Source: Chitinispirillales bacterium (GTDB lineage Bacteria > Fibrobacterota > Chitinivibrionia > Chitinivibrionales > Chitinispirillaceae). Taken from it: a DNA stretch of 64,000 nt. A model generated the notes under the pieces. That model saw only the letters and a program-made list of their open reading frames with translations. It had not been told where the DNA came from and ran no database searches. A program made the translations under genes and the position numbers. Below are positions 1 to 64,000 of this stretch, piece by piece (position 1 is the stretch's first letter; each line of letters begins with the position of its first letter). Where the stretch lies: assembly GCA_031281485.1 (NCBI GenBank), contig JAITFI010000073.1, forward strand, positions 35,349 through 99,348, in the 5' to 3' direction.

Positions 1-203
1 TCGGGTATGGCAATAATCTTTTTTTCGGTCGTTTTGCTCATCGTTATACTCCGGCTTATATGGATAACCAAACAAAATATATCTTATTTGTGAAAAGAAC
101 GCACCGATACGGCTACGTTAGGCGCTAATAATAAGCGTTACTTAAAGTAAATATACTATGTCTTTATATAAAAATCCAAATTTTTTATTGAGAAGTCCGC
201 CCG

Positions 204-1202
204 TCACTCCTTCCCGCCGTGAAAAAGCAGCCTCTCCGGCAACTCCTCCCACTCATAGAAAATTATATCGGGAACGGCACCGCCGGCGTCCCGATCCTTT
301 CCGAATACCATCAAGTCGTCCCCGCAAAAGAGCGCCGTCCTCATTCCCAGCGCGGCCGCCGGAGCGATGTCCGTCGTCAGATCGTTCCCCACGACCACCG
401 TTTGATCCGGGGTAATTTGGTACTCGTAAAGCGCGTCGAACAAGCGCCTATACAACGCTTCGCTCGGCTTGACAAAACCGTATTCGTACGATAGGAATGT
501 CAGATCCGTATCGAATAATTCGCCGCAATCGACAATCTTGCCGCCGGACTGATCCCTCAACATAAGCGTCAGGTCGATAGGCGTGTAGAATTGGGCGTCG
601 GAGAGTATTCCGATAGCCATATTGCTATCCTTCAGCCTTTTCAACGCGACGGCCACGCCGGGATAGAGTTCGCGCCCCATAGACAGGAAGTTGTAGGTGT
701 AGGCGAGGCAACGGGCGAAGCCAGCCGGATCGCCGCGCCACGGCGCGCGAGCGTCGGCGTCGTAACCGTTCCTTTTTAGCATAAGCGCTATTACAGACCA
801 AACCTCCTCCACACGTATCTCAGGCAGCGCGGCTCCTTCGCCGGCGGATTTTTGGCGGTTCAGCGCAAGCAGCCCGTTGTAGAAGTCGCAGAGCGTCTTT
901 GCCGGCGGATCGGCGGGATTCATCGCGGCGAGCGTCCCCCCCATTCCGAACCTGTCGACGATACCGGAAAACGCCTCGACGAGCAACGCCTCACGAGTGT
1001 CACGCTCCTCAAATCCGGGCCGCCAGTAGTTGACCATCGTGCCGTAGACGTCGACGATAACCGCCCTAACGCCTTTGAGCGTATCAACGGCCGAACCGCG
1101 CCTAAGCGGCGTAAGGCGGCGCGGATAGACGCGGCGCTCGGACTCGTGCAGACGGCAGGCGTATTCGGCGAGGTCGGACAAAACAGACTCCTTATTTTTC
1201 AA
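204..1202 (-). CDS. HAD-superfamily hydrolase
   Basis: 332 aa ORF; HAD motif I-like 'VIVDVYGTMVNY', motif II 'GILSDAQFY', C-terminal 'KPSEALYRRLFD...VVVGNDLTTDIAPAAALGMRTALF'. Confidence 0.8.
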   Translation of the reverse strand: MKNKESVLSDLAEYACRLHESERRVYPRRLTPLRRGSAVDTLKGVRAVIVDVYGTMVNYWRPGFEERDTREALLVEAFSGIVDRFGMGGTLAAMNPADPPAKTLCDFYNGLLALNRQKSAGEGAALPEIRVEEVWSVIALMLKRNGYDADARAPWRGDPAGFARCLAYTYNFLSMGRELYPGVAVALKRLKDSNMAIGILSDAQFYTPIDLTLMLRDQSGGKIVDCGELFDTDLTFLSYEYGFVKPSEALYRRLFDALYEYQITPDQTVVVGNDLTTDIAPAAALGMRTALFCGDDLMVFGKDRDAGGAVPDIIFYEWEELPERLLFHGGKE

Positions 1203-1270
1203 CCTTTATATTGTTGACACCTAATCAGACTTGATCTTTCCGACGCGTCATATCCGCGCCACGCGCCGCT

Positions 1271-2017
1271 CTACTTAACGCAACGCACCGAAAATCCGCT
1301 CCTATCGCCACTGCTGCGCTCCTCAACTTCGTCATCTATGTAGCCCATACCCTGACTATAGGCGAAACCTAAGTTATTCTCCGCGGTGGCCGTCCACCAA
1401 CGGCCGAATTGGCCGGTAAAGTAGAAATTGCCGCCCGGATCGCGGATACCGCCGGGCAAAGCCGAAAAACCAAGGGCATCCGTCCCGCCGCCGCTGCTGC
1501 CGTCTTCACGATTATTCCAACCATTCGCCGATTTCAACTTCGCCCCGGCGGCCCCGCCCGCCGTACTCAACAACCCGTTCCAATCAGCCCTATCCGGCAA
1601 CCGCCACCCCGACCCCGACGGGCACACCGCCTTCGCCGTCTCCCAATCGTACAACCTGCCGTGCCTATCGCAATTAGCCTCATTGCCGCCGTAACACCAA
1701 CTGCCGCCGCTTGACGGCGCGATGTTCAGATTCTCCGCCATCCACGTCTTTCCGTTTATTACCACCGTCCTATATCTTTTACCGTCGTAGGTGAGCGTGC
1801 CTCCGGCTCCGTCGGGATTCATCGCATGTTCGGCTATGGGACCGGCATCGGTTCCGGGTGTCGTTCCCGAATCTGTCCCCGGATCTGTCCCGGCAGTATT
1901 ATTTTGGTCCGACTTCGTCCCCGAATCTCCCCCGCCGCACCCCGGCAAACAAACCGCCAAGACCGCCAACACCGCCGCAAGCAGCAACGCCGGCCACCTC
2001 TGTTTAATGACCCTCAT
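1271..2017 (-). CDS. FISUMP-domain putative lipoprotein
   Basis: N-terminal lipobox-like 'LAVCLPGCGGG'; FISUMP signature 'YRTVVINGKTWMAENLN...WCYGG...GRLYDWETAKAVCPSGSGWRLP...GFSALPGG...WWTATE...SVRCVK'. Confidence 0.9.
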   Translation of the reverse strand: MRVIKQRWPALLLAAVLAVLAVCLPGCGGGDSGTKSDQNNTAGTDPGTDSGTTPGTDAGPIAEHAMNPDGAGGTLTYDGKRYRTVVINGKTWMAENLNIAPSSGGSWCYGGNEANCDRHGRLYDWETAKAVCPSGSGWRLPDRADWNGLLSTAGGAAGAKLKSANGWNNREDGSSGGGTDALGFSALPGGIRDPGGNFYFTGQFGRWWTATAENNLGFAYSQGMGYIDDEVEERSSGDRSGFSVRCVK

Positions 2018-2204
2018 CGATAACCTCCTTTGATAGAATTCCGTTATAACTTAAAAAAACACAATGTTGCCAAATATCGCGGGCGAACCGCTTGATCCGC
2101 CGGTCGCGCCATTGATATTCTTTATAATATATATTAAAATACAATCTTTCAATTAAAAACGCAACTTTTTATAGGATTCGGCAAGGCATCAATTATTTTA
2201 CATA

Positions 2205-2612
2205 CGGACGGAGGATCGGGCAGCCGCCGCAAAACCTTGCGGTTCTTGCGGAGGAAAGTCCGGGCGCCGCAGGGCAGGATACCGCGGAAGCGCGGGGCCC
2301 GCAAGGGTACGGAAAGCGCCGCAGAGAGAAGACCGCTCTTCGCCAAGACCGTTTTTCGGCGCGGGGCGAGACGTGAAAGGGTGGGGTAAGAGCCCACCGT
2401 CCCGATCTTCGGGAGCAGGCAAGCCCTATCCGGCGCAAGGCCAAGCATGGGGGGATCCCCTTACCGGGGAGGGGGCGGCGCCGTTCCCAGACCATCCCTC
2501 CGGGTAGGCCGCTCAATGCCCAAAGCGATTTGGGCCAGACAAATGGCTGCCTCTCCCAACCGCCGTAAAGCGTACGGGAAAGACAGAACCCGGCTTACAG
2601 ATCCTGCGTCCG
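2205..2612 (+). ncRNA. rnpB: RNase P RNA (bacterial type A-like)
   Basis: Conserved 'GAGGAAAGTCCGGGC' near the 5' end, 'GGGTAAGAGCCCACC', and 'GACAGAACCCGGCTTACAG' near the 3' end. P1 helix pairs CGGACGgAGGATC (2205-2217) with GATCCTgCGTCCG (2600-2612). Confidence 0.95.
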
Positions 2613-2641
2613 CTTTTATTGAAATGACGCCTGTGTTAACG

Positions 2642-4111
2642 TTAATAAAACAGATCGAGATACAAATGCAGCGCCGGTTCCCATTCGTATCCGCCGTCCT
2701 CCGTTTCGGTGCGCCCGAAGACCAAGTCTATGCATCCGCTCTGCCTGATTCGAGGGGCTAATATCCTTGTTCCGAAACCGAAAGACAGGCCGCCTTGCGT
2801 TTGGCCGCGCTGCGTCAGCGCCCCCTGCGGCTCTCGGTAGAGCATAGCCGCGTCGGCTATGAACGACGCGTCTATTCTGAATGTTAAGTTGTGAACACCG
2901 GAGAAGAGCGTGCTTACAAGCGGCACCGGCAGTTCCGGAGTGGCGTAGAGCGGCTTGTAGTACTTGACAGACGCTAAAATCGAGCTCTGCGCCGAAAAGT
3001 CCCAACCAAGCGATTTATTCGCGTAACCGAGTATCTCCCCTGCGCCGCCGTATGTAAGCCTGTGATATATCCCGGCGTCGATATCGCGCAGCGTGAGCAG
3101 AAGGCGAAAAGCCGCGACGTCGTCCGACAGCGGCACGTAATATCTAAGTTCGCTCGTCGATTGGAAAAAACGGTTATTCACTCCGTTGTATAGGCGGTTC
3201 GTGGCAATTTGCGTATTCAGAAGCCACCCGCTCTTTGGGTCGAAGCGCGCCGAGCGTCGGTCTACGGCGAAACCTACCGCCGCGAAAGCCTCGAAAAACT
3301 TGTTTCGGTCGGGGAACGCGACCTCGGCCAAGCCTTTGTTATTAATGCCGGACGACGACGTCTCGATCGGTTCCGAATCGGACGGCTGGTCGCCGCCGGC
3401 GCCGGAATCGGAGACATCCTCCCAGACAATGTTCCTGACGCGGTAAATGGGCGCGACGCTCGCGAAGACCCGCGAATTCGCTAAAACCTTGCGCCCGAAG
3501 GCCAGCTTGCCGTACACGTCAGTATAGTCCAAGGGCAGCGCGTCGTCGGGGTAATCGGCGACGCCCGCGCTGAGCGTAGCATAGTACGGCGTCGGCAAAA
3601 ACGGCTTGTACCAAGAGAGGTCAAACCCCAAACGCTCCCACGCGCTCACCCCGAACCAAAAGGTCTCCATCCGCCCGCGAAAATTGTTTACGGTCGCGTC
3701 GATCTGAGCGCTGTACCAAATCTCTTTCTCCCCGTACTTGCGCGTGCTGTACTCTATCCCGTATCCAAGATCCAGACGCACCGACTCCTTCAAGATAAGA
3801 AATATGTGCGCGCCGTCCTCGCGCAGATGCGGGAAAATGTTAACCTTTTCGTAGAGTTGCGTCGCCAATAGTTTGGAGCGGGTAACGCGCAGCTTGGATG
3901 TGTCTAAAACCTCTCCGGTATCAAAGGCAAAATAGCTCCTCAGGATTTCGGGGCGTGTGGTGACGTTGCCGTATATCTCTATGCCGCGTATGTACGGCCC
4001 GGTTTTATTATCAATACTATCTGATGATGTCGCAGGCGACGGTATGGGTTGCGCGATTGCGATAGCGCAGCCGTACAGCAGACACAGTATTAATAATGTT
4101 GACGAGCGCAA
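2642..4111 (-). CDS. Omp85/BamA-TamA-like outer membrane protein (POTRA plus beta-barrel)
   Basis: Signal peptide; POTRA-like 'YIRGIEIYGNVTTRPEILRSYFAFDTGEVLDTSKLRVTRSKLLATQLYEKVNIFP'; C-terminal barrel ending 'ALHLYLDLFY'. Confidence 0.8.
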   Translation of the reverse strand: MRSSTLLILCLLYGCAIAIAQPIPSPATSSDSIDNKTGPYIRGIEIYGNVTTRPEILRSYFAFDTGEVLDTSKLRVTRSKLLATQLYEKVNIFPHLREDGAHIFLILKESVRLDLGYGIEYSTRKYGEKEIWYSAQIDATVNNFRGRMETFWFGVSAWERLGFDLSWYKPFLPTPYYATLSAGVADYPDDALPLDYTDVYGKLAFGRKVLANSRVFASVAPIYRVRNIVWEDVSDSGAGGDQPSDSEPIETSSSGINNKGLAEVAFPDRNKFFEAFAAVGFAVDRRSARFDPKSGWLLNTQIATNRLYNGVNNRFFQSTSELRYYVPLSDDVAAFRLLLTLRDIDAGIYHRLTYGGAGEILGYANKSLGWDFSAQSSILASVKYYKPLYATPELPVPLVSTLFSGVHNLTFRIDASFIADAAMLYREPQGALTQRGQTQGGLSFGFGTRILAPRIRQSGCIDLVFGRTETEDGGYEWEPALHLYLDLFY

Positions 4112-4118
4112 GTTGGTT

Positions 4119-4254
4119 CAATCCTATAATCTGTTTTAAAAGCCTGTCTGAACTAGGATTTTTAGGATTATAAGGATTATAGGATTAAAAGCACCGTCAA
4201 ATCAACGTTTTTTAATCTTTTTAATCCTATAATCTGTTTTTCTGGATTTCAAGG
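4119..4254. repeat. AGGATT-type inverted repeat, copy A
   Basis: 'CTGTCTGAACTAGGATTTTTAGGATTATAAGGATTATAGGATTAAAA' with inverted arms 'AATCCTATAATCTG' on both sides; related sequence at 36226-36349 and 43011-43051. Confidence 0.75.
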
Positions 4255-4338
4255 TAAAGTCAAAATCTTTTAACTTTAGCGGTTGAAATCCTTAACCATA
4301 CCCCGCCGCGAACATAAGCGGCGGGAACGGATCGCGGG

Positions 4339-4749
4339 TTAACGGCGGACGGTGGCGCCGCGCCGAGCTTTCTTCTTGACGGCCTTGCCGGAAGCGGGTG
4401 CGGCGCCGCGTTTAACTTGCTTCTTCGCGACCGCGGCGACGGCCTTGCGCTTCACCCGCTTTTTAGCGGCGGAGGAGGAGGCGCTGCGCCTTACCTGCTT
4501 CTTTTTCGCGGTCTTGCCGGCGACGCCGCGCTTGGCTAACTCGTCTTTTACTCCGGTAGGATCAACTCCGTCGCGTTTAAGACGCAGATATTCAGCCTCT
4601 GTTACCATCCTGCCCGCCCTCCCTACGCGAGCATCGGGCGAGACCTTTATCAGACCGACGATCACGTAGTTGTAAACGGTGCTTCTACTGCGGTGCAACA
4701 ACTTCGCAACTTGCGCGAGGCTGTAGACTTTGTGGGATTTAGATCTCAT
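4339..4749 (-). CDS. MerR/excisionase-like HTH protein with Lys/Ala-rich histone H1-like C-terminal tail
   Basis: N-term 'VYSLAQVAKLLHRSRSTVYNYVIVGLIKVSPDARVGRAGRMVTEAEYLRLKRD' followed by repeated AKKxVKR-type basic tail. Confidence 0.7.
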   Translation of the reverse strand: MRSKSHKVYSLAQVAKLLHRSRSTVYNYVIVGLIKVSPDARVGRAGRMVTEAEYLRLKRDGVDPTGVKDELAKRGVAGKTAKKKQVRRSASSSAAKKRVKRKAVAAVAKKQVKRGAAPASGKAVKKKARRGATVRR

Positions 4750-5095
4750 CTCTTCCTCCTGCGGGATTCCGCCCGCCGTTAAATTATGTGCCTATAATAT
4801 ACATTATGGACGGACAATCCGTCCATTCCTAAAATGAAAATTAAAAAAAACACGCGCCAACCGGACGGCGACGAAAGACCGGATTTTTGCGAATACCGCT
4901 TCAAAATTTTTCTCAATCTGCGATTCACACTTCTCAAAATAAAAAAGGTTTCACAATATTTCCGTGCCGTAACCCCGTTTTTCCCACTAATTTCTAGGTA
5001 TTTAAAATTGGCACGCCATTTGCATAGTCTATCCGTTGTCTATATGCGCGATTTAGTTAAAATCCACAAAAAATCATAAGGAGGTTAATACTGCT

Positions 5096-5503
5096 ATGTC
5101 GCTGAAATTGTACGTTGGCAATCTGCCTTACAGGACTACGACGGACGACCTGCGCAAGCTCTTTAAGAAGTACGGGCCCATTCACTCGCTGGTACCGATT
5201 ATCGACAAGGAGACCGACCAGCCGCGCGGTTATTGCTTCGTCGAACTTGACGAGATAAAGGCCGTCAACGCGCTTTACGACTTGAGGAACACGGTATTCA
5301 AAGGGAGAACTCTGAAGATCAGCGTGGCTACCGGAAGAGACTCAATTAAAGAGAGGGAGGAAGCGCCGGGGAAAAAAGCGTCGGAAAAAAAGTTAATGGG
5401 GAAACGCAATGTTAACAAACCTGCTGCGGCGTGCGCCGCGCCACCGCGGCGTCACCAGACGACGACCGAGTATATGGTCGCCGATAAAAACAACTACGGG
5501 TAA
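5096..5503 (+). CDS. RRM-domain RNA-binding protein
   Basis: RNP2 'KLYVGNLP' and RNP1-like 'RGYCFVEL'; SD 'AAGGAGG' upstream. Confidence 0.9.
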   Translation: MSLKLYVGNLPYRTTTDDLRKLFKKYGPIHSLVPIIDKETDQPRGYCFVELDEIKAVNALYDLRNTVFKGRTLKISVATGRDSIKEREEAPGKKASEKKLMGKRNVNKPAAACAAPPRRHQTTTEYMVADKNNYG

Positions 5504-5513
5504 TCGGCGGCGG

Positions 5514-6146
5514 TTACCGGTCCTCCGCCTTATCCTTCAACACCCAGATGGTGTACCCGTCGACAATCAGTTCGGCTTGGGCGCGCCCGTCTAAGCACCG
5601 CCACCGCGGGGAAAACTCCGCCTCTAAGTAGCCTTGTGGCGCGGAGTATCTGTCCACCTGCTTTCTCAGCGGCGTATGGCGTATATCCCTATTGAGGCTG
5701 TACACCCAAACGGGTTTGAGCGGGTCAAACGACAGGCGTTTTGTCAACACGTATCTCTTACCGCCGCACGCCTCGTACACGCCCACAACCGCGCCGCTCG
5801 TATCGTGGCACGGCAACGGAACGGTCAGCAACCACGCCGCGTAGACGTATAAGAATACCGGGACGAGCAAAACAACCGCGCCTCCGATCAATAAGAGGCT
5901 CTTCTTGCGAACGCAAATCAAGAAGGCCTCGACGACTATCACCATCGTCAGAAAATAAATAACCGCGTTTGCAACGCCGGAGCGAAACGACGCCTTATTC
6001 AGGTCAAAGATAAAAAGCGTCAACAGCAACATAGTGTAAAGCGGATAGCGTATCCTCTTGTACGGCGCGACGCGGTCAGCGACGATGCCGGCAGCTATTA
6101 TCGCCAATATTATAAACCACTCCAACACGCCGTGTACCGATTCCAA
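5514..6146 (-). CDS. hypothetical membrane protein
   Basis: 210 aa ORF with several hydrophobic helices; no family recognised. Confidence 0.6.
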   Translation of the reverse strand: MESVHGVLEWFIILAIIAAGIVADRVAPYKRIRYPLYTMLLLTLFIFDLNKASFRSGVANAVIYFLTMVIVVEAFLICVRKKSLLLIGGAVVLLVPVFLYVYAAWLLTVPLPCHDTSGAVVGVYEACGGKRYVLTKRLSFDPLKPVWVYSLNRDIRHTPLRKQVDRYSAPQGYLEAEFSPRWRCLDGRAQAELIVDGYTIWVLKDKAEDR

Positions 6147-6157
6147 GCGGCCTCCCC

Positions 6158-9100
6158 CTATTTTCTTCTAATGATATAGACTTTATTCCCAATCGTCTTC
6201 TTACCGCCGTCTTGGTCGGTCATTGTCACCACAATCCTGTAGGTGCCGGTGCCGACTTTTCTGCCGTTTTGGTTGCAAGCGTCCCAAACTAAGACATGAC
6301 ACTGCTCGCAATGATCGTCTCCGAGTTTGAACGCGGTGTCGCTCTTTACCGCCACCACGCTGCCCATCCTGTCAAAGATCACCGCTTTCGGGGCGAGCTT
6401 ATCAAAAGCCGCCGGCAGGAACGGATCCATAGCGACGGCGATCCGCACCGTATTATGTGACGGGTTGGGCCCAATTTTTACGGTGTACTTGAAATTCGGA
6501 TACCTTATATTCAGCGCCACCGCCGGGTTGTTTTCGTGCAGTTGGACAATGGCGGTGTCCATCTGCCATATTCCCCTGCCGCCAACTTTTACGCGGATCG
6601 AGTCGCCTTCCGACGGCACGCCGCCGGGCGGCGTGCTACCCGATATGCCGGCGACCGTAAAATAGCAGGTGTTGCCATCCAGCCGCGTATCGGGCCGGAG
6701 CATTAACTCGTACTTGTAGGTCACGCCGGACGACACGTACGAAAGGACAAACGGCACCAACTCCCCGCTGTTGTGCACGCTCGGAGGTTTGTTAAACGTG
6801 ACCGCCAACGTATCTCCCTCCACGACGCCGCTTTGCAGCGTCCCGCCTTTCACCGTCACATAGTATACAGCCTGAGTAATGACAGGAACGACGCCGTCCC
6901 TGATGTTGTGTTCTCCCGCCGCCAAGTAACCGTCCGCGTTTGCGTATCGCGGGTCCGGCAGCGGCGGATCGGTAATGATGAGCTTCGAGTTCGCCCCAAG
7001 CGGGTCCACTCCGGCGCCGTTTCTGAACAGGATCACTATCGTATCGCCGGCAAAACTCAAAGAGTCTATCGCCGGCAATCCCGGAAGCGACAGCAGCTCC
7101 GGATGAGCCTTGACGACGGACTGATTCAGGCTCGACGCCCAATTTGGATAGACTATCAACTTAACCCCGTGCGCCAGCCCGTCGCCCACGTTGTCGTAGA
7201 ACATGGCAAACACGATCGGAACGGTGTTGACCGGTACGTATTTATGCGTATCCGTAAAGACCGGCTTAAAACCGGCGGCGTAGGCCACGGCCCGCAGCTC
7301 GGTGTCCATGATGAACTCAAGCGGCCCCGTGTAGCGCCGAGAGGCAAACGACATCGAATCCGGTTCCAAACCGTTTACGGTATACCAAATGGAGGCGTCG
7401 GGCCGCGACGACAGCGTAACCCTCACAGACCCGGCAAACATGCACGGCGACGGATACCCCGACGGAGTAACCGATAAAGTCAAATCGCTCCTCAGCGTGT
7501 CGACCGCAAGCGTGTCTTCGGGGGGCGGATCGGGATCGTCCGGCCCGCTGACAAGCGAGAATCTCGACCGTATCTGAGCGCCGACGGCGTCCTTGGGGTG
7601 GCCGCCGAGATCAGCGTAGGCGGTGTTGACGACGTAGCCCGTCTTGGAGGTGTCTACGACGCCGCGCCACGTCACCGTGAGGGAATCGTTCGCGCCCAAA
7701 GCGGAATCGCCGCTTACCACCGGCCAAGAAATTACATTGCCGCTGACGCTGCCGGATAATTGCTTCGGCGGCGTTACTGTGTTGACAGCGCCAGCGGCCG
7801 ATCCGGCTACGTACCTCACGCCGAATGGAACGGTGTCGCGTATTGTCACGTTGTAGGCCAAATCGGTGCGGCTCGCCCAATTGGTAATCTGAGACGAACT
7901 GCCGCCACCCGTAGAGACATAGCGCACGCCCGCGTCGCCCTTCTGAACGGCGATCCCTCTAAGCAGCAAAAAAGGTATAACGGAGGAGGTGTCGCCCATC
8001 CAAAACAGCAGGCTGTCGCTTTTAAGGACTACTTTATAATTAATCGACGTAGCGGCGTCGGCCATCGGCACGCCTACGGTATCGACGGCCCGGCCGTTCG
8101 AGGTAATGACGACCTCTATGCCGGCGAAGTTCTCCGATTGTATGTACTTGCGATCAAATTTCAGTTCAACCGAGCCTTGAGCGGTACGCCGCGCGAAAAT
8201 GTAGAGGGGCGGGCCGTACGACTGCGGCGCCATAGTACCGGTAAGCGTGACGTTCGTGCCGGCCGCCGGCGTGAAGCGCATATCGAAAGAACTTGTCCCG
8301 AATGAGATTGTTCTCCCGTCGAAGCCGGACGGCTTCGTGCCCGTCCACTGATTCGACGAATTGCTTACCGCGGGATACCCGTGCGTCTGCTTGTAGGCGA
8401 CGGTGTAGACCACAGTGTCGCCCGGGGAATAGGTGTTTTTATTCGCCCTCTTGTACATGGTGGTGAGCTCGGGCGGCGGCGGAGGTAGCGAGTCCCTCGT
8501 TACCACAAGCGTCGCCGTGCTCTTCATAGGCGATTCCCTGTCGGCGGAGGCCCACGCGTTAGACGGGATTCTCACGTCTGTAAAGACGGAGGGCGTGTCG
8601 GCCCGCACGCTGTACTGGATTTTCCCCTTCTCCCCGACCAGCAGTTTGTCGATCGACCAAGTGATTACGCGCCCGTTTATTCTGGGCGCGATACCCATGG
8701 GATTTGCGCCGATGAAATTGAGGAATGTCACGCCGGCGGGCAGCGTATCGCGTATGACCACATTGTTGACCTCACGCCCGGGGAGCGGCCCGTTGCCGAA
8801 TACGCGCCTCCACGTGTAGCCGTCCCACTCCTCTATCAACACATTGTTTATGGTTACGGAAGCGTCGGAACCGCACAGCTTTCTATGCAACCGCCTCACC
8901 GGCTTGCCTATGGTGTCTCCAGCCGTGGATTCGGTAAAATCCGGCGTTATGGGGTAACCCCAACTGGTCATGGCGTCGTTGCTTATAGTGCCCGAGGCGC
9001 GGGAATTGTTCGACCAGTCCCCGCCCCAATTACGGTTGGCGTAATTACCGGCGTACACCGCCCACACGCCCTTGAACGGCGTGCTGATGCCGCGGTGGAC

Positions 9101-11620
9101 GCGGTTGTCAAGGCCGCTGTAGTTTATGAGAAACTGCGTGGGCGCCGCCATAGTTCCCCAATTCGTATCGCTCCGAGTGGGGTCGAGAACGTCGGCAATC
9201 TGCAATATTAAGCGCTGATTCCATTTGCCTCGCGAGTCTTCGCCGGGCGTGATGTTCTCGTGCAGCAGTTTGAACTTTGACCGCTCCGCCTCCGGGACGT
9301 AAAGGATATCGGTGCGGACATTCCAACCGTTCGCCCCCAACCCCTTATAATTATTGTCGAAGAGAAAGTATGATATCCGATAATTTCCATAATCTATATA
9401 GGCCTCGTGCGCGTCGCTGAAAGCCCGCAACATGAACGTATGGCTGCCGGCGCTCGCCGCCGTCCCGTTGTGCGCGTAAGAAAAGTTGACCCCCGGCCTC
9501 CCGCCGTTGAGCCACCCCGCCTCGGCGCTGTTCTCAAAGTCTATCGTATAAACCGCGGTCATACCCGGATTAACGGTGTCCCTGTATACGGTGTGATTAA
9601 CGCGCAACGCCCGTTTGGCAATGTCCACCCCGTTGCGCTTCATCACGGAGGAAATCTTGTTCGGGTACTCGTTGGACGTCCACGGCCTCGTACCGTCGTT
9701 TGTACATGATACGGTGACCTTGTTCTCGTAGCGCTTTAGAGTGGCGCGCGGGATCCTCACCTTCAGCGTTACGCTTCCTTTTGTAGGATTAACGCCGGTC
9801 GACGTCTTGAATCCCGGTACGCTGCCTATGTTCCAAGTCACGGTCTTAGCGGAGGCGTCGTACGACGGCGATCCGGTTCCGGAGATGAACTCGAAGTCGC
9901 CGTGCAGACGGTTGACGACCCGCACACCCCTCGCTTCCTCCGCCCCGTAGTTTCTATAGTCTATCGTATAGGTGATGGTGTCGTCCTCAAAGGCGTATGT
10001 CTTGTCGACGTCTAAGTAGACCTTCATGTTAGCCGACCGCTTAATGTTCATCGGGGCATGGTGGTTGCCGGTGAGGACGTTCAGCCCAAGCACTCTGAAA
10101 AATCCGTGGAAGTACTGCGGGGTGCTCGTCAGATACCTGTCGCCCGGTTCCGCCACGTCCCACTCCAGTTCGGCTTGGCGGTACATCTCGGCCATCAAGT
10201 TTGTATCGCGGGCGGCGACGGCGGAGGGCGACCCCGTCCCGTGAATCCAGTTTAGCGGGTAGACCGTCAGCGCCCTGCCGTCCGGGGTGTAGTGGTATTT
10301 GAGCATTGAGGGGCCCCACCACGACCCCTCTCCCAATGTCTTCTCGCAGGTGTCGTTCCAGGGCGCCTGCCGCCTGTCCCATAAGAATTTGGCGAAGCGC
10401 TGTCCGGCGTCGCGTTCGGAGGTATTCGCTCTGTTTATGACCGCGTGATTGACCGGGTCCCACGTGTAGCGCGGATTACCGTGCCATACATAGTTGAGCA
10501 CCGTCCGCCAAGCGGCGCGGAAGTCCTCGCCGTCGCTGAATGTCTTGAACACCGGCGTGGTGTCGTTGCGCATCTCCACCCATCCGGCAATCGGGATATT
10601 CCTCTGGCTCTGCCCGATAAGCTTGCCTATCAGCCAGTCGCTGGAGGCCTCGGCCCGACGGAACTGGTTGATGTTCCACCGGTAGGCCGAGGCGTTGTCC
10701 GTCTCCATGTAATCGGCGAACTCCCGGAAGTATGCCGGCGCCGCGTAGTCTATGTGCTGATCCGTCGGCCCGTTCGTCTCCACCCGCTTGGTTATCCCGA
10801 AGGACACGCTCAGGTTCTGCGCGTTCTGCGCCCATCTTGTAAGCTCCACCCAGCTGTCGCCGCCCTTTATGTACCCGTCGAAGCCGATGTCGCCGCTAAG
10901 CAGGTTGCCGTTTGTGTATGAGAGCGTGTCGCTCAGCCCCTTTATGAACTGAAGGAAGTCGGCCTTGTAGGATATCTTATTGCCGCGCGAGTCGTTTATG
11001 CCCATGAACTCGCCCCACTGTTTATGGGCGATCATGAGCGCGATGGCGATGTCGAAGTCGCCGTCGGCGGCGCTGTTGCCCCCGGCGGCGTTCTGCCACC
11101 CCGGTAGGACGCTGTAGTCGTACCGAGGCGCGTTCGACCCGTCGCGGTAGCGGACGACTTTGTTCATGGCGTAATCGTGGGTGAAGAGCCAGAGCCCGTC
11201 AAACGTCGTCTTGTCGGCCATCATCGCGGCGGCGAGCAAGGCGTAGCCCGTTCCCTCGGAGCAGTCGGGGTTGGAGGCGTATTTTATGTATTTGACCCCG
11301 TTCAAAGTGATATTTTGGTAATAGGAGGCGCGATTCATCATTATTTGGTAGGCGTCGCGGATAGTCTTCTCCATCTCGGCGTGGGTGACCCCGGCCGGGT
11401 TATGCGTGCCCAAGTTGGGCAGGACGTCGCCGTCAGGGTGTTCGTATGGCAGGAACTGCGGAAAGGGGAAGGCCGGATCGCCGGAGTTGATCTGGACGGG
11501 GACGGCAAAGGCTTTGACCGCCGCCAGCAGCAACGCCGATACGGCCACTACGGCGCGGATAAACGCGAACGGCGGCGCATAGGCCGGACGGGCCGGATTT
11601 TTCTGTATCAATACCAACAT
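6158..11620 (-). CDS. Giant secreted GH8-like glycoside hydrolase with DUF11-type repeats, chitobiase-like C-terminal module and FlgD/Ig-like C-terminal domain
   Basis: GH8-like 'CSEGTGYALLAAAMMADKTTFDGLWLFTHDYAM...AADGDFDIAIALMIAHKQWG'; DUF11-like 'DDTITYTIDYRNYGAEEARGVRVVNRL'; 'TLSSRPDASIWYTVNGLEPD' module; C-term 'KVGTGTYRIVVTMTDQDGGKKTIGNKVYIIRRK'. Confidence 0.82.
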   Translation of the reverse strand: MLVLIQKNPARPAYAPPFAFIRAVVAVSALLLAAVKAFAVPVQINSGDPAFPFPQFLPYEHPDGDVLPNLGTHNPAGVTHAEMEKTIRDAYQIMMNRASYYQNITLNGVKYIKYASNPDCSEGTGYALLAAAMMADKTTFDGLWLFTHDYAMNKVVRYRDGSNAPRYDYSVLPGWQNAAGGNSAADGDFDIAIALMIAHKQWGEFMGINDSRGNKISYKADFLQFIKGLSDTLSYTNGNLLSGDIGFDGYIKGGDSWVELTRWAQNAQNLSVSFGITKRVETNGPTDQHIDYAAPAYFREFADYMETDNASAYRWNINQFRRAEASSDWLIGKLIGQSQRNIPIAGWVEMRNDTTPVFKTFSDGEDFRAAWRTVLNYVWHGNPRYTWDPVNHAVINRANTSERDAGQRFAKFLWDRRQAPWNDTCEKTLGEGSWWGPSMLKYHYTPDGRALTVYPLNWIHGTGSPSAVAARDTNLMAEMYRQAELEWDVAEPGDRYLTSTPQYFHGFFRVLGLNVLTGNHHAPMNIKRSANMKVYLDVDKTYAFEDDTITYTIDYRNYGAEEARGVRVVNRLHGDFEFISGTGSPSYDASAKTVTWNIGSVPGFKTSTGVNPTKGSVTLKVRIPRATLKRYENKVTVSCTNDGTRPWTSNEYPNKISSVMKRNGVDIAKRALRVNHTVYRDTVNPGMTAVYTIDFENSAEAGWLNGGRPGVNFSYAHNGTAASAGSHTFMLRAFSDAHEAYIDYGNYRISYFLFDNNYKGLGANGWNVRTDILYVPEAERSKFKLLHENITPGEDSRGKWNQRLILQIADVLDPTRSDTNWGTMAAPTQFLINYSGLDNRVHRGISTPFKGVWAVYAGNYANRNWGGDWSNNSRASGTISNDAMTSWGYPITPDFTESTAGDTIGKPVRRLHRKLCGSDASVTINNVLIEEWDGYTWRRVFGNGPLPGREVNNVVIRDTLPAGVTFLNFIGANPMGIAPRINGRVITWSIDKLLVGEKGKIQYSVRADTPSVFTDVRIPSNAWASADRESPMKSTATLVVTRDSLPPPPPELTTMYKRANKNTYSPGDTVVYTVAYKQTHGYPAVSNSSNQWTGTKPSGFDGRTISFGTSSFDMRFTPAAGTNVTLTGTMAPQSYGPPLYIFARRTAQGSVELKFDRKYIQSENFAGIEVVITSNGRAVDTVGVPMADAATSINYKVVLKSDSLLFWMGDTSSVIPFLLLRGIAVQKGDAGVRYVSTGGGSSSQITNWASRTDLAYNVTIRDTVPFGVRYVAGSAAGAVNTVTPPKQLSGSVSGNVISWPVVSGDSALGANDSLTVTWRGVVDTSKTGYVVNTAYADLGGHPKDAVGAQIRSRFSLVSGPDDPDPPPEDTLAVDTLRSDLTLSVTPSGYPSPCMFAGSVRVTLSSRPDASIWYTVNGLEPDSMSFASRRYTGPLEFIMDTELRAVAYAAGFKPVFTDTHKYVPVNTVPIVFAMFYDNVGDGLAHGVKLIVYPNWASSLNQSVVKAHPELLSLPGLPAIDSLSFAGDTIVILFRNGAGVDPLGANSKLIITDPPLPDPRYANADGYLAAGEHNIRDGVVPVITQAVYYVTVKGGTLQSGVVEGDTLAVTFNKPPSVHNSGELVPFVLSYVSSGVTYKYELMLRPDTRLDGNTCYFTVAGISGSTPPGGVPSEGDSIRVKVGGRGIWQMDTAIVQLHENNPAVALNIRYPNFKYTVKIGPNPSHNTVRIAVAMDPFLPAAFDKLAPKAVIFDRMGSVVAVKSDTAFKLGDDHCEQCHVLVWDACNQNGRKVGTGTYRIVVTMTDQDGGKKTIGNKVYIIRRK

Positions 11621-11722
11621 AACATTAATATAATTAATTTTGGGGGCGAATGTTGAAAATTTGATACTATCGATCGGTTATAGTCAAAATTAACGCCTGA
11701 AAAATACTTTAAAAAATAATTA

Positions 11723-11750
11723 TTGACACACCATATCCCGCATATAATAT
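11723..11750 (+). promoter_or_regulatory. putative sigma70-like promoter
   Basis: TTGACA at 11723; TATAAT/TAATAT at 11743-11750, about 14-16 bp spacing, upstream of the 11802 CDS. Confidence 0.4.
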
Positions 11751-11801
11751 ATTTATGTATGGGGTTTGTTCAACTTCAGCACTATTGGGAGGGCAGCTAT
11801 C

Positions 11802-12017
11802 ATGCAACTATCGCAGGAGCAAATGGTTAAGCTTCTGAAGGGAAACTATACGTTTTCCTTGTGGAGCATGTCTATGCTCATAACGCGCCTGAAGGGAGTA
11901 TACGCGAATGATTCATCGCCTTCGTCCTTGGAGAAGTGCACCGGCGAAATGAACGTTTTCGTCAACAAGTTCAAGAGCGTAATGGGCAACGATTACGCGG
12001 TTTTGCAGAAACTGTAA
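11802..12017 (+). CDS. small hypothetical protein
   Basis: 'MQLSQEQMVKLLKGNYTFSLWSMSMLITRLKGVY...'; preceded by GGGAGGG SD-like sequence; immediately upstream of 12039 CDS. Confidence 0.65.
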   Translation: MQLSQEQMVKLLKGNYTFSLWSMSMLITRLKGVYANDSSPSSLEKCTGEMNVFVNKFKSVMGNDYAVLQKL

Positions 12018-12038
12018 ACCGGAGAGGGGGAGTATTTT

Positions 12039-13001
12039 ATGTTAATGACTTTTGATGAAACATCAAAAAAGATCAGCGGCGGGGAGTTGCTCCACATCGC
12101 CGGTACGGAGGAGCTTCTCAGAAAGCTGCCCAAGGGCAATTGGATCGGCGGTTCCACGGAGTACTTCATGGCCAAGGAGGGGGGCACGGTCTCCGGCGAA
12201 CTGCTCTTCGTAACGGCCCTCCCTTACACGGATTTCTCGGTCAAATCCTACGGCGACGACGACATAAAAAACGTGGCTCTAGACGCTTTCGACAACGGTT
12301 TCTCAATAGCCATTGTCCCTTTCGACAGCGCCGTCCACAAGACCTACGCCGAAAAGGCGCCGGGGTTCGAAGATATGTTCATAAAAAACGTGGCTGGGTG
12401 GATCGCCGGGCTCAATTTGAGCAAAACCGGGCAAACGCCCATCGCCGTCAACGGGCAAACGGGGGAGGCGCACGCCGACAAAGCGGCGGTGCTGCACATC
12501 GGGGTGCCGGAGGGCAAGGCCGTGACTATCGGCGTCATAAACATCTTCTCCCAAGACGAGGAGTCGCCGGTCATCGAGTTCCTCGAAGACGGTTTCTCCG
12601 CGATTAAGTGCCTGATCAACGGCAAGGAGCGCTCTTTCGCCGACTACATCGCCGAGGAGGGCATAGACACTAAGCTGCCGCTCGTGGGCGACTACTCCGG
12701 CAACGGCGTCAACATATCGTTCAAGTCCGTGGGAAGCGGCATGGTGAACTTTTACGCGCCGGTATTCACCGGCATAAAGTACAGAATGGCTAAGGCGGTC
12801 CCCAACTACGCGGAGGAACTCAACAACCACTTGGCCGACTTCCACGACGCGCACTCGGTCTTCTCATGCAACTGTATCCTAAACTTCCTATACGGGGAGC
12901 TTGAGGGCAAAAACATAGAACTGTTCAGGGGGCCGATAACATTCGGGGAGATCGCGTACCAGCTTGTGAACCAGACGCTGGTGTACGTTTCTGTGCTGTA
13001 A
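12039..13001 (+). CDS. Uncharacterised protein, possibly DUF6976/FIST-like
   Basis: 320 aa; motifs 'IAIVPFDSAVHKTYAEKAPGFEDMFIKNVAGWIAGLNL'. Family named from memory only. Confidence 0.55.
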   Translation: MLMTFDETSKKISGGELLHIAGTEELLRKLPKGNWIGGSTEYFMAKEGGTVSGELLFVTALPYTDFSVKSYGDDDIKNVALDAFDNGFSIAIVPFDSAVHKTYAEKAPGFEDMFIKNVAGWIAGLNLSKTGQTPIAVNGQTGEAHADKAAVLHIGVPEGKAVTIGVINIFSQDEESPVIEFLEDGFSAIKCLINGKERSFADYIAEEGIDTKLPLVGDYSGNGVNISFKSVGSGMVNFYAPVFTGIKYRMAKAVPNYAEELNNHLADFHDAHSVFSCNCILNFLYGELEGKNIELFRGPITFGEIAYQLVNQTLVYVSVL

Positions 13002-13022
13002 ATAGCGCCGGAATCACCGCGC

Positions 13023-13062
13023 GCGGCGGCGGGCCTGCGGGACCACCGCCTTTTTTTTCGGC
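13023..13062 (+). terminator. putative intrinsic terminator
   Basis: GC-rich 'GGCGGCGGGCCTGCGGGACCACCGCC' followed by TTTTTTTT, downstream of 12039 CDS. Confidence 0.5.
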
Positions 13063-13144
13063 GGACGTTGCTTTTAGCGTTTCAACATCTTATTTTTAAT
13101 ATTGCGTTGTATATCCAAAAACTCAAAACCGTGGAGGAGGCGTA

Positions 13145-13423
13145 ATGCTGACAGCGTTTGTATCTCTCAGAGTCCGGCGGGACAGCATAAACGGTATCGC
13201 CGAGAAACTCGCCGACATAAACGGCGTGAGCGAGGTCTACTCAATGTCCGGCCATTTCGACATAATCGCCATAATCCGCGTACGAAACTGCGACGATCTA
13301 GCCGACATCGTCACGAACAAAATGCTGAAATTTGAAGGCATTCTGGACTCCGAAACTCAAATAGCCTTCAAGGTACACTCTAAACACGACTTGGAAAGCA
13401 TGTTTTCGCTTGGAGAGAACTGA
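13145..13423 (+). CDS. stand-alone Lrp/AsnC ligand-binding (RAM) domain protein
   Basis: 92 aa 'ADINGVSEVYSMSGHFDIIAIIRVRNCDDLADIVTNKMLKFEGILDSETQIAF' without HTH. Confidence 0.8.
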   Translation: MLTAFVSLRVRRDSINGIAEKLADINGVSEVYSMSGHFDIIAIIRVRNCDDLADIVTNKMLKFEGILDSETQIAFKVHSKHDLESMFSLGEN

Positions 13424-13426
13424 GGA

Positions 13427-16267
13427 ATGAACATCCCTCCCCCGCCCCCGCCGACTCCGCCGACGCCGATGCAACCCGGACCGCCCCCGCGGCGGGGCCA
13501 GTCCGGCGCGCCGTCCGGAGCGCAGCCCGGCCAACCCGGCGCCAAGGGCGGCTTTAAAATCCGCAACGTGCTCAATACCGTCAACCGCACGATACTCCAA
13601 GCCGGAGCGGTTCTCGGCAAGTACAATATAATAGAAGAAATAGGCAGGGGCGGCATGGCGGTGGTCTACAAGGCCCTGCAAACCGACCTGAAACGCGAGG
13701 TGGCGCTAAAAGTCATGCCCGCGAACATCACCCTCAACTACAGATTCGTGGAGCGCTTCCTGAGCGAGGGGCAGTCCGTCGCGAAACTCAGCCACCCGAA
13801 TATCGTCAACATCTACGAGATGTCCTCCGAAAACGGCGTCTACTACATCGCCATGGAGTACATAACAGGCACAAACCTCTACCAGCACCTCAACGAAAAC
13901 AAGCCCAAACTGGTAGACGTTCTGGAGATCGTCTCCAAACTCGCCGACGCGCTGGCCTACGCCCACAGCCAGAAGATCATCCACCGCGACCTGAAACTGA
14001 ACAACGTCATCATGAAGGACCCGCTCACACCAGTGCTCATAGACTTCGGCTTGGCCAAGGCGCTCGAGGAGTCCGACAGCGGCGGCGGCATAACGCGGAC
14101 GGGCGAGATCATGGGTTCGCCGGCGTACATGGCGCCGGAGCGGTTGATGGGCAAAGAGGTGGACCACCGAAGCGATATATGCTCGCTGGGCATAATGCTA
14201 TACGAGATGCTGACTTTCAAAAACCCGTACTTAGACCAGCGCAACCTCCACCAGACGACCTTCAACGTCATGGAGGCCAACCCCATCCCGCCCAAGAAGC
14301 TCATCCCGTGGCTCCCCGTGGAAATAGAAGCCATAACCCTCAAAGCGATGGCCAAAGACCCGGCCGCGCGCTACCAGACCATGGAGGAACTGCGCAAGGA
14401 CATAATCCGCTACCAAAACGGCGAGCCCGTGATGGCGAGGCCGCCATCGCTCAAAAAACGAACGGCAAGCTACATGCGCAAGCGGTGGGCGCCTATCGCG
14501 ATCACGCTCCTCGTGCTGATCTTCTCCGGAATCATCGGCGGCAGTTATTATATCCAGAGGAAGCGCGTGTATTCGTACTGGCAACTCTTCTACGCGCAAT
14601 CCCTAAGCACCTCGTCGGGCGAATGGACGCTTGTAAACAGCGACAGCCTGCTTCAGGGCAAGCTGGAAGACGGCACCAGATCTTTCACCATTTCATCGCC
14701 GGGCTTTTCATTCATGCGCCTCGAACAGCACTTCAACCGCGACGTGATGATTGAGTTCGACATATCCGCGCCATCCAAAAATCTGCATAGGGCCGGCCTC
14801 TTCCTATTCGGCGACAGCCCCGAAAACGCGCACTGCGTACACATAAACCGCGACGGCTTCGGGGAGAGCGGAATAACATATCCGGGGAGCCAGTTTCTCT
14901 TCAGCGACGCGGAACGCGGCACAATCCCGTGGCAAGACGTCAACCAGATCTCCGTGGAACGCCAGCAAAATTCCATATCTTTGACGATAAACGGAATGCC
15001 TGTCGCGCGCGTGTACGACTTCTTTCCGGCCATCGGCAAACACAACGAGAAGATCGGCTTCTTCGTTAAAGGCTCGGAAGCCACCATCTCAAACGTCAGG
15101 GTATACCGCCGCGCCATACCGCAGATACCCAGCCCGACGCTGATCGGCGACCGCTTCCGCGAACGCGGCGACTTCGAGTCCGCCATCGACGAGTACAACG
15201 GCCTGATGATCGACCAATCGGCGCTCAACCTGACGAAAGACCTGCACCTGAACATTGCCGATTGCATGATACGCTTAGGCAAATACGAAGATGCGATAAA
15301 CATCCTCGACAAGAGCGCGCAACTCCACAGCAGCGACGCCCTGAAAGCCAAAGCAAGATACCTTAGCGGGCTCTCCTACCTCTTCATGGGCGACACGGTA
15401 AGGGCCGAGGGGGCGTTCGCGGTGGTCACGCGCTACTACAAACAGAGCACCGTCGGATTTTCGATAATGGCGGCGGAGATCGCCCGATGCGCCAAACTTG
15501 TGAACGCCGGTGAAACGGATTGGGCGCTGAGGGATATAGTATCCAACGCCACGCTCTATCCAAAAGCCACGCCCCACTGGGGCGCGCTGCACCTGAGCAT
15601 TCTGGAAAAAATGGCGAGGGAAGGCGCTGTAGACGGAGCCTCGCGCGTATCAAACTCTATCAACGCGCTCTACGGCGACTACCCTGAGATAAAAGCCCGC
15701 GCCAAAATAGCCGTGGCCGACGCCTACCTCAACGCCGGTCAAACGGCGACCGCGTCGGACATGTACAACCAGTCGATCAACCAAAGCGCCTCCGACAACG
15801 TATGGCGCTCATGGTACGCGATAGCCGACTTATACGAGTACAACTTCGACTACGAGCACGCCCAAAAGATCTATAACAAGATATTGAAAGAAGCGCCGCC
15901 TGCCTCCGTTATGCACTGGATGGCCAAAATCAAATGCGCCGAACAATCCGTCCGCGACACGGCCACACTGGCGACAGCCCAGCTACTGCACGAAACGGTA
16001 GACGGCCCGCACCCGTTCCTCATGCCGAGAATCATCGCCGCATACTACACAGACAGAATAACGGAAATAGAATTCCTGAGCATCTGGGACAACCTGCTGC
16101 CGCAAGACTCGTGGGGCCTCTACTACGTGGCGCGAAAACTCCTGCTGCAAGGCAACCGCGCGGAAGCCATATCTGTAATAACAGTACTCCAACGCCAACT
16201 ACCGGTGTCGTCGTGGCAGACGTTTCAGGTACAGAAGATTTTATATGCTCCCGATAAATGGAACTAG
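13427..16267 (+). CDS. transmembrane Ser/Thr protein kinase with extracellular lectin-like region and TPR-like repeats
   Basis: 'GRGGMAVVYKA', 'IIHRDLKLNNVIM', 'DFGLAKAL', 'GSPAYMAPERL'; TM 'WAPIAITLLVLIFSGIIGGSYYI'; C-terminal TPR-like repeats. Confidence 0.92.
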   Translation: MNIPPPPPPTPPTPMQPGPPPRRGQSGAPSGAQPGQPGAKGGFKIRNVLNTVNRTILQAGAVLGKYNIIEEIGRGGMAVVYKALQTDLKREVALKVMPANITLNYRFVERFLSEGQSVAKLSHPNIVNIYEMSSENGVYYIAMEYITGTNLYQHLNENKPKLVDVLEIVSKLADALAYAHSQKIIHRDLKLNNVIMKDPLTPVLIDFGLAKALEESDSGGGITRTGEIMGSPAYMAPERLMGKEVDHRSDICSLGIMLYEMLTFKNPYLDQRNLHQTTFNVMEANPIPPKKLIPWLPVEIEAITLKAMAKDPAARYQTMEELRKDIIRYQNGEPVMARPPSLKKRTASYMRKRWAPIAITLLVLIFSGIIGGSYYIQRKRVYSYWQLFYAQSLSTSSGEWTLVNSDSLLQGKLEDGTRSFTISSPGFSFMRLEQHFNRDVMIEFDISAPSKNLHRAGLFLFGDSPENAHCVHINRDGFGESGITYPGSQFLFSDAERGTIPWQDVNQISVERQQNSISLTINGMPVARVYDFFPAIGKHNEKIGFFVKGSEATISNVRVYRRAIPQIPSPTLIGDRFRERGDFESAIDEYNGLMIDQSALNLTKDLHLNIADCMIRLGKYEDAINILDKSAQLHSSDALKAKARYLSGLSYLFMGDTVRAEGAFAVVTRYYKQSTVGFSIMAAEIARCAKLVNAGETDWALRDIVSNATLYPKATPHWGALHLSILEKMAREGAVDGASRVSNSINALYGDYPEIKARAKIAVADAYLNAGQTATASDMYNQSINQSASDNVWRSWYAIADLYEYNFDYEHAQKIYNKILKEAPPASVMHWMAKIKCAEQSVRDTATLATAQLLHETVDGPHPFLMPRIIAAYYTDRITEIEFLSIWDNLLPQDSWGLYYVARKLLLQGNRAEAISVITVLQRQLPVSSWQTFQVQKILYAPDKWN

Positions 16268-16336
16268 GCTTTTAATACAAATGAGAAATATAAGCGCTCA
16301 CATAATCCAAGCGCAGCGGATGGCTTTCTGTCTTTT

Positions 16337-16585
16337 ATGGCAAATACTATTACGGACAGAGTAGTTTTCTATAACGGGGATTCGGAAACAATAGACTATC
16401 TTAAGAGACTCATTGCCGTCAAAGAAGATGCGTTACGTTTAATTGGGTTTATAGAAGAACAGCCAATCCTAGGTTTAAAGATTTATCCTTTGAATTGCCG
16501 ATATTTTCGTTGTACAGGAGCAGATTCCGCCCGCTTTTGTCTCGGCATAATGTATATTTATACGGAGGGGTTTTGGCTGACCTAA
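16337..16585 (+). CDS. short hypothetical ORF, possibly a gene remnant
   Basis: 82 aa ORF in an otherwise non-coding gap; no recognised domain. Confidence 0.25.
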   Translation: MANTITDRVVFYNGDSETIDYLKRLIAVKEDALRLIGFIEEQPILGLKIYPLNCRYFRCTGADSARFCLGIMYIYTEGFWLT

Positions 16586-16612
16586 TCTCGATTAACCGAA
16601 AGGGGCAAGGCT

Positions 16613-17278
16613 ATGCGCGGAGTTGTTCGGGCGGCGATGGCGGTGTTGGCGGCGGCGCTCTGTTTGGCAGGGTGCTCGAATACGCCTGCGCATGAATCCG
16701 TATCTGTAACACACGATACGATCACCGACCGCAGAGACGGGAAGACGTACAAGATAATAACGATCAAACAGCAGACGTGGATGGCGGAGAATCTTAATTA
16801 TCTGACATCAAGCGGTTCTTGGTGCTACGACAGTATTAACAGCAACTGCGGTTACTACGGCAGGCTGTACGACTGGAACACGGCTAGGAAAGCTTGTTTT
16901 TCGGGTTGGCATCTACCCACAAAACAGGATTGGGAGAGTTTCGGGAAAGCCTTGGGAGGCGTGGGAGAGCCGGATGAAGACGGCAATGTTAATTGGTACG
17001 GTTTGGGCAGGCATCTGAAAGCGAAAATTTGCTGGTACGATAGCGGCGGCGGTACAAACAATTACGGATTTTCGGCCATGCCGGGCGGCGTCCGCCTTTC
17101 TGACAACGGACGTTTCGTTAATTCCGGCTACTTCGGCTTCTGGTGGACAGATACGGATTACGGTAACAGCAGAGACAGCGCCTACTTCTTGAATATGCGC
17201 CACGACCATGACATCGTGAGCGAGTTCCACGGCAACAAAGGCTACGGCATGTCGGTACGCTGCCGACGGGACAACTGA
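16613..17278 (+). CDS. FISUMP-domain putative lipoprotein
   Basis: 'LCLAGCSN' lipobox; 'YKIITIKQQTWMAENLNYLTSSGSWCYDS...GRLYDWNTARKACFSGWHLP...GFSAMPGG...SVRCRRDN'. Confidence 0.9.
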   Translation: MRGVVRAAMAVLAAALCLAGCSNTPAHESVSVTHDTITDRRDGKTYKIITIKQQTWMAENLNYLTSSGSWCYDSINSNCGYYGRLYDWNTARKACFSGWHLPTKQDWESFGKALGGVGEPDEDGNVNWYGLGRHLKAKICWYDSGGGTNNYGFSAMPGGVRLSDNGRFVNSGYFGFWWTDTDYGNSRDSAYFLNMRHDHDIVSEFHGNKGYGMSVRCRRDN

Positions 17279-17302
17279 ATTTATCGGCCGCCGCAATACT
17301 GC

Positions 17303-18151
17303 CTACAGAGTCACCCCGTAGACGAAGACCCCAAGTTTATCCGCCAGCGCGATTGTGTCGGCCATGTCGTCCACTATTGTGCGCCCGGCCTCCACTATCA
17401 CCCCGGTGAAGCCGTATTTGGCTATCGTTTCCAGTGTTCCGGTGCCCACTACGGGGAGGTCTACCCTATCGTCCTGACCGGGTTCCATGATTTTGGCCAT
17501 GATCCCGCCGCTACCGCCGCCGAGTTCGCGGCGTTTGGCCACGGCGCGTTTTACTATGTCGTCCGTACCTTTGACGTTTTCGTAGGCGATGATCTCGCCC
17601 TTGTAGATGATGACGGCTTGGCCGGTGCCGGTGCGTATATATTTAAGGATCGCCTCCCAGTTCTTTTTGAAGGCCTCGACGTCTTCGTCGGCGGGGGTTA
17701 CCTTGCCCAGCGCGCCCGTGCCTATCAGGAGTTCCGGCATGACCGACTGGATGGACTTGACGGTCAGGCCGCTGCGGTCGAACATCGACATGATTATGGT
17801 GAAGAGGCCTTTGTGCTTGTTTTTCATGACGAGCAGGCGGGCGATGATTTTGGCCAGGTCGAGGGTCGGCTTGATCTTGGCTTTGGCGATGCCGCCGATC
17901 ATCACCACGTCTTTAACGCCTTTGCGTTTGAAGAACCTTATCACTTTTGATATTTGGGTGACGTAAAACTCCTCATAGTTGGCGCTGCCGACCTCGTTCT
18001 TGAGGCTGCTTTCCACCTCGCCCTTGATACCGGCGATATAGAGGTCGCAACCCTTGCGTTTCGCCCAATCGGCGAACTGGAAGGGGAGGCGGCGGTTTCC
18101 GGCGATCAGGCCGATTTTGGGGGCGTTGCCGTTGGTCGTCATGCTTAACAT
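17303..18151 (-). CDS. lpxI: UDP-2,3-diacylglucosamine pyrophosphatase LpxI
   Basis: 'KIGLIAGNRRLPFQFADWAKRKG', 'DVVMIGGIAKAKIKPTLDL', 'GFTGVIVEAGRTIVDDMADTIALADKLGVFVYGV'. Confidence 0.9.
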   Translation of the reverse strand: MLSMTTNGNAPKIGLIAGNRRLPFQFADWAKRKGCDLYIAGIKGEVESSLKNEVGSANYEEFYVTQISKVIRFFKRKGVKDVVMIGGIAKAKIKPTLDLAKIIARLLVMKNKHKGLFTIIMSMFDRSGLTVKSIQSVMPELLIGTGALGKVTPADEDVEAFKKNWEAILKYIRTGTGQAVIIYKGEIIAYENVKGTDDIVKRAVAKRRELGGGSGGIMAKIMEPGQDDRVDLPVVGTGTLETIAKYGFTGVIVEAGRTIVDDMADTIALADKLGVFVYGVTL

Positions 18152-18416
18152 CCTTTCTTTCGTGCTGTTTTGGGGGCGCGGCGGGCGCTTTTACACCGCG
18201 TCCGGGGTATTTAGGCCTTGCGGCGGAGCCCTATCGCCTACGGGTATAATATAATACATGGGCGGCGCGGTTTAACGGACAATGTAAAAAAATCCGTCCG
18301 TCATAAAAAATTTGGCAATTTTCCTACGCATTGTATATATTCTATAAAACGACTCGGCAGCATCCGTTGCGCCGGAACCTTTGTTTACGCAAAATTTTCG
18401 AGGGATTGCTTAGGCA

Positions 18417-21400
18417 ATGAATTGGTTTAAAAACGCCAAGATACGCAACAAGTTTCTTATGATTTTCGGGCTATTCCTCCTCCTTGTAGGCGGCGGGATG
18501 TCCTATGTCGTCTTCTCCATACAGACCGTAACGGCCAAATACGTGCGTATCACCGAGGGGCCCAACCGGCGGCTTCTATACGCCTCCGACGCCACCGTGG
18601 AGTTCATGAACATCCGCAGGACCAACACCACCATGAGCACCTATTTCGACAATCCGGAGGCGGCGAAGCTCCACTACATAAGGTGCACCAACTACAGCGA
18701 GACGTTGCGGAAGCTGCTCGGCGATTGGAAGACGAACCTTCAGAGCGACCCCACCATGACCGCCGAACAACGGGACACGCAACTGCAAATCATCGAAGAG
18801 GTGTTTAGGGAGTTGACGAGGTATATGGCGTATGTGAAAGATATGTACGAGGCGATGGTGCTGCAACGCGACAAGGAGAGGATGGAGGAGTTATACGTCA
18901 AGTGCACCCCCATAGGCGAACAGCTCGTGAACCAAATAGGGGGCAACCGCAACATGACGCAGGCGTTTATAGACTTCCAGATGAACGAGGCCAATAGGAA
19001 GACGTCGGAGGCGGACGCGGTCATAATAGCCCTAGCCATAGGTATATTGGCGCTCTCGCTCTTCCGCGACTTACTGGTCTCATACCTCATAACGTCGCCG
19101 ATCGGAAAGATAAACCATTCCATAGGTGAGATTGAGAGGGGAAATCTGAAGTATGGGGTACGGCTCCAACACAAGGACGAGATCGGGCAATTGTCCAACC
19201 ATATAGGCGACATGGTCGACAAGATCGCGGAGATGAACTCTTCCATCGCGACCCTCGATAATTTGGACGTTATGGTTTTTATAACGGATTTGGAGTACAA
19301 TATCCTATCCCTGAACGAATTATGCTGCAAATTGCTGGGAGTGGAGCGGTCGGTGAATTTGGGCAAGAAGTGTTTCGAGGTAATCGCCGGTTCGACCGAA
19401 CCATGCCCTTTCTGCCCGTTGCCCGACCTATTTCCAATGAAAGAGACCTTACCGACATGCCAGTGGGAGCGACCGCTCATGGTTACGGGCAAGGATCCGG
19501 GGACAAAGCAGGAGTTGTGGTACGCCTGCCGCTCCTCCATCATTCGTTGGACGGACGGGTCACTCGTACTCTTCAACGCGTACACCGACGAAACGATAAT
19601 GAAACAGCACATGCAGAAGCTCAGCGACGTGGCGAACGCCGCCGAAGAGGCTTCTCGCATAAAGTCTTCGTTCTTAGCCAACATGAGCCACGAGATACGC
19701 ACGCCCATGAACAGTATCATCGGATTCTCGGAACTCGCTCTCGACGACCAGTCCATCTCCGCGAAGACCAAGGACTATTTAGACAAGATAAAATCGGCGT
19801 CTGAGGGGTTGCTCGGCATCATCAACGACATCTTGGACATTTCGAAGATCGAGGCCGGAAAGGTCGTCTTGGAGAACATCCCGTTCGATCTGCACGAGGT
19901 CTTCAAAATCTGCCAAAACATTATCACTCCCAAAGCCACGGCGAAGGGCATAAACCTCTTCTGCTACTCGGAGCCGACGCTCGGGAAGAAGCTCATCGGC
20001 GATCCGGTGCGTCTGCGCCAGGTCATCCTGAACCTGCTGACGAACGCCGTGAAGTTCACCAACTACGGCATGGTGAAGGTTCTGGCGTCGGTCGTGAACC
20101 AGACTACGGAGAACGCGACCATCCACTTCGAGGTGAAGGACTCCGGCATCGGGATGAACGACGAGCAGCTGGCCAAGGTGTTCGAGCCGTTCACGCAGGC
20201 CGACAACAGCACCACGCGCAAGTACGGCGGCACGGGTCTGGGGCTCACCATCACGAAGAACTTCGTGGAGTTAATGGGCGGCGACCTCAAAGTCGAGAGC
20301 GTCATAGGCATCGGCAGCAAGTTCCATTTTGACGTGACCTTCCCCACCTGCGACGAGAGCACGAAGACCGAGTCTTTCGGCGACGGCACCGGCGGCGGCG
20401 CGGCCGACATGGAGAAGCCCTACTTCAACGCCGAGATATTGGTTTGCGAGGACAACGAGATGAACCAGATAGTGATCACCGACCACTTGGCGCGGGTGGG
20501 TATAAAAGCGGTGATCGCCGAGAACGGCAAGGTGGGCGTGGAGGCCGTGGCCGCGAAAACGGCCAAAGGCGAGAAACCTTTCGACCTGATATTCATGGAC
20601 GTGCACATGCCGGTTATGGACGGCCTTGAGGCGGTTAAGAAGCTGGCCGAGATGGGCAACACCGTCCCCATAGTGGCTCTGACGGCGAACATAATGACCA
20701 CCGACCGCGAGGCCTATAAGGCGCACGGCATGAACGAGTACCTCTCCAAACCATTCGCGACGCAAGACCTTTGGAATTGCCTGCTCAACTATATAAAGCC
20801 CGTAAAGCGGGAAGAGGCGCTGGCGCTGCAAGCCGCGGCGGCGCCGCAAACCGCAACCCCTGCGCCGCAAGCCGCAGCCGCCGCGCCGGCATCGCAAGCG
20901 GCGGCTGCCCCGCCGGCCCCGCCGGTGGAGTCCGAAGAGGATGCGAGGCTGCGGATGCGCCTGATATCGAACTTCCTAAAGGACAACAAAACAAAGGACG
21001 AGGAGATCAAGAACGCCTTGGCTGCCGGCGACATCAAACTGGCGCACCGTTTGGCGCACACGCTCAAAGGCGTAGCGGGCTTGGTAGCCCAGCCCGGCTT
21101 GCAGAGCGCCTCCTACGTAATAGAAAACGCCCTAAACTCCGGCGACACCGACACAGCCTCAAAGGGCCTCGGAAAGCTCTCGGAGGAGCTGAAAAAATCA
21201 TTGGCGGAACTGACCGTGATCTCCGATTCCGCGCAAAAGCAGGAAGCGGTCAAAACTGAACCTGCGGTAACGTTGGACAAATTCGAGGCTTTAGAGCTTA
21301 TAGACAAGCTCCGCATCCTACTAGAAAACGGCGATTCCGACTGCATGAGCCTGATAGACGGCCTACGCTCCATACCGGAATCAAAGAAGCTGATAGAGCA

Positions 21401-21470
21401 AGTGGAAGACTATGATTTCGAACCGGCTTTAGAAACGTTAGAAGAGATCAGGAAGAATTTAGCGGGCTGA
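18417..21470 (+). CDS. hybrid sensor histidine kinase (HAMP, PAS-like, HisKA, HATPase, REC, Hpt)
   Basis: H-box 'LANMSHEIRTPMNSIIGFSEL'; 'GGTGLGLTITKNFVELMGG'; REC 'DLIFMDVHMPVMDGLEAV'; Hpt 'LAHTLKGVAGLV'; Ala-rich linker. Confidence 0.95.
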   Translation: MNWFKNAKIRNKFLMIFGLFLLLVGGGMSYVVFSIQTVTAKYVRITEGPNRRLLYASDATVEFMNIRRTNTTMSTYFDNPEAAKLHYIRCTNYSETLRKLLGDWKTNLQSDPTMTAEQRDTQLQIIEEVFRELTRYMAYVKDMYEAMVLQRDKERMEELYVKCTPIGEQLVNQIGGNRNMTQAFIDFQMNEANRKTSEADAVIIALAIGILALSLFRDLLVSYLITSPIGKINHSIGEIERGNLKYGVRLQHKDEIGQLSNHIGDMVDKIAEMNSSIATLDNLDVMVFITDLEYNILSLNELCCKLLGVERSVNLGKKCFEVIAGSTEPCPFCPLPDLFPMKETLPTCQWERPLMVTGKDPGTKQELWYACRSSIIRWTDGSLVLFNAYTDETIMKQHMQKLSDVANAAEEASRIKSSFLANMSHEIRTPMNSIIGFSELALDDQSISAKTKDYLDKIKSASEGLLGIINDILDISKIEAGKVVLENIPFDLHEVFKICQNIITPKATAKGINLFCYSEPTLGKKLIGDPVRLRQVILNLLTNAVKFTNYGMVKVLASVVNQTTENATIHFEVKDSGIGMNDEQLAKVFEPFTQADNSTTRKYGGTGLGLTITKNFVELMGGDLKVESVIGIGSKFHFDVTFPTCDESTKTESFGDGTGGGAADMEKPYFNAEILVCEDNEMNQIVITDHLARVGIKAVIAENGKVGVEAVAAKTAKGEKPFDLIFMDVHMPVMDGLEAVKKLAEMGNTVPIVALTANIMTTDREAYKAHGMNEYLSKPFATQDLWNCLLNYIKPVKREEALALQAAAAPQTATPAPQAAAAAPASQAAAAPPAPPVESEEDARLRMRLISNFLKDNKTKDEEIKNALAAGDIKLAHRLAHTLKGVAGLVAQPGLQSASYVIENALNSGDTDTASKGLGKLSEELKKSLAELTVISDSAQKQEAVKTEPAVTLDKFEALELIDKLRILLENGDSDCMSLIDGLRSIPESKKLIEQVEDYDFEPALETLEEIRKNLAG

Positions 21471-21495
21471 TGTAACAAAGGAGCGGGAAATATTA

Positions 21496-22416
21496 ATGGA
21501 TTTATCTATTGAGAAAAAACTAAGCATCCTGATAGTCGACGACGAGAAGTCGAACATCGACGTGCTCAGCCATATCCTCAAGGACAAGTACAAACTTTAC
21601 ATCGCGAAGAACGGCGAAGGCGCGCTGAAGATCGCCCGCGACAACCTGCCCAACCTCATCCTCCTCGACGTCATCATGCCTGAAATGGACGGTTTCGAGG
21701 TATTGTCCGAGCTAAAGAAATCCGAGCACACCAACAAGATACCGGTCATCTTCATCACGGGCCAGGACAGCAAGGAAGCGGAGATCAACGGGCTCAACAA
21801 GGGCGCGGTGGATTATATAACGAAGCCGTTCCACAGCATGATAGTGGAGGCGCGGGTAAACACGCACATGAAGATCGTGGAGCAGATGCGCATAATCGAG
21901 CGTATGAGCATAATGGACGAGCTGACCGAGCTGCCCAACCGTCGTTACTTCAACGACCAGCTGGCTCGCGAGTGGGGCCGCGCCATACGGGAGACGCTGT
22001 CGATAAGCCTCTTGATAATAGACGTAGACAAGTTCAAGGTGTACAACGACACTTTCGGCCATCCGCAGGGCGACACGTTGCTGCACACGGTGGCCGGCGT
22101 GTTCAAGGAGTCGCTGAAGCGCCCCGCCGACTTCGTGGCCCGTTGGGGCGGCGAGGAGTTCATAATGCTCTTGCCCGGTTCCGACTTAGAGGGCGCGATG
22201 AACGTGGCGGAGAGGGTGCGGGCGTCGGTTGAATCCACGATCATACCGTGTATCGACGGCACGTCCACGAGCGCCACGGTCAGCATAGGCGTCAACTCCG
22301 AGCGCCCGATAATACACCTGCCGGCGGCCGGGTTCGTCTCCAGGGCGGACAAGGCGCTGTACGAGGCCAAGGAATCCGGCAGGAACAGAATTTGCGTTTA
22401 TAAGGAAGGCATGTAG
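21496..22416 (+). CDS. response regulator diguanylate cyclase (REC-GGDEF)
   Basis: REC 'ILIVDDEKSNIDVL...LILLDVIMPEMDGFEVL'; 'ARWGGEEFIMLLPG' (GGEEF). Confidence 0.95.
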   Translation: MDLSIEKKLSILIVDDEKSNIDVLSHILKDKYKLYIAKNGEGALKIARDNLPNLILLDVIMPEMDGFEVLSELKKSEHTNKIPVIFITGQDSKEAEINGLNKGAVDYITKPFHSMIVEARVNTHMKIVEQMRIIERMSIMDELTELPNRRYFNDQLAREWGRAIRETLSISLLIIDVDKFKVYNDTFGHPQGDTLLHTVAGVFKESLKRPADFVARWGGEEFIMLLPGSDLEGAMNVAERVRASVESTIIPCIDGTSTSATVSIGVNSERPIIHLPAAGFVSRADKALYEAKESGRNRICVYKEGM

Positions 22417-22442
22417 TTTTAAAATTTTTCAAGGATACCGCC

Positions 22443-24962
22443 TTGCAGTCACCATCCGTCAGCAGATTCACCGCGCTTCTGTCGTCAGCAGTATTGATAC
22501 TGATATGCTCCGCCGCCATCAAAACGGCGGCGGCGGAGTCAGACCTCTTCCCCGTTCCCGACGTCATAAAGAACAACGTGGCCTTTTGGATACGCATCTA
22601 TACGGAGGTATCCCTGCAAGAGGGGCTTCTGCACGACCGCGACTATCCGCAAGTGGTCTACGAGAAGATTCCCAACGGCGACAGGACGGGGAAGAAGCTC
22701 GGCGAGCTTATAGACCAACGCCGAAAGATCTACGTCAACGCCATCGCCGCCGTGAGGGACTCCGCGCCGGCCAAGTGGGGGGCTACGGAGAAGCACGTCG
22801 CGGAACTCTTCAAGCTTGCGCCGGAGGGAGCGATCGTCGGCGCCGAGGAGCGCATACGCCACCAAGGCGGCCAACGCGAGCGCTTCAGGCTCGGGCTTAT
22901 ACGGTCAACGATGTACCTAGACACGATATCCGCCATATTGAAGAAAAACGGCGTCCCCGACGAGCTGAAATACCTGCCGCACGTGGAGTCGTCGTTCGAC
23001 GCCGAGGCCTACTCCAAAGTGGGCGCGGCCGGGCTGTGGCAGTTTATGCGCTCTACGGGCAGGCTCTACATGAAAGTCGACTACATGTTCGACGAACGCC
23101 GCGACCCCATCATCTCCACAAACGCCGCGGCGAAGTTCCTGAAGGCCAACTACGACATGCTCGGCGCGTGGCCGCTGGCGATAACCGCCTACAACCACGG
23201 CCCCAACGGTATACGCGGCGCCGTGGAGAAGCTCGGCACCCGCGACATAGCGGTCATTCTGCAAAAGCACGAGAGCGCCTCCTTCCGCTTCGCCTCGAAA
23301 AACTTCTACAGCTGCTTCGTCGCCGTATTGCAGATAACGGAGAAGCCTGACAAGTACTTCAAAGACATAAAATACTACCCCAAGTTTTCGGCGACCGGAA
23401 TCAAACTGCCGTTCGCTATGAGGCCCGACGCCCTCTGCAAGGCTTTAGGCATAAACGAGGACGACTTCAAGGCGCTCAACCCGAGTTTGCGCCCGGTGGT
23501 ATTCTCGCAGAAGAAGCCTATACCGGCCGGCTACAACGTAAACGTGCCGAGCAGCATAAGCGCCGAGACGGCCGTCGCCGCGCTTAACCGCACCCCCCTG
23601 CCGATGCGGACAACGCCGAAAGAGGCCGCGGAGGCGGTGGAGACGGAGGGCTACTATACAATAGTGAGCGGCGACAACCTCGCCGGAATAGCGAAGCGTT
23701 TGGGTGTCCAAATGAGCGATCTCGCGGCGGTGAACAACATAACGAATTCAAGCAAAATACAGGTGGGTCAGGTGCTGTTGATACCGTCGGGAAACGCCGG
23801 AGCGGGATGGGGGGCGACGATCACGGCGTCCAAGCCCGCGCCTAAGGCGGGGGCTGCCGATACGGCGAAAGCGTTGGCCGTCGCGTCCGCGTCTAAGCCT
23901 ATATCAACGGCAAAGGCCGGAGCCGCCGATACCGTCAAAGCAGTACCTATCGACACCGCGAAAACTGTCGCCGCGTCTAAATCTGCGTCAATGGCCGTGT
24001 CATTCAATACCGCGGGTACAATATCAATTGATACCGCTAAAAAAGTTCCTATTATTGCTGATACGGCGAAGATGATTGCCGGCGTACCCGCCGAACCCGT
24101 AAAACCGACGGGACCGGTGCTGCTCAATAATCTTCGGGTAACGATAAAGCAACCGTCCTTTGAGCGTACCGCGGCCACGACGCCGGTTGTATCGACACAA
24201 CCGCAACCTATATCAATACAGCCGGTATCTACAACACAACCCGCACCGATACAACCTATATCAACACAGCCGGTTGCGTCAACACCGCCCGTATCGATAC
24301 CGCCTGTATCAACGCAACCTATATCAACAACACCGCCGGTATCAACACCGCAAGCTATCGCCGCCCCTACCGCGCCTATCGATACAGCCACCGCAAAACC
24401 GACAAAGATCAACCCGAAGGTTAAGCCCGACCCCGACCCCACCTTCAACGCCGACGTCTACGATCTCGGCATGACCGTGGCCCCCGGCGGCTCGAGCGTC
24501 CGCGTCCGCGTCACAGTCGACGAGTCCATCGGGCGCTTCGCCGAGTGGATGCGCGTCAATATAAGCGATATCCGCACCGCCAACAATATAGCGGAAAACG
24601 AGGCGCTGCAGCTTGGGGCGTTCATCTCTATTCCCATAAAATCATCAACAAACATCAAGCGTTTCGAGGTCAATCGCCTGCAGTACCACTTGGCGATCGA
24701 GGAGGACTTCTTCGCGAATTTCCATGTGACGGACTTCGAGCAGCGGAGTGTTAAATCCGGCATGAACCTATGGCGTATATGCCGGGAAGCTCAGATTCCC
24801 ATGTGGCTCCTCAAAAAGTACAACCGCGGAGTGAATTTCTACGCCATGCAGCCCGGCAACACCATTTGGATACCCAAGGTAAGCGCCAAGGACGGAACCG
24901 CGAGCGCCGGAAACGAACTTGATCCGGCGGTATCGGAGGCGGAGGAGGCCGAAGGGCAGTAG
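22443..24962 (+). CDS. MltD-like lytic murein transglycosylase with LysM domain and long Pro/Thr/Ser/Ala linker
   Basis: SLT motifs 'LPHVESSFDAEAYSKVGAAGLWQFMRSTGRLY', 'ITAYNHGPNGIRGAVEKLGTRDIAVI'; LysM 'YYTIVSGDNLAGIAKRLGVQMSDLAAVNNITNSSKIQVGQVLLIP'. TTG start proposed by ORF track. Confidence 0.88.
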   Translation: MQSPSVSRFTALLSSAVLILICSAAIKTAAAESDLFPVPDVIKNNVAFWIRIYTEVSLQEGLLHDRDYPQVVYEKIPNGDRTGKKLGELIDQRRKIYVNAIAAVRDSAPAKWGATEKHVAELFKLAPEGAIVGAEERIRHQGGQRERFRLGLIRSTMYLDTISAILKKNGVPDELKYLPHVESSFDAEAYSKVGAAGLWQFMRSTGRLYMKVDYMFDERRDPIISTNAAAKFLKANYDMLGAWPLAITAYNHGPNGIRGAVEKLGTRDIAVILQKHESASFRFASKNFYSCFVAVLQITEKPDKYFKDIKYYPKFSATGIKLPFAMRPDALCKALGINEDDFKALNPSLRPVVFSQKKPIPAGYNVNVPSSISAETAVAALNRTPLPMRTTPKEAAEAVETEGYYTIVSGDNLAGIAKRLGVQMSDLAAVNNITNSSKIQVGQVLLIPSGNAGAGWGATITASKPAPKAGAADTAKALAVASASKPISTAKAGAADTVKAVPIDTAKTVAASKSASMAVSFNTAGTISIDTAKKVPIIADTAKMIAGVPAEPVKPTGPVLLNNLRVTIKQPSFERTAATTPVVSTQPQPISIQPVSTTQPAPIQPISTQPVASTPPVSIPPVSTQPISTTPPVSTPQAIAAPTAPIDTATAKPTKINPKVKPDPDPTFNADVYDLGMTVAPGGSSVRVRVTVDESIGRFAEWMRVNISDIRTANNIAENEALQLGAFISIPIKSSTNIKRFEVNRLQYHLAIEEDFFANFHVTDFEQRSVKSGMNLWRICREAQIPMWLLKKYNRGVNFYAMQPGNTIWIPKVSAKDGTASAGNELDPAVSEAEEAEGQ

Positions 24963-25085
24963 GCTTCTTTCGAATTATCACGCAGACAAATATTGTATTC
25001 ATTATGTTGCGTATAGGAGGAATAATCGCTGAGGAATAATCGCTGTTGTTTTTCCATTATCACATCATATTCACGGAGGTTTATT

Positions 25086-26207
25086 ATGAAACGTTGTACA
25101 GCTATTTTCATTACGGTCGCTACGGCAGTTCTCTTTCTTTCGAGTTGCAAGCAATCCGGTTCCTCGTCTTCGAGCGGCGCGCTGATAGGCATCGCGATGC
25201 CGGAGACGCAGGTTACGCATTGGGTAAAAGACGGAGCCACGCTAAAGGCGGAGGCGGAGAAGCGCGGGTACCGTGCGGAGGTTCAATTCGCGGACGCCGA
25301 CCAAGCCATACAGAATCGGCAGATTCAGACTTTGATCGGATTGGACGCCAAGCTGCTGATCGTCGGTAGCGTAAGCGCGGAGGTCGCCCCCGCGATCGCC
25401 GAAACGGCGAAAAAGAATGTTTCGGTTATCGCTTTCGACAGGCTGATCCAAAACTCGGCGGACTACGACTACTTCATCACTTTCAACGGCGACAAGATCG
25501 GGGAGCTGCAGGGGCGGAGCCTCGCGGAGGCGCTCGGACTTGAAAACGCCGACCCAAAAGCGCCAAAGAGCGTCGCCTTGTTCGCCGGTTCGATAACCGA
25601 TGCCAACGCCTTCTCTTTCTACGACGGCGCTATGGGCGTTCTCAACCCGTATATAGAGAAAGGCGTTCTTAAAGTAGTAGGGCCGTACCCCAAGACCTCA
25701 GCCGACAAAGAGGCTTTCGAGAAGATCGCCACCGGTTGGCAGAGTTCAACTGCCAAGGAACTTATGAGCGCCCTCCTGAAAAACGAGGCGAAGAACCTGA
25801 CATTGGACGCCGTGCTCTCCCCCAACGACAACATAGCCCGCGCCATAATAGAGGTCTGCCGGACTGACGCGAAATACAAGAACAAACTGCCGTTAATCAC
25901 CGGTCTGGACGGGGAGTTCGAGTCAATGATGCTCGTGAAGAGCGGGGATCAGCTCTGCACCGTATTCAAAAACACCACGCAGCTCTCCGAAGCGGCGATC
26001 ATCCTCGCCGATCAAATACTGAAAGGGCAAACGCCGGACATCCCCGGCGCATACTTGGCCGAGGGGCCGCAAGCGAAGCTGGGGGACACGGGGAAGAAAA
26101 CCGTGAAGACGTATTTGATAGACCCGATCTTGATAACTAAAGAGAATATAAACATTCCGGTCGACGCTGGGTTCTATACGGCTTCGGAGAGCGAAGCTTT
26201 GAAATAG
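25086..26207 (+). CDS. sugar ABC transporter substrate-binding lipoprotein (XylF/periplasmic-binding type)
   Basis: 'LFLSSCKQS' lipobox; 'IGIAMPETQVTHWVKDGATLKAEAEKRGYRAEVQFADADQAIQNRQIQTLI'; 'ITGLDGEFESMMLVKSGDQLCTVFKN'. Confidence 0.88.
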   Translation: MKRCTAIFITVATAVLFLSSCKQSGSSSSSGALIGIAMPETQVTHWVKDGATLKAEAEKRGYRAEVQFADADQAIQNRQIQTLIGLDAKLLIVGSVSAEVAPAIAETAKKNVSVIAFDRLIQNSADYDYFITFNGDKIGELQGRSLAEALGLENADPKAPKSVALFAGSITDANAFSFYDGAMGVLNPYIEKGVLKVVGPYPKTSADKEAFEKIATGWQSSTAKELMSALLKNEAKNLTLDAVLSPNDNIARAIIEVCRTDAKYKNKLPLITGLDGEFESMMLVKSGDQLCTVFKNTTQLSEAAIILADQILKGQTPDIPGAYLAEGPQAKLGDTGKKTVKTYLIDPILITKENINIPVDAGFYTASESEALK

Positions 26208-26327
26208 AGGTTATGAATACCGCCGCAACAGCCTCAACACCGACAAACCGCCGACCCGATTCTGGGACGGCGGTGAATGTGTCCAAAATACCGTCCCCCC
26301 CCCCCCGCGGGCAAGGGGGGACGTGAA

Positions 26328-27032
26328 TCAGGTGTTTTTGACGCAACGCACCGATAAGTAGAGATTTCCCCCCGCATTATTCTCCATCACAAAACCCCCG
26401 TTGTAATCCATACGCCGATAGTAATATCCGCCGCGAGAGTAATCTTCCGTAGCCGTCCACCAAAAGCCTGAGTAGCCGACAGAGGTGAAGGTGTTTTCGT
26501 ATATGCCGCCCGGCAGAGCCGAAAATCCAAAAGCATCATCGCCATCACCGCTTTGGTTCCAACCATCACTCGATTTCAATTTATACCCAGCCTCTCCGCC
26601 GGTACCATATTCGCCGGTACCGCCTGCGGCAATAGCCAAATCTCCCCACTCCCGACGAGACGGTAAGCGCCATCCGGCGGGACAAGCTGTTTGCGCCGTC
26701 GCCAAAGAGTACAACCTTCCATATTCAGTACAATTGTCCGCAATGCTACCATAACACATCGAACCGTTTGATGTCGGAAAGTTCAAATTCTCAGCCATCC
26801 ATCTCTTCCCACCTATTACCACCGTCCTATACTTTTGACCGCCGTAAGTAAGCGTATCATTGTTGCCCCCAGTGTTATTCCCGCCTGTATTGTTTCCGCC
26901 GGTAGTATCCACGCCGATATACCCTCCCCCGACCGACGTATTATTATTCCCGCCGCAACCCAGTACGTATAACGACCCGACTACCGCCGCCGCAACCATT
27001 AACGTCCGTCCCGCACCGATAAATCCTCTCAT
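26328..27032 (-). CDS. FISUMP-domain putative lipoprotein
   Basis: 'LYVLGCGGN' lipobox; 'YRTVVIGGKRWMAENLNFPTSNGSMCYGS...GRLYSLATAQTACPAGWRLPSRREW...FSALPGGIYE...FWWTATE...SVRCVKNT'. Confidence 0.9.
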   Translation of the reverse strand: MRGFIGAGRTLMVAAAVVGSLYVLGCGGNNNTSVGGGYIGVDTTGGNNTGGNNTGGNNDTLTYGGQKYRTVVIGGKRWMAENLNFPTSNGSMCYGSIADNCTEYGRLYSLATAQTACPAGWRLPSRREWGDLAIAAGGTGEYGTGGEAGYKLKSSDGWNQSGDGDDAFGFSALPGGIYENTFTSVGYSGFWWTATEDYSRGGYYYRRMDYNGGFVMENNAGGNLYLSVRCVKNT

Positions 27033-27297
27033 AAATCCTCCTTCTTAGTTGAAAATGACCTTAAAACGACTTTCAAACCCTATATATCAAATATAAATCA
27101 TGCCGCTCCGCGCTGCCAAAAAATTATGGAATTATATACTTGACTCTGCGCCCGTCGTCGGGCGGGTACTCTGCGGAATTCGGTCGAATTCGGGGCATTG
27201 CGGGGAGTTTGATGTATCTAATACAAATCAAGCCGCGACCGCCGCCGTAGTCAGTATGAGTTTGCGCATTAGGGTTGATCCAACTGTTAAATGACAG

Positions 27298-27573
27298 TTA
27301 CTTCTTCAAATCTCGATAAAAATTTTCGTGCGAGCCAATATCGACAAATGTAAGGACGATCTCGTCGTTGGTATTAACCATATATCCAAGCAAGGTAAGT
27401 CGTCCGCAGGTCTTGAATTTATAGACGCGCAACCAAGATAAATCGCCGTTCTTTCGTTCACCGATATTAACGTCAGCAATTACCGCTTCAATTGCCTTGT
27501 TTACATCAGTTAACTAGTTCTTATGTAGTCGTTTATAGTTCTTTTTGAAGCGATTGGTCTGAATTACTATCAT
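27298..27573 (-). pseudogene. RelE/ParE-superfamily toxin gene interrupted by an in-frame TAG at codon 20
   Basis: Hand translation: MIVIQTNRFKKNYKRLHKN*LTDVNKAIEAVIADVNIGERKNGDLSWLRVYKFKTCGRLTLLGYMVNTNDEIVLTFVDIGSHENFYRDLKK*; amber codon at 27514-27516 (minus strand). ATG overlaps the antitoxin TGA. Confidence 0.75.
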
Positions 27574-27824
27574 TCGCCGGTCCGAAACTCAAAAGAGGAG
27601 GTTTCCCCGCGTTCTATTTCCTTGTGTCCCTCAAGTACGCCGTTGATGAACTCATACGGCAGGTCAGGGTTTTCTTCCGCAATTTTGCCGATTTTCGCCC
27701 AGCGCTCTATTTGTTTGGGTACGGAACAGGAATTCAATGTGGCGCACGTTTTGGCCACGTTTAGAATATCCGCAGAAAGTTTTACCGACCTGCTTTTCGC
27801 TACACATGGTTTCATTGCCGACAC
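27570..27824 (-). CDS. ParD-like antitoxin
   Basis: 84 aa 'SRSVKLSADILNVAKTCATLNSCSVPKQIERWAKIGKIAEENPDLPYEFINGVLEGHKEIERGE'; overlaps downstream toxin start (ATGA). Confidence 0.7.
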   Translation of the reverse strand: MSAMKPCVAKSRSVKLSADILNVAKTCATLNSCSVPKQIERWAKIGKIAEENPDLPYEFINGVLEGHKEIERGETSSFEFRTGE

Positions 27825-27915
27825 TCCGTATTTTAAGTTTTGATTCTTAAAATAAGTTTTTACGGTACCTATACATAATATAATATTTGGTAGATCGGAT
27901 TGGGTATAATTTTTT

Positions 27916-27966
27916 TTAAAATGCCGCGACCGACGACAACGACAATACCGTCATAAACTTGCTCAT
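27916..27966 (-). pseudogene. remnant of a lipoprotein/FISUMP gene 5' end
   Basis: 'AAGGAGGATTTATGAG' leader matches the leader of the 26328-27032 FISUMP gene; MSKFMTVLSLSSVAAF then stop. Confidence 0.4.
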
Positions 27967-27994
27967 AAATCCTCCTTTTCAACGGAAGGGCGCT

Positions 27995-28228
27995 TAAAAT
28001 CAAAGTCTTTAAAATCTTTTTTAGACGAAAGGGCGCGATAAATCGCGCCCTTTCATAGGATATGCGGGGCTAAACCCCGCATATAAAGTCAACGTCAACA
28101 TCAAAATCGGCGTTTTTAGCCTTTGACTTTGATTTTGATTTTATATGCGGGGTTTAGCCCCGCATATCCTATGAAGCCGAAGGCTTCGTCTTAAAATGAT
28201 TTTAAAGATTTTAAAAGATTTTGACTTT
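27995..28228. repeat. Composite palindromic intergenic element, copy 1 (core 28023-28191)
   Basis: GAAAGGGCGCGATAAATCGCGCCCTTTC - GCGGGGCTAAACCCCGC - spacer - GCGGGGTTTAGCCCCGC - GAAGCCGAAGGCTTC with AGACG/CGTCT ends and AAAGTC/AAATCTTT flanks. Confidence 0.92.
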
Positions 28229-28340
28229 CCGCCCCGCCGCGAATTATATTATCCCCTATATCTATTATATCCATGCGTCATTACCGATGCAAAAACGTCA
28301 ATTTCAACATACAAGGCTTAACGGCAAGGAGGTTACCCGC

Positions 28341-29129
28341 GTGAATATCGTTGTATGCATCAAGCAGGTTCCCGGCACTACGCAGGTGAAGATAAACCCG
28401 GAGACGGGCACGCTCATCCGCGACGGGGTCGAGGCAGTGGTCAACCCGTTTGACGAGTACGCCATCGAGGAGGCCGTCCGCATAAAGGAGCGGGTCGGGG
28501 GGACGGTTAAAGTTATCACCATGGGGCCGCCGCAGGCCGACGCGGCGCTTCGGAGCGCCATCTCGGTGGGCGCGGACGAGGGGTATCTCGTATCTGACCG
28601 CGCGTTCGCGGGTTCGGACACTTGGGCTACGTCATACACGCTTTCGAGCGCCATCAAGACGCTCGGCAAGGTCGATCTGATCATCTGCGGCAAGCAGGCT
28701 ATCGACGGCGACACGGCTCAGGTGGGGCCGGGGGTGGCGGAGATGCTCGACATCCCGTTCGTGGCGTGGGTGAGGAAGGTGGAGGAGGTCACCGACGCGT
28801 CCATAAAGGTGGAGCGGCTCATGGAGGAGGGGTACGACGTGGTGGAGATGCCGCTTCCGGGACTGATCACCGTCGTCAAGGAGATCAACGAGCCGCGTAT
28901 CGCCGGACTCAAGGGCAAGGGGAGGGCCAAGAACGCGGAGATAAAAAAGATCGACACGACGAATATGACGGTCGATCCCGAGCGTATCGGGCTAAAGGGC
29001 AGCCCCACGCAGGTCTTCCGCTCGTTTGTGCCGGAGCGTAAGAGCGGCGGTGAGAAAATCAGCGGGGAGGCCGCGGAACTTGCGCAAAAGGCGGCGTCCG
29101 TCATCCAAAACCTCGGCGTTGTAAAGTAA
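28341..29129 (+). CDS. etfB: electron transfer flavoprotein beta subunit
   Basis: Likely GTG start after AAGGAGGT; 'MNIVVCIKQVPGTTQVKINPETGTLIRDGVEAVVNPFDEYAIEEAVRIKE...LIICGKQAIDGDTAQVGPGVAEMLDIPFVAWV'. Confidence 0.95.
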   Translation: MNIVVCIKQVPGTTQVKINPETGTLIRDGVEAVVNPFDEYAIEEAVRIKERVGGTVKVITMGPPQADAALRSAISVGADEGYLVSDRAFAGSDTWATSYTLSSAIKTLGKVDLIICGKQAIDGDTAQVGPGVAEMLDIPFVAWVRKVEEVTDASIKVERLMEEGYDVVEMPLPGLITVVKEINEPRIAGLKGKGRAKNAEIKKIDTTNMTVDPERIGLKGSPTQVFRSFVPERKSGGEKISGEAAELAQKAASVIQNLGVVK

Positions 29130-29144
29130 AGGAGCGATTAAACA

Positions 29145-30338
29145 ATGGGAATACAAGTATCTCTTGAGAAGTGCATCGGTTGCAGTCTGTGCGTCCGGTC
29201 CTGCGCCCTCGGCGCGATAACCGTCGTCGAAAAGAAGGCGGTTATCGACACCGCGAAGTGCAATCTCTGCGCGGCTTGTTTGGAAGCTTGCAAGAAGTAT
29301 CAGGCGATCACGATCACTAAGGATTCGAGCGTTAAGATAGACGTGAACGACTGGAAGGGCGTGGCGGTCTTCGCGGAGCAGCACGAGGGCAAGGTCGCGG
29401 GCGTGTCGTTCGAGATGCTCGGCGAGGGGCGCAAGCTGGCGGACCAGCTGGGCGAGAAGCTGATCGCGGTGCTGCTCGGTTCGGGAATGGAGGCTGCGGC
29501 GGGCGACTTGGTGAAGTTCGGGGCGGACAAAGTGGTGTACTTCGACTCGCCGGAGCTTGCGAGGTTCAGGGACGACACCTACGCGGCGCTGATGTGCGAG
29601 TTCGTTGACGCCGACAAGCCAGCGATCCTCTTGGCGGGGGCGTCGGCGATAGGCAGGTCGTTCATACCAAAGGTGGCGGCGCGGGTTTGGGGCGGCCTCA
29701 CGGCGGACTGCACGAAACTTGATATCGATACGGAGAAGCGGCTGCTGCTCGGCACCCGCCCGGCGTTCGGCGGCAACCTGATGGCCACGATCATCGCCCC
29801 GCACCACAGGCCGCAGATAGCCACGGTGCGCCACAAGGTGATGAAGGCGGCGGTTCGCGACGACAGCCGCACGGGCGAGGTTGTGGTGAAAAAGGTGGAC
29901 GCCGGCAAGATAATCGAGCGGACTAAGATTCTGGACTTCGTCAAAGAGGTGGAGTCCACCGTGAACATCACCGAGGCGGACATCATCGTGTCGGGCGGGC
30001 GCGGCATGGGCAAGGCTGAGAATTTTTCGTACATCCGCGACTTGGCCGAGGCACTCGGCGGCGCTGTGGGCGCGAGCCGCGCGGCGGTGGACGCGGGTTG
30101 GATTCCGTACAGCCATCAGGTCGGACAGACGGGGAAGACGGTCTGCCCCAAGCTGTACATCGCCTGCGGCATATCGGGGTCGGTTCAGCACATGGCCGGG
30201 ATGCAGTCTTCGGACTTCATAATCGCCATCAATAAGGATCCGGCGGCGGACATCTTCCAGATAGCGAATTTGGGTCTGGTGGGAGACGCTTTGCAGGTCT
30301 TGCCGGAACTCACGAAGGCCTTTAAGGAGCGGAAGTGA
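29145..30338 (+). CDS. etfA: electron transfer flavoprotein alpha subunit with N-terminal 4Fe-4S ferredoxin domain
   Basis: Two ferredoxin CxxCxxC motifs near N-term; ETF-alpha 'VSGGRGMGKAENF', 'GASRAAVDAGWIPYSHQVGQTGKTVCPKLYIACGISGSVQHMAGMQSSDFIIAINKDPAADIF'. Confidence 0.95.
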   Translation: MGIQVSLEKCIGCSLCVRSCALGAITVVEKKAVIDTAKCNLCAACLEACKKYQAITITKDSSVKIDVNDWKGVAVFAEQHEGKVAGVSFEMLGEGRKLADQLGEKLIAVLLGSGMEAAAGDLVKFGADKVVYFDSPELARFRDDTYAALMCEFVDADKPAILLAGASAIGRSFIPKVAARVWGGLTADCTKLDIDTEKRLLLGTRPAFGGNLMATIIAPHHRPQIATVRHKVMKAAVRDDSRTGEVVVKKVDAGKIIERTKILDFVKEVESTVNITEADIIVSGGRGMGKAENFSYIRDLAEALGGAVGASRAAVDAGWIPYSHQVGQTGKTVCPKLYIACGISGSVQHMAGMQSSDFIIAINKDPAADIFQIANLGLVGDALQVLPELTKAFKERK

Positions 30339-30339
30339 C

Positions 30340-31221
30340 ATGGGAAAACCGCTGTTATCGTTGGGAATGCCGAAGGGCAGTTTGGAGGAGGCGACCTTCT
30401 CCCTGTTCAACAAGGCGGGGATAAACATAAAGCGCGGCAGCCGCTCTTACTATCCTGAGTGCGACGACCCGGAGCTTGACCTCATAGTGATGCGTCCGCA
30501 GGAGATCCCCCGCTACGTCGAGCAGGGGATCATCGACGCGGGGATAACGGGTCAGGACTGGGTCGCGGAGAATGACGCGGACATCGTTGAGGTGACGGAG
30601 CTGCACTACAGCAAGGCCTCGCGTCAGAAGTGCCGCTGGGTTCTCGCCGTACCGGAGGCCAGCCCGTTCGAACGGGCCGAGGATCTGGCCGGCAAGCACG
30701 TCGCCACGGAGCTCGTGGGGACGACAAAGCGCTTCTTCGAGTCCAAGGGCGTGAAAGACGTCCGCGTCGAGTTCTCGTGGGGCGCGACGGAGGTCAAGCC
30801 GCCGAGGCTGGCCGACGCGATTGTGGACATCACCGAGACGGGGTCGTCGCTGAAGGCGAACCGGTTGAGAATTATTGAGACGCTGATGGAGACCTGCACG
30901 GTCATAATCGCCAACAAGGCGGCGTGGTCGGACGAGGGCAAGCGCGGAAAGCTTGAGAACCTGACCATGCTGCTGCACGGCACGCTAGACGCGGAGAACT
31001 ACGTGGGTCTGAAGTGCAACGTTGAGGAGTCGGGGCTTAAAGAGATAATATCGATACTTCCCGCGTTGCATAATCCTACGGTGTCGAAGCTGTCGGACGG
31101 GAACTGGTGCGCGGTCGACACCATACTTCCGGCCAAAGACACCAAGCGCATAATCCCGCTTCTGAAGCGAGCGGGGGCTTCGGGGATTATTGAGTATCCG
31201 ATCAGCAAGGTCATAGCGTAG
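30340..31221 (+). CDS. hisG: ATP phosphoribosyltransferase (long form)
   Basis: 'LGMPKGSLEEATFSLFNKAGI', 'DLIVMRPQEIPRYVEQGIIDAGITGQDWVAE', 'LADAIVDITETGSSLKANRLRIIE', C-terminal regulatory-type domain. Confidence 0.95.
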   Translation: MGKPLLSLGMPKGSLEEATFSLFNKAGINIKRGSRSYYPECDDPELDLIVMRPQEIPRYVEQGIIDAGITGQDWVAENDADIVEVTELHYSKASRQKCRWVLAVPEASPFERAEDLAGKHVATELVGTTKRFFESKGVKDVRVEFSWGATEVKPPRLADAIVDITETGSSLKANRLRIIETLMETCTVIIANKAAWSDEGKRGKLENLTMLLHGTLDAENYVGLKCNVEESGLKEIISILPALHNPTVSKLSDGNWCAVDTILPAKDTKRIIPLLKRAGASGIIEYPISKVIA

Positions 31222-31273
31222 GTTGCGGGGCGGGGACCGCCTTTAGGTCAGCCCCCGCGCCTGAACCGTAAAC

Positions 31274-32305
31274 TCAATCGGCGTCAAACCTATAGCCTAT
31301 ACCGACTCTCGCGGAGAGCCCGTGGCTGATTCTCGTGTCCACCATAACGCCGCCCTCTTTCACGATGTCTCTTTCAATGCTGTTTTTCCACCCAACGCCG
31401 TACATCACGACGGGATGGATATATACCCTCTCGCTCACATCTATATCGCTTCCTATGCCGGCTTTAAACCATGTCCGGCTCCAAGTATTGGCCGGCCAAA
31501 CCCTTCTTATCTCCTTCGATATAATGGTACAGAGTTCATACTCAATGCCGGCGATAGGGAACAGCTTCACGGCGTCGGACAGATCGTACGGGTACTTCAG
31601 CCACAGTCCTATATTAAAGTTCAGCGCGGATATATCCCGCTCCCATTCGGAATTCATAGCCACGTAATTGGTGCGGGCCGGCCCATCCCTGATTACGCGG
31701 ATGCTATCATACGTAACGGTAATAGTCGTATTATCATCCCCCTCGGCAATCGTACTCCTTACCGTATCGGTCACCACTCTTTCAAAGGTATAAGTAGGCT
31801 CCTCTTCATTCTGTCCGACCACCTTTCTTTTCCAAGTGCCGCCCATGTACGAGAGCCCGAAAGAGGCTTCGGCGTACTTAGAGGCGAAAAAGACCCCGGC
31901 GCCGCCGCTATAATGAGGAGTTAACATCTCTTTGGTATCCGGCATCGCCCTCTTTATTATCGCTATCGAATCAGTAATCCCACCCACTAATCCCGAATCA
32001 GCCGTTATCACCCACCACGTCGAATCTTTCACATTTACCCCTACGGTTTCACCACCCACTATAATAGGGGTCTCAGTCCTTATCCCATTCCAAACAGAGG
32101 TCTTGACCGACACAAACTTCGGCATGATCTTCACAAAAATCGTATCCGTCACCGGCGACGTGACATCGCCTTTGAAGCCGCCGCCGAAATTATCGCTGAA
32201 CCGCCCCTCGAAACCGATGCTCCAATCCTGCGCCGAAACCGCCGAAACCGCCGCCGCGCCCAAGATCAACCCCGCAACCATCGCGCCTGCAATTAAATTC
32301 CTCAT
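31274..32305 (-). CDS. hypothetical outer membrane beta-barrel protein
   Basis: Signal peptide 'GAAAVSAVSAQDWSIGFEGRF' and alternating aromatic/hydrophobic strands to 'RVGIGYRFDAD'. Confidence 0.6.
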   Translation of the reverse strand: MRNLIAGAMVAGLILGAAAVSAVSAQDWSIGFEGRFSDNFGGGFKGDVTSPVTDTIFVKIMPKFVSVKTSVWNGIRTETPIIVGGETVGVNVKDSTWWVITADSGLVGGITDSIAIIKRAMPDTKEMLTPHYSGGAGVFFASKYAEASFGLSYMGGTWKRKVVGQNEEEPTYTFERVVTDTVRSTIAEGDDNTTITVTYDSIRVIRDGPARTNYVAMNSEWERDISALNFNIGLWLKYPYDLSDAVKLFPIAGIEYELCTIISKEIRRVWPANTWSRTWFKAGIGSDIDVSERVYIHPVVMYGVGWKNSIERDIVKEGGVMVDTRISHGLSARVGIGYRFDAD

Positions 32306-32690
32306 TCCTCACTCCTTTTTCAAGTAAAAAATATGGTGTCGCCGCCGATAAAGCCAAGGCCGCAAAAGCCGTTCCATAACGATGGCATCATTATCTATAA
32401 ATATAATAACGGGGATTACGAAAGTCAATAAAAAGAGTCAAAGTCTTTAAATTCTTTAAAGTCAAACAATTAAAGTCCTTTTATTGGGACAGTGCCCGAC
32501 AAAGCCGGAATTATTACCCTAACCACCGGCCTTACATGGATTTTACACAGTTTTTACCTATTCTTAACATATAATTTTTGCTTTTTCACTACAAATAAAC
32601 TATATTTATCACTCTTATATTTTTGCAAATTAATGTGCGTTAATGTATATTTATCATGGATTTAGCTTTGTTATAAGAAAGGCTACCGAT

Positions 32691-33830
32691 ATGAAAAGAA
32701 TGCTATTGACCGCCGCGGCGCTGGCGTGGGGGCTATGCGCCCTCCCAAACCGGACGGCGGCTGTTCCGGTGCAGGATATGTCGGTATTTTCGCTGGCCGC
32801 GGAGTACTACGGCACGCTGAACGGACACTTCGCGCTCTACGACTTCGACTCTTCCGCGCTGTCGGCGCACTTCTTGCGGTTGCATTACTCCCCCACCCCG
32901 TGGCTACGCCTGAGCGGCGGTTTAGGAGGCAGCCGCGCCTACGCGTCGCCCTCAATTTACGGCGCCGAGATGGGGCTTTCCATGACGGGCGGCGTCGGGT
33001 TCTACACTCCAAAATTCTTCAGGTTCCTGTCGCTCACCGCGGGATACGACTGCTTATACTTGACCGCCGCGGAAAGAAGCGAAATCTACCGTTCGCACGC
33101 GATACCGCGTATAAATCAGGCGACCGGGGCGACAACGTTCGATACCGTCGTCTACGTGGGCGAGGCCAAGCGGGGCGCCACGACGGCTGTCCTTCACGCT
33201 CCGAGCGCGGGGATTATCCTCCGCCTGAGCAGGTTCGCGGATTGCGAGATCGGCGGGGTCTATCACTACTTTAACATAAAAAACAAGGATAGGGCCGTCA
33301 CCGTCACGGATTACGACGACGAGGGGGCGGCGGTCACCGCTCCCGACTATAAGACGACGGGCACCGGCGGCGAGCTTACCGATCAGACGCGCCTCTATGC
33401 CGCCGTGACGCTCCACGAGCGGAACAGCGGCGCGTATGTCGCGGGCGGAGCAAGCTACGCCCTGACAAACGCGGTGGAGAACGATAACACGATCCTCCCG
33501 AACTTTTCGGTTTGGGGGCAGATAGGCCTTATAATGAGGGATCCGAGGGAGAAGCCCCGCGACGGTTTCTGGCACCGGCGGCGCGGCGGGGCTTACGAGG
33601 AGCTCAAAGCCAGGGAAGAGCGCATGGCCGAGGCGCTGAACTACGGTTCGGAGCGCGGCGAGCGGCGCCGGCACGGCCGGGGGCCGCGCCGCGGGAGTAA
33701 CGGGACGCCGCCGAGGGCTGTAACCGAGGCCGTCAATAAAGACGCTGCTGTAACCAAAGCCAATGACGAGGACGTCGCGGCAACCGAATCCGGCGGCGAA
33801 GAGGCAGATGCCGCGACAACCGAGGAATAA
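32691..33830 (+). CDS. hypothetical outer membrane/surface protein with charged low-complexity C-terminus
   Basis: ATG at 32691 after AAGAAAGG; signal peptide 'MKRMLLTAAALAWGLCALPNRTAA'; barrel-like strands; charged tail. Confidence 0.6.
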   Translation: MKRMLLTAAALAWGLCALPNRTAAVPVQDMSVFSLAAEYYGTLNGHFALYDFDSSALSAHFLRLHYSPTPWLRLSGGLGGSRAYASPSIYGAEMGLSMTGGVGFYTPKFFRFLSLTAGYDCLYLTAAERSEIYRSHAIPRINQATGATTFDTVVYVGEAKRGATTAVLHAPSAGIILRLSRFADCEIGGVYHYFNIKNKDRAVTVTDYDDEGAAVTAPDYKTTGTGGELTDQTRLYAAVTLHERNSGAYVAGGASYALTNAVENDNTILPNFSVWGQIGLIMRDPREKPRDGFWHRRRGGAYEELKAREERMAEALNYGSERGERRRHGRGPRRGSNGTPPRAVTEAVNKDAAVTKANDEDVAATESGGEEADAATTEE

Positions 33831-33840
33831 GGGCCGCCAA

Positions 33841-35073
33841 ATGGCAAAGTTTTCGTACAAGGCGCGTGACACGCAGGAGCGTCTGCATAGCGGGACAATG
33901 GATTGCGGCTCCGTCGACGAGTGCGCCGGACGCCTCGAGGAGAGGGGCCTGCTTCCGGTCGCCGTGGAAGAGCTGAACTTCGACGGCACGGACGGCACAT
34001 TCTCCGAAAGGGTCGCCGTGCGGTTCCGCGCAATGAAGACCCGCGTACCGTACCGCAACGTGGTGTTCTTCACGAGGCAATTGGCCACAATGATAAACGG
34101 CGGCGTACCGCTCCCGCGAGCGGTCGAGCAGTTGAGCCGCGACGAGATACCGACCTTCAAGAGCATGCTGGAGCAGGTATGCTACGACTTGGGGATGGGT
34201 TCCAACTTCTCCGACGCCATCTCCAAGCACCCCGGAGCGTTCAGCGGCATGTTCGTCTCGGTGGTCCGCGCCGGCGAAACGGCGGGGGCGCTGGACACCG
34301 TGTTAAACCAGCTCGCCGACTACATGGAGAACATAGAGACCATGAAATCCAAGGTAAAAGCGGCAATGCGTTACCCGACGGCCATCTCCGTCTTCGTCTT
34401 CGTTATCGTCGCCGGCGTAATGATAAAACTGGTCCCTATCTTCAAGGACATGTACGCCGGCTTCGGGTTCAAACTGCCCGGGCCCACGCTGTTCCTCATC
34501 TCCGTCTCCGACGCGATACGGAACAACGCGCTGATAACGATCTTGATCATAGCCGCCATAGCCGGCGCGGTCTTCACGTTGCAAAACGTGAACTCCACAA
34601 ACTATATGATTGATAAGTACATACTGAAATTACCGATCTTCGGCGGCATACTGCGCAAAAACATTTTGGCGATCTACTGCCGCACCATGTCCCTGCTGAT
34701 GAACAGCGGCACCCCGATATTGGAGGCTACGCGGATATCCGAAACGACGGTAAGCAACAAACACTACTCCAAAGCGCTTACAGGCGTCTACAACGACCTA
34801 CAGCACGGCGAACCGCTCTCGGAAGCGCTGATCCGAGCCGGGGAGTTCCCGGTCCTTGTCACCCAGATGGTCTCCACAGGAGAGGAGAGCGGCAGGATAG
34901 ACGAACTGTTGACTAAAGCCGCGGAATTCTACGACAAAGAGATCCGCAACGTTGTGGACTCTCTGACATCAATCATTGAACCTATATTGATAGTGATACT
35001 TGGCGGAATCGTGGGCGGGATATTGATTGCGCTTTATTTACCGGTATTCTCTATTGGTAAGTTAATTAAATAA
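33841..35073 (+). CDS. pilC: type IV pilus/type II secretion inner membrane platform protein PilC/GspF
   Basis: 'MAKFSYKARD', 'VVFFTRQLATMINGGVPLPRAVEQL', 'VTQMVSTGEESGRIDELLTKAAEFYDKEI'. Confidence 0.93.
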   Translation: MAKFSYKARDTQERLHSGTMDCGSVDECAGRLEERGLLPVAVEELNFDGTDGTFSERVAVRFRAMKTRVPYRNVVFFTRQLATMINGGVPLPRAVEQLSRDEIPTFKSMLEQVCYDLGMGSNFSDAISKHPGAFSGMFVSVVRAGETAGALDTVLNQLADYMENIETMKSKVKAAMRYPTAISVFVFVIVAGVMIKLVPIFKDMYAGFGFKLPGPTLFLISVSDAIRNNALITILIIAAIAGAVFTLQNVNSTNYMIDKYILKLPIFGGILRKNILAIYCRTMSLLMNSGTPILEATRISETTVSNKHYSKALTGVYNDLQHGEPLSEALIRAGEFPVLVTQMVSTGEESGRIDELLTKAAEFYDKEIRNVVDSLTSIIEPILIVILGGIVGGILIALYLPVFSIGKLIK

Positions 35074-35080
35074 AACCTAA

Positions 35081-35355
35081 AAAGTCAAATTCTTTAAAAG
35101 ATTAAAGTCAAATTCTTTTTTTTTAGACGAAGCCTTCGGCTTCATAGGATATGCGGGGCTAAACCCCGCATATATAAAATCAAAGTCAAAAGATAAAAAC
35201 GCCGATTTTGACTTTGACTTTGAAGTTGACTTTATATGCGGGGTTTAGCCCCGCATATCCTATGGAAGGGCGCGATTTATCGCGCACTTCCGTCTAAAAA
35301 TGAATTTGATTTTAAAGATTTTAAAGACTTTAAGGCTTTTAAAAGATTTTGATTT
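35081..35355. repeat. Composite palindromic intergenic element, copy 2 (core 35125-35295)
   Basis: GAAGCCTTCGGCTTC - GCGGGGCTAAACCCCGC - spacer - GCGGGGTTTAGCCCCGC - GGAAGGGCGCGATTTATCGCGCACTTCC. Confidence 0.92.
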
Positions 35356-35394
35356 AATAAATTCATTTTAACCATTAACAAAAGGAGGTGTAGT

Positions 35395-35841
35395 ATGAAA
35401 GCTCGTTTTTTACAGAGCGTCAGGGGCAGTAAGGGGTTTACCCTTGTTGAGGTCATCGTCGTCGCGGTGATAGTGTTGATTTTGGCGGCGGTGGCGATTC
35501 CTCTTTATCTCGGGTATGTACGGGACGCGAGAAAGGACGTCGCGACGAACGCCGCCAGCGAAGTCGCGCAATTTCTCGCCGCCGAGATTCAGAGAGGAAG
35601 GTTAGCGCAGCCGATCGATATCAACACGATATCGCGTACCCTTAATCCGGAGAGGCCCGGCGACTTACCGCAGCAGGTTTTAGAGGTCAACGGCGAGGGC
35701 GAAGCTAATGTGAACAGGGTTTTGATTCCCACGGATTTCAAAGCCTCCATCGACGGCGACTTCGCTGTCGTTACGTATAACAACGATGCAAATATATTCG
35801 GACGCGTCCGTTTTACGGAGGCTATCAACGGCGGCAGGTAA
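35395..35841 (+). CDS. type IV prepilin-like protein
   Basis: 'KGFTLVEVIVVAVIVLILAAVAIPLYLGYVRDARKD' class III signal; AGGAGG SD. Confidence 0.93.
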   Translation: MKARFLQSVRGSKGFTLVEVIVVAVIVLILAAVAIPLYLGYVRDARKDVATNAASEVAQFLAAEIQRGRLAQPIDINTISRTLNPERPGDLPQQVLEVNGEGEANVNRVLIPTDFKASIDGDFAVVTYNNDANIFGRVRFTEAINGGR

Positions 35842-35856
35842 GAAACGGAGACAAAG

Positions 35857-36213
35857 ATGTGGATGTCCCAAAGCAAAGAGAAGTATGAAGCCGTAAGGAG
35901 AGGATTTACCATAGTAGAGGTAATAATAGTGGCGGTAATCGTCCTGATCCTCTCCGCCGCGGCAATACCGATGTACGACGGTTTCATCAAGAGCGCCCGT
36001 CAAGACGCGGTGGACGGCCTCGCCGAAGCCGCCGGAGCGGCGGCCAATTCTTATTGGCGCAAAACGGGGGCGATCCCCGAAATAACGGCGCCAAACGCGC
36101 CGCCGCTCAATCTTTATTACGATAACGCCAAACATAAGTTATCGATAAGCGGGGACAGTTTAATTGCGGAAGATATAAAGTATAAAGTAAGGAAGGCCGT
36201 GTACTTTAAGTGA
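35857..36213 (+). CDS. second type IV prepilin-like protein
   Basis: 'RRGFTIVEVIIVAVIVLILSAAAIPMYDGFIKSARQD'. Confidence 0.9.
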   Translation: MWMSQSKEKYEAVRRGFTIVEVIIVAVIVLILSAAAIPMYDGFIKSARQDAVDGLAEAAGAAANSYWRKTGAIPEITAPNAPPLNLYYDNAKHKLSISGDSLIAEDIKYKVRKAVYFK

Positions 36214-36225
36214 TTAATAGTTGTC

Positions 36226-36349
36226 TTAACTAAGATTAGAAAAGAGATTATAGGATTGAAAAGATTAAAAACGCTAATTTGATGCGGGTTTTAATCCTAA
36301 AATCCTTTAAATCTTAAAAATCCTAATTCAGACAGGCTTTTTAAAAAGA
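36226..36349. repeat. AGGATT-type inverted repeat, copy B
   Basis: 'GTCTTAACTAAGATTAG...GATTATAGGATTGAAAAGATTAAAAAC' and inverted 'GTTTTAATCCTAAAATCCTTTAAATCTTAAAAATCCTAATTCAGACAG'. Confidence 0.7.
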
Positions 36350-36377
36350 TTATAAACACGGATAGGGTGTCGTCGAT

Positions 36378-37343
36378 ATGGCAAAAAAACAAATATTCAT
36401 AGGCGTTGATATGGACTCCGTCTCGGTCCGCGGCGTACGCCTCGCTTTTGATCCTGACAAGAGCGGCGGGAACTCCACGCAATCGGCTTGGGAGCTGCTG
36501 TCAGCGGCGGAGGTTAACGGCGGCAATTTTCTCGACGACGCGCAAGCCGTTTCCGCGCTGAAAAATTTGCGCGAAAACCTCAAGGGCCGCCCGTCGGACA
36601 AGGTGTCGGTTTGCCTATCCGGCAAGCAAACTTACGCCGTTCGGATGGACGTGCGTAAAATTCCCGAAGAAGAGATGGCGGGAATGTTGAGGCTCGAACT
36701 GCGCAAAAGCATGCCGTTCGAGCTTTCGGCGGCCACCATTGACTATCAGATTCTGCCGACTGAGTCTAACGATAACGTCTACGCGAACGCGGGCGTTTCG
36801 GTTATGGTCAGCGCCGCCGCGGACTCTTATTTGGAGCGTCAGGCGGCTATATACGGCAAGGCGGGACTGCCGCCGTACCACGCCGACGTTTTGCCCGTTT
36901 CCGTGGCAAACGCTTTCTGGGCCGCTTGCGGAGACGGCGCGGCGGAACCGGAAGGCGCGGTTTTGCTTCTTCACCTCGGGGCGGACGTTTGCACCCTTGT
37001 GATCGACGGGCGGAACGCGCCGTTTTTCAGCCGCGCCTTCTCGTTCAATATGTCAAAGACGGCAGGCGATGATAAAACGGCGGATATCTCCTCATCAATA
37101 AACATTTTGGCCGACGAGGTAACCAAGTCGGCGGCCTATTACAAAAACACTAATCGTATAAACGGTATCTCGTCCATATCTATATCGGGCGCGTACGCGT
37201 CGCACCCGGCGCTTGACGAATTGACAAATAAGACCGGTTATTCGGTACGCGTAGTTCAAACCGCGTCGCTCGTACGGGCGGAAAAGCCGCTTGAGCCGGG
37301 GAAATACGATTTGGCGATCGCGCTTGCCATGCAGGCGGCGTGA
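36378..37343 (+). CDS. pilM: PilM-like type IV pilus assembly ATPase-fold protein
   Basis: Position upstream of pilN/O/P/Q; 'KQIFIGVDMDSVSVRGVRL', 'EEMAGMLRLELRKSMPFELSAATIDYQIL'. Confidence 0.78.
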   Translation: MAKKQIFIGVDMDSVSVRGVRLAFDPDKSGGNSTQSAWELLSAAEVNGGNFLDDAQAVSALKNLRENLKGRPSDKVSVCLSGKQTYAVRMDVRKIPEEEMAGMLRLELRKSMPFELSAATIDYQILPTESNDNVYANAGVSVMVSAAADSYLERQAAIYGKAGLPPYHADVLPVSVANAFWAACGDGAAEPEGAVLLLHLGADVCTLVIDGRNAPFFSRAFSFNMSKTAGDDKTADISSSINILADEVTKSAAYYKNTNRINGISSISISGAYASHPALDELTNKTGYSVRVVQTASLVRAEKPLEPGKYDLAIALAMQAA

Positions 37344-37374
37344 TTTATCTGTAGAAAGGGAACAGGGTGCGGGT

Positions 37375-38001
37375 ATGGCGATAAGGTACAGTACGAACCT
37401 CATGAAGTCGGCGCTTGCTGCCGAGAAGCGGGACAACGAGAGCCGGTTGAAGATGGCGCTCTTGTTCATCGTCTGCTTCGGGGCGCTCGGCGGGGCGGCG
37501 ATTTACGTATACGCCCAGATTTCGCTCATGGAGCATACGCTGTACGCCGAGAGGCTGAAGCTGCTGAAGGTCGAGGCGGAGTACCGCAATTACCAAGAGG
37601 AGGTCTCCGTCGTCAACAAGGCCGACGTCGAGCTTTTAGGCCGACTCCAGACAAACCGGATATACTGGACGCGCAAGCTGGACGCAATGGCGCGGTACCT
37701 GCCTGAAGCGGAGCCTATATCATATTGGATAACCAAGTTCGGTTACAACGACAACAGCAAGACGTTTACCGTAAACGGGTACGGTTACATCACGCAGCGG
37801 CAGGAGCAGCTTTTGGAGCTTGAACGATACTTAGACAGTTTGCGCGCAAACCCCTCATACGCGTATATCTTCGGCGCCACCTACCTGAAATCCGCGGTAA
37901 GGAGCGACGAACAACCACTGCGGCCGACAGACCCGAGGCGAGAGCGCGAACGCGTCAGCTTTGAGTACGCTTCCTTGAGAAAGGGGGCGGAACGCAGATG
38001 A
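37375..38001 (+). CDS. pilN: PilN-like pilus assembly protein
   Basis: Single N-terminal TM 'LLFIVCFGALGGAAIYVYAQI' then coiled-coil; synteny; overlaps next ORF start. Confidence 0.7.
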   Translation: MAIRYSTNLMKSALAAEKRDNESRLKMALLFIVCFGALGGAAIYVYAQISLMEHTLYAERLKLLKVEAEYRNYQEEVSVVNKADVELLGRLQTNRIYWTRKLDAMARYLPEAEPISYWITKFGYNDNSKTFTVNGYGYITQRQEQLLELERYLDSLRANPSYAYIFGATYLKSAVRSDEQPLRPTDPRRERERVSFEYASLRKGAERR

Positions 38002-38666
38002 AAGCGACAAATAAAAGCAGTATCAATAACTTGGCAACGCTGCTTTTGATACTTGTGGCCGTCGCGTTTGTCGGGGTACTGCTGGCCAATAGTTACTACA
38101 TGCCCCGTTTCAAAAAAGAGTTTACGCGGATTGAGAAGGAGAGGATAATCGTCTCTAACAAGCTCGCCACCGCGATGATCGTTCAAGAGAACCTGAACCA
38201 CGTCCGCGACCTGATATTCAACAATATGGAACTCCCGGGCCGGCCCGACACCGTAAACCGCGAGGCGCAGTTTTTCGAGTTCGTCACAGCTTGCGTAAAT
38301 GACCTGAAGCTGAAGCTCGTCTCCGTCAAGCCAGCCGTACCGGTAACCGACGGCCGGATAACCACTTACGGCTACGACGTAGTGATAGAGGGCGATTTCT
38401 TCCGATTCGGCGAGCTGTGCGCAAAGTTTGAAAACAACCAGCGGATTGTGTCTATAGAATCCTTCGACGTGAATTTAATATCGGATATCGATCGGGAAAA
38501 AAGGCAAAGCATCACGGATTTCAAGACGGATAATAAAGGAATATCGGTTATAATGAGGGTTAATACGTATTGGGTCGGCAAAGAAGGTCCGCAAGAGGCA
38601 GCCAACGCGGATCGGCAAGCGCTGACTAAGGCGGATCAACCGGGGGTGGTCAATGAGAACAAATAA
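37998..38666 (+). CDS. pilO: PilO-like pilus assembly protein
   Basis: N-terminal TM, 'FRFGELCAKFENNQRIVSIESFDVNL' typical of PilO; synteny. Confidence 0.75.
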   Translation: MKATNKSSINNLATLLLILVAVAFVGVLLANSYYMPRFKKEFTRIEKERIIVSNKLATAMIVQENLNHVRDLIFNNMELPGRPDTVNREAQFFEFVTACVNDLKLKLVSVKPAVPVTDGRITTYGYDVVIEGDFFRFGELCAKFENNQRIVSIESFDVNLISDIDREKRQSITDFKTDNKGISVIMRVNTYWVGKEGPQEAANADRQALTKADQPGVVNENK

Positions 38667-39216
38667 CATAAAATTCATGGACAAGTACAACCTTTTGGTT
38701 TCGGCCTGCGTCTTGGCGGCTATCTTGTCCGTCGTGTCGGTGTGCCTTATACGGGGGCAGAAGGCGGCTTTTTACTCGACCGTCAACACCTCACTTCAGG
38801 TCTCCGAGGGCTACGACAGTCAGTTCATAGACTTGGTGAACCGCCTTGAGGACGAGCTTGCCGGACGCGCCGGTTTCGGCTACGCCGGCCAAAAGGATCC
38901 GATGACCGGCGCCACCCGCGCGGTCGCCGAGCGTCCGGCCGCGGGCGGCGGGACGCGGCGCGCCGCCGTGCAAGCGGAGGCGGGGGCGTGGACGGCCGCC
39001 GACCCGGTGCGCCTTACCGCCATCATTTTCGACAACGGCAAAAACGCCTTTACGGCGGTGGTGATGAACGGGGAACGCTCGTATTCGGTGGAGGTAGGCG
39101 ACCGCGTGGCGGACAGACGGGTCACAAAAATCACAACGAGCGAGATATACATGGAGAGCGACAACTACAGGTACGTTTACGGGATTTTGGGGGGAAACAG
39201 CAGGACGCCCAAATAA
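38653..39216 (+). CDS. PilP-like protein
   Basis: TM then 'LTAIIFDNGKNAFTAVVMNGERSYSVEVGDRVADRRVTKITTSEIYME', PilP/GspC-like HR domain; synteny. Confidence 0.65.
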   Translation: MRTNNIKFMDKYNLLVSACVLAAILSVVSVCLIRGQKAAFYSTVNTSLQVSEGYDSQFIDLVNRLEDELAGRAGFGYAGQKDPMTGATRAVAERPAAGGGTRRAAVQAEAGAWTAADPVRLTAIIFDNGKNAFTAVVMNGERSYSVEVGDRVADRRVTKITTSEIYMESDNYRYVYGILGGNSRTPK

Positions 39217-39279
39217 TCACAAATTTTAGAAACATATACGCATAGAATAAATATATTTTATATTGATAAGGAGGCCCCT

Positions 39280-40698
39280 TTGAAGAAGTCAGCGTTTATA
39301 GCAAAATCCGCGGTTTTCGCGCTTTTCATTGCCCAAACGGCTTTTGGCACCCCGCCCGCGGCGGCTACGGCGTCCGCGGCGGCCGCCCAGCCCGCCGTGA
39401 CCGCCACGCCCGTTGCTCCAGCCGCGCCGCCGACCGCCGACCGGAACGGCGACTCCCCTATCGTCTCCGGGAACGTCAACCCGGCCCTCAAGACCCCCAT
39501 CACCATCGCGGCGCACGACGCTAACCTCACGGAGGTCCTCAAGGTACTCGCCGAACATTCTGGTATGAACTTCGTCGTGGGCGAGGGGGTAACGCGCGAG
39601 AAGATCTCGATCATACTGAACAGCACGCCGCTGGACGAAGCCGTCAACCTGCTCGTCAGGGCAGCGGGATTATCCTACGAAATAATAGGCAATTCCATCC
39701 TGATCGCGGAGGCGGACAAGCTTAAAGACGACGTGGGGCTCTCCTCATACGTGGTTGAACTCAAATACGCGAAGGCGGACGAGATCGCGGAGGCCCTCGG
39801 CGACCTGTCGAAGAACATCAAGGTCGACAAGGGCGGCAACAGGCTGATCTGCTACGCCGGCCCCCGCGTGATCATGGAGGTGGAGCGTATCGTCAAGGCG
39901 CTCGACAAACCGCACATCCTCGTCCTGCTCGAGACCCGCCTGATAGAGGTCAGCGTGGACAAGCTGAACCAGATCGGCATAAAGTGGGATCAGTTCAACC
40001 CGGATCTCCCGTGGGACTTGGGCTCGGTCATCCGCATACCCGAAGCGCCCCTGAAAAACGGTCTGGCGTTCAACGGCACAACCCGCGGCGAAATCAATTT
40101 GAACGTGGCCTTAGACCTTATGGTGCAAAACGGCGACGCGCGCCTGCTGATGGACTCAAAACTCACCACGACGAACAATAGAGAGGCCTCCCTGCACATA
40201 GGCGAGGTGGTCCCCTACTCCATCCAATCCTACAACCTATCGTCGTCCGGCGGCGTGAACCAACAGATAGAAAAGGAGAACGTGGGCGTACTGCTGAAGA
40301 TGACGCCGCACATAAACGACAAGAACCAGATCACCCTGACGTTGGCCCCGGAAGTCTCGAACATCACCGGCTGGAAGGGCGCGAACTCCGACATCCCGGT
40401 TGTACGCGTACGCCGGACAAACACAACGGTACGCGTAGAAGACGGCCAAACGGTAATCCTCGCCGGACTGCTCTCGGAGGAGAAAGCGACGACGGTCAGC
40501 AAGTTCCCTATACTCGGCGACATCCCCGTTTTGGGCCTGCTCTTCCAAAACAAGCGCGAAGAGGTAAAGAAGACAAACCTGATAATAGAAGTAGTGCCGC
40601 GCATAATCCAAAATCCGGCGGATATATCAAAATATATGTCAATAATGGGCCACGGCAAACCACCCGTGGGAAAGGCGAAAAATAATGGGAAACAATGA
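39280..40698 (+). CDS. pilQ: secretin PilQ
   Basis: 'DANLTEVLKVLAEHSGMNFVVGEGV', secretin 'NREASLHIGEVVPY...VGVLLKMTPHINDKNQITLTLAPEVSNITG...VEDGQTVILAGLLSEEK...IPVLGLLFQNKREEVKKTNLIIEVVPRII'. Confidence 0.93.
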   Translation: MKKSAFIAKSAVFALFIAQTAFGTPPAAATASAAAAQPAVTATPVAPAAPPTADRNGDSPIVSGNVNPALKTPITIAAHDANLTEVLKVLAEHSGMNFVVGEGVTREKISIILNSTPLDEAVNLLVRAAGLSYEIIGNSILIAEADKLKDDVGLSSYVVELKYAKADEIAEALGDLSKNIKVDKGGNRLICYAGPRVIMEVERIVKALDKPHILVLLETRLIEVSVDKLNQIGIKWDQFNPDLPWDLGSVIRIPEAPLKNGLAFNGTTRGEINLNVALDLMVQNGDARLLMDSKLTTTNNREASLHIGEVVPYSIQSYNLSSSGGVNQQIEKENVGVLLKMTPHINDKNQITLTLAPEVSNITGWKGANSDIPVVRVRRTNTTVRVEDGQTVILAGLLSEEKATTVSKFPILGDIPVLGLLFQNKREEVKKTNLIIEVVPRIIQNPADISKYMSIMGHGKPPVGKAKNNGKQ

Positions 40699-42847
40699 TA
40701 AAACATCCGAGGCTTTCAGGCTCGCGCTGCTCGGATACTCCCGCAAAGACTTCGACTACATAACACGCTTAGTCAACTTGATCGACTTAGGCAAGCCGTT
40801 AAAGCTGTCCGTAGGCGACCTGTCAAAGATGCACAATGTCCAATGCGACATCGCCATAGCGATTCTGGATAATATCTCCAACCTCGATACCTACAACAAC
40901 CACGTCACGCTCGTCAAACAGAAAAGCTCCAACCCGCCGATAATTTGCGCGGCGCGCGAGGCCGACCGCTCTATACTCGAAAGCTACCGCATAGGCGTAA
41001 AAGCGGATCACATCATCTTCATGCCTATCCAGTTGGAACGTTTCGCCACGGTGATCCACCGCCTCCTCGGCATCGGAGCGGCGAACGGCGGCTCAAACGA
41101 CACCGCGTCTCCGTCGGCGCCCCGAAACGTCCTGTCGCTCGCGCCGTCGCCGATCAGGCTCGGGGAGCTCTTCGTAAAGAGCGGCCTCATCTCGAAAGAG
41201 GATTTGGACAAGGCGTTAGATCACCAGAAAACGACCCGCCTGCACATAGGCGACGCGCTCATAGACCTCGGCATCATCACCGAAGACCAAAAGCTCAAGT
41301 GCCTCGCCGAACAACTCAAAACCACAGTGGCCGTGCCGAAACAGTACGCCTCCATAGACCTCAACGTCGCGGCGCTCATACCGGAACACACGGCGCGGCG
41401 CTTCAACTGCATCGCGATAGAGAAACGCGGCAACAACGAGTTGGTCGTGGCGGCCACGGACGTGCTCGACCTCAATATGCTCGACACGCTGCGCGACATG
41501 ACCGATATGCGCATCACGGCGATCCTCGGCAAAAAAGAGGACATCGCAACCTCCGTGGACCGGTGCTACCGCGACATTTCGTCGCACAAAGACGCCTCCC
41601 GCCTCGCCGAAAACATGGACGAGCACGTGGAGTACGTTAAGCACAAGGAGAAGGAGACCGGCGACGAAGAATCCGCCGCCGCCGGCGCTGAACTCGGTAT
41701 AATAAAGTTAGTCAACATACTGATCACCAACGCCATCCGCGACCACGCGAGCGACATACACATCGAACCCATGGAAAACGAACTGCTCGTGCGCTACCGC
41801 GTCGACGGCGATATGCGCAAGGCGATGTCGCCGCCCAAAAACTCGCACCACGCCATAATCGCGCGCATAAAAATCCTCTCCGACCTCAACATCGCCGAAC
41901 GCCGCCTGCCGCAGGACGGACGCATGGCGATCAAGATCGGACAGCGCGAAGTCGACATACGCGTCTCCATACTCCCCACGATCTTCGGGGAGAAAGCGGT
42001 GTTGCGCATACTCGACAAAAAAACGTTCGAAAAAAATACGGCAAGCCTCGGCCTCACCCCCTACGACGAGAGGATATTCCGCTCGCAAATCGCCAAGCCC
42101 TACGGACTCGTCATAGTAACGGGCCCAACCGGAAGCGGAAAATCCACCACGCTCTACAGCGCGTTGCAAGCCGTCAAAAACGTAGCTAGAAATATAATCA
42201 CGGTGGAAGACCCGGTAGAGTTTCAGATGGACGGTATAAATCAAGTCAACGTGAACACAAAGACAGGCCTGACCTTCGGAGCGGCGCTGCGGTCTATTCT
42301 GCGGCAAGACCCGGACATCGTCCTGATAGGCGAGATCCGCGACAGCGAAACGGCGGACATAGCGATAAAAATGGCGCTGACCGGCCACTTGGTATTCTCA
42401 ACCCTGCACACAAACGACGCGGCAAGCACCATCGCCCGCTTCACCGACATAGGCGTCCCTCCGCTGCTCCTGAGCTCGTCGCTGAACCTGATCGTGGCGC
42501 AAAGGTTGATACGAAAAATATGCCCGAAGTGCAAAATAGAATATAAACCCGCCCCTGAACTGATACAAAGCCTCGGACTCGATCCCGAACAGGTAACGCA
42601 GCTCTACAAAGGCAACGGCTGCGTTACCTGCAACGGCACAGGCTTCGAGGGACGCACGGCGATATTCGAGATGCTGCAAATCACAAAGAACATCCGCAAA
42701 CTGATACTGAAAAACGCGTCCACGCTGGAAATTCAAGAGGCGGCGGCAGCGGAAAACATGAAGACTCTTCGGCAAACCGGCATAGAACTGGCATTGAACG
42801 GGACGACGACCATTGAGCAGGTGTTGGCGGCGACGATTGAGATATAA
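40685..42847 (+). CDS. pilB: PilB/GspE-type ATPase with N-terminal receiver-like extension
   Basis: Walker A 'VTGPTGSGKSTTLYSAL', 'HLVFSTLHTNDA', zinc-binding Cys pairs 'CPKCK...CVTCNGTGFEGR'. Confidence 0.94.
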   Translation: MGNNDKTSEAFRLALLGYSRKDFDYITRLVNLIDLGKPLKLSVGDLSKMHNVQCDIAIAILDNISNLDTYNNHVTLVKQKSSNPPIICAAREADRSILESYRIGVKADHIIFMPIQLERFATVIHRLLGIGAANGGSNDTASPSAPRNVLSLAPSPIRLGELFVKSGLISKEDLDKALDHQKTTRLHIGDALIDLGIITEDQKLKCLAEQLKTTVAVPKQYASIDLNVAALIPEHTARRFNCIAIEKRGNNELVVAATDVLDLNMLDTLRDMTDMRITAILGKKEDIATSVDRCYRDISSHKDASRLAENMDEHVEYVKHKEKETGDEESAAAGAELGIIKLVNILITNAIRDHASDIHIEPMENELLVRYRVDGDMRKAMSPPKNSHHAIIARIKILSDLNIAERRLPQDGRMAIKIGQREVDIRVSILPTIFGEKAVLRILDKKTFEKNTASLGLTPYDERIFRSQIAKPYGLVIVTGPTGSGKSTTLYSALQAVKNVARNIITVEDPVEFQMDGINQVNVNTKTGLTFGAALRSILRQDPDIVLIGEIRDSETADIAIKMALTGHLVFSTLHTNDAASTIARFTDIGVPPLLLSSSLNLIVAQRLIRKICPKCKIEYKPAPELIQSLGLDPEQVTQLYKGNGCVTCNGTGFEGRTAIFEMLQITKNIRKLILKNASTLEIQEAAAAENMKTLRQTGIELALNGTTTIEQVLAATIEI

Positions 42848-43191
42848 AGTCTTTAAAATCTTTAAATCTTTTTTAGACAAAAGGGCGCGATAAATTAAAA
42901 TCTTTAAAATCTTTAAATCTTTTTTAGACGAAAGGGCGCGATAAATCGCGCCCTTTCATAGGATATGCGGGGCTAAACCCCGCATATATAAAATCAAAAG
43001 ACTGTCTGAACTAGGATTAGTAGGATTTAAAGGATTATAGGATTAAAAAAAAAGCCTTTTTTGTGCCTTTGACGTTGATTTTGACTTTATATGCGGGGTT
43101 TAGCCCCGCATATCCTATGAAAGGGCGCGATTTATCGCGCCCTTTCGTCTAAAAAAGACTTTAAAGATTTTGACTTTAAAGACTTTGACTT
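42846..43191. repeat. Composite palindromic intergenic element, copy 3 (core 42926-43150), with duplicated left end and nested AGGATT repeat
   Basis: GAAAGGGCGCGATAAATCGCGCCCTTTC - GCGGGGCTAAACCCCGC ... GCGGGGTTTAGCCCCGC - GAAAGGGCGCGATTTATCGCGCCCTTTC. Left end 'AAATCTTTAAATCTTTTTTAGACRAAAGGGCGCGATAAAT' present twice. Confidence 0.92.
43011..43051. repeat. AGGATT-type repeat, half copy C (nested)
   Basis: 'CTGTCTGAACTAGGATTAGTAGGATTTAAAGGATTATAGGATTAAAA' compared with copy A 'CTGTCTGAACTAGGATTTTTAGGATTATAAGGATTATAGGATTAAAA'. Confidence 0.8.
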
Positions 43192-43330
43192 AATACGCCG
43201 TCCGTGATGTATATTCTTCTGCACGTTGCTTGCAGGATAATTGACCTTTCCCACCCCCCGCGTCCCCGCCGTCGTAGTGTGTTTGTTCGGCGGGGTTCGG
43301 TGGTGTCGGTCTGATTTCGTTCATTCCCCG

Positions 43331-43371
43331 CCCCCAAGATTAATTTGACTTCGGTGGTCGCCGAATATTAT
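43331..43371. repeat. direct repeat flanking TA module, left
   Basis: CCCCCAAGATTAATTTGACTTCGGTGGTCGCCGAATATTAT. Confidence 0.85.
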
Positions 43372-43409
43372 CTTTATAAGTGGTTGGTTTAACCCATCAA
43401 TAATATACC

Positions 43410-43679
43410 ATGCAGGAGCGTATCATGACGACGATAGTAATCGACCGTGAATCATTGCCCGATTCGATATCATCGCTTTTCCGTACGTCTCGGATAGTAG
43501 TGCAGCAGCAGCAATGCGGCGGCGCGGCGGTATTCTCTCCGGTGGTCAACCCCGGCGATTTCGACAATGACACGGACTATTTGAGCGCGATTCCGGGCAT
43601 GATGGAGTCCATAATAGCCTCAATCAACGCGCCTGTCGAGGAGCGGGAAGAGGTGCCGGAGGAGTTGTTCAATGTATAG
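43410..43679 (+). CDS. antitoxin partner of YoeB-like toxin
   Basis: 89 aa acidic protein 'EREEVPEELFNV' overlapping the toxin start by several bases. Confidence 0.7.
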   Translation: MQERIMTTIVIDRESLPDSISSLFRTSRIVVQQQQCGGAAVFSPVVNPGDFDNDTDYLSAIPGMMESIIASINAPVEEREEVPEELFNV

Positions 43680-43977
43680 CGTAGTTTGGACGAGGCAAGC
43701 CAAGAAAGACCACCGATTTATCGTCGGCAACGCGCTTGCGGTTAAACTGGCGGAGATACTCAATACGGTTCGAGCGAGTCCGTTTGAATCAACGCCGAGC
43801 CATTGTTTTGAAAAGTTAAAGGGATACAACCCGCCCATATATACTCGCAGATTGGACTATTATAATCGTTTTGTTTACACGGTAGAATCCAACGTCAATG
43901 GGGCAAAAGACCGCGATGGCATACTATACGACGGGATAGTCGTCATACATCGCATGTGGGGACACTTTCCGCCATAA
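43672..43977 (+). CDS. YoeB/Txe-family toxin
   Basis: 'YSVVWTRQAKKDHRFIVGNALAVKLAEILNTVRASPFESTPSHCFEKLKGYNPPIYTRRLDYYNRFVYTVE...IVVIHRMWGHF'. Confidence 0.85.
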   Translation: MYSVVWTRQAKKDHRFIVGNALAVKLAEILNTVRASPFESTPSHCFEKLKGYNPPIYTRRLDYYNRFVYTVESNVNGAKDRDGILYDGIVVIHRMWGHFPP

Positions 43978-44027
43978 AAATCAGCCGCTATCTTCAATAA
44001 TTCGTTACCCCGCGTCCCCGCTCCCGT

Positions 44028-44069
44028 CCCCCAAAGATTAAATTGACTTCGGTGGTCGCCGAATATTAT
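44028..44069. repeat. direct repeat flanking TA module, right
   Basis: CCCCCAAAGATTAAATTGACTTCGGTGGTCGCCGAATATTAT. Confidence 0.85.
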
Positions 44070-44089
44070 ATTATGATTGTTATACCGCG

Positions 44090-45328
44090 CTATTTATTCG
44101 CGTCTTGGACGCAGCGCGCCGAGTAACCGTCGCCCTTGTCGTCGTTGTACTCTTCCACGATGGCTTCGCCATAGGCCATGCGCCGGGTGAAGGCGCTGCT
44201 GCCCCCGCTCTCCGAGGCCGTCCACCAAAAGCCGTACTTGCCGACATTGAAGAAACCGCCGTCGGTGTCGCGGAAGCCGCCGGGCAGAGCCGAAAAACCG
44301 TAATCATCCGTACCGTTGCCGTTTTCGTCCCACCCGCTCTTTGATTTTAACTTCTTACCCGCTGTCGAAGAACCTGCCACGGTAACCAACTCTGTCCATT
44401 CATCTATTGACGGCAAGCGCCAGCCTTTCGGACACGCTGTCTTCGCCGTATTCCAATCGTACAGCCTGCCGTATTTCTTGCAGTTCGATTCATCGCCGCC
44501 GTAGCACCACGCCCCGGTTTTCGTCTGATAATTCAGGTTCTCCGCCATCCACGTCTGATTCCCGATCTTCACAATTTTGTACGCCTTGCCGTCTCTGCTG
44601 TCGGTGAACGATGTCGCTGCCGCTCCGGTCGTTCCCGCATCCGTCGGAGCGGTCTCCGCCGTCGCCTCGCTTATATAGCCGGCGAAAGAATTGTCGTCTA
44701 CGGTATGGATATTGACGATTTTTCGTAACAGTATCGGCTCTTTCATTGTGAAGGCCGTCCATGTTTCTGTGCATTTCTTGCCTTTCGGGCACTCTTTCAC
44801 CAACTTCTTTTTCGCCGAGAAATTGATGCTCGTCATATCGAAATCCCAACCGATCAGCTCAAACTCGGAGTTTTTATACCGGAACGTGTAGGTCTTTTTG
44901 GCGTTGTATTTTTGATAATAGATATAAATATATAGGTTGCCCTTTCCTACCCCAAACGAGATGGTTGCGTAGCCGCAGTTGCCGCAATCTTCTTCACCTT
45001 TCGTCCCCAAGCCTTGACGGTTTTCCAACGCGAGTTTATAGTCGTCGCCGTCTTTAAAGAAAATCATAACGCCGCGATTGGCATCGCTTTCGTCGGCCGC
45101 CGCCGCCTCCTTGATGATTAGGGCGTAGTCGTCCGCGCCGTCGCCGTTCAGGTCGCCGCGAAACATCTGTTTTTCGCCGTCTATGGAATGTAGGCGATAC
45201 CCCGCCGGAATCCGCTTTATGAGCTTCTGTTCGTCCGCCGTTTGAGCGCCCGCCCCCGCCGCCGAAAGCGCCAAAACCGCGCCCGCCGCCGCGACCGCCC
45301 GCAATCCCGCCCGTCCAAGAACCCGCAT
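44090..45328 (-). CDS. FISUMP-domain protein with extended N-terminal region containing 'GDLNGDGADDYAL' motif
   Basis: 'YKIVKIGNQTWMAENLNYQTKTGAWCYGGDESNCKKYGRLYDWNTAKTACPKGWRLPS...FSALPGGFRDTDGG...FWWTASE...SARCVQDANK'. Confidence 0.9.
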   Translation of the reverse strand: MRVLGRAGLRAVAAAGAVLALSAAGAGAQTADEQKLIKRIPAGYRLHSIDGEKQMFRGDLNGDGADDYALIIKEAAAADESDANRGVMIFFKDGDDYKLALENRQGLGTKGEEDCGNCGYATISFGVGKGNLYIYIYYQKYNAKKTYTFRYKNSEFELIGWDFDMTSINFSAKKKLVKECPKGKKCTETWTAFTMKEPILLRKIVNIHTVDDNSFAGYISEATAETAPTDAGTTGAAATSFTDSRDGKAYKIVKIGNQTWMAENLNYQTKTGAWCYGGDESNCKKYGRLYDWNTAKTACPKGWRLPSIDEWTELVTVAGSSTAGKKLKSKSGWDENGNGTDDYGFSALPGGFRDTDGGFFNVGKYGFWWTASESGGSSAFTRRMAYGEAIVEEYNDDKGDGYSARCVQDANK

Positions 45329-45774
45329 AGCCCCGCCCCTTCTGTTGATGATGAAAAGTTAAGATGAAAAGCATCCTTATTAAATATATATAATTAAATA
45401 TACATAAAAAAATGCAAAAAAAGTTGTTTTTTGTCTATTTGTTGAATATAAATTCCAAATGAATAGGTTTTTTGCCGCGAGTTACGGTCTTGCCGGATAT
45501 ATAGGAGCGGGCGCTGGTTTGGGCGGCGGTCAACTAATGAACCTTATTATTCGAGCCGCCGCTAAAAAAAATATAAAAAAAGTTGCTTTTTGCGCTGGGC
45601 ATACTTATATTAACTATAGGGTATAGCTACCGTAGCGCGTGAGGGTATACCGACCATATTCGTAGGATTGATAATGCCAACCACCGAGCCGCCTCGATGG
45701 GAATTTTGTGCTTGTGTCTTTTTTTCGCCTATTTTATTTAATCTATTAAGCATATTTAGGAGGGGTTATGATAT

Positions 45775-46911
45775 ATGAAAAACTACTTGAGAGAATTCCT
45801 ATTGGGGGGGGGGGGGCTACTCGCTCTGCTCCTTACGGTCAGTTGTTCGTTAAACTCCGACTCACCTGACCGCGAAGGCGGGTTCGTCCTGCCGACGCTC
45901 GGCGCGGACGTGGAGATTGTTTCGGCCCCGGCGCCCGATGTCGCCGATGCGGAGCCTGCCGAGTCGAAGTACGCCGACATGAACAATTGGGGCACTTTCA
46001 ACAACGCGAGAGGCACCAAAAGCGTGGATATGTTCCTTGTCTACCCCACCGCCATCAGCAGTTCAGACCCAGAAGACTACCCGTACGCGCGTATAGATCA
46101 CTCCGGTATGCGCAACAGCGCTAATCAGTGGTACCGCGGCATACTTTCTATATGCACCACGTACACCAACGCCTATATGCCCTTCTACCGTCAGGCGAAC
46201 GTGTTCGCGTCGAAGCCCAGCGGGTACACCGGCCCGGGGCCGAATATGAAAAGCGGGACCGGCACCGACGACGTGTTCGAGGCCTTCCAGTACTACCTCG
46301 ACAATGTAAACAAGGGCGAGCGGCCCTTCATAATCCTCGGCTTCTCGCAAGGCGCGGCTGTCGTGACGGAGCTTGCCTCCAGGTTTCTGAGTGACCACCC
46401 CGAACACAACGCGAGGCACATAGCCTCCTACGCCGCCGGCATGGGGACGCAGGCGAGCGAAGTAAGGAGGAATCCGGCGCTCAGTTTCTCCCAAAGTTAC
46501 AACGACCTCGGCGTAATCGTCTCGTGGAACACGGTCTCGCAGAAGTGCGTGGACGACAACATCTCTTGGTTGCAAGCGGTGGGCGCGCCGGGCGGCCCGG
46601 TAACGAACCCCATCACGTGGACGACCGACACCAGAGACGTCCCCGCCTCGGAAAACAAGAGATCTATGGCAAACGGCCGGTTGACCGCCAACTATGTCGG
46701 CGCTCAGGTCAACAACACCAAGGGCGTCCTGATCGTGAGACCGGGTCCGAACGTGACGCTGCCCGAACCGTCGTCGTCTATGAGCTGGCACGGACAGGAT
46801 ATCCCGTTCTTCTACGAGTCGGTATTGGACAATATCAGGGATAGGATTGCCGCGTATCGGGCGGCCAATGGTAGCGGGACGGGGGTAAAGTCAAATTCTT
46901 TAAAAAATTAA
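45775..46911 (+). CDS. DUF3089-family (alpha/beta hydrolase fold) lipoprotein
   Basis: Lipobox 'LLTVSCSLN'; 'VDMFLVYPTAISSSDPEDYPYARIDHSGMRNSANQWYRGILSICTTYTNAYMPFYRQANVF', 'ERPFIILGFSQGAAVVTELASRFL'. Confidence 0.8.
   Translation: MKNYLREFLLGGGGLLALLLTVSCSLNSDSPDREGGFVLPTLGADVEIVSAPAPDVADAEPAESKYADMNNWGTFNNARGTKSVDMFLVYPTAISSSDPEDYPYARIDHSGMRNSANQWYRGILSICTTYTNAYMPFYRQANVFASKPSGYTGPGPNMKSGTGTDDVFEAFQYYLDNVNKGERPFIILGFSQGAAVVTELASRFLSDHPEHNARHIASYAAGMGTQASEVRRNPALSFSQSYNDLGVIVSWNTVSQKCVDDNISWLQAVGAPGGPVTNPITWTTDTRDVPASENKRSMANGRLTANYVGAQVNNTKGVLIVRPGPNVTLPEPSSSMSWHGQDIPFFYESVLDNIRDRIAAYRAANGSGTGVKSNSLKN
45804..45816. repeat. poly(G)13 homopolymer inside the DUF3089 signal peptide
   Basis: ATTGGGGGGGGGGGGGCTA counted directly. 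Confidence 0.95.
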
Positions 46912-47166
46912 AGTCAAAGTCTTTAAAGTCAAATTCTTTAAATCTTTTTTAGACGAAGCCCCTTCGGGGCTTCATAGGCTATGCGGGGCTAAACCCCGCA
47001 TAGATAAAATCAAAACAATGTAGTGGCGGCGACGCGAAGCGGCGCATGTTTTGACGTTATCTTTTGACTTTGATTCTATATATGCGGGGTTTAGCCCCGC
47101 ATATTCTATGAAAGGGCGCGTTTACGCGCCCTTTCGTCTGAAAAAGATTTAAAAGACTTTGACTTT
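46887..47166. repeat. Composite palindromic intergenic element, copy 4 (core 46951-47139)
   Basis: GAAGCCCCTTCGGGGCTTC - GCGGGGCTAAACCCCGC - spacer with extra GCGACGCGAAGCGGCGCATGT - GCGGGGTTTAGCCCCGC - GAAAGGGCGCGTTTACGCGCCCTTTC. Confidence 0.92.
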
Positions 47167-47173
47167 AAAAGCG

Positions 47174-48418
47174 ATGGAGGCATTTATCTTGACAATAACC
47201 GCCATTTTAGGCACAAGCTCAGTAACAAAAATCGTTTTCGCTCTCGGTATGCTGATGGTGATCGGCGACTTCGCCGCCACGCTCTTCGCCATAGCTTACC
47301 GGCGGTTTATCTACAAGAAGCGTCGCGCCTCCTACGACCCGTCTTACACCCCGCCGTGCAGCATCGTGGTGCCTTGTAAGGGCATACCCAAGAATTTCGG
47401 CGACAATCTGCGCGGGTTCTTGCAGTTCGATTACCCCGATTACGAGGTCATATACGTTACCGAGAGCGCCGCCGACGCCGCGGTGCCGGAGATCGAAAAG
47501 ATACTCTCCGAGGACAAACGCGCCAAATTTACCGTCGCGGGCCTGTCAACGCGGTGCGCTCAGAAGAACCACAACATGCTCGCCGCGCTGCGCGAGGCGC
47601 GCTCAGACTCTGAGGTCTTCGTCTTCGCCGACTCCGACATCAAGCCGGGGGTTCGCTGGCTTCGGGAGATCGTGCTGCCGCTTCAGAGCGGCAAGATCTC
47701 CGTGACGACCGGCTTCCGCTGGCTCCTTTCCGCCAAAGGCACCATAGGCGAACTCTGCCACGCCTACGTCAACATATTCATCTACACCTGCTTCTGCGCC
47801 GCGAGCTACCTCGGCGGGGTGGGCCTTTGGGGCGGCACTATGGCCGTCAGGCGGAAGGATTACGTCGAGCTCGGCGTTGAAAAAGCGTGGAGCCGCGCCG
47901 CCGTGGACGACATGAGCCTCTCTACGCTCGTGCTGAAAAACAGGCGCAAAGCCGTGGTCGTAGCCGACTGCATCACGACGACCGACGACCTCTTGCCCAC
48001 CGTCGGCGCGACAATCGCGTGGTTCGAGCGGCAGATCATGTACCTGAAATCCTACCAGCGCGTTCTGTGGGTCTTCCCGGCGCTGCCGATGGCGCTGCTT
48101 GCCGGCTGGCTCATACTGCTCTTGCCCTACGCGGCCTTCGCGCCGTATGTTACGGCCGAGCCGACCACCTTCATGGAACAAGGCGGCGGCGCGTCGCTGA
48201 TATTCATCCTCGGCCACACCGCCGTGGCCATGCTCTACCCCGCGCTCGGCAAGATGCCCTTCTTCGGGCGTTTTTTGCTCTTCCAACCCGTACTGAGGCT
48301 GGCGCAGATGGTATCGTATTTTAAGACGTGGACCACAAGAACGATAACGTGGGCCGGGATAAAGTACAAGTTAGACTTCAAAGGCGACGTTCGGGAGATA
48401 GACAGGGGGTCTGCTTAA
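47174..48418 (+). CDS. family 2 glycosyltransferase, ceramide glucosyltransferase-like
   Basis: 'PPCSIVVPCKGIPKNFGDNLRGFLQFDYPDYEVIYVTES', 'VFVFADSDIKPGVRWLREIV', 'LWGGTMAVRRKDY'; TM segments. Confidence 0.85.
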   Translation: MEAFILTITAILGTSSVTKIVFALGMLMVIGDFAATLFAIAYRRFIYKKRRASYDPSYTPPCSIVVPCKGIPKNFGDNLRGFLQFDYPDYEVIYVTESAADAAVPEIEKILSEDKRAKFTVAGLSTRCAQKNHNMLAALREARSDSEVFVFADSDIKPGVRWLREIVLPLQSGKISVTTGFRWLLSAKGTIGELCHAYVNIFIYTCFCAASYLGGVGLWGGTMAVRRKDYVELGVEKAWSRAAVDDMSLSTLVLKNRRKAVVVADCITTTDDLLPTVGATIAWFERQIMYLKSYQRVLWVFPALPMALLAGWLILLLPYAAFAPYVTAEPTTFMEQGGGASLIFILGHTAVAMLYPALGKMPFFGRFLLFQPVLRLAQMVSYFKTWTTRTITWAGIKYKLDFKGDVREIDRGSA

Positions 48419-49042
48419 ATGCGCTGCGCCGTCTTCGCCTCCGGCAACGGAAGCAACTTCCAAGCCCTTTTAGACCGTAAATCCTCCGGCGACCTGCCTC
48501 ACGCCGACTTTGTTTTAATGGTAGGCAACAACAGCAAAGCCGGAGCCTTCGAGAGAGCGCGCTCAAACGGCATCGCCACATTGCACATAGCCCCCTCGCA
48601 CTTCCTGACCGAGGAAGCCTACGCCGAGAGATTGTCGTCGGCCCTTAAAGACGCCGGGGTTGAACTGATAGCGTTGGCCGGATACATGAAAAAACTCCCT
48701 CCCGCCATAGTCGCCCAATACCGCAACCGCATCCTGAACATCCACCCCGGCCTATTACCGGCTTTCGGCGGCCAAGGCATGTACGGATCAAACGTCCATA
48801 AAGCCGTGATAGAATACGGCGCCAAGTTCTCCGGCGTGACGGTGCACTTCGTAGACGACGAGTACGACCACGGCCCCGTAATCAAACAAAAAGTCGTCCC
48901 CGTACTAGATAATGACGACGCCCAATCCTTAGCCGCCAGAGTATTGGAAGCCGAACACGAATGTTACTGGCAGGCTATAGAAGCCGTGGCGGCGGGAAGG
49001 ATAAAGATAGAGGGAAGACGTGTAACGTTTTTAAAATCTTAA
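48419..49042 (+). CDS. purN: phosphoribosylglycinamide formyltransferase
   Basis: 'AVFASGNGSNFQALLD', 'ELIALAGYMKKLPPAIVAQYRNRILNIHPGLLPAFGGQGMYG', 'GVTVHFVDDEYDHGPVIKQKVVPV'. Confidence 0.95.
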   Translation: MRCAVFASGNGSNFQALLDRKSSGDLPHADFVLMVGNNSKAGAFERARSNGIATLHIAPSHFLTEEAYAERLSSALKDAGVELIALAGYMKKLPPAIVAQYRNRILNIHPGLLPAFGGQGMYGSNVHKAVIEYGAKFSGVTVHFVDDEYDHGPVIKQKVVPVLDNDDAQSLAARVLEAEHECYWQAIEAVAAGRIKIEGRRVTFLKS

Positions 49043-49260
49043 AAATCTTTAAAATCTTTAAAATCAAATTCTTTTTTAGACGAAGCCCCTTCGGGGCTTC
49101 ATAGGCTATGCGGGGCTAAACCCCGCATAGATAAAATCAAAGTCAAAGGCTTTTTTCTTTTGACTTTGACTTTATATGCGGGGTTTAGCCCCGCATATCC
49201 TATGAAAGGGCGCGTTTACGCGCCCTTTCGTCTAAAAAAGAATTTAAAGAATTTGACTTT
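49032..49260. repeat. Composite palindromic intergenic element, copy 5 (core 49078-49233)
   Basis: GAAGCCCCTTCGGGGCTTC - GCGGGGCTAAACCCCGC - spacer - GCGGGGTTTAGCCCCGC - GAAAGGGCGCGTTTACGCGCCCTTTC. Confidence 0.92.
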
Positions 49261-49264
49261 TACA

Positions 49265-50323
49265 ATGCAAAACCTAAAAAACCTAAAAAACTTAACATTA
49301 TTACAGCTCGAGGACTTCGTCCTCTCGCTTGGCGAACAGCGTTTCCGCGCCAAGCAAATCTTTAAATGGATGTACCAGAAGCGCCTCCCCGACTTCTCCG
49401 AAATGACCAACATGCCAAAGGCCCTGCGCGCCTCCCTCTCCGAACGCGCCTCAATCGCCAAGCTCCGACCCGTCCGTGTTTTGGAATCCTCAGTTGGCGA
49501 CGCCGTTAAGTTCGCCTTTGCCCTTGAAGATTCAGATTACGCCGTCGAAAGCGTCCTCCTGACAGACGGCGACCGCCGCACAGCCTGCCTCTCGTCGCAA
49601 CTCGGCTGCGGCCTCGGGTGTGCCTTCTGCGAGACGGCGAAACTCGGCTTTATCCGCAATCTGACGCCCTCCGAGATACTCGGGCAGCTCGTGGGGATGA
49701 ACGACTACCAAGCCGCCCGCGGCGACAGGGTCGTGACCAACATCGTCTTCATGGGTATGGGCGAGGCGCTCGGCAACTACGAGAACTTCATGACCGCCCT
49801 CTCCGTGATCATGCACGAGGACGCCTTCAACGTGGGGGCGCGGCGGATCACCGTCTCCACGGCGGGCGTCGTGCCGCACATCGACAGGCTCATGGGCGAG
49901 GGGCTGACGATAGGCTTGGCCATATCGCTGAACGCGTGGAACGACGGTATGCGCGGCGAGCTCATGCCGATCAATAGGAAGTATCCCATAGCGAGCTTGG
50001 TCGAAGCGGCCAAGCGCTACTATGGGCGTACGGGGAGGCGGGTCACATTCGAGTACGTGCTGATTGAGGGCAAGACCGACACGGCGGAGGCGGCGGAGGC
50101 GCTTTTTAAGCTCTTGGGGGGCTTTCCGTGCAAGGTGAACCTGATACCGGTGAACCCGGTCGACCCCGGGCTGTCGGCGCCGGGAGACGGCGCGGTGCAA
50201 AGATTCGCGGACGCGCTGTACGAGCGGGGGGTGGCGGCTACCATCAGGAAGAGCAGGGGGCGGGACGTCTTCGGGGCTTGCGGGCAGTTGACGGCAGAGC
50301 TGGTAAAGTCAAAATCTTTTTAA
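49265..50323 (+). CDS. rlmN: 23S rRNA (adenine(2503)-C(2))-methyltransferase RlmN
   Basis: Radical SAM 'GCGLGCAFCETAKLGF'; 'FMGMGEALGNYENFM'; 'RRITVSTAGVVPHI'; 'LAISLNAWNDGMRGELMPINRKYP'. Confidence 0.92.
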   Translation: MQNLKNLKNLTLLQLEDFVLSLGEQRFRAKQIFKWMYQKRLPDFSEMTNMPKALRASLSERASIAKLRPVRVLESSVGDAVKFAFALEDSDYAVESVLLTDGDRRTACLSSQLGCGLGCAFCETAKLGFIRNLTPSEILGQLVGMNDYQAARGDRVVTNIVFMGMGEALGNYENFMTALSVIMHEDAFNVGARRITVSTAGVVPHIDRLMGEGLTIGLAISLNAWNDGMRGELMPINRKYPIASLVEAAKRYYGRTGRRVTFEYVLIEGKTDTAEAAEALFKLLGGFPCKVNLIPVNPVDPGLSAPGDGAVQRFADALYERGVAATIRKSRGRDVFGACGQLTAELVKSKSF

Positions 50324-50490
50324 ATTCAAAGTCAAATTCATTTAAGGGGAGGGCTTCGCCCTCCCTCGCTCCAACCAAAAATGGGCTTCGCCCATTTTTG
50401 TTTTCCGCTACCCACCCTGCGGGGCGCTGCCCCGCAACGCCCCGTCGGATAAACATGCGCCGCTTCGCGTCGCGGTACGTCAAAACCAAA
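50303..50490. repeat. Variant hairpin array sharing the AAAGTC flank and a 21-mer with composite element copy 4
   Basis: Hairpins GGGAGGGCTTCGCCCTCCC (50347-50365), AAAAATGGGCTTCGCCCATTTTT (50377-50399), TGCGGGGCGCTGCCCCGCA (50418-50436), then ACATGCGCCGCTTCGCGTCGC (50453-50473), an inverted copy of the 21-mer at 47029-47049. Confidence 0.8.
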
Positions 50491-50599
50491 AAAAATATTT
50501 TTTTTTACCTATATACGCCGAAAATGATTATATTAAAATATGGTACTTTATTGTATCGTATATAATTATATTGTAATGAACGAATTTGGGAGGGTTATT

Positions 50600-52654
50600 A
50601 TGAAAACGAAATGCGGAAAGACGACGGCGGTTGTTGCGGCGCTGGTTTTTGGGGTGGCGGGGTGGGCGTTTGGCCAACAGCCGCCGCCGGAGACCATCTA
50701 CGTTCCGGTGACTTTCTACGACTATCACTCCGACAGGTCCAACCCGGAGTTTGAGCAGCCGCATACGAGCGGGGTCAGAAGAGGTATGGTGGATAGCACG
50801 CTCGACGCCCAAAATAAGCCGCAACTGGGAAGAAGCCCTATGCGGAACTACGGCATAGCCCATTGGTTCCGCGATTGGAATACGTACATGGACGGCCCCT
50901 ACTCAAGGGGTAAAAACAAGGCTCCGTCGTACACTCCGGCGCCGGCCATCCGCACAAGGTGCGCCGACGCGACGCCGCGGTGCGATGAATGGAGTTCTAC
51001 GGTCACCCTCGTTGAACAGGTCGCCTCCGTCAGCCACGATACGGCGTTCAAGAACATCGTTATTCGGGATTCGCTGCCGTTCACTCTTACGAATACCACT
51101 ACCGGTATGTATCAGTTCAGCCGCAGGGGCAACAGCGGTTTTTTCTGGATAGACGGCAGGGGTTTCGGGAACGAGTGGGTGTCCGAGGGCAGCGCCAATC
51201 ACAATTTCGCCTTTACAATGGAGATGGAGTTCCCGTTCGACGCCAAGTCCGGGATGACGTTTAACTTTACCGGCGACGACGACGTTTGGGTCTTCATAGA
51301 CAACAAGCTGGTTCTTGATATCGGCGGGATACACAGCGAGGAGTCCGCCAGCTTCCAGCTTTCAAACGTGTTGCCGTCCTCTGAAATGGGCAAGCGGCAC
51401 ACTCTGCGCGTCTTCTACGCCGAGCGCCACTCCACCGGCTCCAACATCCTCATTCAGACGAACATTGTGGCCCCGCCCGCCGGCGTGGGCATAAGCACTA
51501 AGGACAACACCGGCACCGGCGGTATGGTCGGTACCACCATCAATAAATCCGCGGATACCACGATCACCCTGTACAGCGTGGTACGCAATGAAGACGGCAC
51601 CGTAAGGCAGCCGAACACCGAGTACGACTGCAACAACGTTACGTGGACGGTAAACGGAACGGTAATCGGCACGGGGTGCAGCATCCAGATAAGGGACTCC
51701 GTGGCCCGGGCCGAGGGCGTAAAGATAGAGGTAACCTACAGGGACCCCGACGCCGGCGAACTCAAAGGGTCGACCAACATGAACGTGAGGGCCCTGCCGC
51801 CCGTCGCGGTTCACATTCAGCGGGACTCGTTGCCCAAGCCTGCCACTACCCCTCCGGCGAACAGAAGCGACAACATATACTTCGGGGTCGGCGAGGATGA
51901 AGTGAGGATCTACGCCGTTTTGCGGGACAAGTACGGCAACTTCGCGGGCTACGCCGACGTCAAAAACCGGCAGAGCGGCGACAACAACAACTGGTGGGCT
52001 ACCGAAACCGCGCGCTGGGTAAGCGTGGACACCGCCGTGGCCACGGTGGACCCGAGGTCCGGCAGAAGCACCGTCGTCCACAAGGAGATGATGGGCGCGG
52101 GCACCCAAAAGGAGCTGGTGGTCTCCTATAGGGCTTGTTGGGCGAGGAGCTCCGGGAGCGGGGACACGTGCGTCACCTTGTACGACACGGTGAGCGTGGG
52201 CAGCCGCAGCCAGGGCAATATAGCCATAGGCCCCAACCCCTTCACCCCCGGTCCCGGCGGCGGCTCTCTGGCCGAGACCATAGGCGACAAGGGCAAAAAT
52301 TTCTATTTGAACGTGCTGACCGAAGGCGGCAAACGCACCAACCCCAACGACGCAAGAGGCGTGCTGATAGCGGTTGACGCCCCCAGCCCCTTAGACGGCA
52401 AAGGCGAGGGCGCAAGCAAACGCTACGGCAAGTTAGTAATATACGACGCCGTGGGTAACGTGGTAAGAACGGAAGCCCTCTATTCCGCGGACGGGGCGAG
52501 AAGCTCCTACGGATTCGTCTGGGACGGAAAAAACGCCAACGGCAGGTTCGTCGGCCCGGGGACATACTTGGTACGCATAATAGGCAAAGAAGCGAAGAGC
52601 GGGGGGAGCTCGGTTACCCTTCAGAGGAAGATCGGGGTGAAGGGGGCAAAATAA
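50600..52654 (+). CDS. fibro-slime domain secreted protein with FlgD/Ig-like C-terminal domain
   Basis: 'IYVPVTFYDYHSD...', 'FAFTMEMEFPFDAKSGMTFNFTGDDDVWVFIDNKLVLDIGGIHSEESASFQL'; C-term 'FVWDGKNANGRFVGPGTYLVRIIGKEA'. Confidence 0.88.
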   Translation: MKTKCGKTTAVVAALVFGVAGWAFGQQPPPETIYVPVTFYDYHSDRSNPEFEQPHTSGVRRGMVDSTLDAQNKPQLGRSPMRNYGIAHWFRDWNTYMDGPYSRGKNKAPSYTPAPAIRTRCADATPRCDEWSSTVTLVEQVASVSHDTAFKNIVIRDSLPFTLTNTTTGMYQFSRRGNSGFFWIDGRGFGNEWVSEGSANHNFAFTMEMEFPFDAKSGMTFNFTGDDDVWVFIDNKLVLDIGGIHSEESASFQLSNVLPSSEMGKRHTLRVFYAERHSTGSNILIQTNIVAPPAGVGISTKDNTGTGGMVGTTINKSADTTITLYSVVRNEDGTVRQPNTEYDCNNVTWTVNGTVIGTGCSIQIRDSVARAEGVKIEVTYRDPDAGELKGSTNMNVRALPPVAVHIQRDSLPKPATTPPANRSDNIYFGVGEDEVRIYAVLRDKYGNFAGYADVKNRQSGDNNNWWATETARWVSVDTAVATVDPRSGRSTVVHKEMMGAGTQKELVVSYRACWARSSGSGDTCVTLYDTVSVGSRSQGNIAIGPNPFTPGPGGGSLAETIGDKGKNFYLNVLTEGGKRTNPNDARGVLIAVDAPSPLDGKGEGASKRYGKLVIYDAVGNVVRTEALYSADGARSSYGFVWDGKNANGRFVGPGTYLVRIIGKEAKSGGSSVTLQRKIGVKGAK

Positions 52655-53373
52655 TGACGGATCAGGAATTGAAGGATTTGGTGGCGAGCCTTGCCGAGGA
52701 TCGCAAGAAATCTCGCGAGGAATTCGAGAAATCTCGCGAGGAATTCGACCGGCGGATGAAAGAATCTCGCGAGAAATTCGACCGGCGGATGGAAGAAACC
52801 GCTCGGGTAATGGAAGAACTCGGGCGTAAAGTAGACAAAGTCTGCGGCAAAGTCGGTGGGGTAGACGAAAGCGGCGCTCAAGTTGATCGACAGTTGGAAA
52901 AAACAGCTCGGACAATGGAAGAACTCGGGCGTAAAGTGGACAAAGTCTGCGGCAAGATGGGCGGGATAGACGAAAATCTCGGCTACCATGCCGAATTGTT
53001 CTTTCAGGACGCGTTCAGAAGAAAAAAAGTGTTCGGCGGAGTGCGCTATGACTATATAGACACCAATACCGAAAGAGAAGGCGACAGCGGAAAGATGGAA
53101 GTCGACATCATGCTGTATAACGGCGACTCCGTGGCCCTTATCGAAGTGAAAAACAGAATACACCCGAACTTCGTAAAAGAGTTCGCGAATGACCGCGTTA
53201 AAAAATTTAGGACGCTGTATCCTGATTATGACGACTATAAACTATATCTCGGCATCGCGGCTTTCTCTTTTGACAAAAAAGTACTGGAAGAAGCGAAAAC
53301 TTACGGTGTAGGTATAGTGAAACAGCTTGGGGAAGGGATTGAGGTTGAGGCGGATGGTTTGAAGGCTTATTAA
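52654..53373 (+). CDS. coiled-coil protein with C-terminal PD-(D/E)XK-like nuclease domain (DUF3782-like)
   Basis: Repeats 'EKSREEFDRRMKESREKFDRRMEE'; 'EVDIMLYNGDSVALIEVKNRIHPNFVKEF' matches D...ExK core. Confidence 0.75.
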   Translation: MTDQELKDLVASLAEDRKKSREEFEKSREEFDRRMKESREKFDRRMEETARVMEELGRKVDKVCGKVGGVDESGAQVDRQLEKTARTMEELGRKVDKVCGKMGGIDENLGYHAELFFQDAFRRKKVFGGVRYDYIDTNTEREGDSGKMEVDIMLYNGDSVALIEVKNRIHPNFVKEFANDRVKKFRTLYPDYDDYKLYLGIAAFSFDKKVLEEAKTYGVGIVKQLGEGIEVEADGLKAY

Positions 53374-53441
53374 ACTGTAAACAATTTGTGCCGTACGTAC
53401 AATACAATAATAAAAGAACAATTAAGAAGGAGGGTAACAAA

Positions 53442-56400
53442 ATGACAGCTCTGTTTACGAAAGCCTCGCGTTCGGGCGCAGTCGCTGCGTTCCTTGTGCT
53501 GGCCGTGGTTGTGGGAGGGGCGTTCGCGCAAAACGGGAAGCGAAAGACGCCGGGGTCGGATATCTGCGTGGCGAAAACTATGGCGGACTATGAAGACGCC
53601 AATTATTCGACCATACAGGCGGCTGTAAACGCGGCGAGGCCGGGGCAGGTCATTGAGATACTCGATACCGAAACCTATGAGGGGCAGGTGACGATCGACG
53701 GACGGGACGTCAGCCCGTGGGCAGGGGTTACCGGGGGAAAGAACGGGATCACCATCAGGTACGTGCCGGTGGGCGGAGCGGCGGGGGCGGCATGGAACCA
53801 TCCGAGGCCTACTATAAGGTATAGAGACATAAACAACACGCATCCGAGAAACTCGTCGGAGGCTCAGCAGGATAACGAACTGACCGGTGCGGGAAACTTT
53901 GAGACCAACGGGGCGTTGCGCGTTTTGCGGGCCAAAGGCGTCACGATTGAAGGTATCGCGGTCGACGGGGGAGGCTCGTTTGCTTTTGGGGCGACAGGTG
54001 TGTGGTGCCCTAAAAGCGGTGGGGACTGCTCACCGCTGTTTCACGGAAACGCCGCTATAACGCTTGCGGTGGCCGGACAAGTTACGATCAGGGATTGCGA
54101 TCTCAAGAATGCGTATTTCGGCATAAACGTAAAAGACAGAAACACGGGCGGCGTTTTCGGAAACCCGAACGTAGCGGATAGAGACTCAACCGTCCCGCTG
54201 TCAAATTTCGGTTTGGTGGGCGGGCATCTCTTTGAATACAACAAGATAAACAATAACGTGGTGGGCTTGTTCTTTGAGTCGGCGTGGGACTTGGGGTCGA
54301 CCGTTCGCTATAACCTTATATACGGCAATAAGATAGGTAATAGACCTTCGTCGTTCCCTGACGTGGAAAAGAACAACCAGAACGCCGGCGCGTTCCTGTT
54401 TAAGGACATGTACCTCTCGCCGATCGCGATTTACAACAATACGTTGTACGATAATACCGGAAACTTCTGCGGCCATTGGCAGGCGGGCGGGCAGCACCTC
54501 ATATTTAATAACATATTCAGCAAGTCGAATCCGAGTCAAAATCCGGGCAACGATCACATGTCGTTGGACGGGAAGTTCCCGTTCCGTATGAACAATTGCC
54601 TTTTTTCCATTGACGCGACCAAAGTGCAAGCTCAATGTCAAACTAATTATAATTGCGCCGCCAACAGTGCAATTGCGCCGGGAGGTTGCTTTGTTGCGGC
54701 GCTTCAGGATAACGCCGCTTTTCCTCAAGTTCAAGGAACACAGACAAATATTACTAACTGCAGCAACCCCAATGCGAGTCAGCCGGAGAGACAGAACATA
54801 GTTAGCCCGGGCTATGTGTTTACAAGTATGAAAGGCGCCAATAATACGAATATCACGATTCCGGCGACCAACGAAATCCGCTGGTTGCAGACAGAGGGCG
54901 GCACCGTCGGTCAGGGCAATCAGACATCAACTCTTCCGACTCTGTTCAAGTCGCTCACCCCGACGTCGGCTGATTTTCTCGTTCCCGACTGGGATAATGA
55001 GCTGGTCACAAGGTATATAAAGAATAAAGGCTGGGCCGCCGCCGGCATCCGCAATAATGACGGAAGTATCGCCGACCTCGGCGCCATACCCTCCACCGGC
55101 GTCCGCCAGACCACCGTCGCTCGAATCATGCCCACCGCCGTGGTTATCCTGAGCGGGGGAGGGGCCAACGCCGCCGCCAAATTCTCTTTGAAAGTTGACA
55201 ATGGCACCCTGAACAATCCGAAAATAAAGCTATTGAGGTGGATCGCCCCGATACCGACAAACACATTGGAGAATGAGGGCGATGGGACCAGTCAGACGAA
55301 TCCGACGGGCGGAAACTGGCCGCAGAGGATGAGACCCATTGCGCAAAACGCTATCAGCACCATCACCAACACATCGGCGGTAACGGTCGGCAATAACTCG
55401 TTTAACTTCACAACCGGAAAGACCGTCGTCCCCAAGTACGGTTTCTTTGAGATAATCGTGGAGGGCACCGACGCGAACGGAAACGCCGTCGCCTCCGACG
55501 TGGGCTTCCTCCCCTACCGTGAGTTACAGTACTTTTTGGATATAACGGTGCATAACGGCGACAATACCACGGCGCTTACCACGGTAAAAGCGGGAGAGCC
55601 GTACCGCATCCGTGTCGCGACGCGCTGCGCCCAAGGGGTAACCCCGTGCCCGAGCACTCTCAGCGAGATTGAGTACAGTTTGCTCTCCGGTCCTACGGCG
55701 TTTATTCGTAACTCCGCGAACGGCGATACGCTCAGTTACGAACGTAATGTGGCGTTTCCCAAGAACTACTCCGGTTATTATTTCAGCGTCGCCGGCCCGG
55801 AGACCATCTTCGGCTCCGGGACTGCCATCGTCAGCAATAACAGGGTGTCGTTCATAGGCACCTTAGACCTCACGGTAAAGCCGGGCGCCCCCGCCAAGGC
55901 CGTCTTCACCGACCCGATCTCTTTAGCCCAATTGGGCTCCGCGCCCGCCCCGGTTATAAACCGCGGCGTGGACAGGCCGGTTATCGTTGAGGTTCAGGAC
56001 AGGTTCGGCAACGCCGTGGACACCGCCGTTCAGGTTACGGTTAGCGTTAACCCCGCGAATCCCGCGGTCACAACCGATTGCCCCACTTGCGGCGACGTGG
56101 GCGCTTCCTCCGCCAATATGACGCAGAAGACCGCGTCTACATCCGCGTCTACGGGGCAGGTCACGTTTAACGCGAAGGCGGTCAGCGGCGCGACGGGGCA
56201 GACTTTCGACATGACCGCCACCGTCGCCGGCATTAGCAATCAATCGGACAAGGAAAACATCGGCCGTCTGCGTTTGGGACGCGCTCTAGATCGTTTCGAA
56301 GTCTTCTACAGCGACAACGGGCCGAGCAAGCAGTGGCAAACTTACTTTGATCCCAGCGTAATCATAGATAAAAATGTGGGCGAGTGGGAGCAGATAACCG

Positions 56401-58571
56401 TCAAGGTTGTCGTCGGCGACACGGTCGTCACGAGCCGCCGCAGCGAGTTTGTGCTGGTCAGCCCGAGCGACAACAATTTGATCTTCAGCGCGACCCAAGG
56501 GGGGGCCGCCGCAACGATATTTCCGCTTACAAGCGGCGTGGCGACCTTCTGGGTCAGCACGGCTCCGGGGACCGACAGGGATATCGTCAACGCCGGTATA
56601 AACGTTTACGCGTTGAACACTAACGATCCGAACGATCTTGACGCCTCTATCTCGTCGGGCGGCAGGGAGAACATCAACTTCACCAAGCTTTCCACCTCCA
56701 TCAAGTACGCGGTGGTGTACGGCGACGGTCAGGGGCGTCCGGACAGTTTGAAGATAGTATATCAGGAGGGCGGCGCGCCGCTCTCCAGCGCGGGGGCGAA
56801 GCCTACCAGAGTTACGCTGACTTGGGGCGGGGTTGAGTTGTCCGCGTCAGCCGGCGCCATAGAGGTTATTGACGACGTGACGTTGCGCGTTAACAGTCTT
56901 ACCGTCGCGGCGGGGAGTAAGCCTACGGGTTACACGTCCATCGCGGGTGTGGGGCGCGGGCTTGTGACGGTGTACGGCGGCAGCGCGGGGGCGGACGCGG
57001 TTGAGAACGGGTTCGACGTGTACGACGGCGTCGGGCCGCTTTTGGCCAACGGTGACGAGGGCGACGGGGCCGGATCCAGCGGTCCGAGGATTTACGATAA
57101 CTCTGACAACAACGAGGTAGACACGTTGAGCGTAACGATATCCGAGGATATCAACGTCAGCGGGTTGAAGACGCTGTTGTACGCGGCGGGGCCCGCGGAG
57201 CCGACGGGATTGACGGGAACGCGGCTTGACGTGATTGAGGTTTTGGGCGCCGGTCCCACATACAAGCTGGTTGTAAAGCCGCAAGGCGGCGGAGCCAACC
57301 CTGTTGTGAACGGGTGGATAAAGCTCGACTACGAGGGAACCGCCGTCGTTACCGATATGGCGGGTACGCAGTCGGGAGGCGTCATACCGGACAACAAGCC
57401 GAACGCCGCCAACCGCTGGGTGCAGCTCAAGCCCTACGAACTTACGCCTGAAGTCAGAAGCGCTTGGTATACCGGCAACAACGCGGTTGGCAAGCCCGAC
57501 TACGCCTATGTGGTGTTTAACAAGACGGTAAGGCCGGACTGGTTCGTGGACTCGGAAGGGACGAATGGGACGGTGAACTTCGGCACGTCCATCACGATTA
57601 ACGCGGGAAATATCAACGATCTCTTCGAATTAAGGGGCGACACGCTTGTGGTAGACCTCTTGATCGCGGCTCCGGCGATCGCGTCGACCACGGCGCCCAT
57701 CAGGACCACCGGCGACATAGAGTATTCGTTTAGCTACCAAAGCGGTAAAGATTGGTCTACAACGCGCGGTACGGGCGCGACCGCCGCCAAGGACAGGGCC
57801 GCGCCGGTGCTGGCCAGACCCGCCACCTTGAAGACCGGTTCGCCAAAGAGCGACGGTTCCTTTAATCAGGACACGCTTATAGTGTACTTCAGCGAGCAGA
57901 TAAGCGCGGCGTCCGCGGGCGGCGCCAACGGCGATCCGTTGAGGCTGAAGACGAAAGGCGGGGCGGGCGACAGGTTCGGGGAGTTACAACCCGGTTTACG
58001 CCTGAATGGAGGGGTCGATTACGACAGAACGAGCGGGTACTATATAGCGAGATACGTGGTGGACCCGGACTTCGATATAGATAATTACCCTGAACCGGGC
58101 GACTCCGTGCAAATATACAAGTTCGCCGATGTCGGGGACAATCAGGAACCGTCCAACGTGCAGAGAGATGAAAACAACAAGTGGCAGCCGCTGGTGGTTG
58201 ACCGCGCGGCGAATTGGACGGTCAAGATCAAGAGGAACCCGTTCACAGCCGACGCTTCGGGGTCGAAAGACATGGAAATAGAGTTCTCGCCCAACGCCAG
58301 AGGCGTGACGACGGCGGCGGTAAAGACCAAGATAACGATATTCGACAATATCGGCTCGCGGGTGGTTGATACGACTGTTGACAACAGCGCGAACCCCGCC
58401 GTGAAAAAGGTCACCTTTAAATGGCGCGGCGAGAACATGAAAGGCCGCTTGGTGGGTACCGGCAGCTACCTCCTCAAAGCGACATGCGAGTCCAAAGCCG
58501 AAGGGGACAGTAAGGCGGACGTGTACAAAGTGCCGCCGCAGATGTTGGGTGTTGTTAGGGGTAAGCAGTAA
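53442..58571 (+). CDS. giant secreted right-handed beta-helix protein with FlgD/Ig-like C-terminal domain (paralog 1)
   Basis: 'AARPGQVIEILDTETYEGQVTIDGRDVSPW', 'LRVLRAKGVTIEGIAVDGGG', 'AITLAVAGQVTIRDCDLKNAYFGINVKDRNTGGVFG'; C-term 'WRGENMKGRLVGTGSYLLKATCESKAEGDSKADVYKVPPQMLGVVRGKQ'. Confidence 0.85.
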   Translation: MTALFTKASRSGAVAAFLVLAVVVGGAFAQNGKRKTPGSDICVAKTMADYEDANYSTIQAAVNAARPGQVIEILDTETYEGQVTIDGRDVSPWAGVTGGKNGITIRYVPVGGAAGAAWNHPRPTIRYRDINNTHPRNSSEAQQDNELTGAGNFETNGALRVLRAKGVTIEGIAVDGGGSFAFGATGVWCPKSGGDCSPLFHGNAAITLAVAGQVTIRDCDLKNAYFGINVKDRNTGGVFGNPNVADRDSTVPLSNFGLVGGHLFEYNKINNNVVGLFFESAWDLGSTVRYNLIYGNKIGNRPSSFPDVEKNNQNAGAFLFKDMYLSPIAIYNNTLYDNTGNFCGHWQAGGQHLIFNNIFSKSNPSQNPGNDHMSLDGKFPFRMNNCLFSIDATKVQAQCQTNYNCAANSAIAPGGCFVAALQDNAAFPQVQGTQTNITNCSNPNASQPERQNIVSPGYVFTSMKGANNTNITIPATNEIRWLQTEGGTVGQGNQTSTLPTLFKSLTPTSADFLVPDWDNELVTRYIKNKGWAAAGIRNNDGSIADLGAIPSTGVRQTTVARIMPTAVVILSGGGANAAAKFSLKVDNGTLNNPKIKLLRWIAPIPTNTLENEGDGTSQTNPTGGNWPQRMRPIAQNAISTITNTSAVTVGNNSFNFTTGKTVVPKYGFFEIIVEGTDANGNAVASDVGFLPYRELQYFLDITVHNGDNTTALTTVKAGEPYRIRVATRCAQGVTPCPSTLSEIEYSLLSGPTAFIRNSANGDTLSYERNVAFPKNYSGYYFSVAGPETIFGSGTAIVSNNRVSFIGTLDLTVKPGAPAKAVFTDPISLAQLGSAPAPVINRGVDRPVIVEVQDRFGNAVDTAVQVTVSVNPANPAVTTDCPTCGDVGASSANMTQKTASTSASTGQVTFNAKAVSGATGQTFDMTATVAGISNQSDKENIGRLRLGRALDRFEVFYSDNGPSKQWQTYFDPSVIIDKNVGEWEQITVKVVVGDTVVTSRRSEFVLVSPSDNNLIFSATQGGAAATIFPLTSGVATFWVSTAPGTDRDIVNAGINVYALNTNDPNDLDASISSGGRENINFTKLSTSIKYAVVYGDGQGRPDSLKIVYQEGGAPLSSAGAKPTRVTLTWGGVELSASAGAIEVIDDVTLRVNSLTVAAGSKPTGYTSIAGVGRGLVTVYGGSAGADAVENGFDVYDGVGPLLANGDEGDGAGSSGPRIYDNSDNNEVDTLSVTISEDINVSGLKTLLYAAGPAEPTGLTGTRLDVIEVLGAGPTYKLVVKPQGGGANPVVNGWIKLDYEGTAVVTDMAGTQSGGVIPDNKPNAANRWVQLKPYELTPEVRSAWYTGNNAVGKPDYAYVVFNKTVRPDWFVDSEGTNGTVNFGTSITINAGNINDLFELRGDTLVVDLLIAAPAIASTTAPIRTTGDIEYSFSYQSGKDWSTTRGTGATAAKDRAAPVLARPATLKTGSPKSDGSFNQDTLIVYFSEQISAASAGGANGDPLRLKTKGGAGDRFGELQPGLRLNGGVDYDRTSGYYIARYVVDPDFDIDNYPEPGDSVQIYKFADVGDNQEPSNVQRDENNKWQPLVVDRAANWTVKIKRNPFTADASGSKDMEIEFSPNARGVTTAAVKTKITIFDNIGSRVVDTTVDNSANPAVKKVTFKWRGENMKGRLVGTGSYLLKATCESKAEGDSKADVYKVPPQMLGVVRGKQ

Positions 58572-58818
58572 AATCTTTTAAATCTTTTAAAGTCAAAATC
58601 TTTAAAATCTTTAAAATCAAATTCATATTTAGACGAAAGGGCGCGATAAATCGCGCCCTTTCATAGAATATGCGGGGCTAAACCCCGCATATAAAGTCAA
58701 CGTCAAAAGAAAAAAGCTTTTGACGTTGATTTTGATTTTATATGCGGGGTTCAGCCCCGCATATCCTATGAAGCCCCGAAGGGGCTTCGTCTAAAAAAGA
58801 TTTAAAGAATTTGACTTT
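58570..58818. repeat. Composite palindromic intergenic element, copy 6 (core 58631-58792)
   Basis: GAAAGGGCGCGATAAATCGCGCCCTTTC - GCGGGGCTAAACCCCGC - spacer - GCGGGGTTCAGCCCCGC - GAAGCCCCGAAGGGGCTTC. Confidence 0.92.
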
Positions 58819-58836
58819 AAAAAAAAGGAGATTAAT

Positions 58837-61800
58837 ATGACGACCAGGCTTTCTATTTTTGTATTCGTCCTGACGCTATTTGTTGTTTCTGCCGGTTTTG
58901 CGCAGAAGGCCCCGGCGCCGGGAACGCACATCACCGTGTCTAAGACGACGACGCCAACCCAAGACAATCCGGACGTCGGTATGTACAGGACCATACAGGA
59001 GGCCGTCAACGCGGCTACGAACGGGCAGGTCATCGAGATACTTGATACGGAGATTTACGACGAGCAGGTCACGATAGACGGTCGGGACGTCAGCCCGTGG
59101 GACGGGCACAACGGGGGGATAACCAGAGTGGTGGGGAAGAAGAACGGGATTACCATACGGTATGTGCCGACGGCGGCGGAAAAGGCGAGGGGGAATTACA
59201 GACGGCCTACCATCAGGTATAAGGATACGAGGAATCAGAGTCCAAAGACCCCGGCCGAATCAACAACGGAGGGGGAGTTGCCGGGTAGTTCGGGCAACTT
59301 CGAGACTTGCGGGGCGCTGAGGATCATCCGGGCGCAGGGCGTTACGATAGACGGGATAGCGGTAGACGGCGGGGGGCAGTCGTTGTTTGCTTGGCCGTCC
59401 GTTTGGAACAGCATGCATTCGCTTGTTCATGGAAACGCGGCCATTACGCTGGTTGTGGCGGGCGGCGCGGTCATCAGGAACTGCGATCTCCGCAACGCCT
59501 ATATCGGGCTGAACGTTAAGGACAGGAACACCGGCGGCGTCTTCGGTATGCGCAACCCCGCCGACCCGGACGATCCGGTGCCGCTCTCAGGTTTCGGCAA
59601 GGTCGGGTACCACCTCATAGAGTACAACCGAATTCACGAAAACGCGCTGGGCATATTCTTTGAGTCGGCTTGGGATTTGGGGTCTACCGTGCGCTATAAC
59701 CTCGTTTACAACAATGTCAACGACGCGACGACTAAGGCCTTTATCAACGGTGGCTCTTTTCCGGGCGACGTGAAGCAGAATATGGCCAGCGGGGCGATCA
59801 TGTTCAAGGATATGGTCTACTCGCCCGTAGCAATCTACAACAATACGTTTTACCGCAACGAGATGAACTTTATAGGCAATTGGAAGATCGGCGCGCCGCA
59901 CCTTTTGTTCAATAATATCTTCGGTAAGTCAACGGTTCAGGTATCCGCAAACGGCGCCAACGCGCCCGCTTTCGGATATGACTTTATGGCTATGGACGGC
60001 ATGTTCCAGTACCGTATGCACAACAGCACGTTCAGCGCCTATCTTAAAATAGACGCCCAGGGGCAGGAAGTATACGTGGATTACACATGCAGCCCTCAAA
60101 GTTATGATACGCTTTGGGTTCGCGACGTCTCGGTATGGAATTCATTCGCCACGCCCGTAAAATCTAAATTGCGGATAGATTATACCTATTGCGGGAAATC
60201 GAAAGAGGAGGACGCGGTGGTGCCGGGCGCTCTCCTTACCGGAGGGTCGTACGGGTTTCCGACCGACGCCAATATACGCTGGCTTGAAATGTCGAGACAG
60301 ACGGTTACGACCACGCAGTCCCGGAAGTCGCTTGTACTGCCCGACCTCTTCCAGTCTACCGACACGGCCAACCCTAAGTTCTTGTGGCCGGATTGGGATC
60401 ACCAGTACGTTAAAGACTATATACAGAACAAGGGATGGCAAACCGTAGGCATACGCAACGCGGACGGCCAAATAGCCGACCTCGGCGCGATATCCTCAAA
60501 CAACGACATCCATCAGCCCACGCTCGTGAGGATCAAGCCGACCAATGTGGTATTGCTCAGCGGCACTACGGCGAAGGCGAGTTTCTTCCTCACGCTCGAA
60601 AGCGGCACGATGACCAATCCCAAAATAAAGTTTCTCCGTTGGATCGTGCCGCTGCCCAACGCTTACAGCAACTTCGGAGGCAGTCAAGATCCCATCATCA
60701 AGACGGGTTCCATCCACAATATAACGCCGCCGGCGACGACCCTGAATTTCGGCCCGAATAACTTAGATATCACCATTCCGTCGCTTACCGTGCGCGACTC
60801 GTTGTTCGGCTTCTTTGAAATGGTGGTGGAGGGGACGAACGCCAACGGCCAGACCGTCTCCGACGTGGGCTTTCTGCCCTACCGCAACCTCGATTACAAG
60901 TTGGACATAAGGGTCTTTGCCGGCAACGCGACGACTACTACCGGACGAGGCCTTGATACCGTCAGGGTGGGCGAGCCCTATAAGATGGTGGTCACCCCGC
61001 AGAGGAGCAACGGCACCTCTGTCAATTATAACCTGAACGAGGTGACGTACGACCTGCTTTCCGACGCCGCGGCGTTTATGTACAATGTCCCGGTCAGCGC
61101 GCCGCCGCAGAATCCGCTTGTTCAGGATGTCAACTTGCCCTCGGCGGGGAAGACCTACAACGTCTATTTCACCCACGCCGGCGCGGAGACGATCATGGGC
61201 GCGGGAGTTTACGATCAGGGCGCCAACCACTTGGTTTTCCTCGGGACGAAAGACCTGGTGGTAAGGCCCGGTTCCCCGGACCGCATAGTATTCGTTGACC
61301 CTATACCGTCAAGCCAATTGGGCACGGCCCCGCCCACCGTTATAAACCGCGGCGTGGACAGGGAGGTTCTCGTTGAGGTTAGGGACAAGTACGACAACCC
61401 CGTCGACACGGCGGTGGGGGTTTCCATTCTCTCCGATCACCCCGAAATCGGGGATATTGCCGTGAAGAATGTGAATACCGATAGGGCTACCGGCATCGCG
61501 ACGTTTATAGCGAGGACGGGGCCTTCAGCCGCGTCCGGGCAAATTTTTGAGATGACCGCCTCCTTCGCCAGCGGTTCGGCAAGCGGTTCGGATAAAGGGA
61601 AGCTGCGCGTGGGCCGCGCCTTCGACCGCCTCGAAGTCTTCTACAGCGACAACGGGCCGGGCAAGCAGTGGCAGGAGTACTTCGACCCTACGGCGGTAAT
61701 CGACACGACGGCGGGCGCTTGGGTGCAGATAACGGTCAAGGTGGTGGTGGGCGACAGCGTCAACACCGGCCGCCCCAACCAATTTGTGTTGATAAGCCCC

Positions 61801-63864
61801 AGCGACAACAATTTGGTGTTCAGCGCGACGGCGGGGGGGACGCCCGCCGTGGTGTTTCCGCTCAACGCCGGCGTCGCGACCTTCTGGGTCAGCACCGCGC
61901 CGGGCGCCAATAGGGATATCAGCAACGCCGGTATAAACGTTTACGCGCTGCGCACCAACAGCGCCGACGATATCGACGCGTCTATCTCCTCGGGCGGCAG
62001 GGAGAACATCAATTTCACTGTGCCGGTCACCGCCATCGAATACGCCGTGGTGTACGGCGACGGTCAGGGGCGTCCGGACAGTGTGCTGATACGCTACTTT
62101 GAGGGCGGCACGCCGCTGGGAAGTCCCGGGGCGAAGCCGAGCAAGGTGACGCTGAATTGGATCGGGTCGGTCTTGACCGCGGAGGGCGCGGATGTAAGCG
62201 TTGTGAGCGACATTGTTCTGCGCGCGGTATTTACGGGGGCGTCGAGGCCGGCGGGTAAGACTTCGATCAGCGGGGTGGGAAGCGGGCTTGTGAAGGTGTA
62301 CGGCGGCAGCGGCGGGGCGGACGTGGTTGAGGAAGTGCCCTCCTTGTATGACGGCATAGGCCCGGTGCTGGCCAACGGCGTAGTCGACGACGGCGCGGAC
62401 GGCGCGGCCCCGTTGATCTATGAGAACGCGGACGGCGACCCGGTCGACACGCTCGTCATAACGATATCCGAGGATATACGCGACGAAAGCAGCCTGACGA
62501 AGCTCAGGTATACGGTGACGCCCAACCCGATCGAGCCCGCGGGGCCGACCGACGGCATACAGCTAAACGTGATCAGCGCCGCTCCCATAGGGGGTCGCTC
62601 TTACAAATTAGCCGTGACGCACACTGACGACGGGCCCATTCCGGAGGGATGGATACGGCTCGATCCGGGCGTCGGCTCCGTTACCGACAGGGCCGCGACG
62701 CAGTCGGCGGGCATCGTGGATGATAACAAGCCGCATGACCGCAACCGCTGGGTGAAGCTGAGTTTGCAAGGCCGGCCCCCCACGGTCAAAACCGCGTGGT
62801 ACACCGCGAACAGCGCCACGGGCAAGCCCGACTACGCCTACGTGGAGTTCAACAAGAGCGTTGACAACTTGGGCAGATGGTTCACCGGCGGCAGCGTCAA
62901 CTTCGACGGGGCCAGGGCGGTGTCCGATGTGGACGCGTTTTTCTCCGTCGTGGACGGCAGCACGTTGAGGATAGACCTTAGCGCGGCGACCTCGTTCGCT
63001 TCGCCGACGTCAACCGTCATAAGGACCTCCGGCGAAATGCCGTTTACGCTGACCTTCGGTCAGGCGGTCGGTGAGTGGGGCTCCGTGTCGGTCGTGGCCT
63101 CGGACAGGGCCAAACCGGTGCTGGCTTTAGGCGCCGAACTGAGAACCGGCTCGCCCAAAGGCACCGGAGAGGGCTTTAACCAAGACACGCTTGTTGTGTA
63201 CTACAGCGAACAGATAAACGCCGCGTCGCTTACGGCGAATAACCCTATAACTTTGCGGGCCAAGGGCGGCAAGTACGCAATGTTCCAGCCGGAGTTGCAG
63301 ATGTTGGGATCGGTCGTTTCCGGCAACGGTTTCTATATGACGAGATACTTGGTGGTCAACGAAATCCCGCAGGCGGAGTATCCGGAATCGGGCGATTCCG
63401 TCCACATATACCACTTGGCCGGCATCGGCGACGCCGTGGATTCATCAAACGTGCAGGACAAGGACGACAACAAGTGGCAGCCGCTCACGGTGAAACGCGC
63501 GGCGAATTGGAAGATCTCAATAGGCAGCAACCCGTTTATGAGCGACGCGTCCGGGTCTAAATCCATGGGCTTTTTGTTTGACCCCAGATCCCGCGGGGTG
63601 ACGAAGATGACGGTCAAGGCGAATATAAGGATATTCGACAACGTGGGAACGCTTGTGATAGATACGACGGTTGACAACGGCGACGGGAGCGGCGATAAAA
63701 TGGTCTCATGGAGATGGCGCGGCGAAAACAAGAAAGGCCGCTTGGTGGGTACCGGCACCTACCTATTAAAGGCGACGTGCGAATCGAAAGCGGAAGGAGA
63801 CAGTAAGCCGGATGTGTACAAGGTGCCTACACAGATGTTGGGTGTTGTCAGGGGTAAGCAGTGA
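58837..63864 (+). CDS. giant secreted right-handed beta-helix protein with FlgD/Ig-like C-terminal domain (paralog 2)
   Basis: Co-linear with the 53442 protein: 'ATNGQVIEILDTEIYDEQVTIDGRDVSPW', 'VEYAVVYGDGQGRPDS'-type segments, C-term 'LVGTGTYLLKATCESKAEGDSKPDVYKVPTQMLGVVRGKQ'. Confidence 0.85.
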   Translation: MTTRLSIFVFVLTLFVVSAGFAQKAPAPGTHITVSKTTTPTQDNPDVGMYRTIQEAVNAATNGQVIEILDTEIYDEQVTIDGRDVSPWDGHNGGITRVVGKKNGITIRYVPTAAEKARGNYRRPTIRYKDTRNQSPKTPAESTTEGELPGSSGNFETCGALRIIRAQGVTIDGIAVDGGGQSLFAWPSVWNSMHSLVHGNAAITLVVAGGAVIRNCDLRNAYIGLNVKDRNTGGVFGMRNPADPDDPVPLSGFGKVGYHLIEYNRIHENALGIFFESAWDLGSTVRYNLVYNNVNDATTKAFINGGSFPGDVKQNMASGAIMFKDMVYSPVAIYNNTFYRNEMNFIGNWKIGAPHLLFNNIFGKSTVQVSANGANAPAFGYDFMAMDGMFQYRMHNSTFSAYLKIDAQGQEVYVDYTCSPQSYDTLWVRDVSVWNSFATPVKSKLRIDYTYCGKSKEEDAVVPGALLTGGSYGFPTDANIRWLEMSRQTVTTTQSRKSLVLPDLFQSTDTANPKFLWPDWDHQYVKDYIQNKGWQTVGIRNADGQIADLGAISSNNDIHQPTLVRIKPTNVVLLSGTTAKASFFLTLESGTMTNPKIKFLRWIVPLPNAYSNFGGSQDPIIKTGSIHNITPPATTLNFGPNNLDITIPSLTVRDSLFGFFEMVVEGTNANGQTVSDVGFLPYRNLDYKLDIRVFAGNATTTTGRGLDTVRVGEPYKMVVTPQRSNGTSVNYNLNEVTYDLLSDAAAFMYNVPVSAPPQNPLVQDVNLPSAGKTYNVYFTHAGAETIMGAGVYDQGANHLVFLGTKDLVVRPGSPDRIVFVDPIPSSQLGTAPPTVINRGVDREVLVEVRDKYDNPVDTAVGVSILSDHPEIGDIAVKNVNTDRATGIATFIARTGPSAASGQIFEMTASFASGSASGSDKGKLRVGRAFDRLEVFYSDNGPGKQWQEYFDPTAVIDTTAGAWVQITVKVVVGDSVNTGRPNQFVLISPSDNNLVFSATAGGTPAVVFPLNAGVATFWVSTAPGANRDISNAGINVYALRTNSADDIDASISSGGRENINFTVPVTAIEYAVVYGDGQGRPDSVLIRYFEGGTPLGSPGAKPSKVTLNWIGSVLTAEGADVSVVSDIVLRAVFTGASRPAGKTSISGVGSGLVKVYGGSGGADVVEEVPSLYDGIGPVLANGVVDDGADGAAPLIYENADGDPVDTLVITISEDIRDESSLTKLRYTVTPNPIEPAGPTDGIQLNVISAAPIGGRSYKLAVTHTDDGPIPEGWIRLDPGVGSVTDRAATQSAGIVDDNKPHDRNRWVKLSLQGRPPTVKTAWYTANSATGKPDYAYVEFNKSVDNLGRWFTGGSVNFDGARAVSDVDAFFSVVDGSTLRIDLSAATSFASPTSTVIRTSGEMPFTLTFGQAVGEWGSVSVVASDRAKPVLALGAELRTGSPKGTGEGFNQDTLVVYYSEQINAASLTANNPITLRAKGGKYAMFQPELQMLGSVVSGNGFYMTRYLVVNEIPQAEYPESGDSVHIYHLAGIGDAVDSSNVQDKDDNKWQPLTVKRAANWKISIGSNPFMSDASGSKSMGFLFDPRSRGVTKMTVKANIRIFDNVGTLVIDTTVDNGDGSGDKMVSWRWRGENKKGRLVGTGTYLLKATCESKAEGDSKPDVYKVPTQMLGVVRGKQ

Positions 63865-64000
63865 TCTTTAAAATCTTTAAATCTTTTTTAGACGAAAGGG
63901 CGCGTAAACGCGCCCTTTCATAGGCGGTTCGGGGCTAAACCCCTCACCGAAACGTCAACGTCAAAAGAAAAAAGCCTTTGATTTTATCTATGCGGGGTTT
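63864..64000. repeat. Composite palindromic intergenic element, copy 7 (truncated by window end)
   Basis: AGACGAAAGGGCGCGTAAACGCGCCCTTTC - diverged GGTTCGGGGCTAAACCCCTCACC - 'GTCAACGTCAAAAGAAAAAAGCCTTTGATTTTATCTATGCGGGGTTT'. Confidence 0.85.

Follow-up and report, generated by a model that had tools for sequence, protein, structure and literature searches.

A poly-G tract in the signal peptide of a DUF3089 lipoprotein gene as a candidate phase-variable switch in a Chitinispirillales bacterium

The analysed window, a stretch of 64,000 nucleotides from a Chitinispirillales bacterium (Fibrobacterota), contains a gene for a predicted DUF3089 lipoprotein whose signal peptide is encoded across thirteen consecutive G (Table 1). 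We interpret this tract, with moderate confidence, as a simple-sequence contingency locus at which slipped-strand mispairing would turn translation ON and OFF, length variation in cells and selection being the parts of this reading that we infer. The run is the longest homopolymer of the window, and from a GC content of 0.553 we estimate that chance would give the 2.28-Mb genome only about 0.2 G/C runs of at least 13; the tract thus exceeds chance expectation, as a repeat in a contingency gene should. An earlier note on this DNA had reported the thirteen G, placed the resulting GGGG inside the signal peptide and translated the slips of one base by hand. Re-reading the sequence gave exactly this position and count, the translation put the glycines where the note had them, and the computed slips ended at the same early stops: 12 G lead to MKNYLREFLLGGGGYSLCSLRSVVR, with a stop after 25 codons, and 14 G to MKNYLREFLLGGGGATRSAPYGQLFVKLRLT, with a stop after 31 codons. 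In simulated tract lengths the full-length protein was obtained at 7, 10, 13, 16 and 19 G, while the remaining lengths from 8 to 18 G gave peptides of about 24-32 aa, i.e., the protein is cut short by a slip of one or two bases, and three-base steps preserve the frame. The length of 13 comes from one assembly, the single metagenome-assembled genome (MAG) of the species.

Table 1. Features of the DUF3089 locus, with positions counted from the first nucleotide of the window.
Feature	Position	Strand	Remark	Basis
Shine-Dalgarno-like AGGAGGGG	45758-45765	+	9 nt before ATG 45775	sequence
Second ATG, out of frame	45768-45770	+		computed
DUF3089 alpha/beta-hydrolase lipoprotein gene (predicted)	45775-46911	+	378 aa, intact ORF	Pfam, AlphaFold2
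Signal peptide MKNYLREFLLGGGGLLALLLTVS	45775-45843	+		translation, by inspection
G13 tract	45804-45816	+	encodes Gly11-Gly14, frame-critical	sequence, computed
Lipobox Cys24 codon	45844-45846	+	predicted lipidated N-terminus	translation
Ser191 codon	46345-46347	+	putative catalytic Ser, in GFSQG	Ser invariant 44/44
His339 codon	46789-46791	+	putative catalytic His	His invariant 44/44

According to the proposed mechanism, mispairing during replication would alter the number of G, and tract lengths of 3n+1 (7, 10, 13, 16, 19) would yield a full-length, exported and lipid-anchored DUF3089 esterase. Every other length would yield one of the peptides of about 24-32 aa, so that cells would switch translation ON and OFF; in-frame changes would alter only the number of glycines, because the tract is situated within the hydrophobic core of the signal peptide, which is cleaved off. 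The Shine-Dalgarno-like sequence also lies 2 nt ahead of the out-of-frame ATG, from which computed translation enters the DUF3089 frame at 9, 12, 15 or 18 G, and a third expression state starting there is a possible candidate. A different use of the tract would be slippage during transcription or translation, by which every cell would contain a fixed mixture of frames that sets the expression level instead of an inherited ON or OFF state. Long homopolymers cause polymerase slippage, and entry into the DUF3089 frame from this ATG at 12 or 15 G would suit such an arrangement; however, the described signals for expression slippage are mostly A/T runs, and the genus-wide set of tracts presented below would be left unexplained, which leaves this explanation a slim chance. 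A scan of 45330-47180 for promoters and terminators gave no more matches than expected by chance. On the 3' side of the gene, several GC-rich palindromes are found at 46954-47110, comprising GAAGCCCCTTCGGGGCTTC and two elements of the form TATGCGGGG..CCCCGCATA.

The protein matches Pfam PF11288 (DUF3089) over residues 84-263 with an E-value of 1.3e-29 and 103.6 bits against a curated cut-off of 23.4. By inspection, the signal peptide has K2 and R6 in the n-region, a hydrophobic core around the glycines (FLL-GGGG-LLALLL) and a lipobox LLTVS-C, in which Thr at -3 is less common; a cysteine is present in this column in 26 of the 44 aligned sequences, that is the DUF3089 protein and 43 relatives. 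A single-sequence fold reached a pLDDT of 31 and was unusable; it was replaced by an AlphaFold2 model based on the 44-member alignment, with a mean pLDDT of 82. The best matches of this model among solved structures are esterases, lipases and cutinases, with a probability of 1.00 and low TM-scores, and a phmmer search against PDB sequences returned nothing significant. To date, the characterised DUF3089 proteins have been esterases of family XV (Est10, PMC4431682). Ser191, His339 and the model supply the GXSXG nucleophile and the His in an alpha/beta-hydrolase fold that distinguish this family, which the authors of Est10 would limit to Est10, Est5S, EstZ3 and EstGK1 (PMC4431682). The window protein shares the DUF3089 domain, the serine in GXSXG, the signal peptide and the alpha/beta-hydrolase fold with Est10 and Est5S from the bovine rumen, but has GFSQG instead of GHSQG and additionally a putative lipobox and the poly-G tract (PMC4431682). 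Taken together, the signal peptide with its lipobox, the invariant Ser and His, the model and the characterised DUF3089 esterases indicate that the product is likely a lipid-anchored esterase, its activity and location being predictions. Every anatomical detail of the phase-variable lipoprotein suggested earlier that could be checked was recovered, whereas the designation as a surface protein goes back to the lipobox and is to be taken as predicted from it. With an intact ORF and conserved catalytic residues, nothing obvious marks the gene as a pseudogene, and its codon usage is typical of its own genome.

A DUF3089 homologue (38% identity) is present in a single further genome, from a different genus, among the 24 of the family. 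This protein (L062, identical to L211, from a Chitinispirillales MAG) begins with a lipoprotein signal of the usual kind that has no tract. The gene was not found in the rest of the genus (seven genomes), gene calling around the orthologues of the adjoining glycosyltransferase gave no DUF3089 gene, and a plasmid collection gave no match. Beyond the family, the nearest matches are from Clostridia MAGs (L209 and L210), whose isolate names look like those of termite-gut MAG sets, as far as can be inferred from such names. No G/C run of at least 9 was present in any of the 72 loci fetched by similarity to the DUF3089 protein. As these loci lack a run and the signal of the family relative is ordinary, the protein does not require the tract, and its absence from relatives suggests that it is probably a recent, lineage-specific feature. 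A search across the family with the pattern ATGA-N(5,35)-G9 returned mostly chance matches or runs at contig ends, and those that were read contained no second clear case in a signal peptide.

This patchy distribution bears on the main rival explanation, in which the lineage gains and keeps long poly-G/C runs for mutational reasons and G13 is a hypermutable but unselected tract that landed in a dispensable gene. Loss of the frame would then be occasional decay and not an adaptive switch. The absence of the gene from the rest of the genus and from the neighbourhoods of the glycosyltransferase orthologues is in line with this, as is the abundance of long runs across the genus, most of them intergenic. 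However, an intact ORF with genome-typical codon usage and invariant catalytic residues argues against this explanation, and the runs themselves are non-random, with a strong polarity and an excess ahead of genes for exported proteins. We regard an unselected tract as unlikely, albeit with a share of the probability well above that of the other alternatives.

The contingency-locus reading draws much of its support from the genome as a whole, a MAG of 2.28 Mb that is 68% complete, with a GC content of 0.553. Its FISUMP proteins and its relatedness to the Chitinispirillales MAG (G023) indicate that it belongs to Fibrobacterota and probably to Chitinispirillales. The census, made by pattern searches and from fetched stretches, yielded 36 G/C runs of at least 9 and 30 of at least 11, for which only about 2 are expected from the composition, so that long poly-G is a genome-wide feature. 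According to our own gene calls, all internal runs of at least 10 are intergenic except the one in the DUF3089 gene; it is the only one of the long internal runs to fall in a confidently called gene, with about 77% of the examined sequence being coding. The slipped-strand arrangement that the earlier note had regarded as classic is, in the light of the genus-wide runs, the most likely reading, but the tract on which the note was built turns out to be the exception among long tracts that are otherwise intergenic. The other long homopolymer of the window, and its sole long intergenic run, is a C12 at 26295-26306, located between a convergent pair of genes for a substrate-binding protein-like product (25086-26207) and a FISUMP-like protein (26328-27032, reverse strand); it breaks the polarity rule described below. 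Loss of mismatch repair as the cause of the tracts was rejected, as mutS is present in six of the eight genomes of the genus; in the 68% complete genome studied here it was not found.

Long poly-G runs often form contig ends, as seen in contigs C9, C57 and C62 of this genome and in many contigs of four others of the genomes searched (G007 and G010-G012). In the own genome, 7 of the 30 runs of at least 11 lie within 150 nt of a contig end (p about 2e-7), which may result either from length heterogeneity or from poor sequencing of poly-G. The enrichment, together with some end clusters that look artefactual (C9, C57), is what could be put forward for a sequencing or assembly artefact, i.e., a true run that is shorter or a poly-G error of two-colour chemistry. 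The G13 run, however, is located 18 kb within a contig of 99 kb and is flanked by unique sequence on either side, whereas dark-cycle poly-G continues to the end of the read, and an artefact cannot produce a polarity of runs relative to genes. An artefact is thus unlikely as the explanation of this internal run, with a chance slimmer still than that of slippage during expression.

Sister species likewise have G runs within coding sequence, in no fewer than four further genes, and two or three of these are out of frame as assembled. In one genome (G011), a gene whose C-terminal part resembles a barrel (L139) is split by G14 and a methyltransferase gene (L129) by G17, the halves being in different frames in both cases, and another G14 stands directly ahead of the likely start of a TetR-type regulator (L130); these three labels were assigned by inspection. 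In a second genome (G009), a SagB-type nitroreductase contains an in-frame G14 (L175), and G13 separates an upstream ATG from the signal peptide of an OmpA-domain protein, which is out of frame from that ATG (L176). The sense strand carries the G in all six coding tracts counted. A search for orthologues of L139 gave only weak matches in one other genome, among which no uninterrupted orthologue was seen. Since frameshifts at assembled homopolymers may also be errors of length, these tracts are support and not proof.

The intergenic runs show a pattern of their own. Both sides of each run of at least 10 were compared in five genomes of the genus, using a dicodon gene caller trained on the genome. 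Of 40 genes on the C side, 38 start away from the run, compared with 10 of 42 on the G side (p = 9.5e-12), with a median distance of 242 nt between tract and start codon (10-90%: 132-376). For shorter C runs the p-values were 1 (7-9), 0.02 (6) and 0.1 (5), and A/T runs of at least 7 had no polarity bias in the same comparison. A crude signal-peptide test was passed by 29 of the 37 genes downstream of tracts as opposed to 163 of 396 others (p = 1.7e-5), and the genes behind the tracts include those of FISUMP proteins, a TDE1717-type outer-membrane family and a CsgG-like protein. Because simple scripts on MAGs were used to find gene starts and signal peptides, some tracts near contig ends did not enter the statistics and paralogous regions are only partly independent of each other, these p-values somewhat overstate the evidence. 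Sense poly-C runs of 10-28 with near-perfect polarity were observed in G000 (the own genome) and G009-G012 (loci L101-L188). Paralogous tract regions have flanks that are about 75-90% identical and tract lengths of 11-19, and related genes in G011 have tracts of their own of 11, 16 or 28. At six loci (L031, L032, L045, L056, L057 and L068) the tract is part of a dispersed intergenic block of up to 400 nt with about 75-85% identity, e.g., TTGACAAAATGAGAAATA-Cn followed by a GGGGGCTGTATGCCCC hairpin. The polarity is absent in the genomes searched from two other genera of the family (G005 and G020). In a genome from another family of the phylum (G095) there is a hint of C-side polarity, 8/9 versus 3/9 (p=0.05); signal peptides occur in 7 of 8, and the distances are shorter, at 34-178 nt (even-numbered loci L312-L340). 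We suggest tentatively, and less firmly than the switch at the DUF3089 gene, that the genus has homopolymer switches at many loci: some 20-30 poly-C tracts in each genome, which would tune the promoters of genes, mostly for exported proteins, that begin about 240 nt further on, and a few poly-G tracts within genes such as DUF3089.

In weighing the switch at the DUF3089 gene, the tract, the frames, the intact ORF, the genus-wide excess and the coding tracts in sister species count in its favour. On the other side, the gene is ON as assembled, for which the chance is one in three, mononucleotide slippage may be repaired given mutS in the genus, and, the other long tracts being intergenic, G13 may be a stray one in a gene that is dispensable and missing from the seven other genomes of the genus.

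Simple-sequence contingency loci are already known as a class, of which the DUF3089 locus is a further candidate member. The closest systems are hmbR and hpuAB of Neisseria meningitidis (PMC3786947) and genes for surface structures of Campylobacter jejuni (PMC8437040), which have long poly-G in the ORF where slips of one base truncate the protein, as at the DUF3089 gene. Here, however, the candidate switch concerns an esterase-type lipoprotein with the tract in the core of its signal peptide, in a presumably non-pathogenic member of the Fibrobacterota. The other tracts of the genus, and not the one in the DUF3089 gene, resemble promoter homopolymers outside the ORF, which are situated upstream of genes for surface proteins in Treponema pallidum (tprE/G/J, tp0126 and tprL; PMC7864442) and are promoter-associated in Helicobacter pylori sabA (PMC4081817); they differ in being C in the sense direction, with a median distance to the start codon of 242 nt, and are candidate promoter tracts judging from their position. 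In titles, abstracts and term counts, no report was found of phase variation in Fibrobacteres or of slipped-strand phase variation in termite-gut bacteria, which is weak evidence of absence.

Of all these observations, the polarity-locked poly-C upstream of genes for exported proteins most deserves further work. Dozens of such polarity-locked homopolymers, together with the poly-G within genes, would be testable with existing metagenome reads. If the proposed reading is true, it would mean large-scale phase variation by simple sequence repeats in an uncultured, presumably non-pathogenic Fibrobacterota symbiont, and it would point to possible random switching of an enzyme that may have plant or microbial esters as substrates, in a bacterium that is probably gut-associated.
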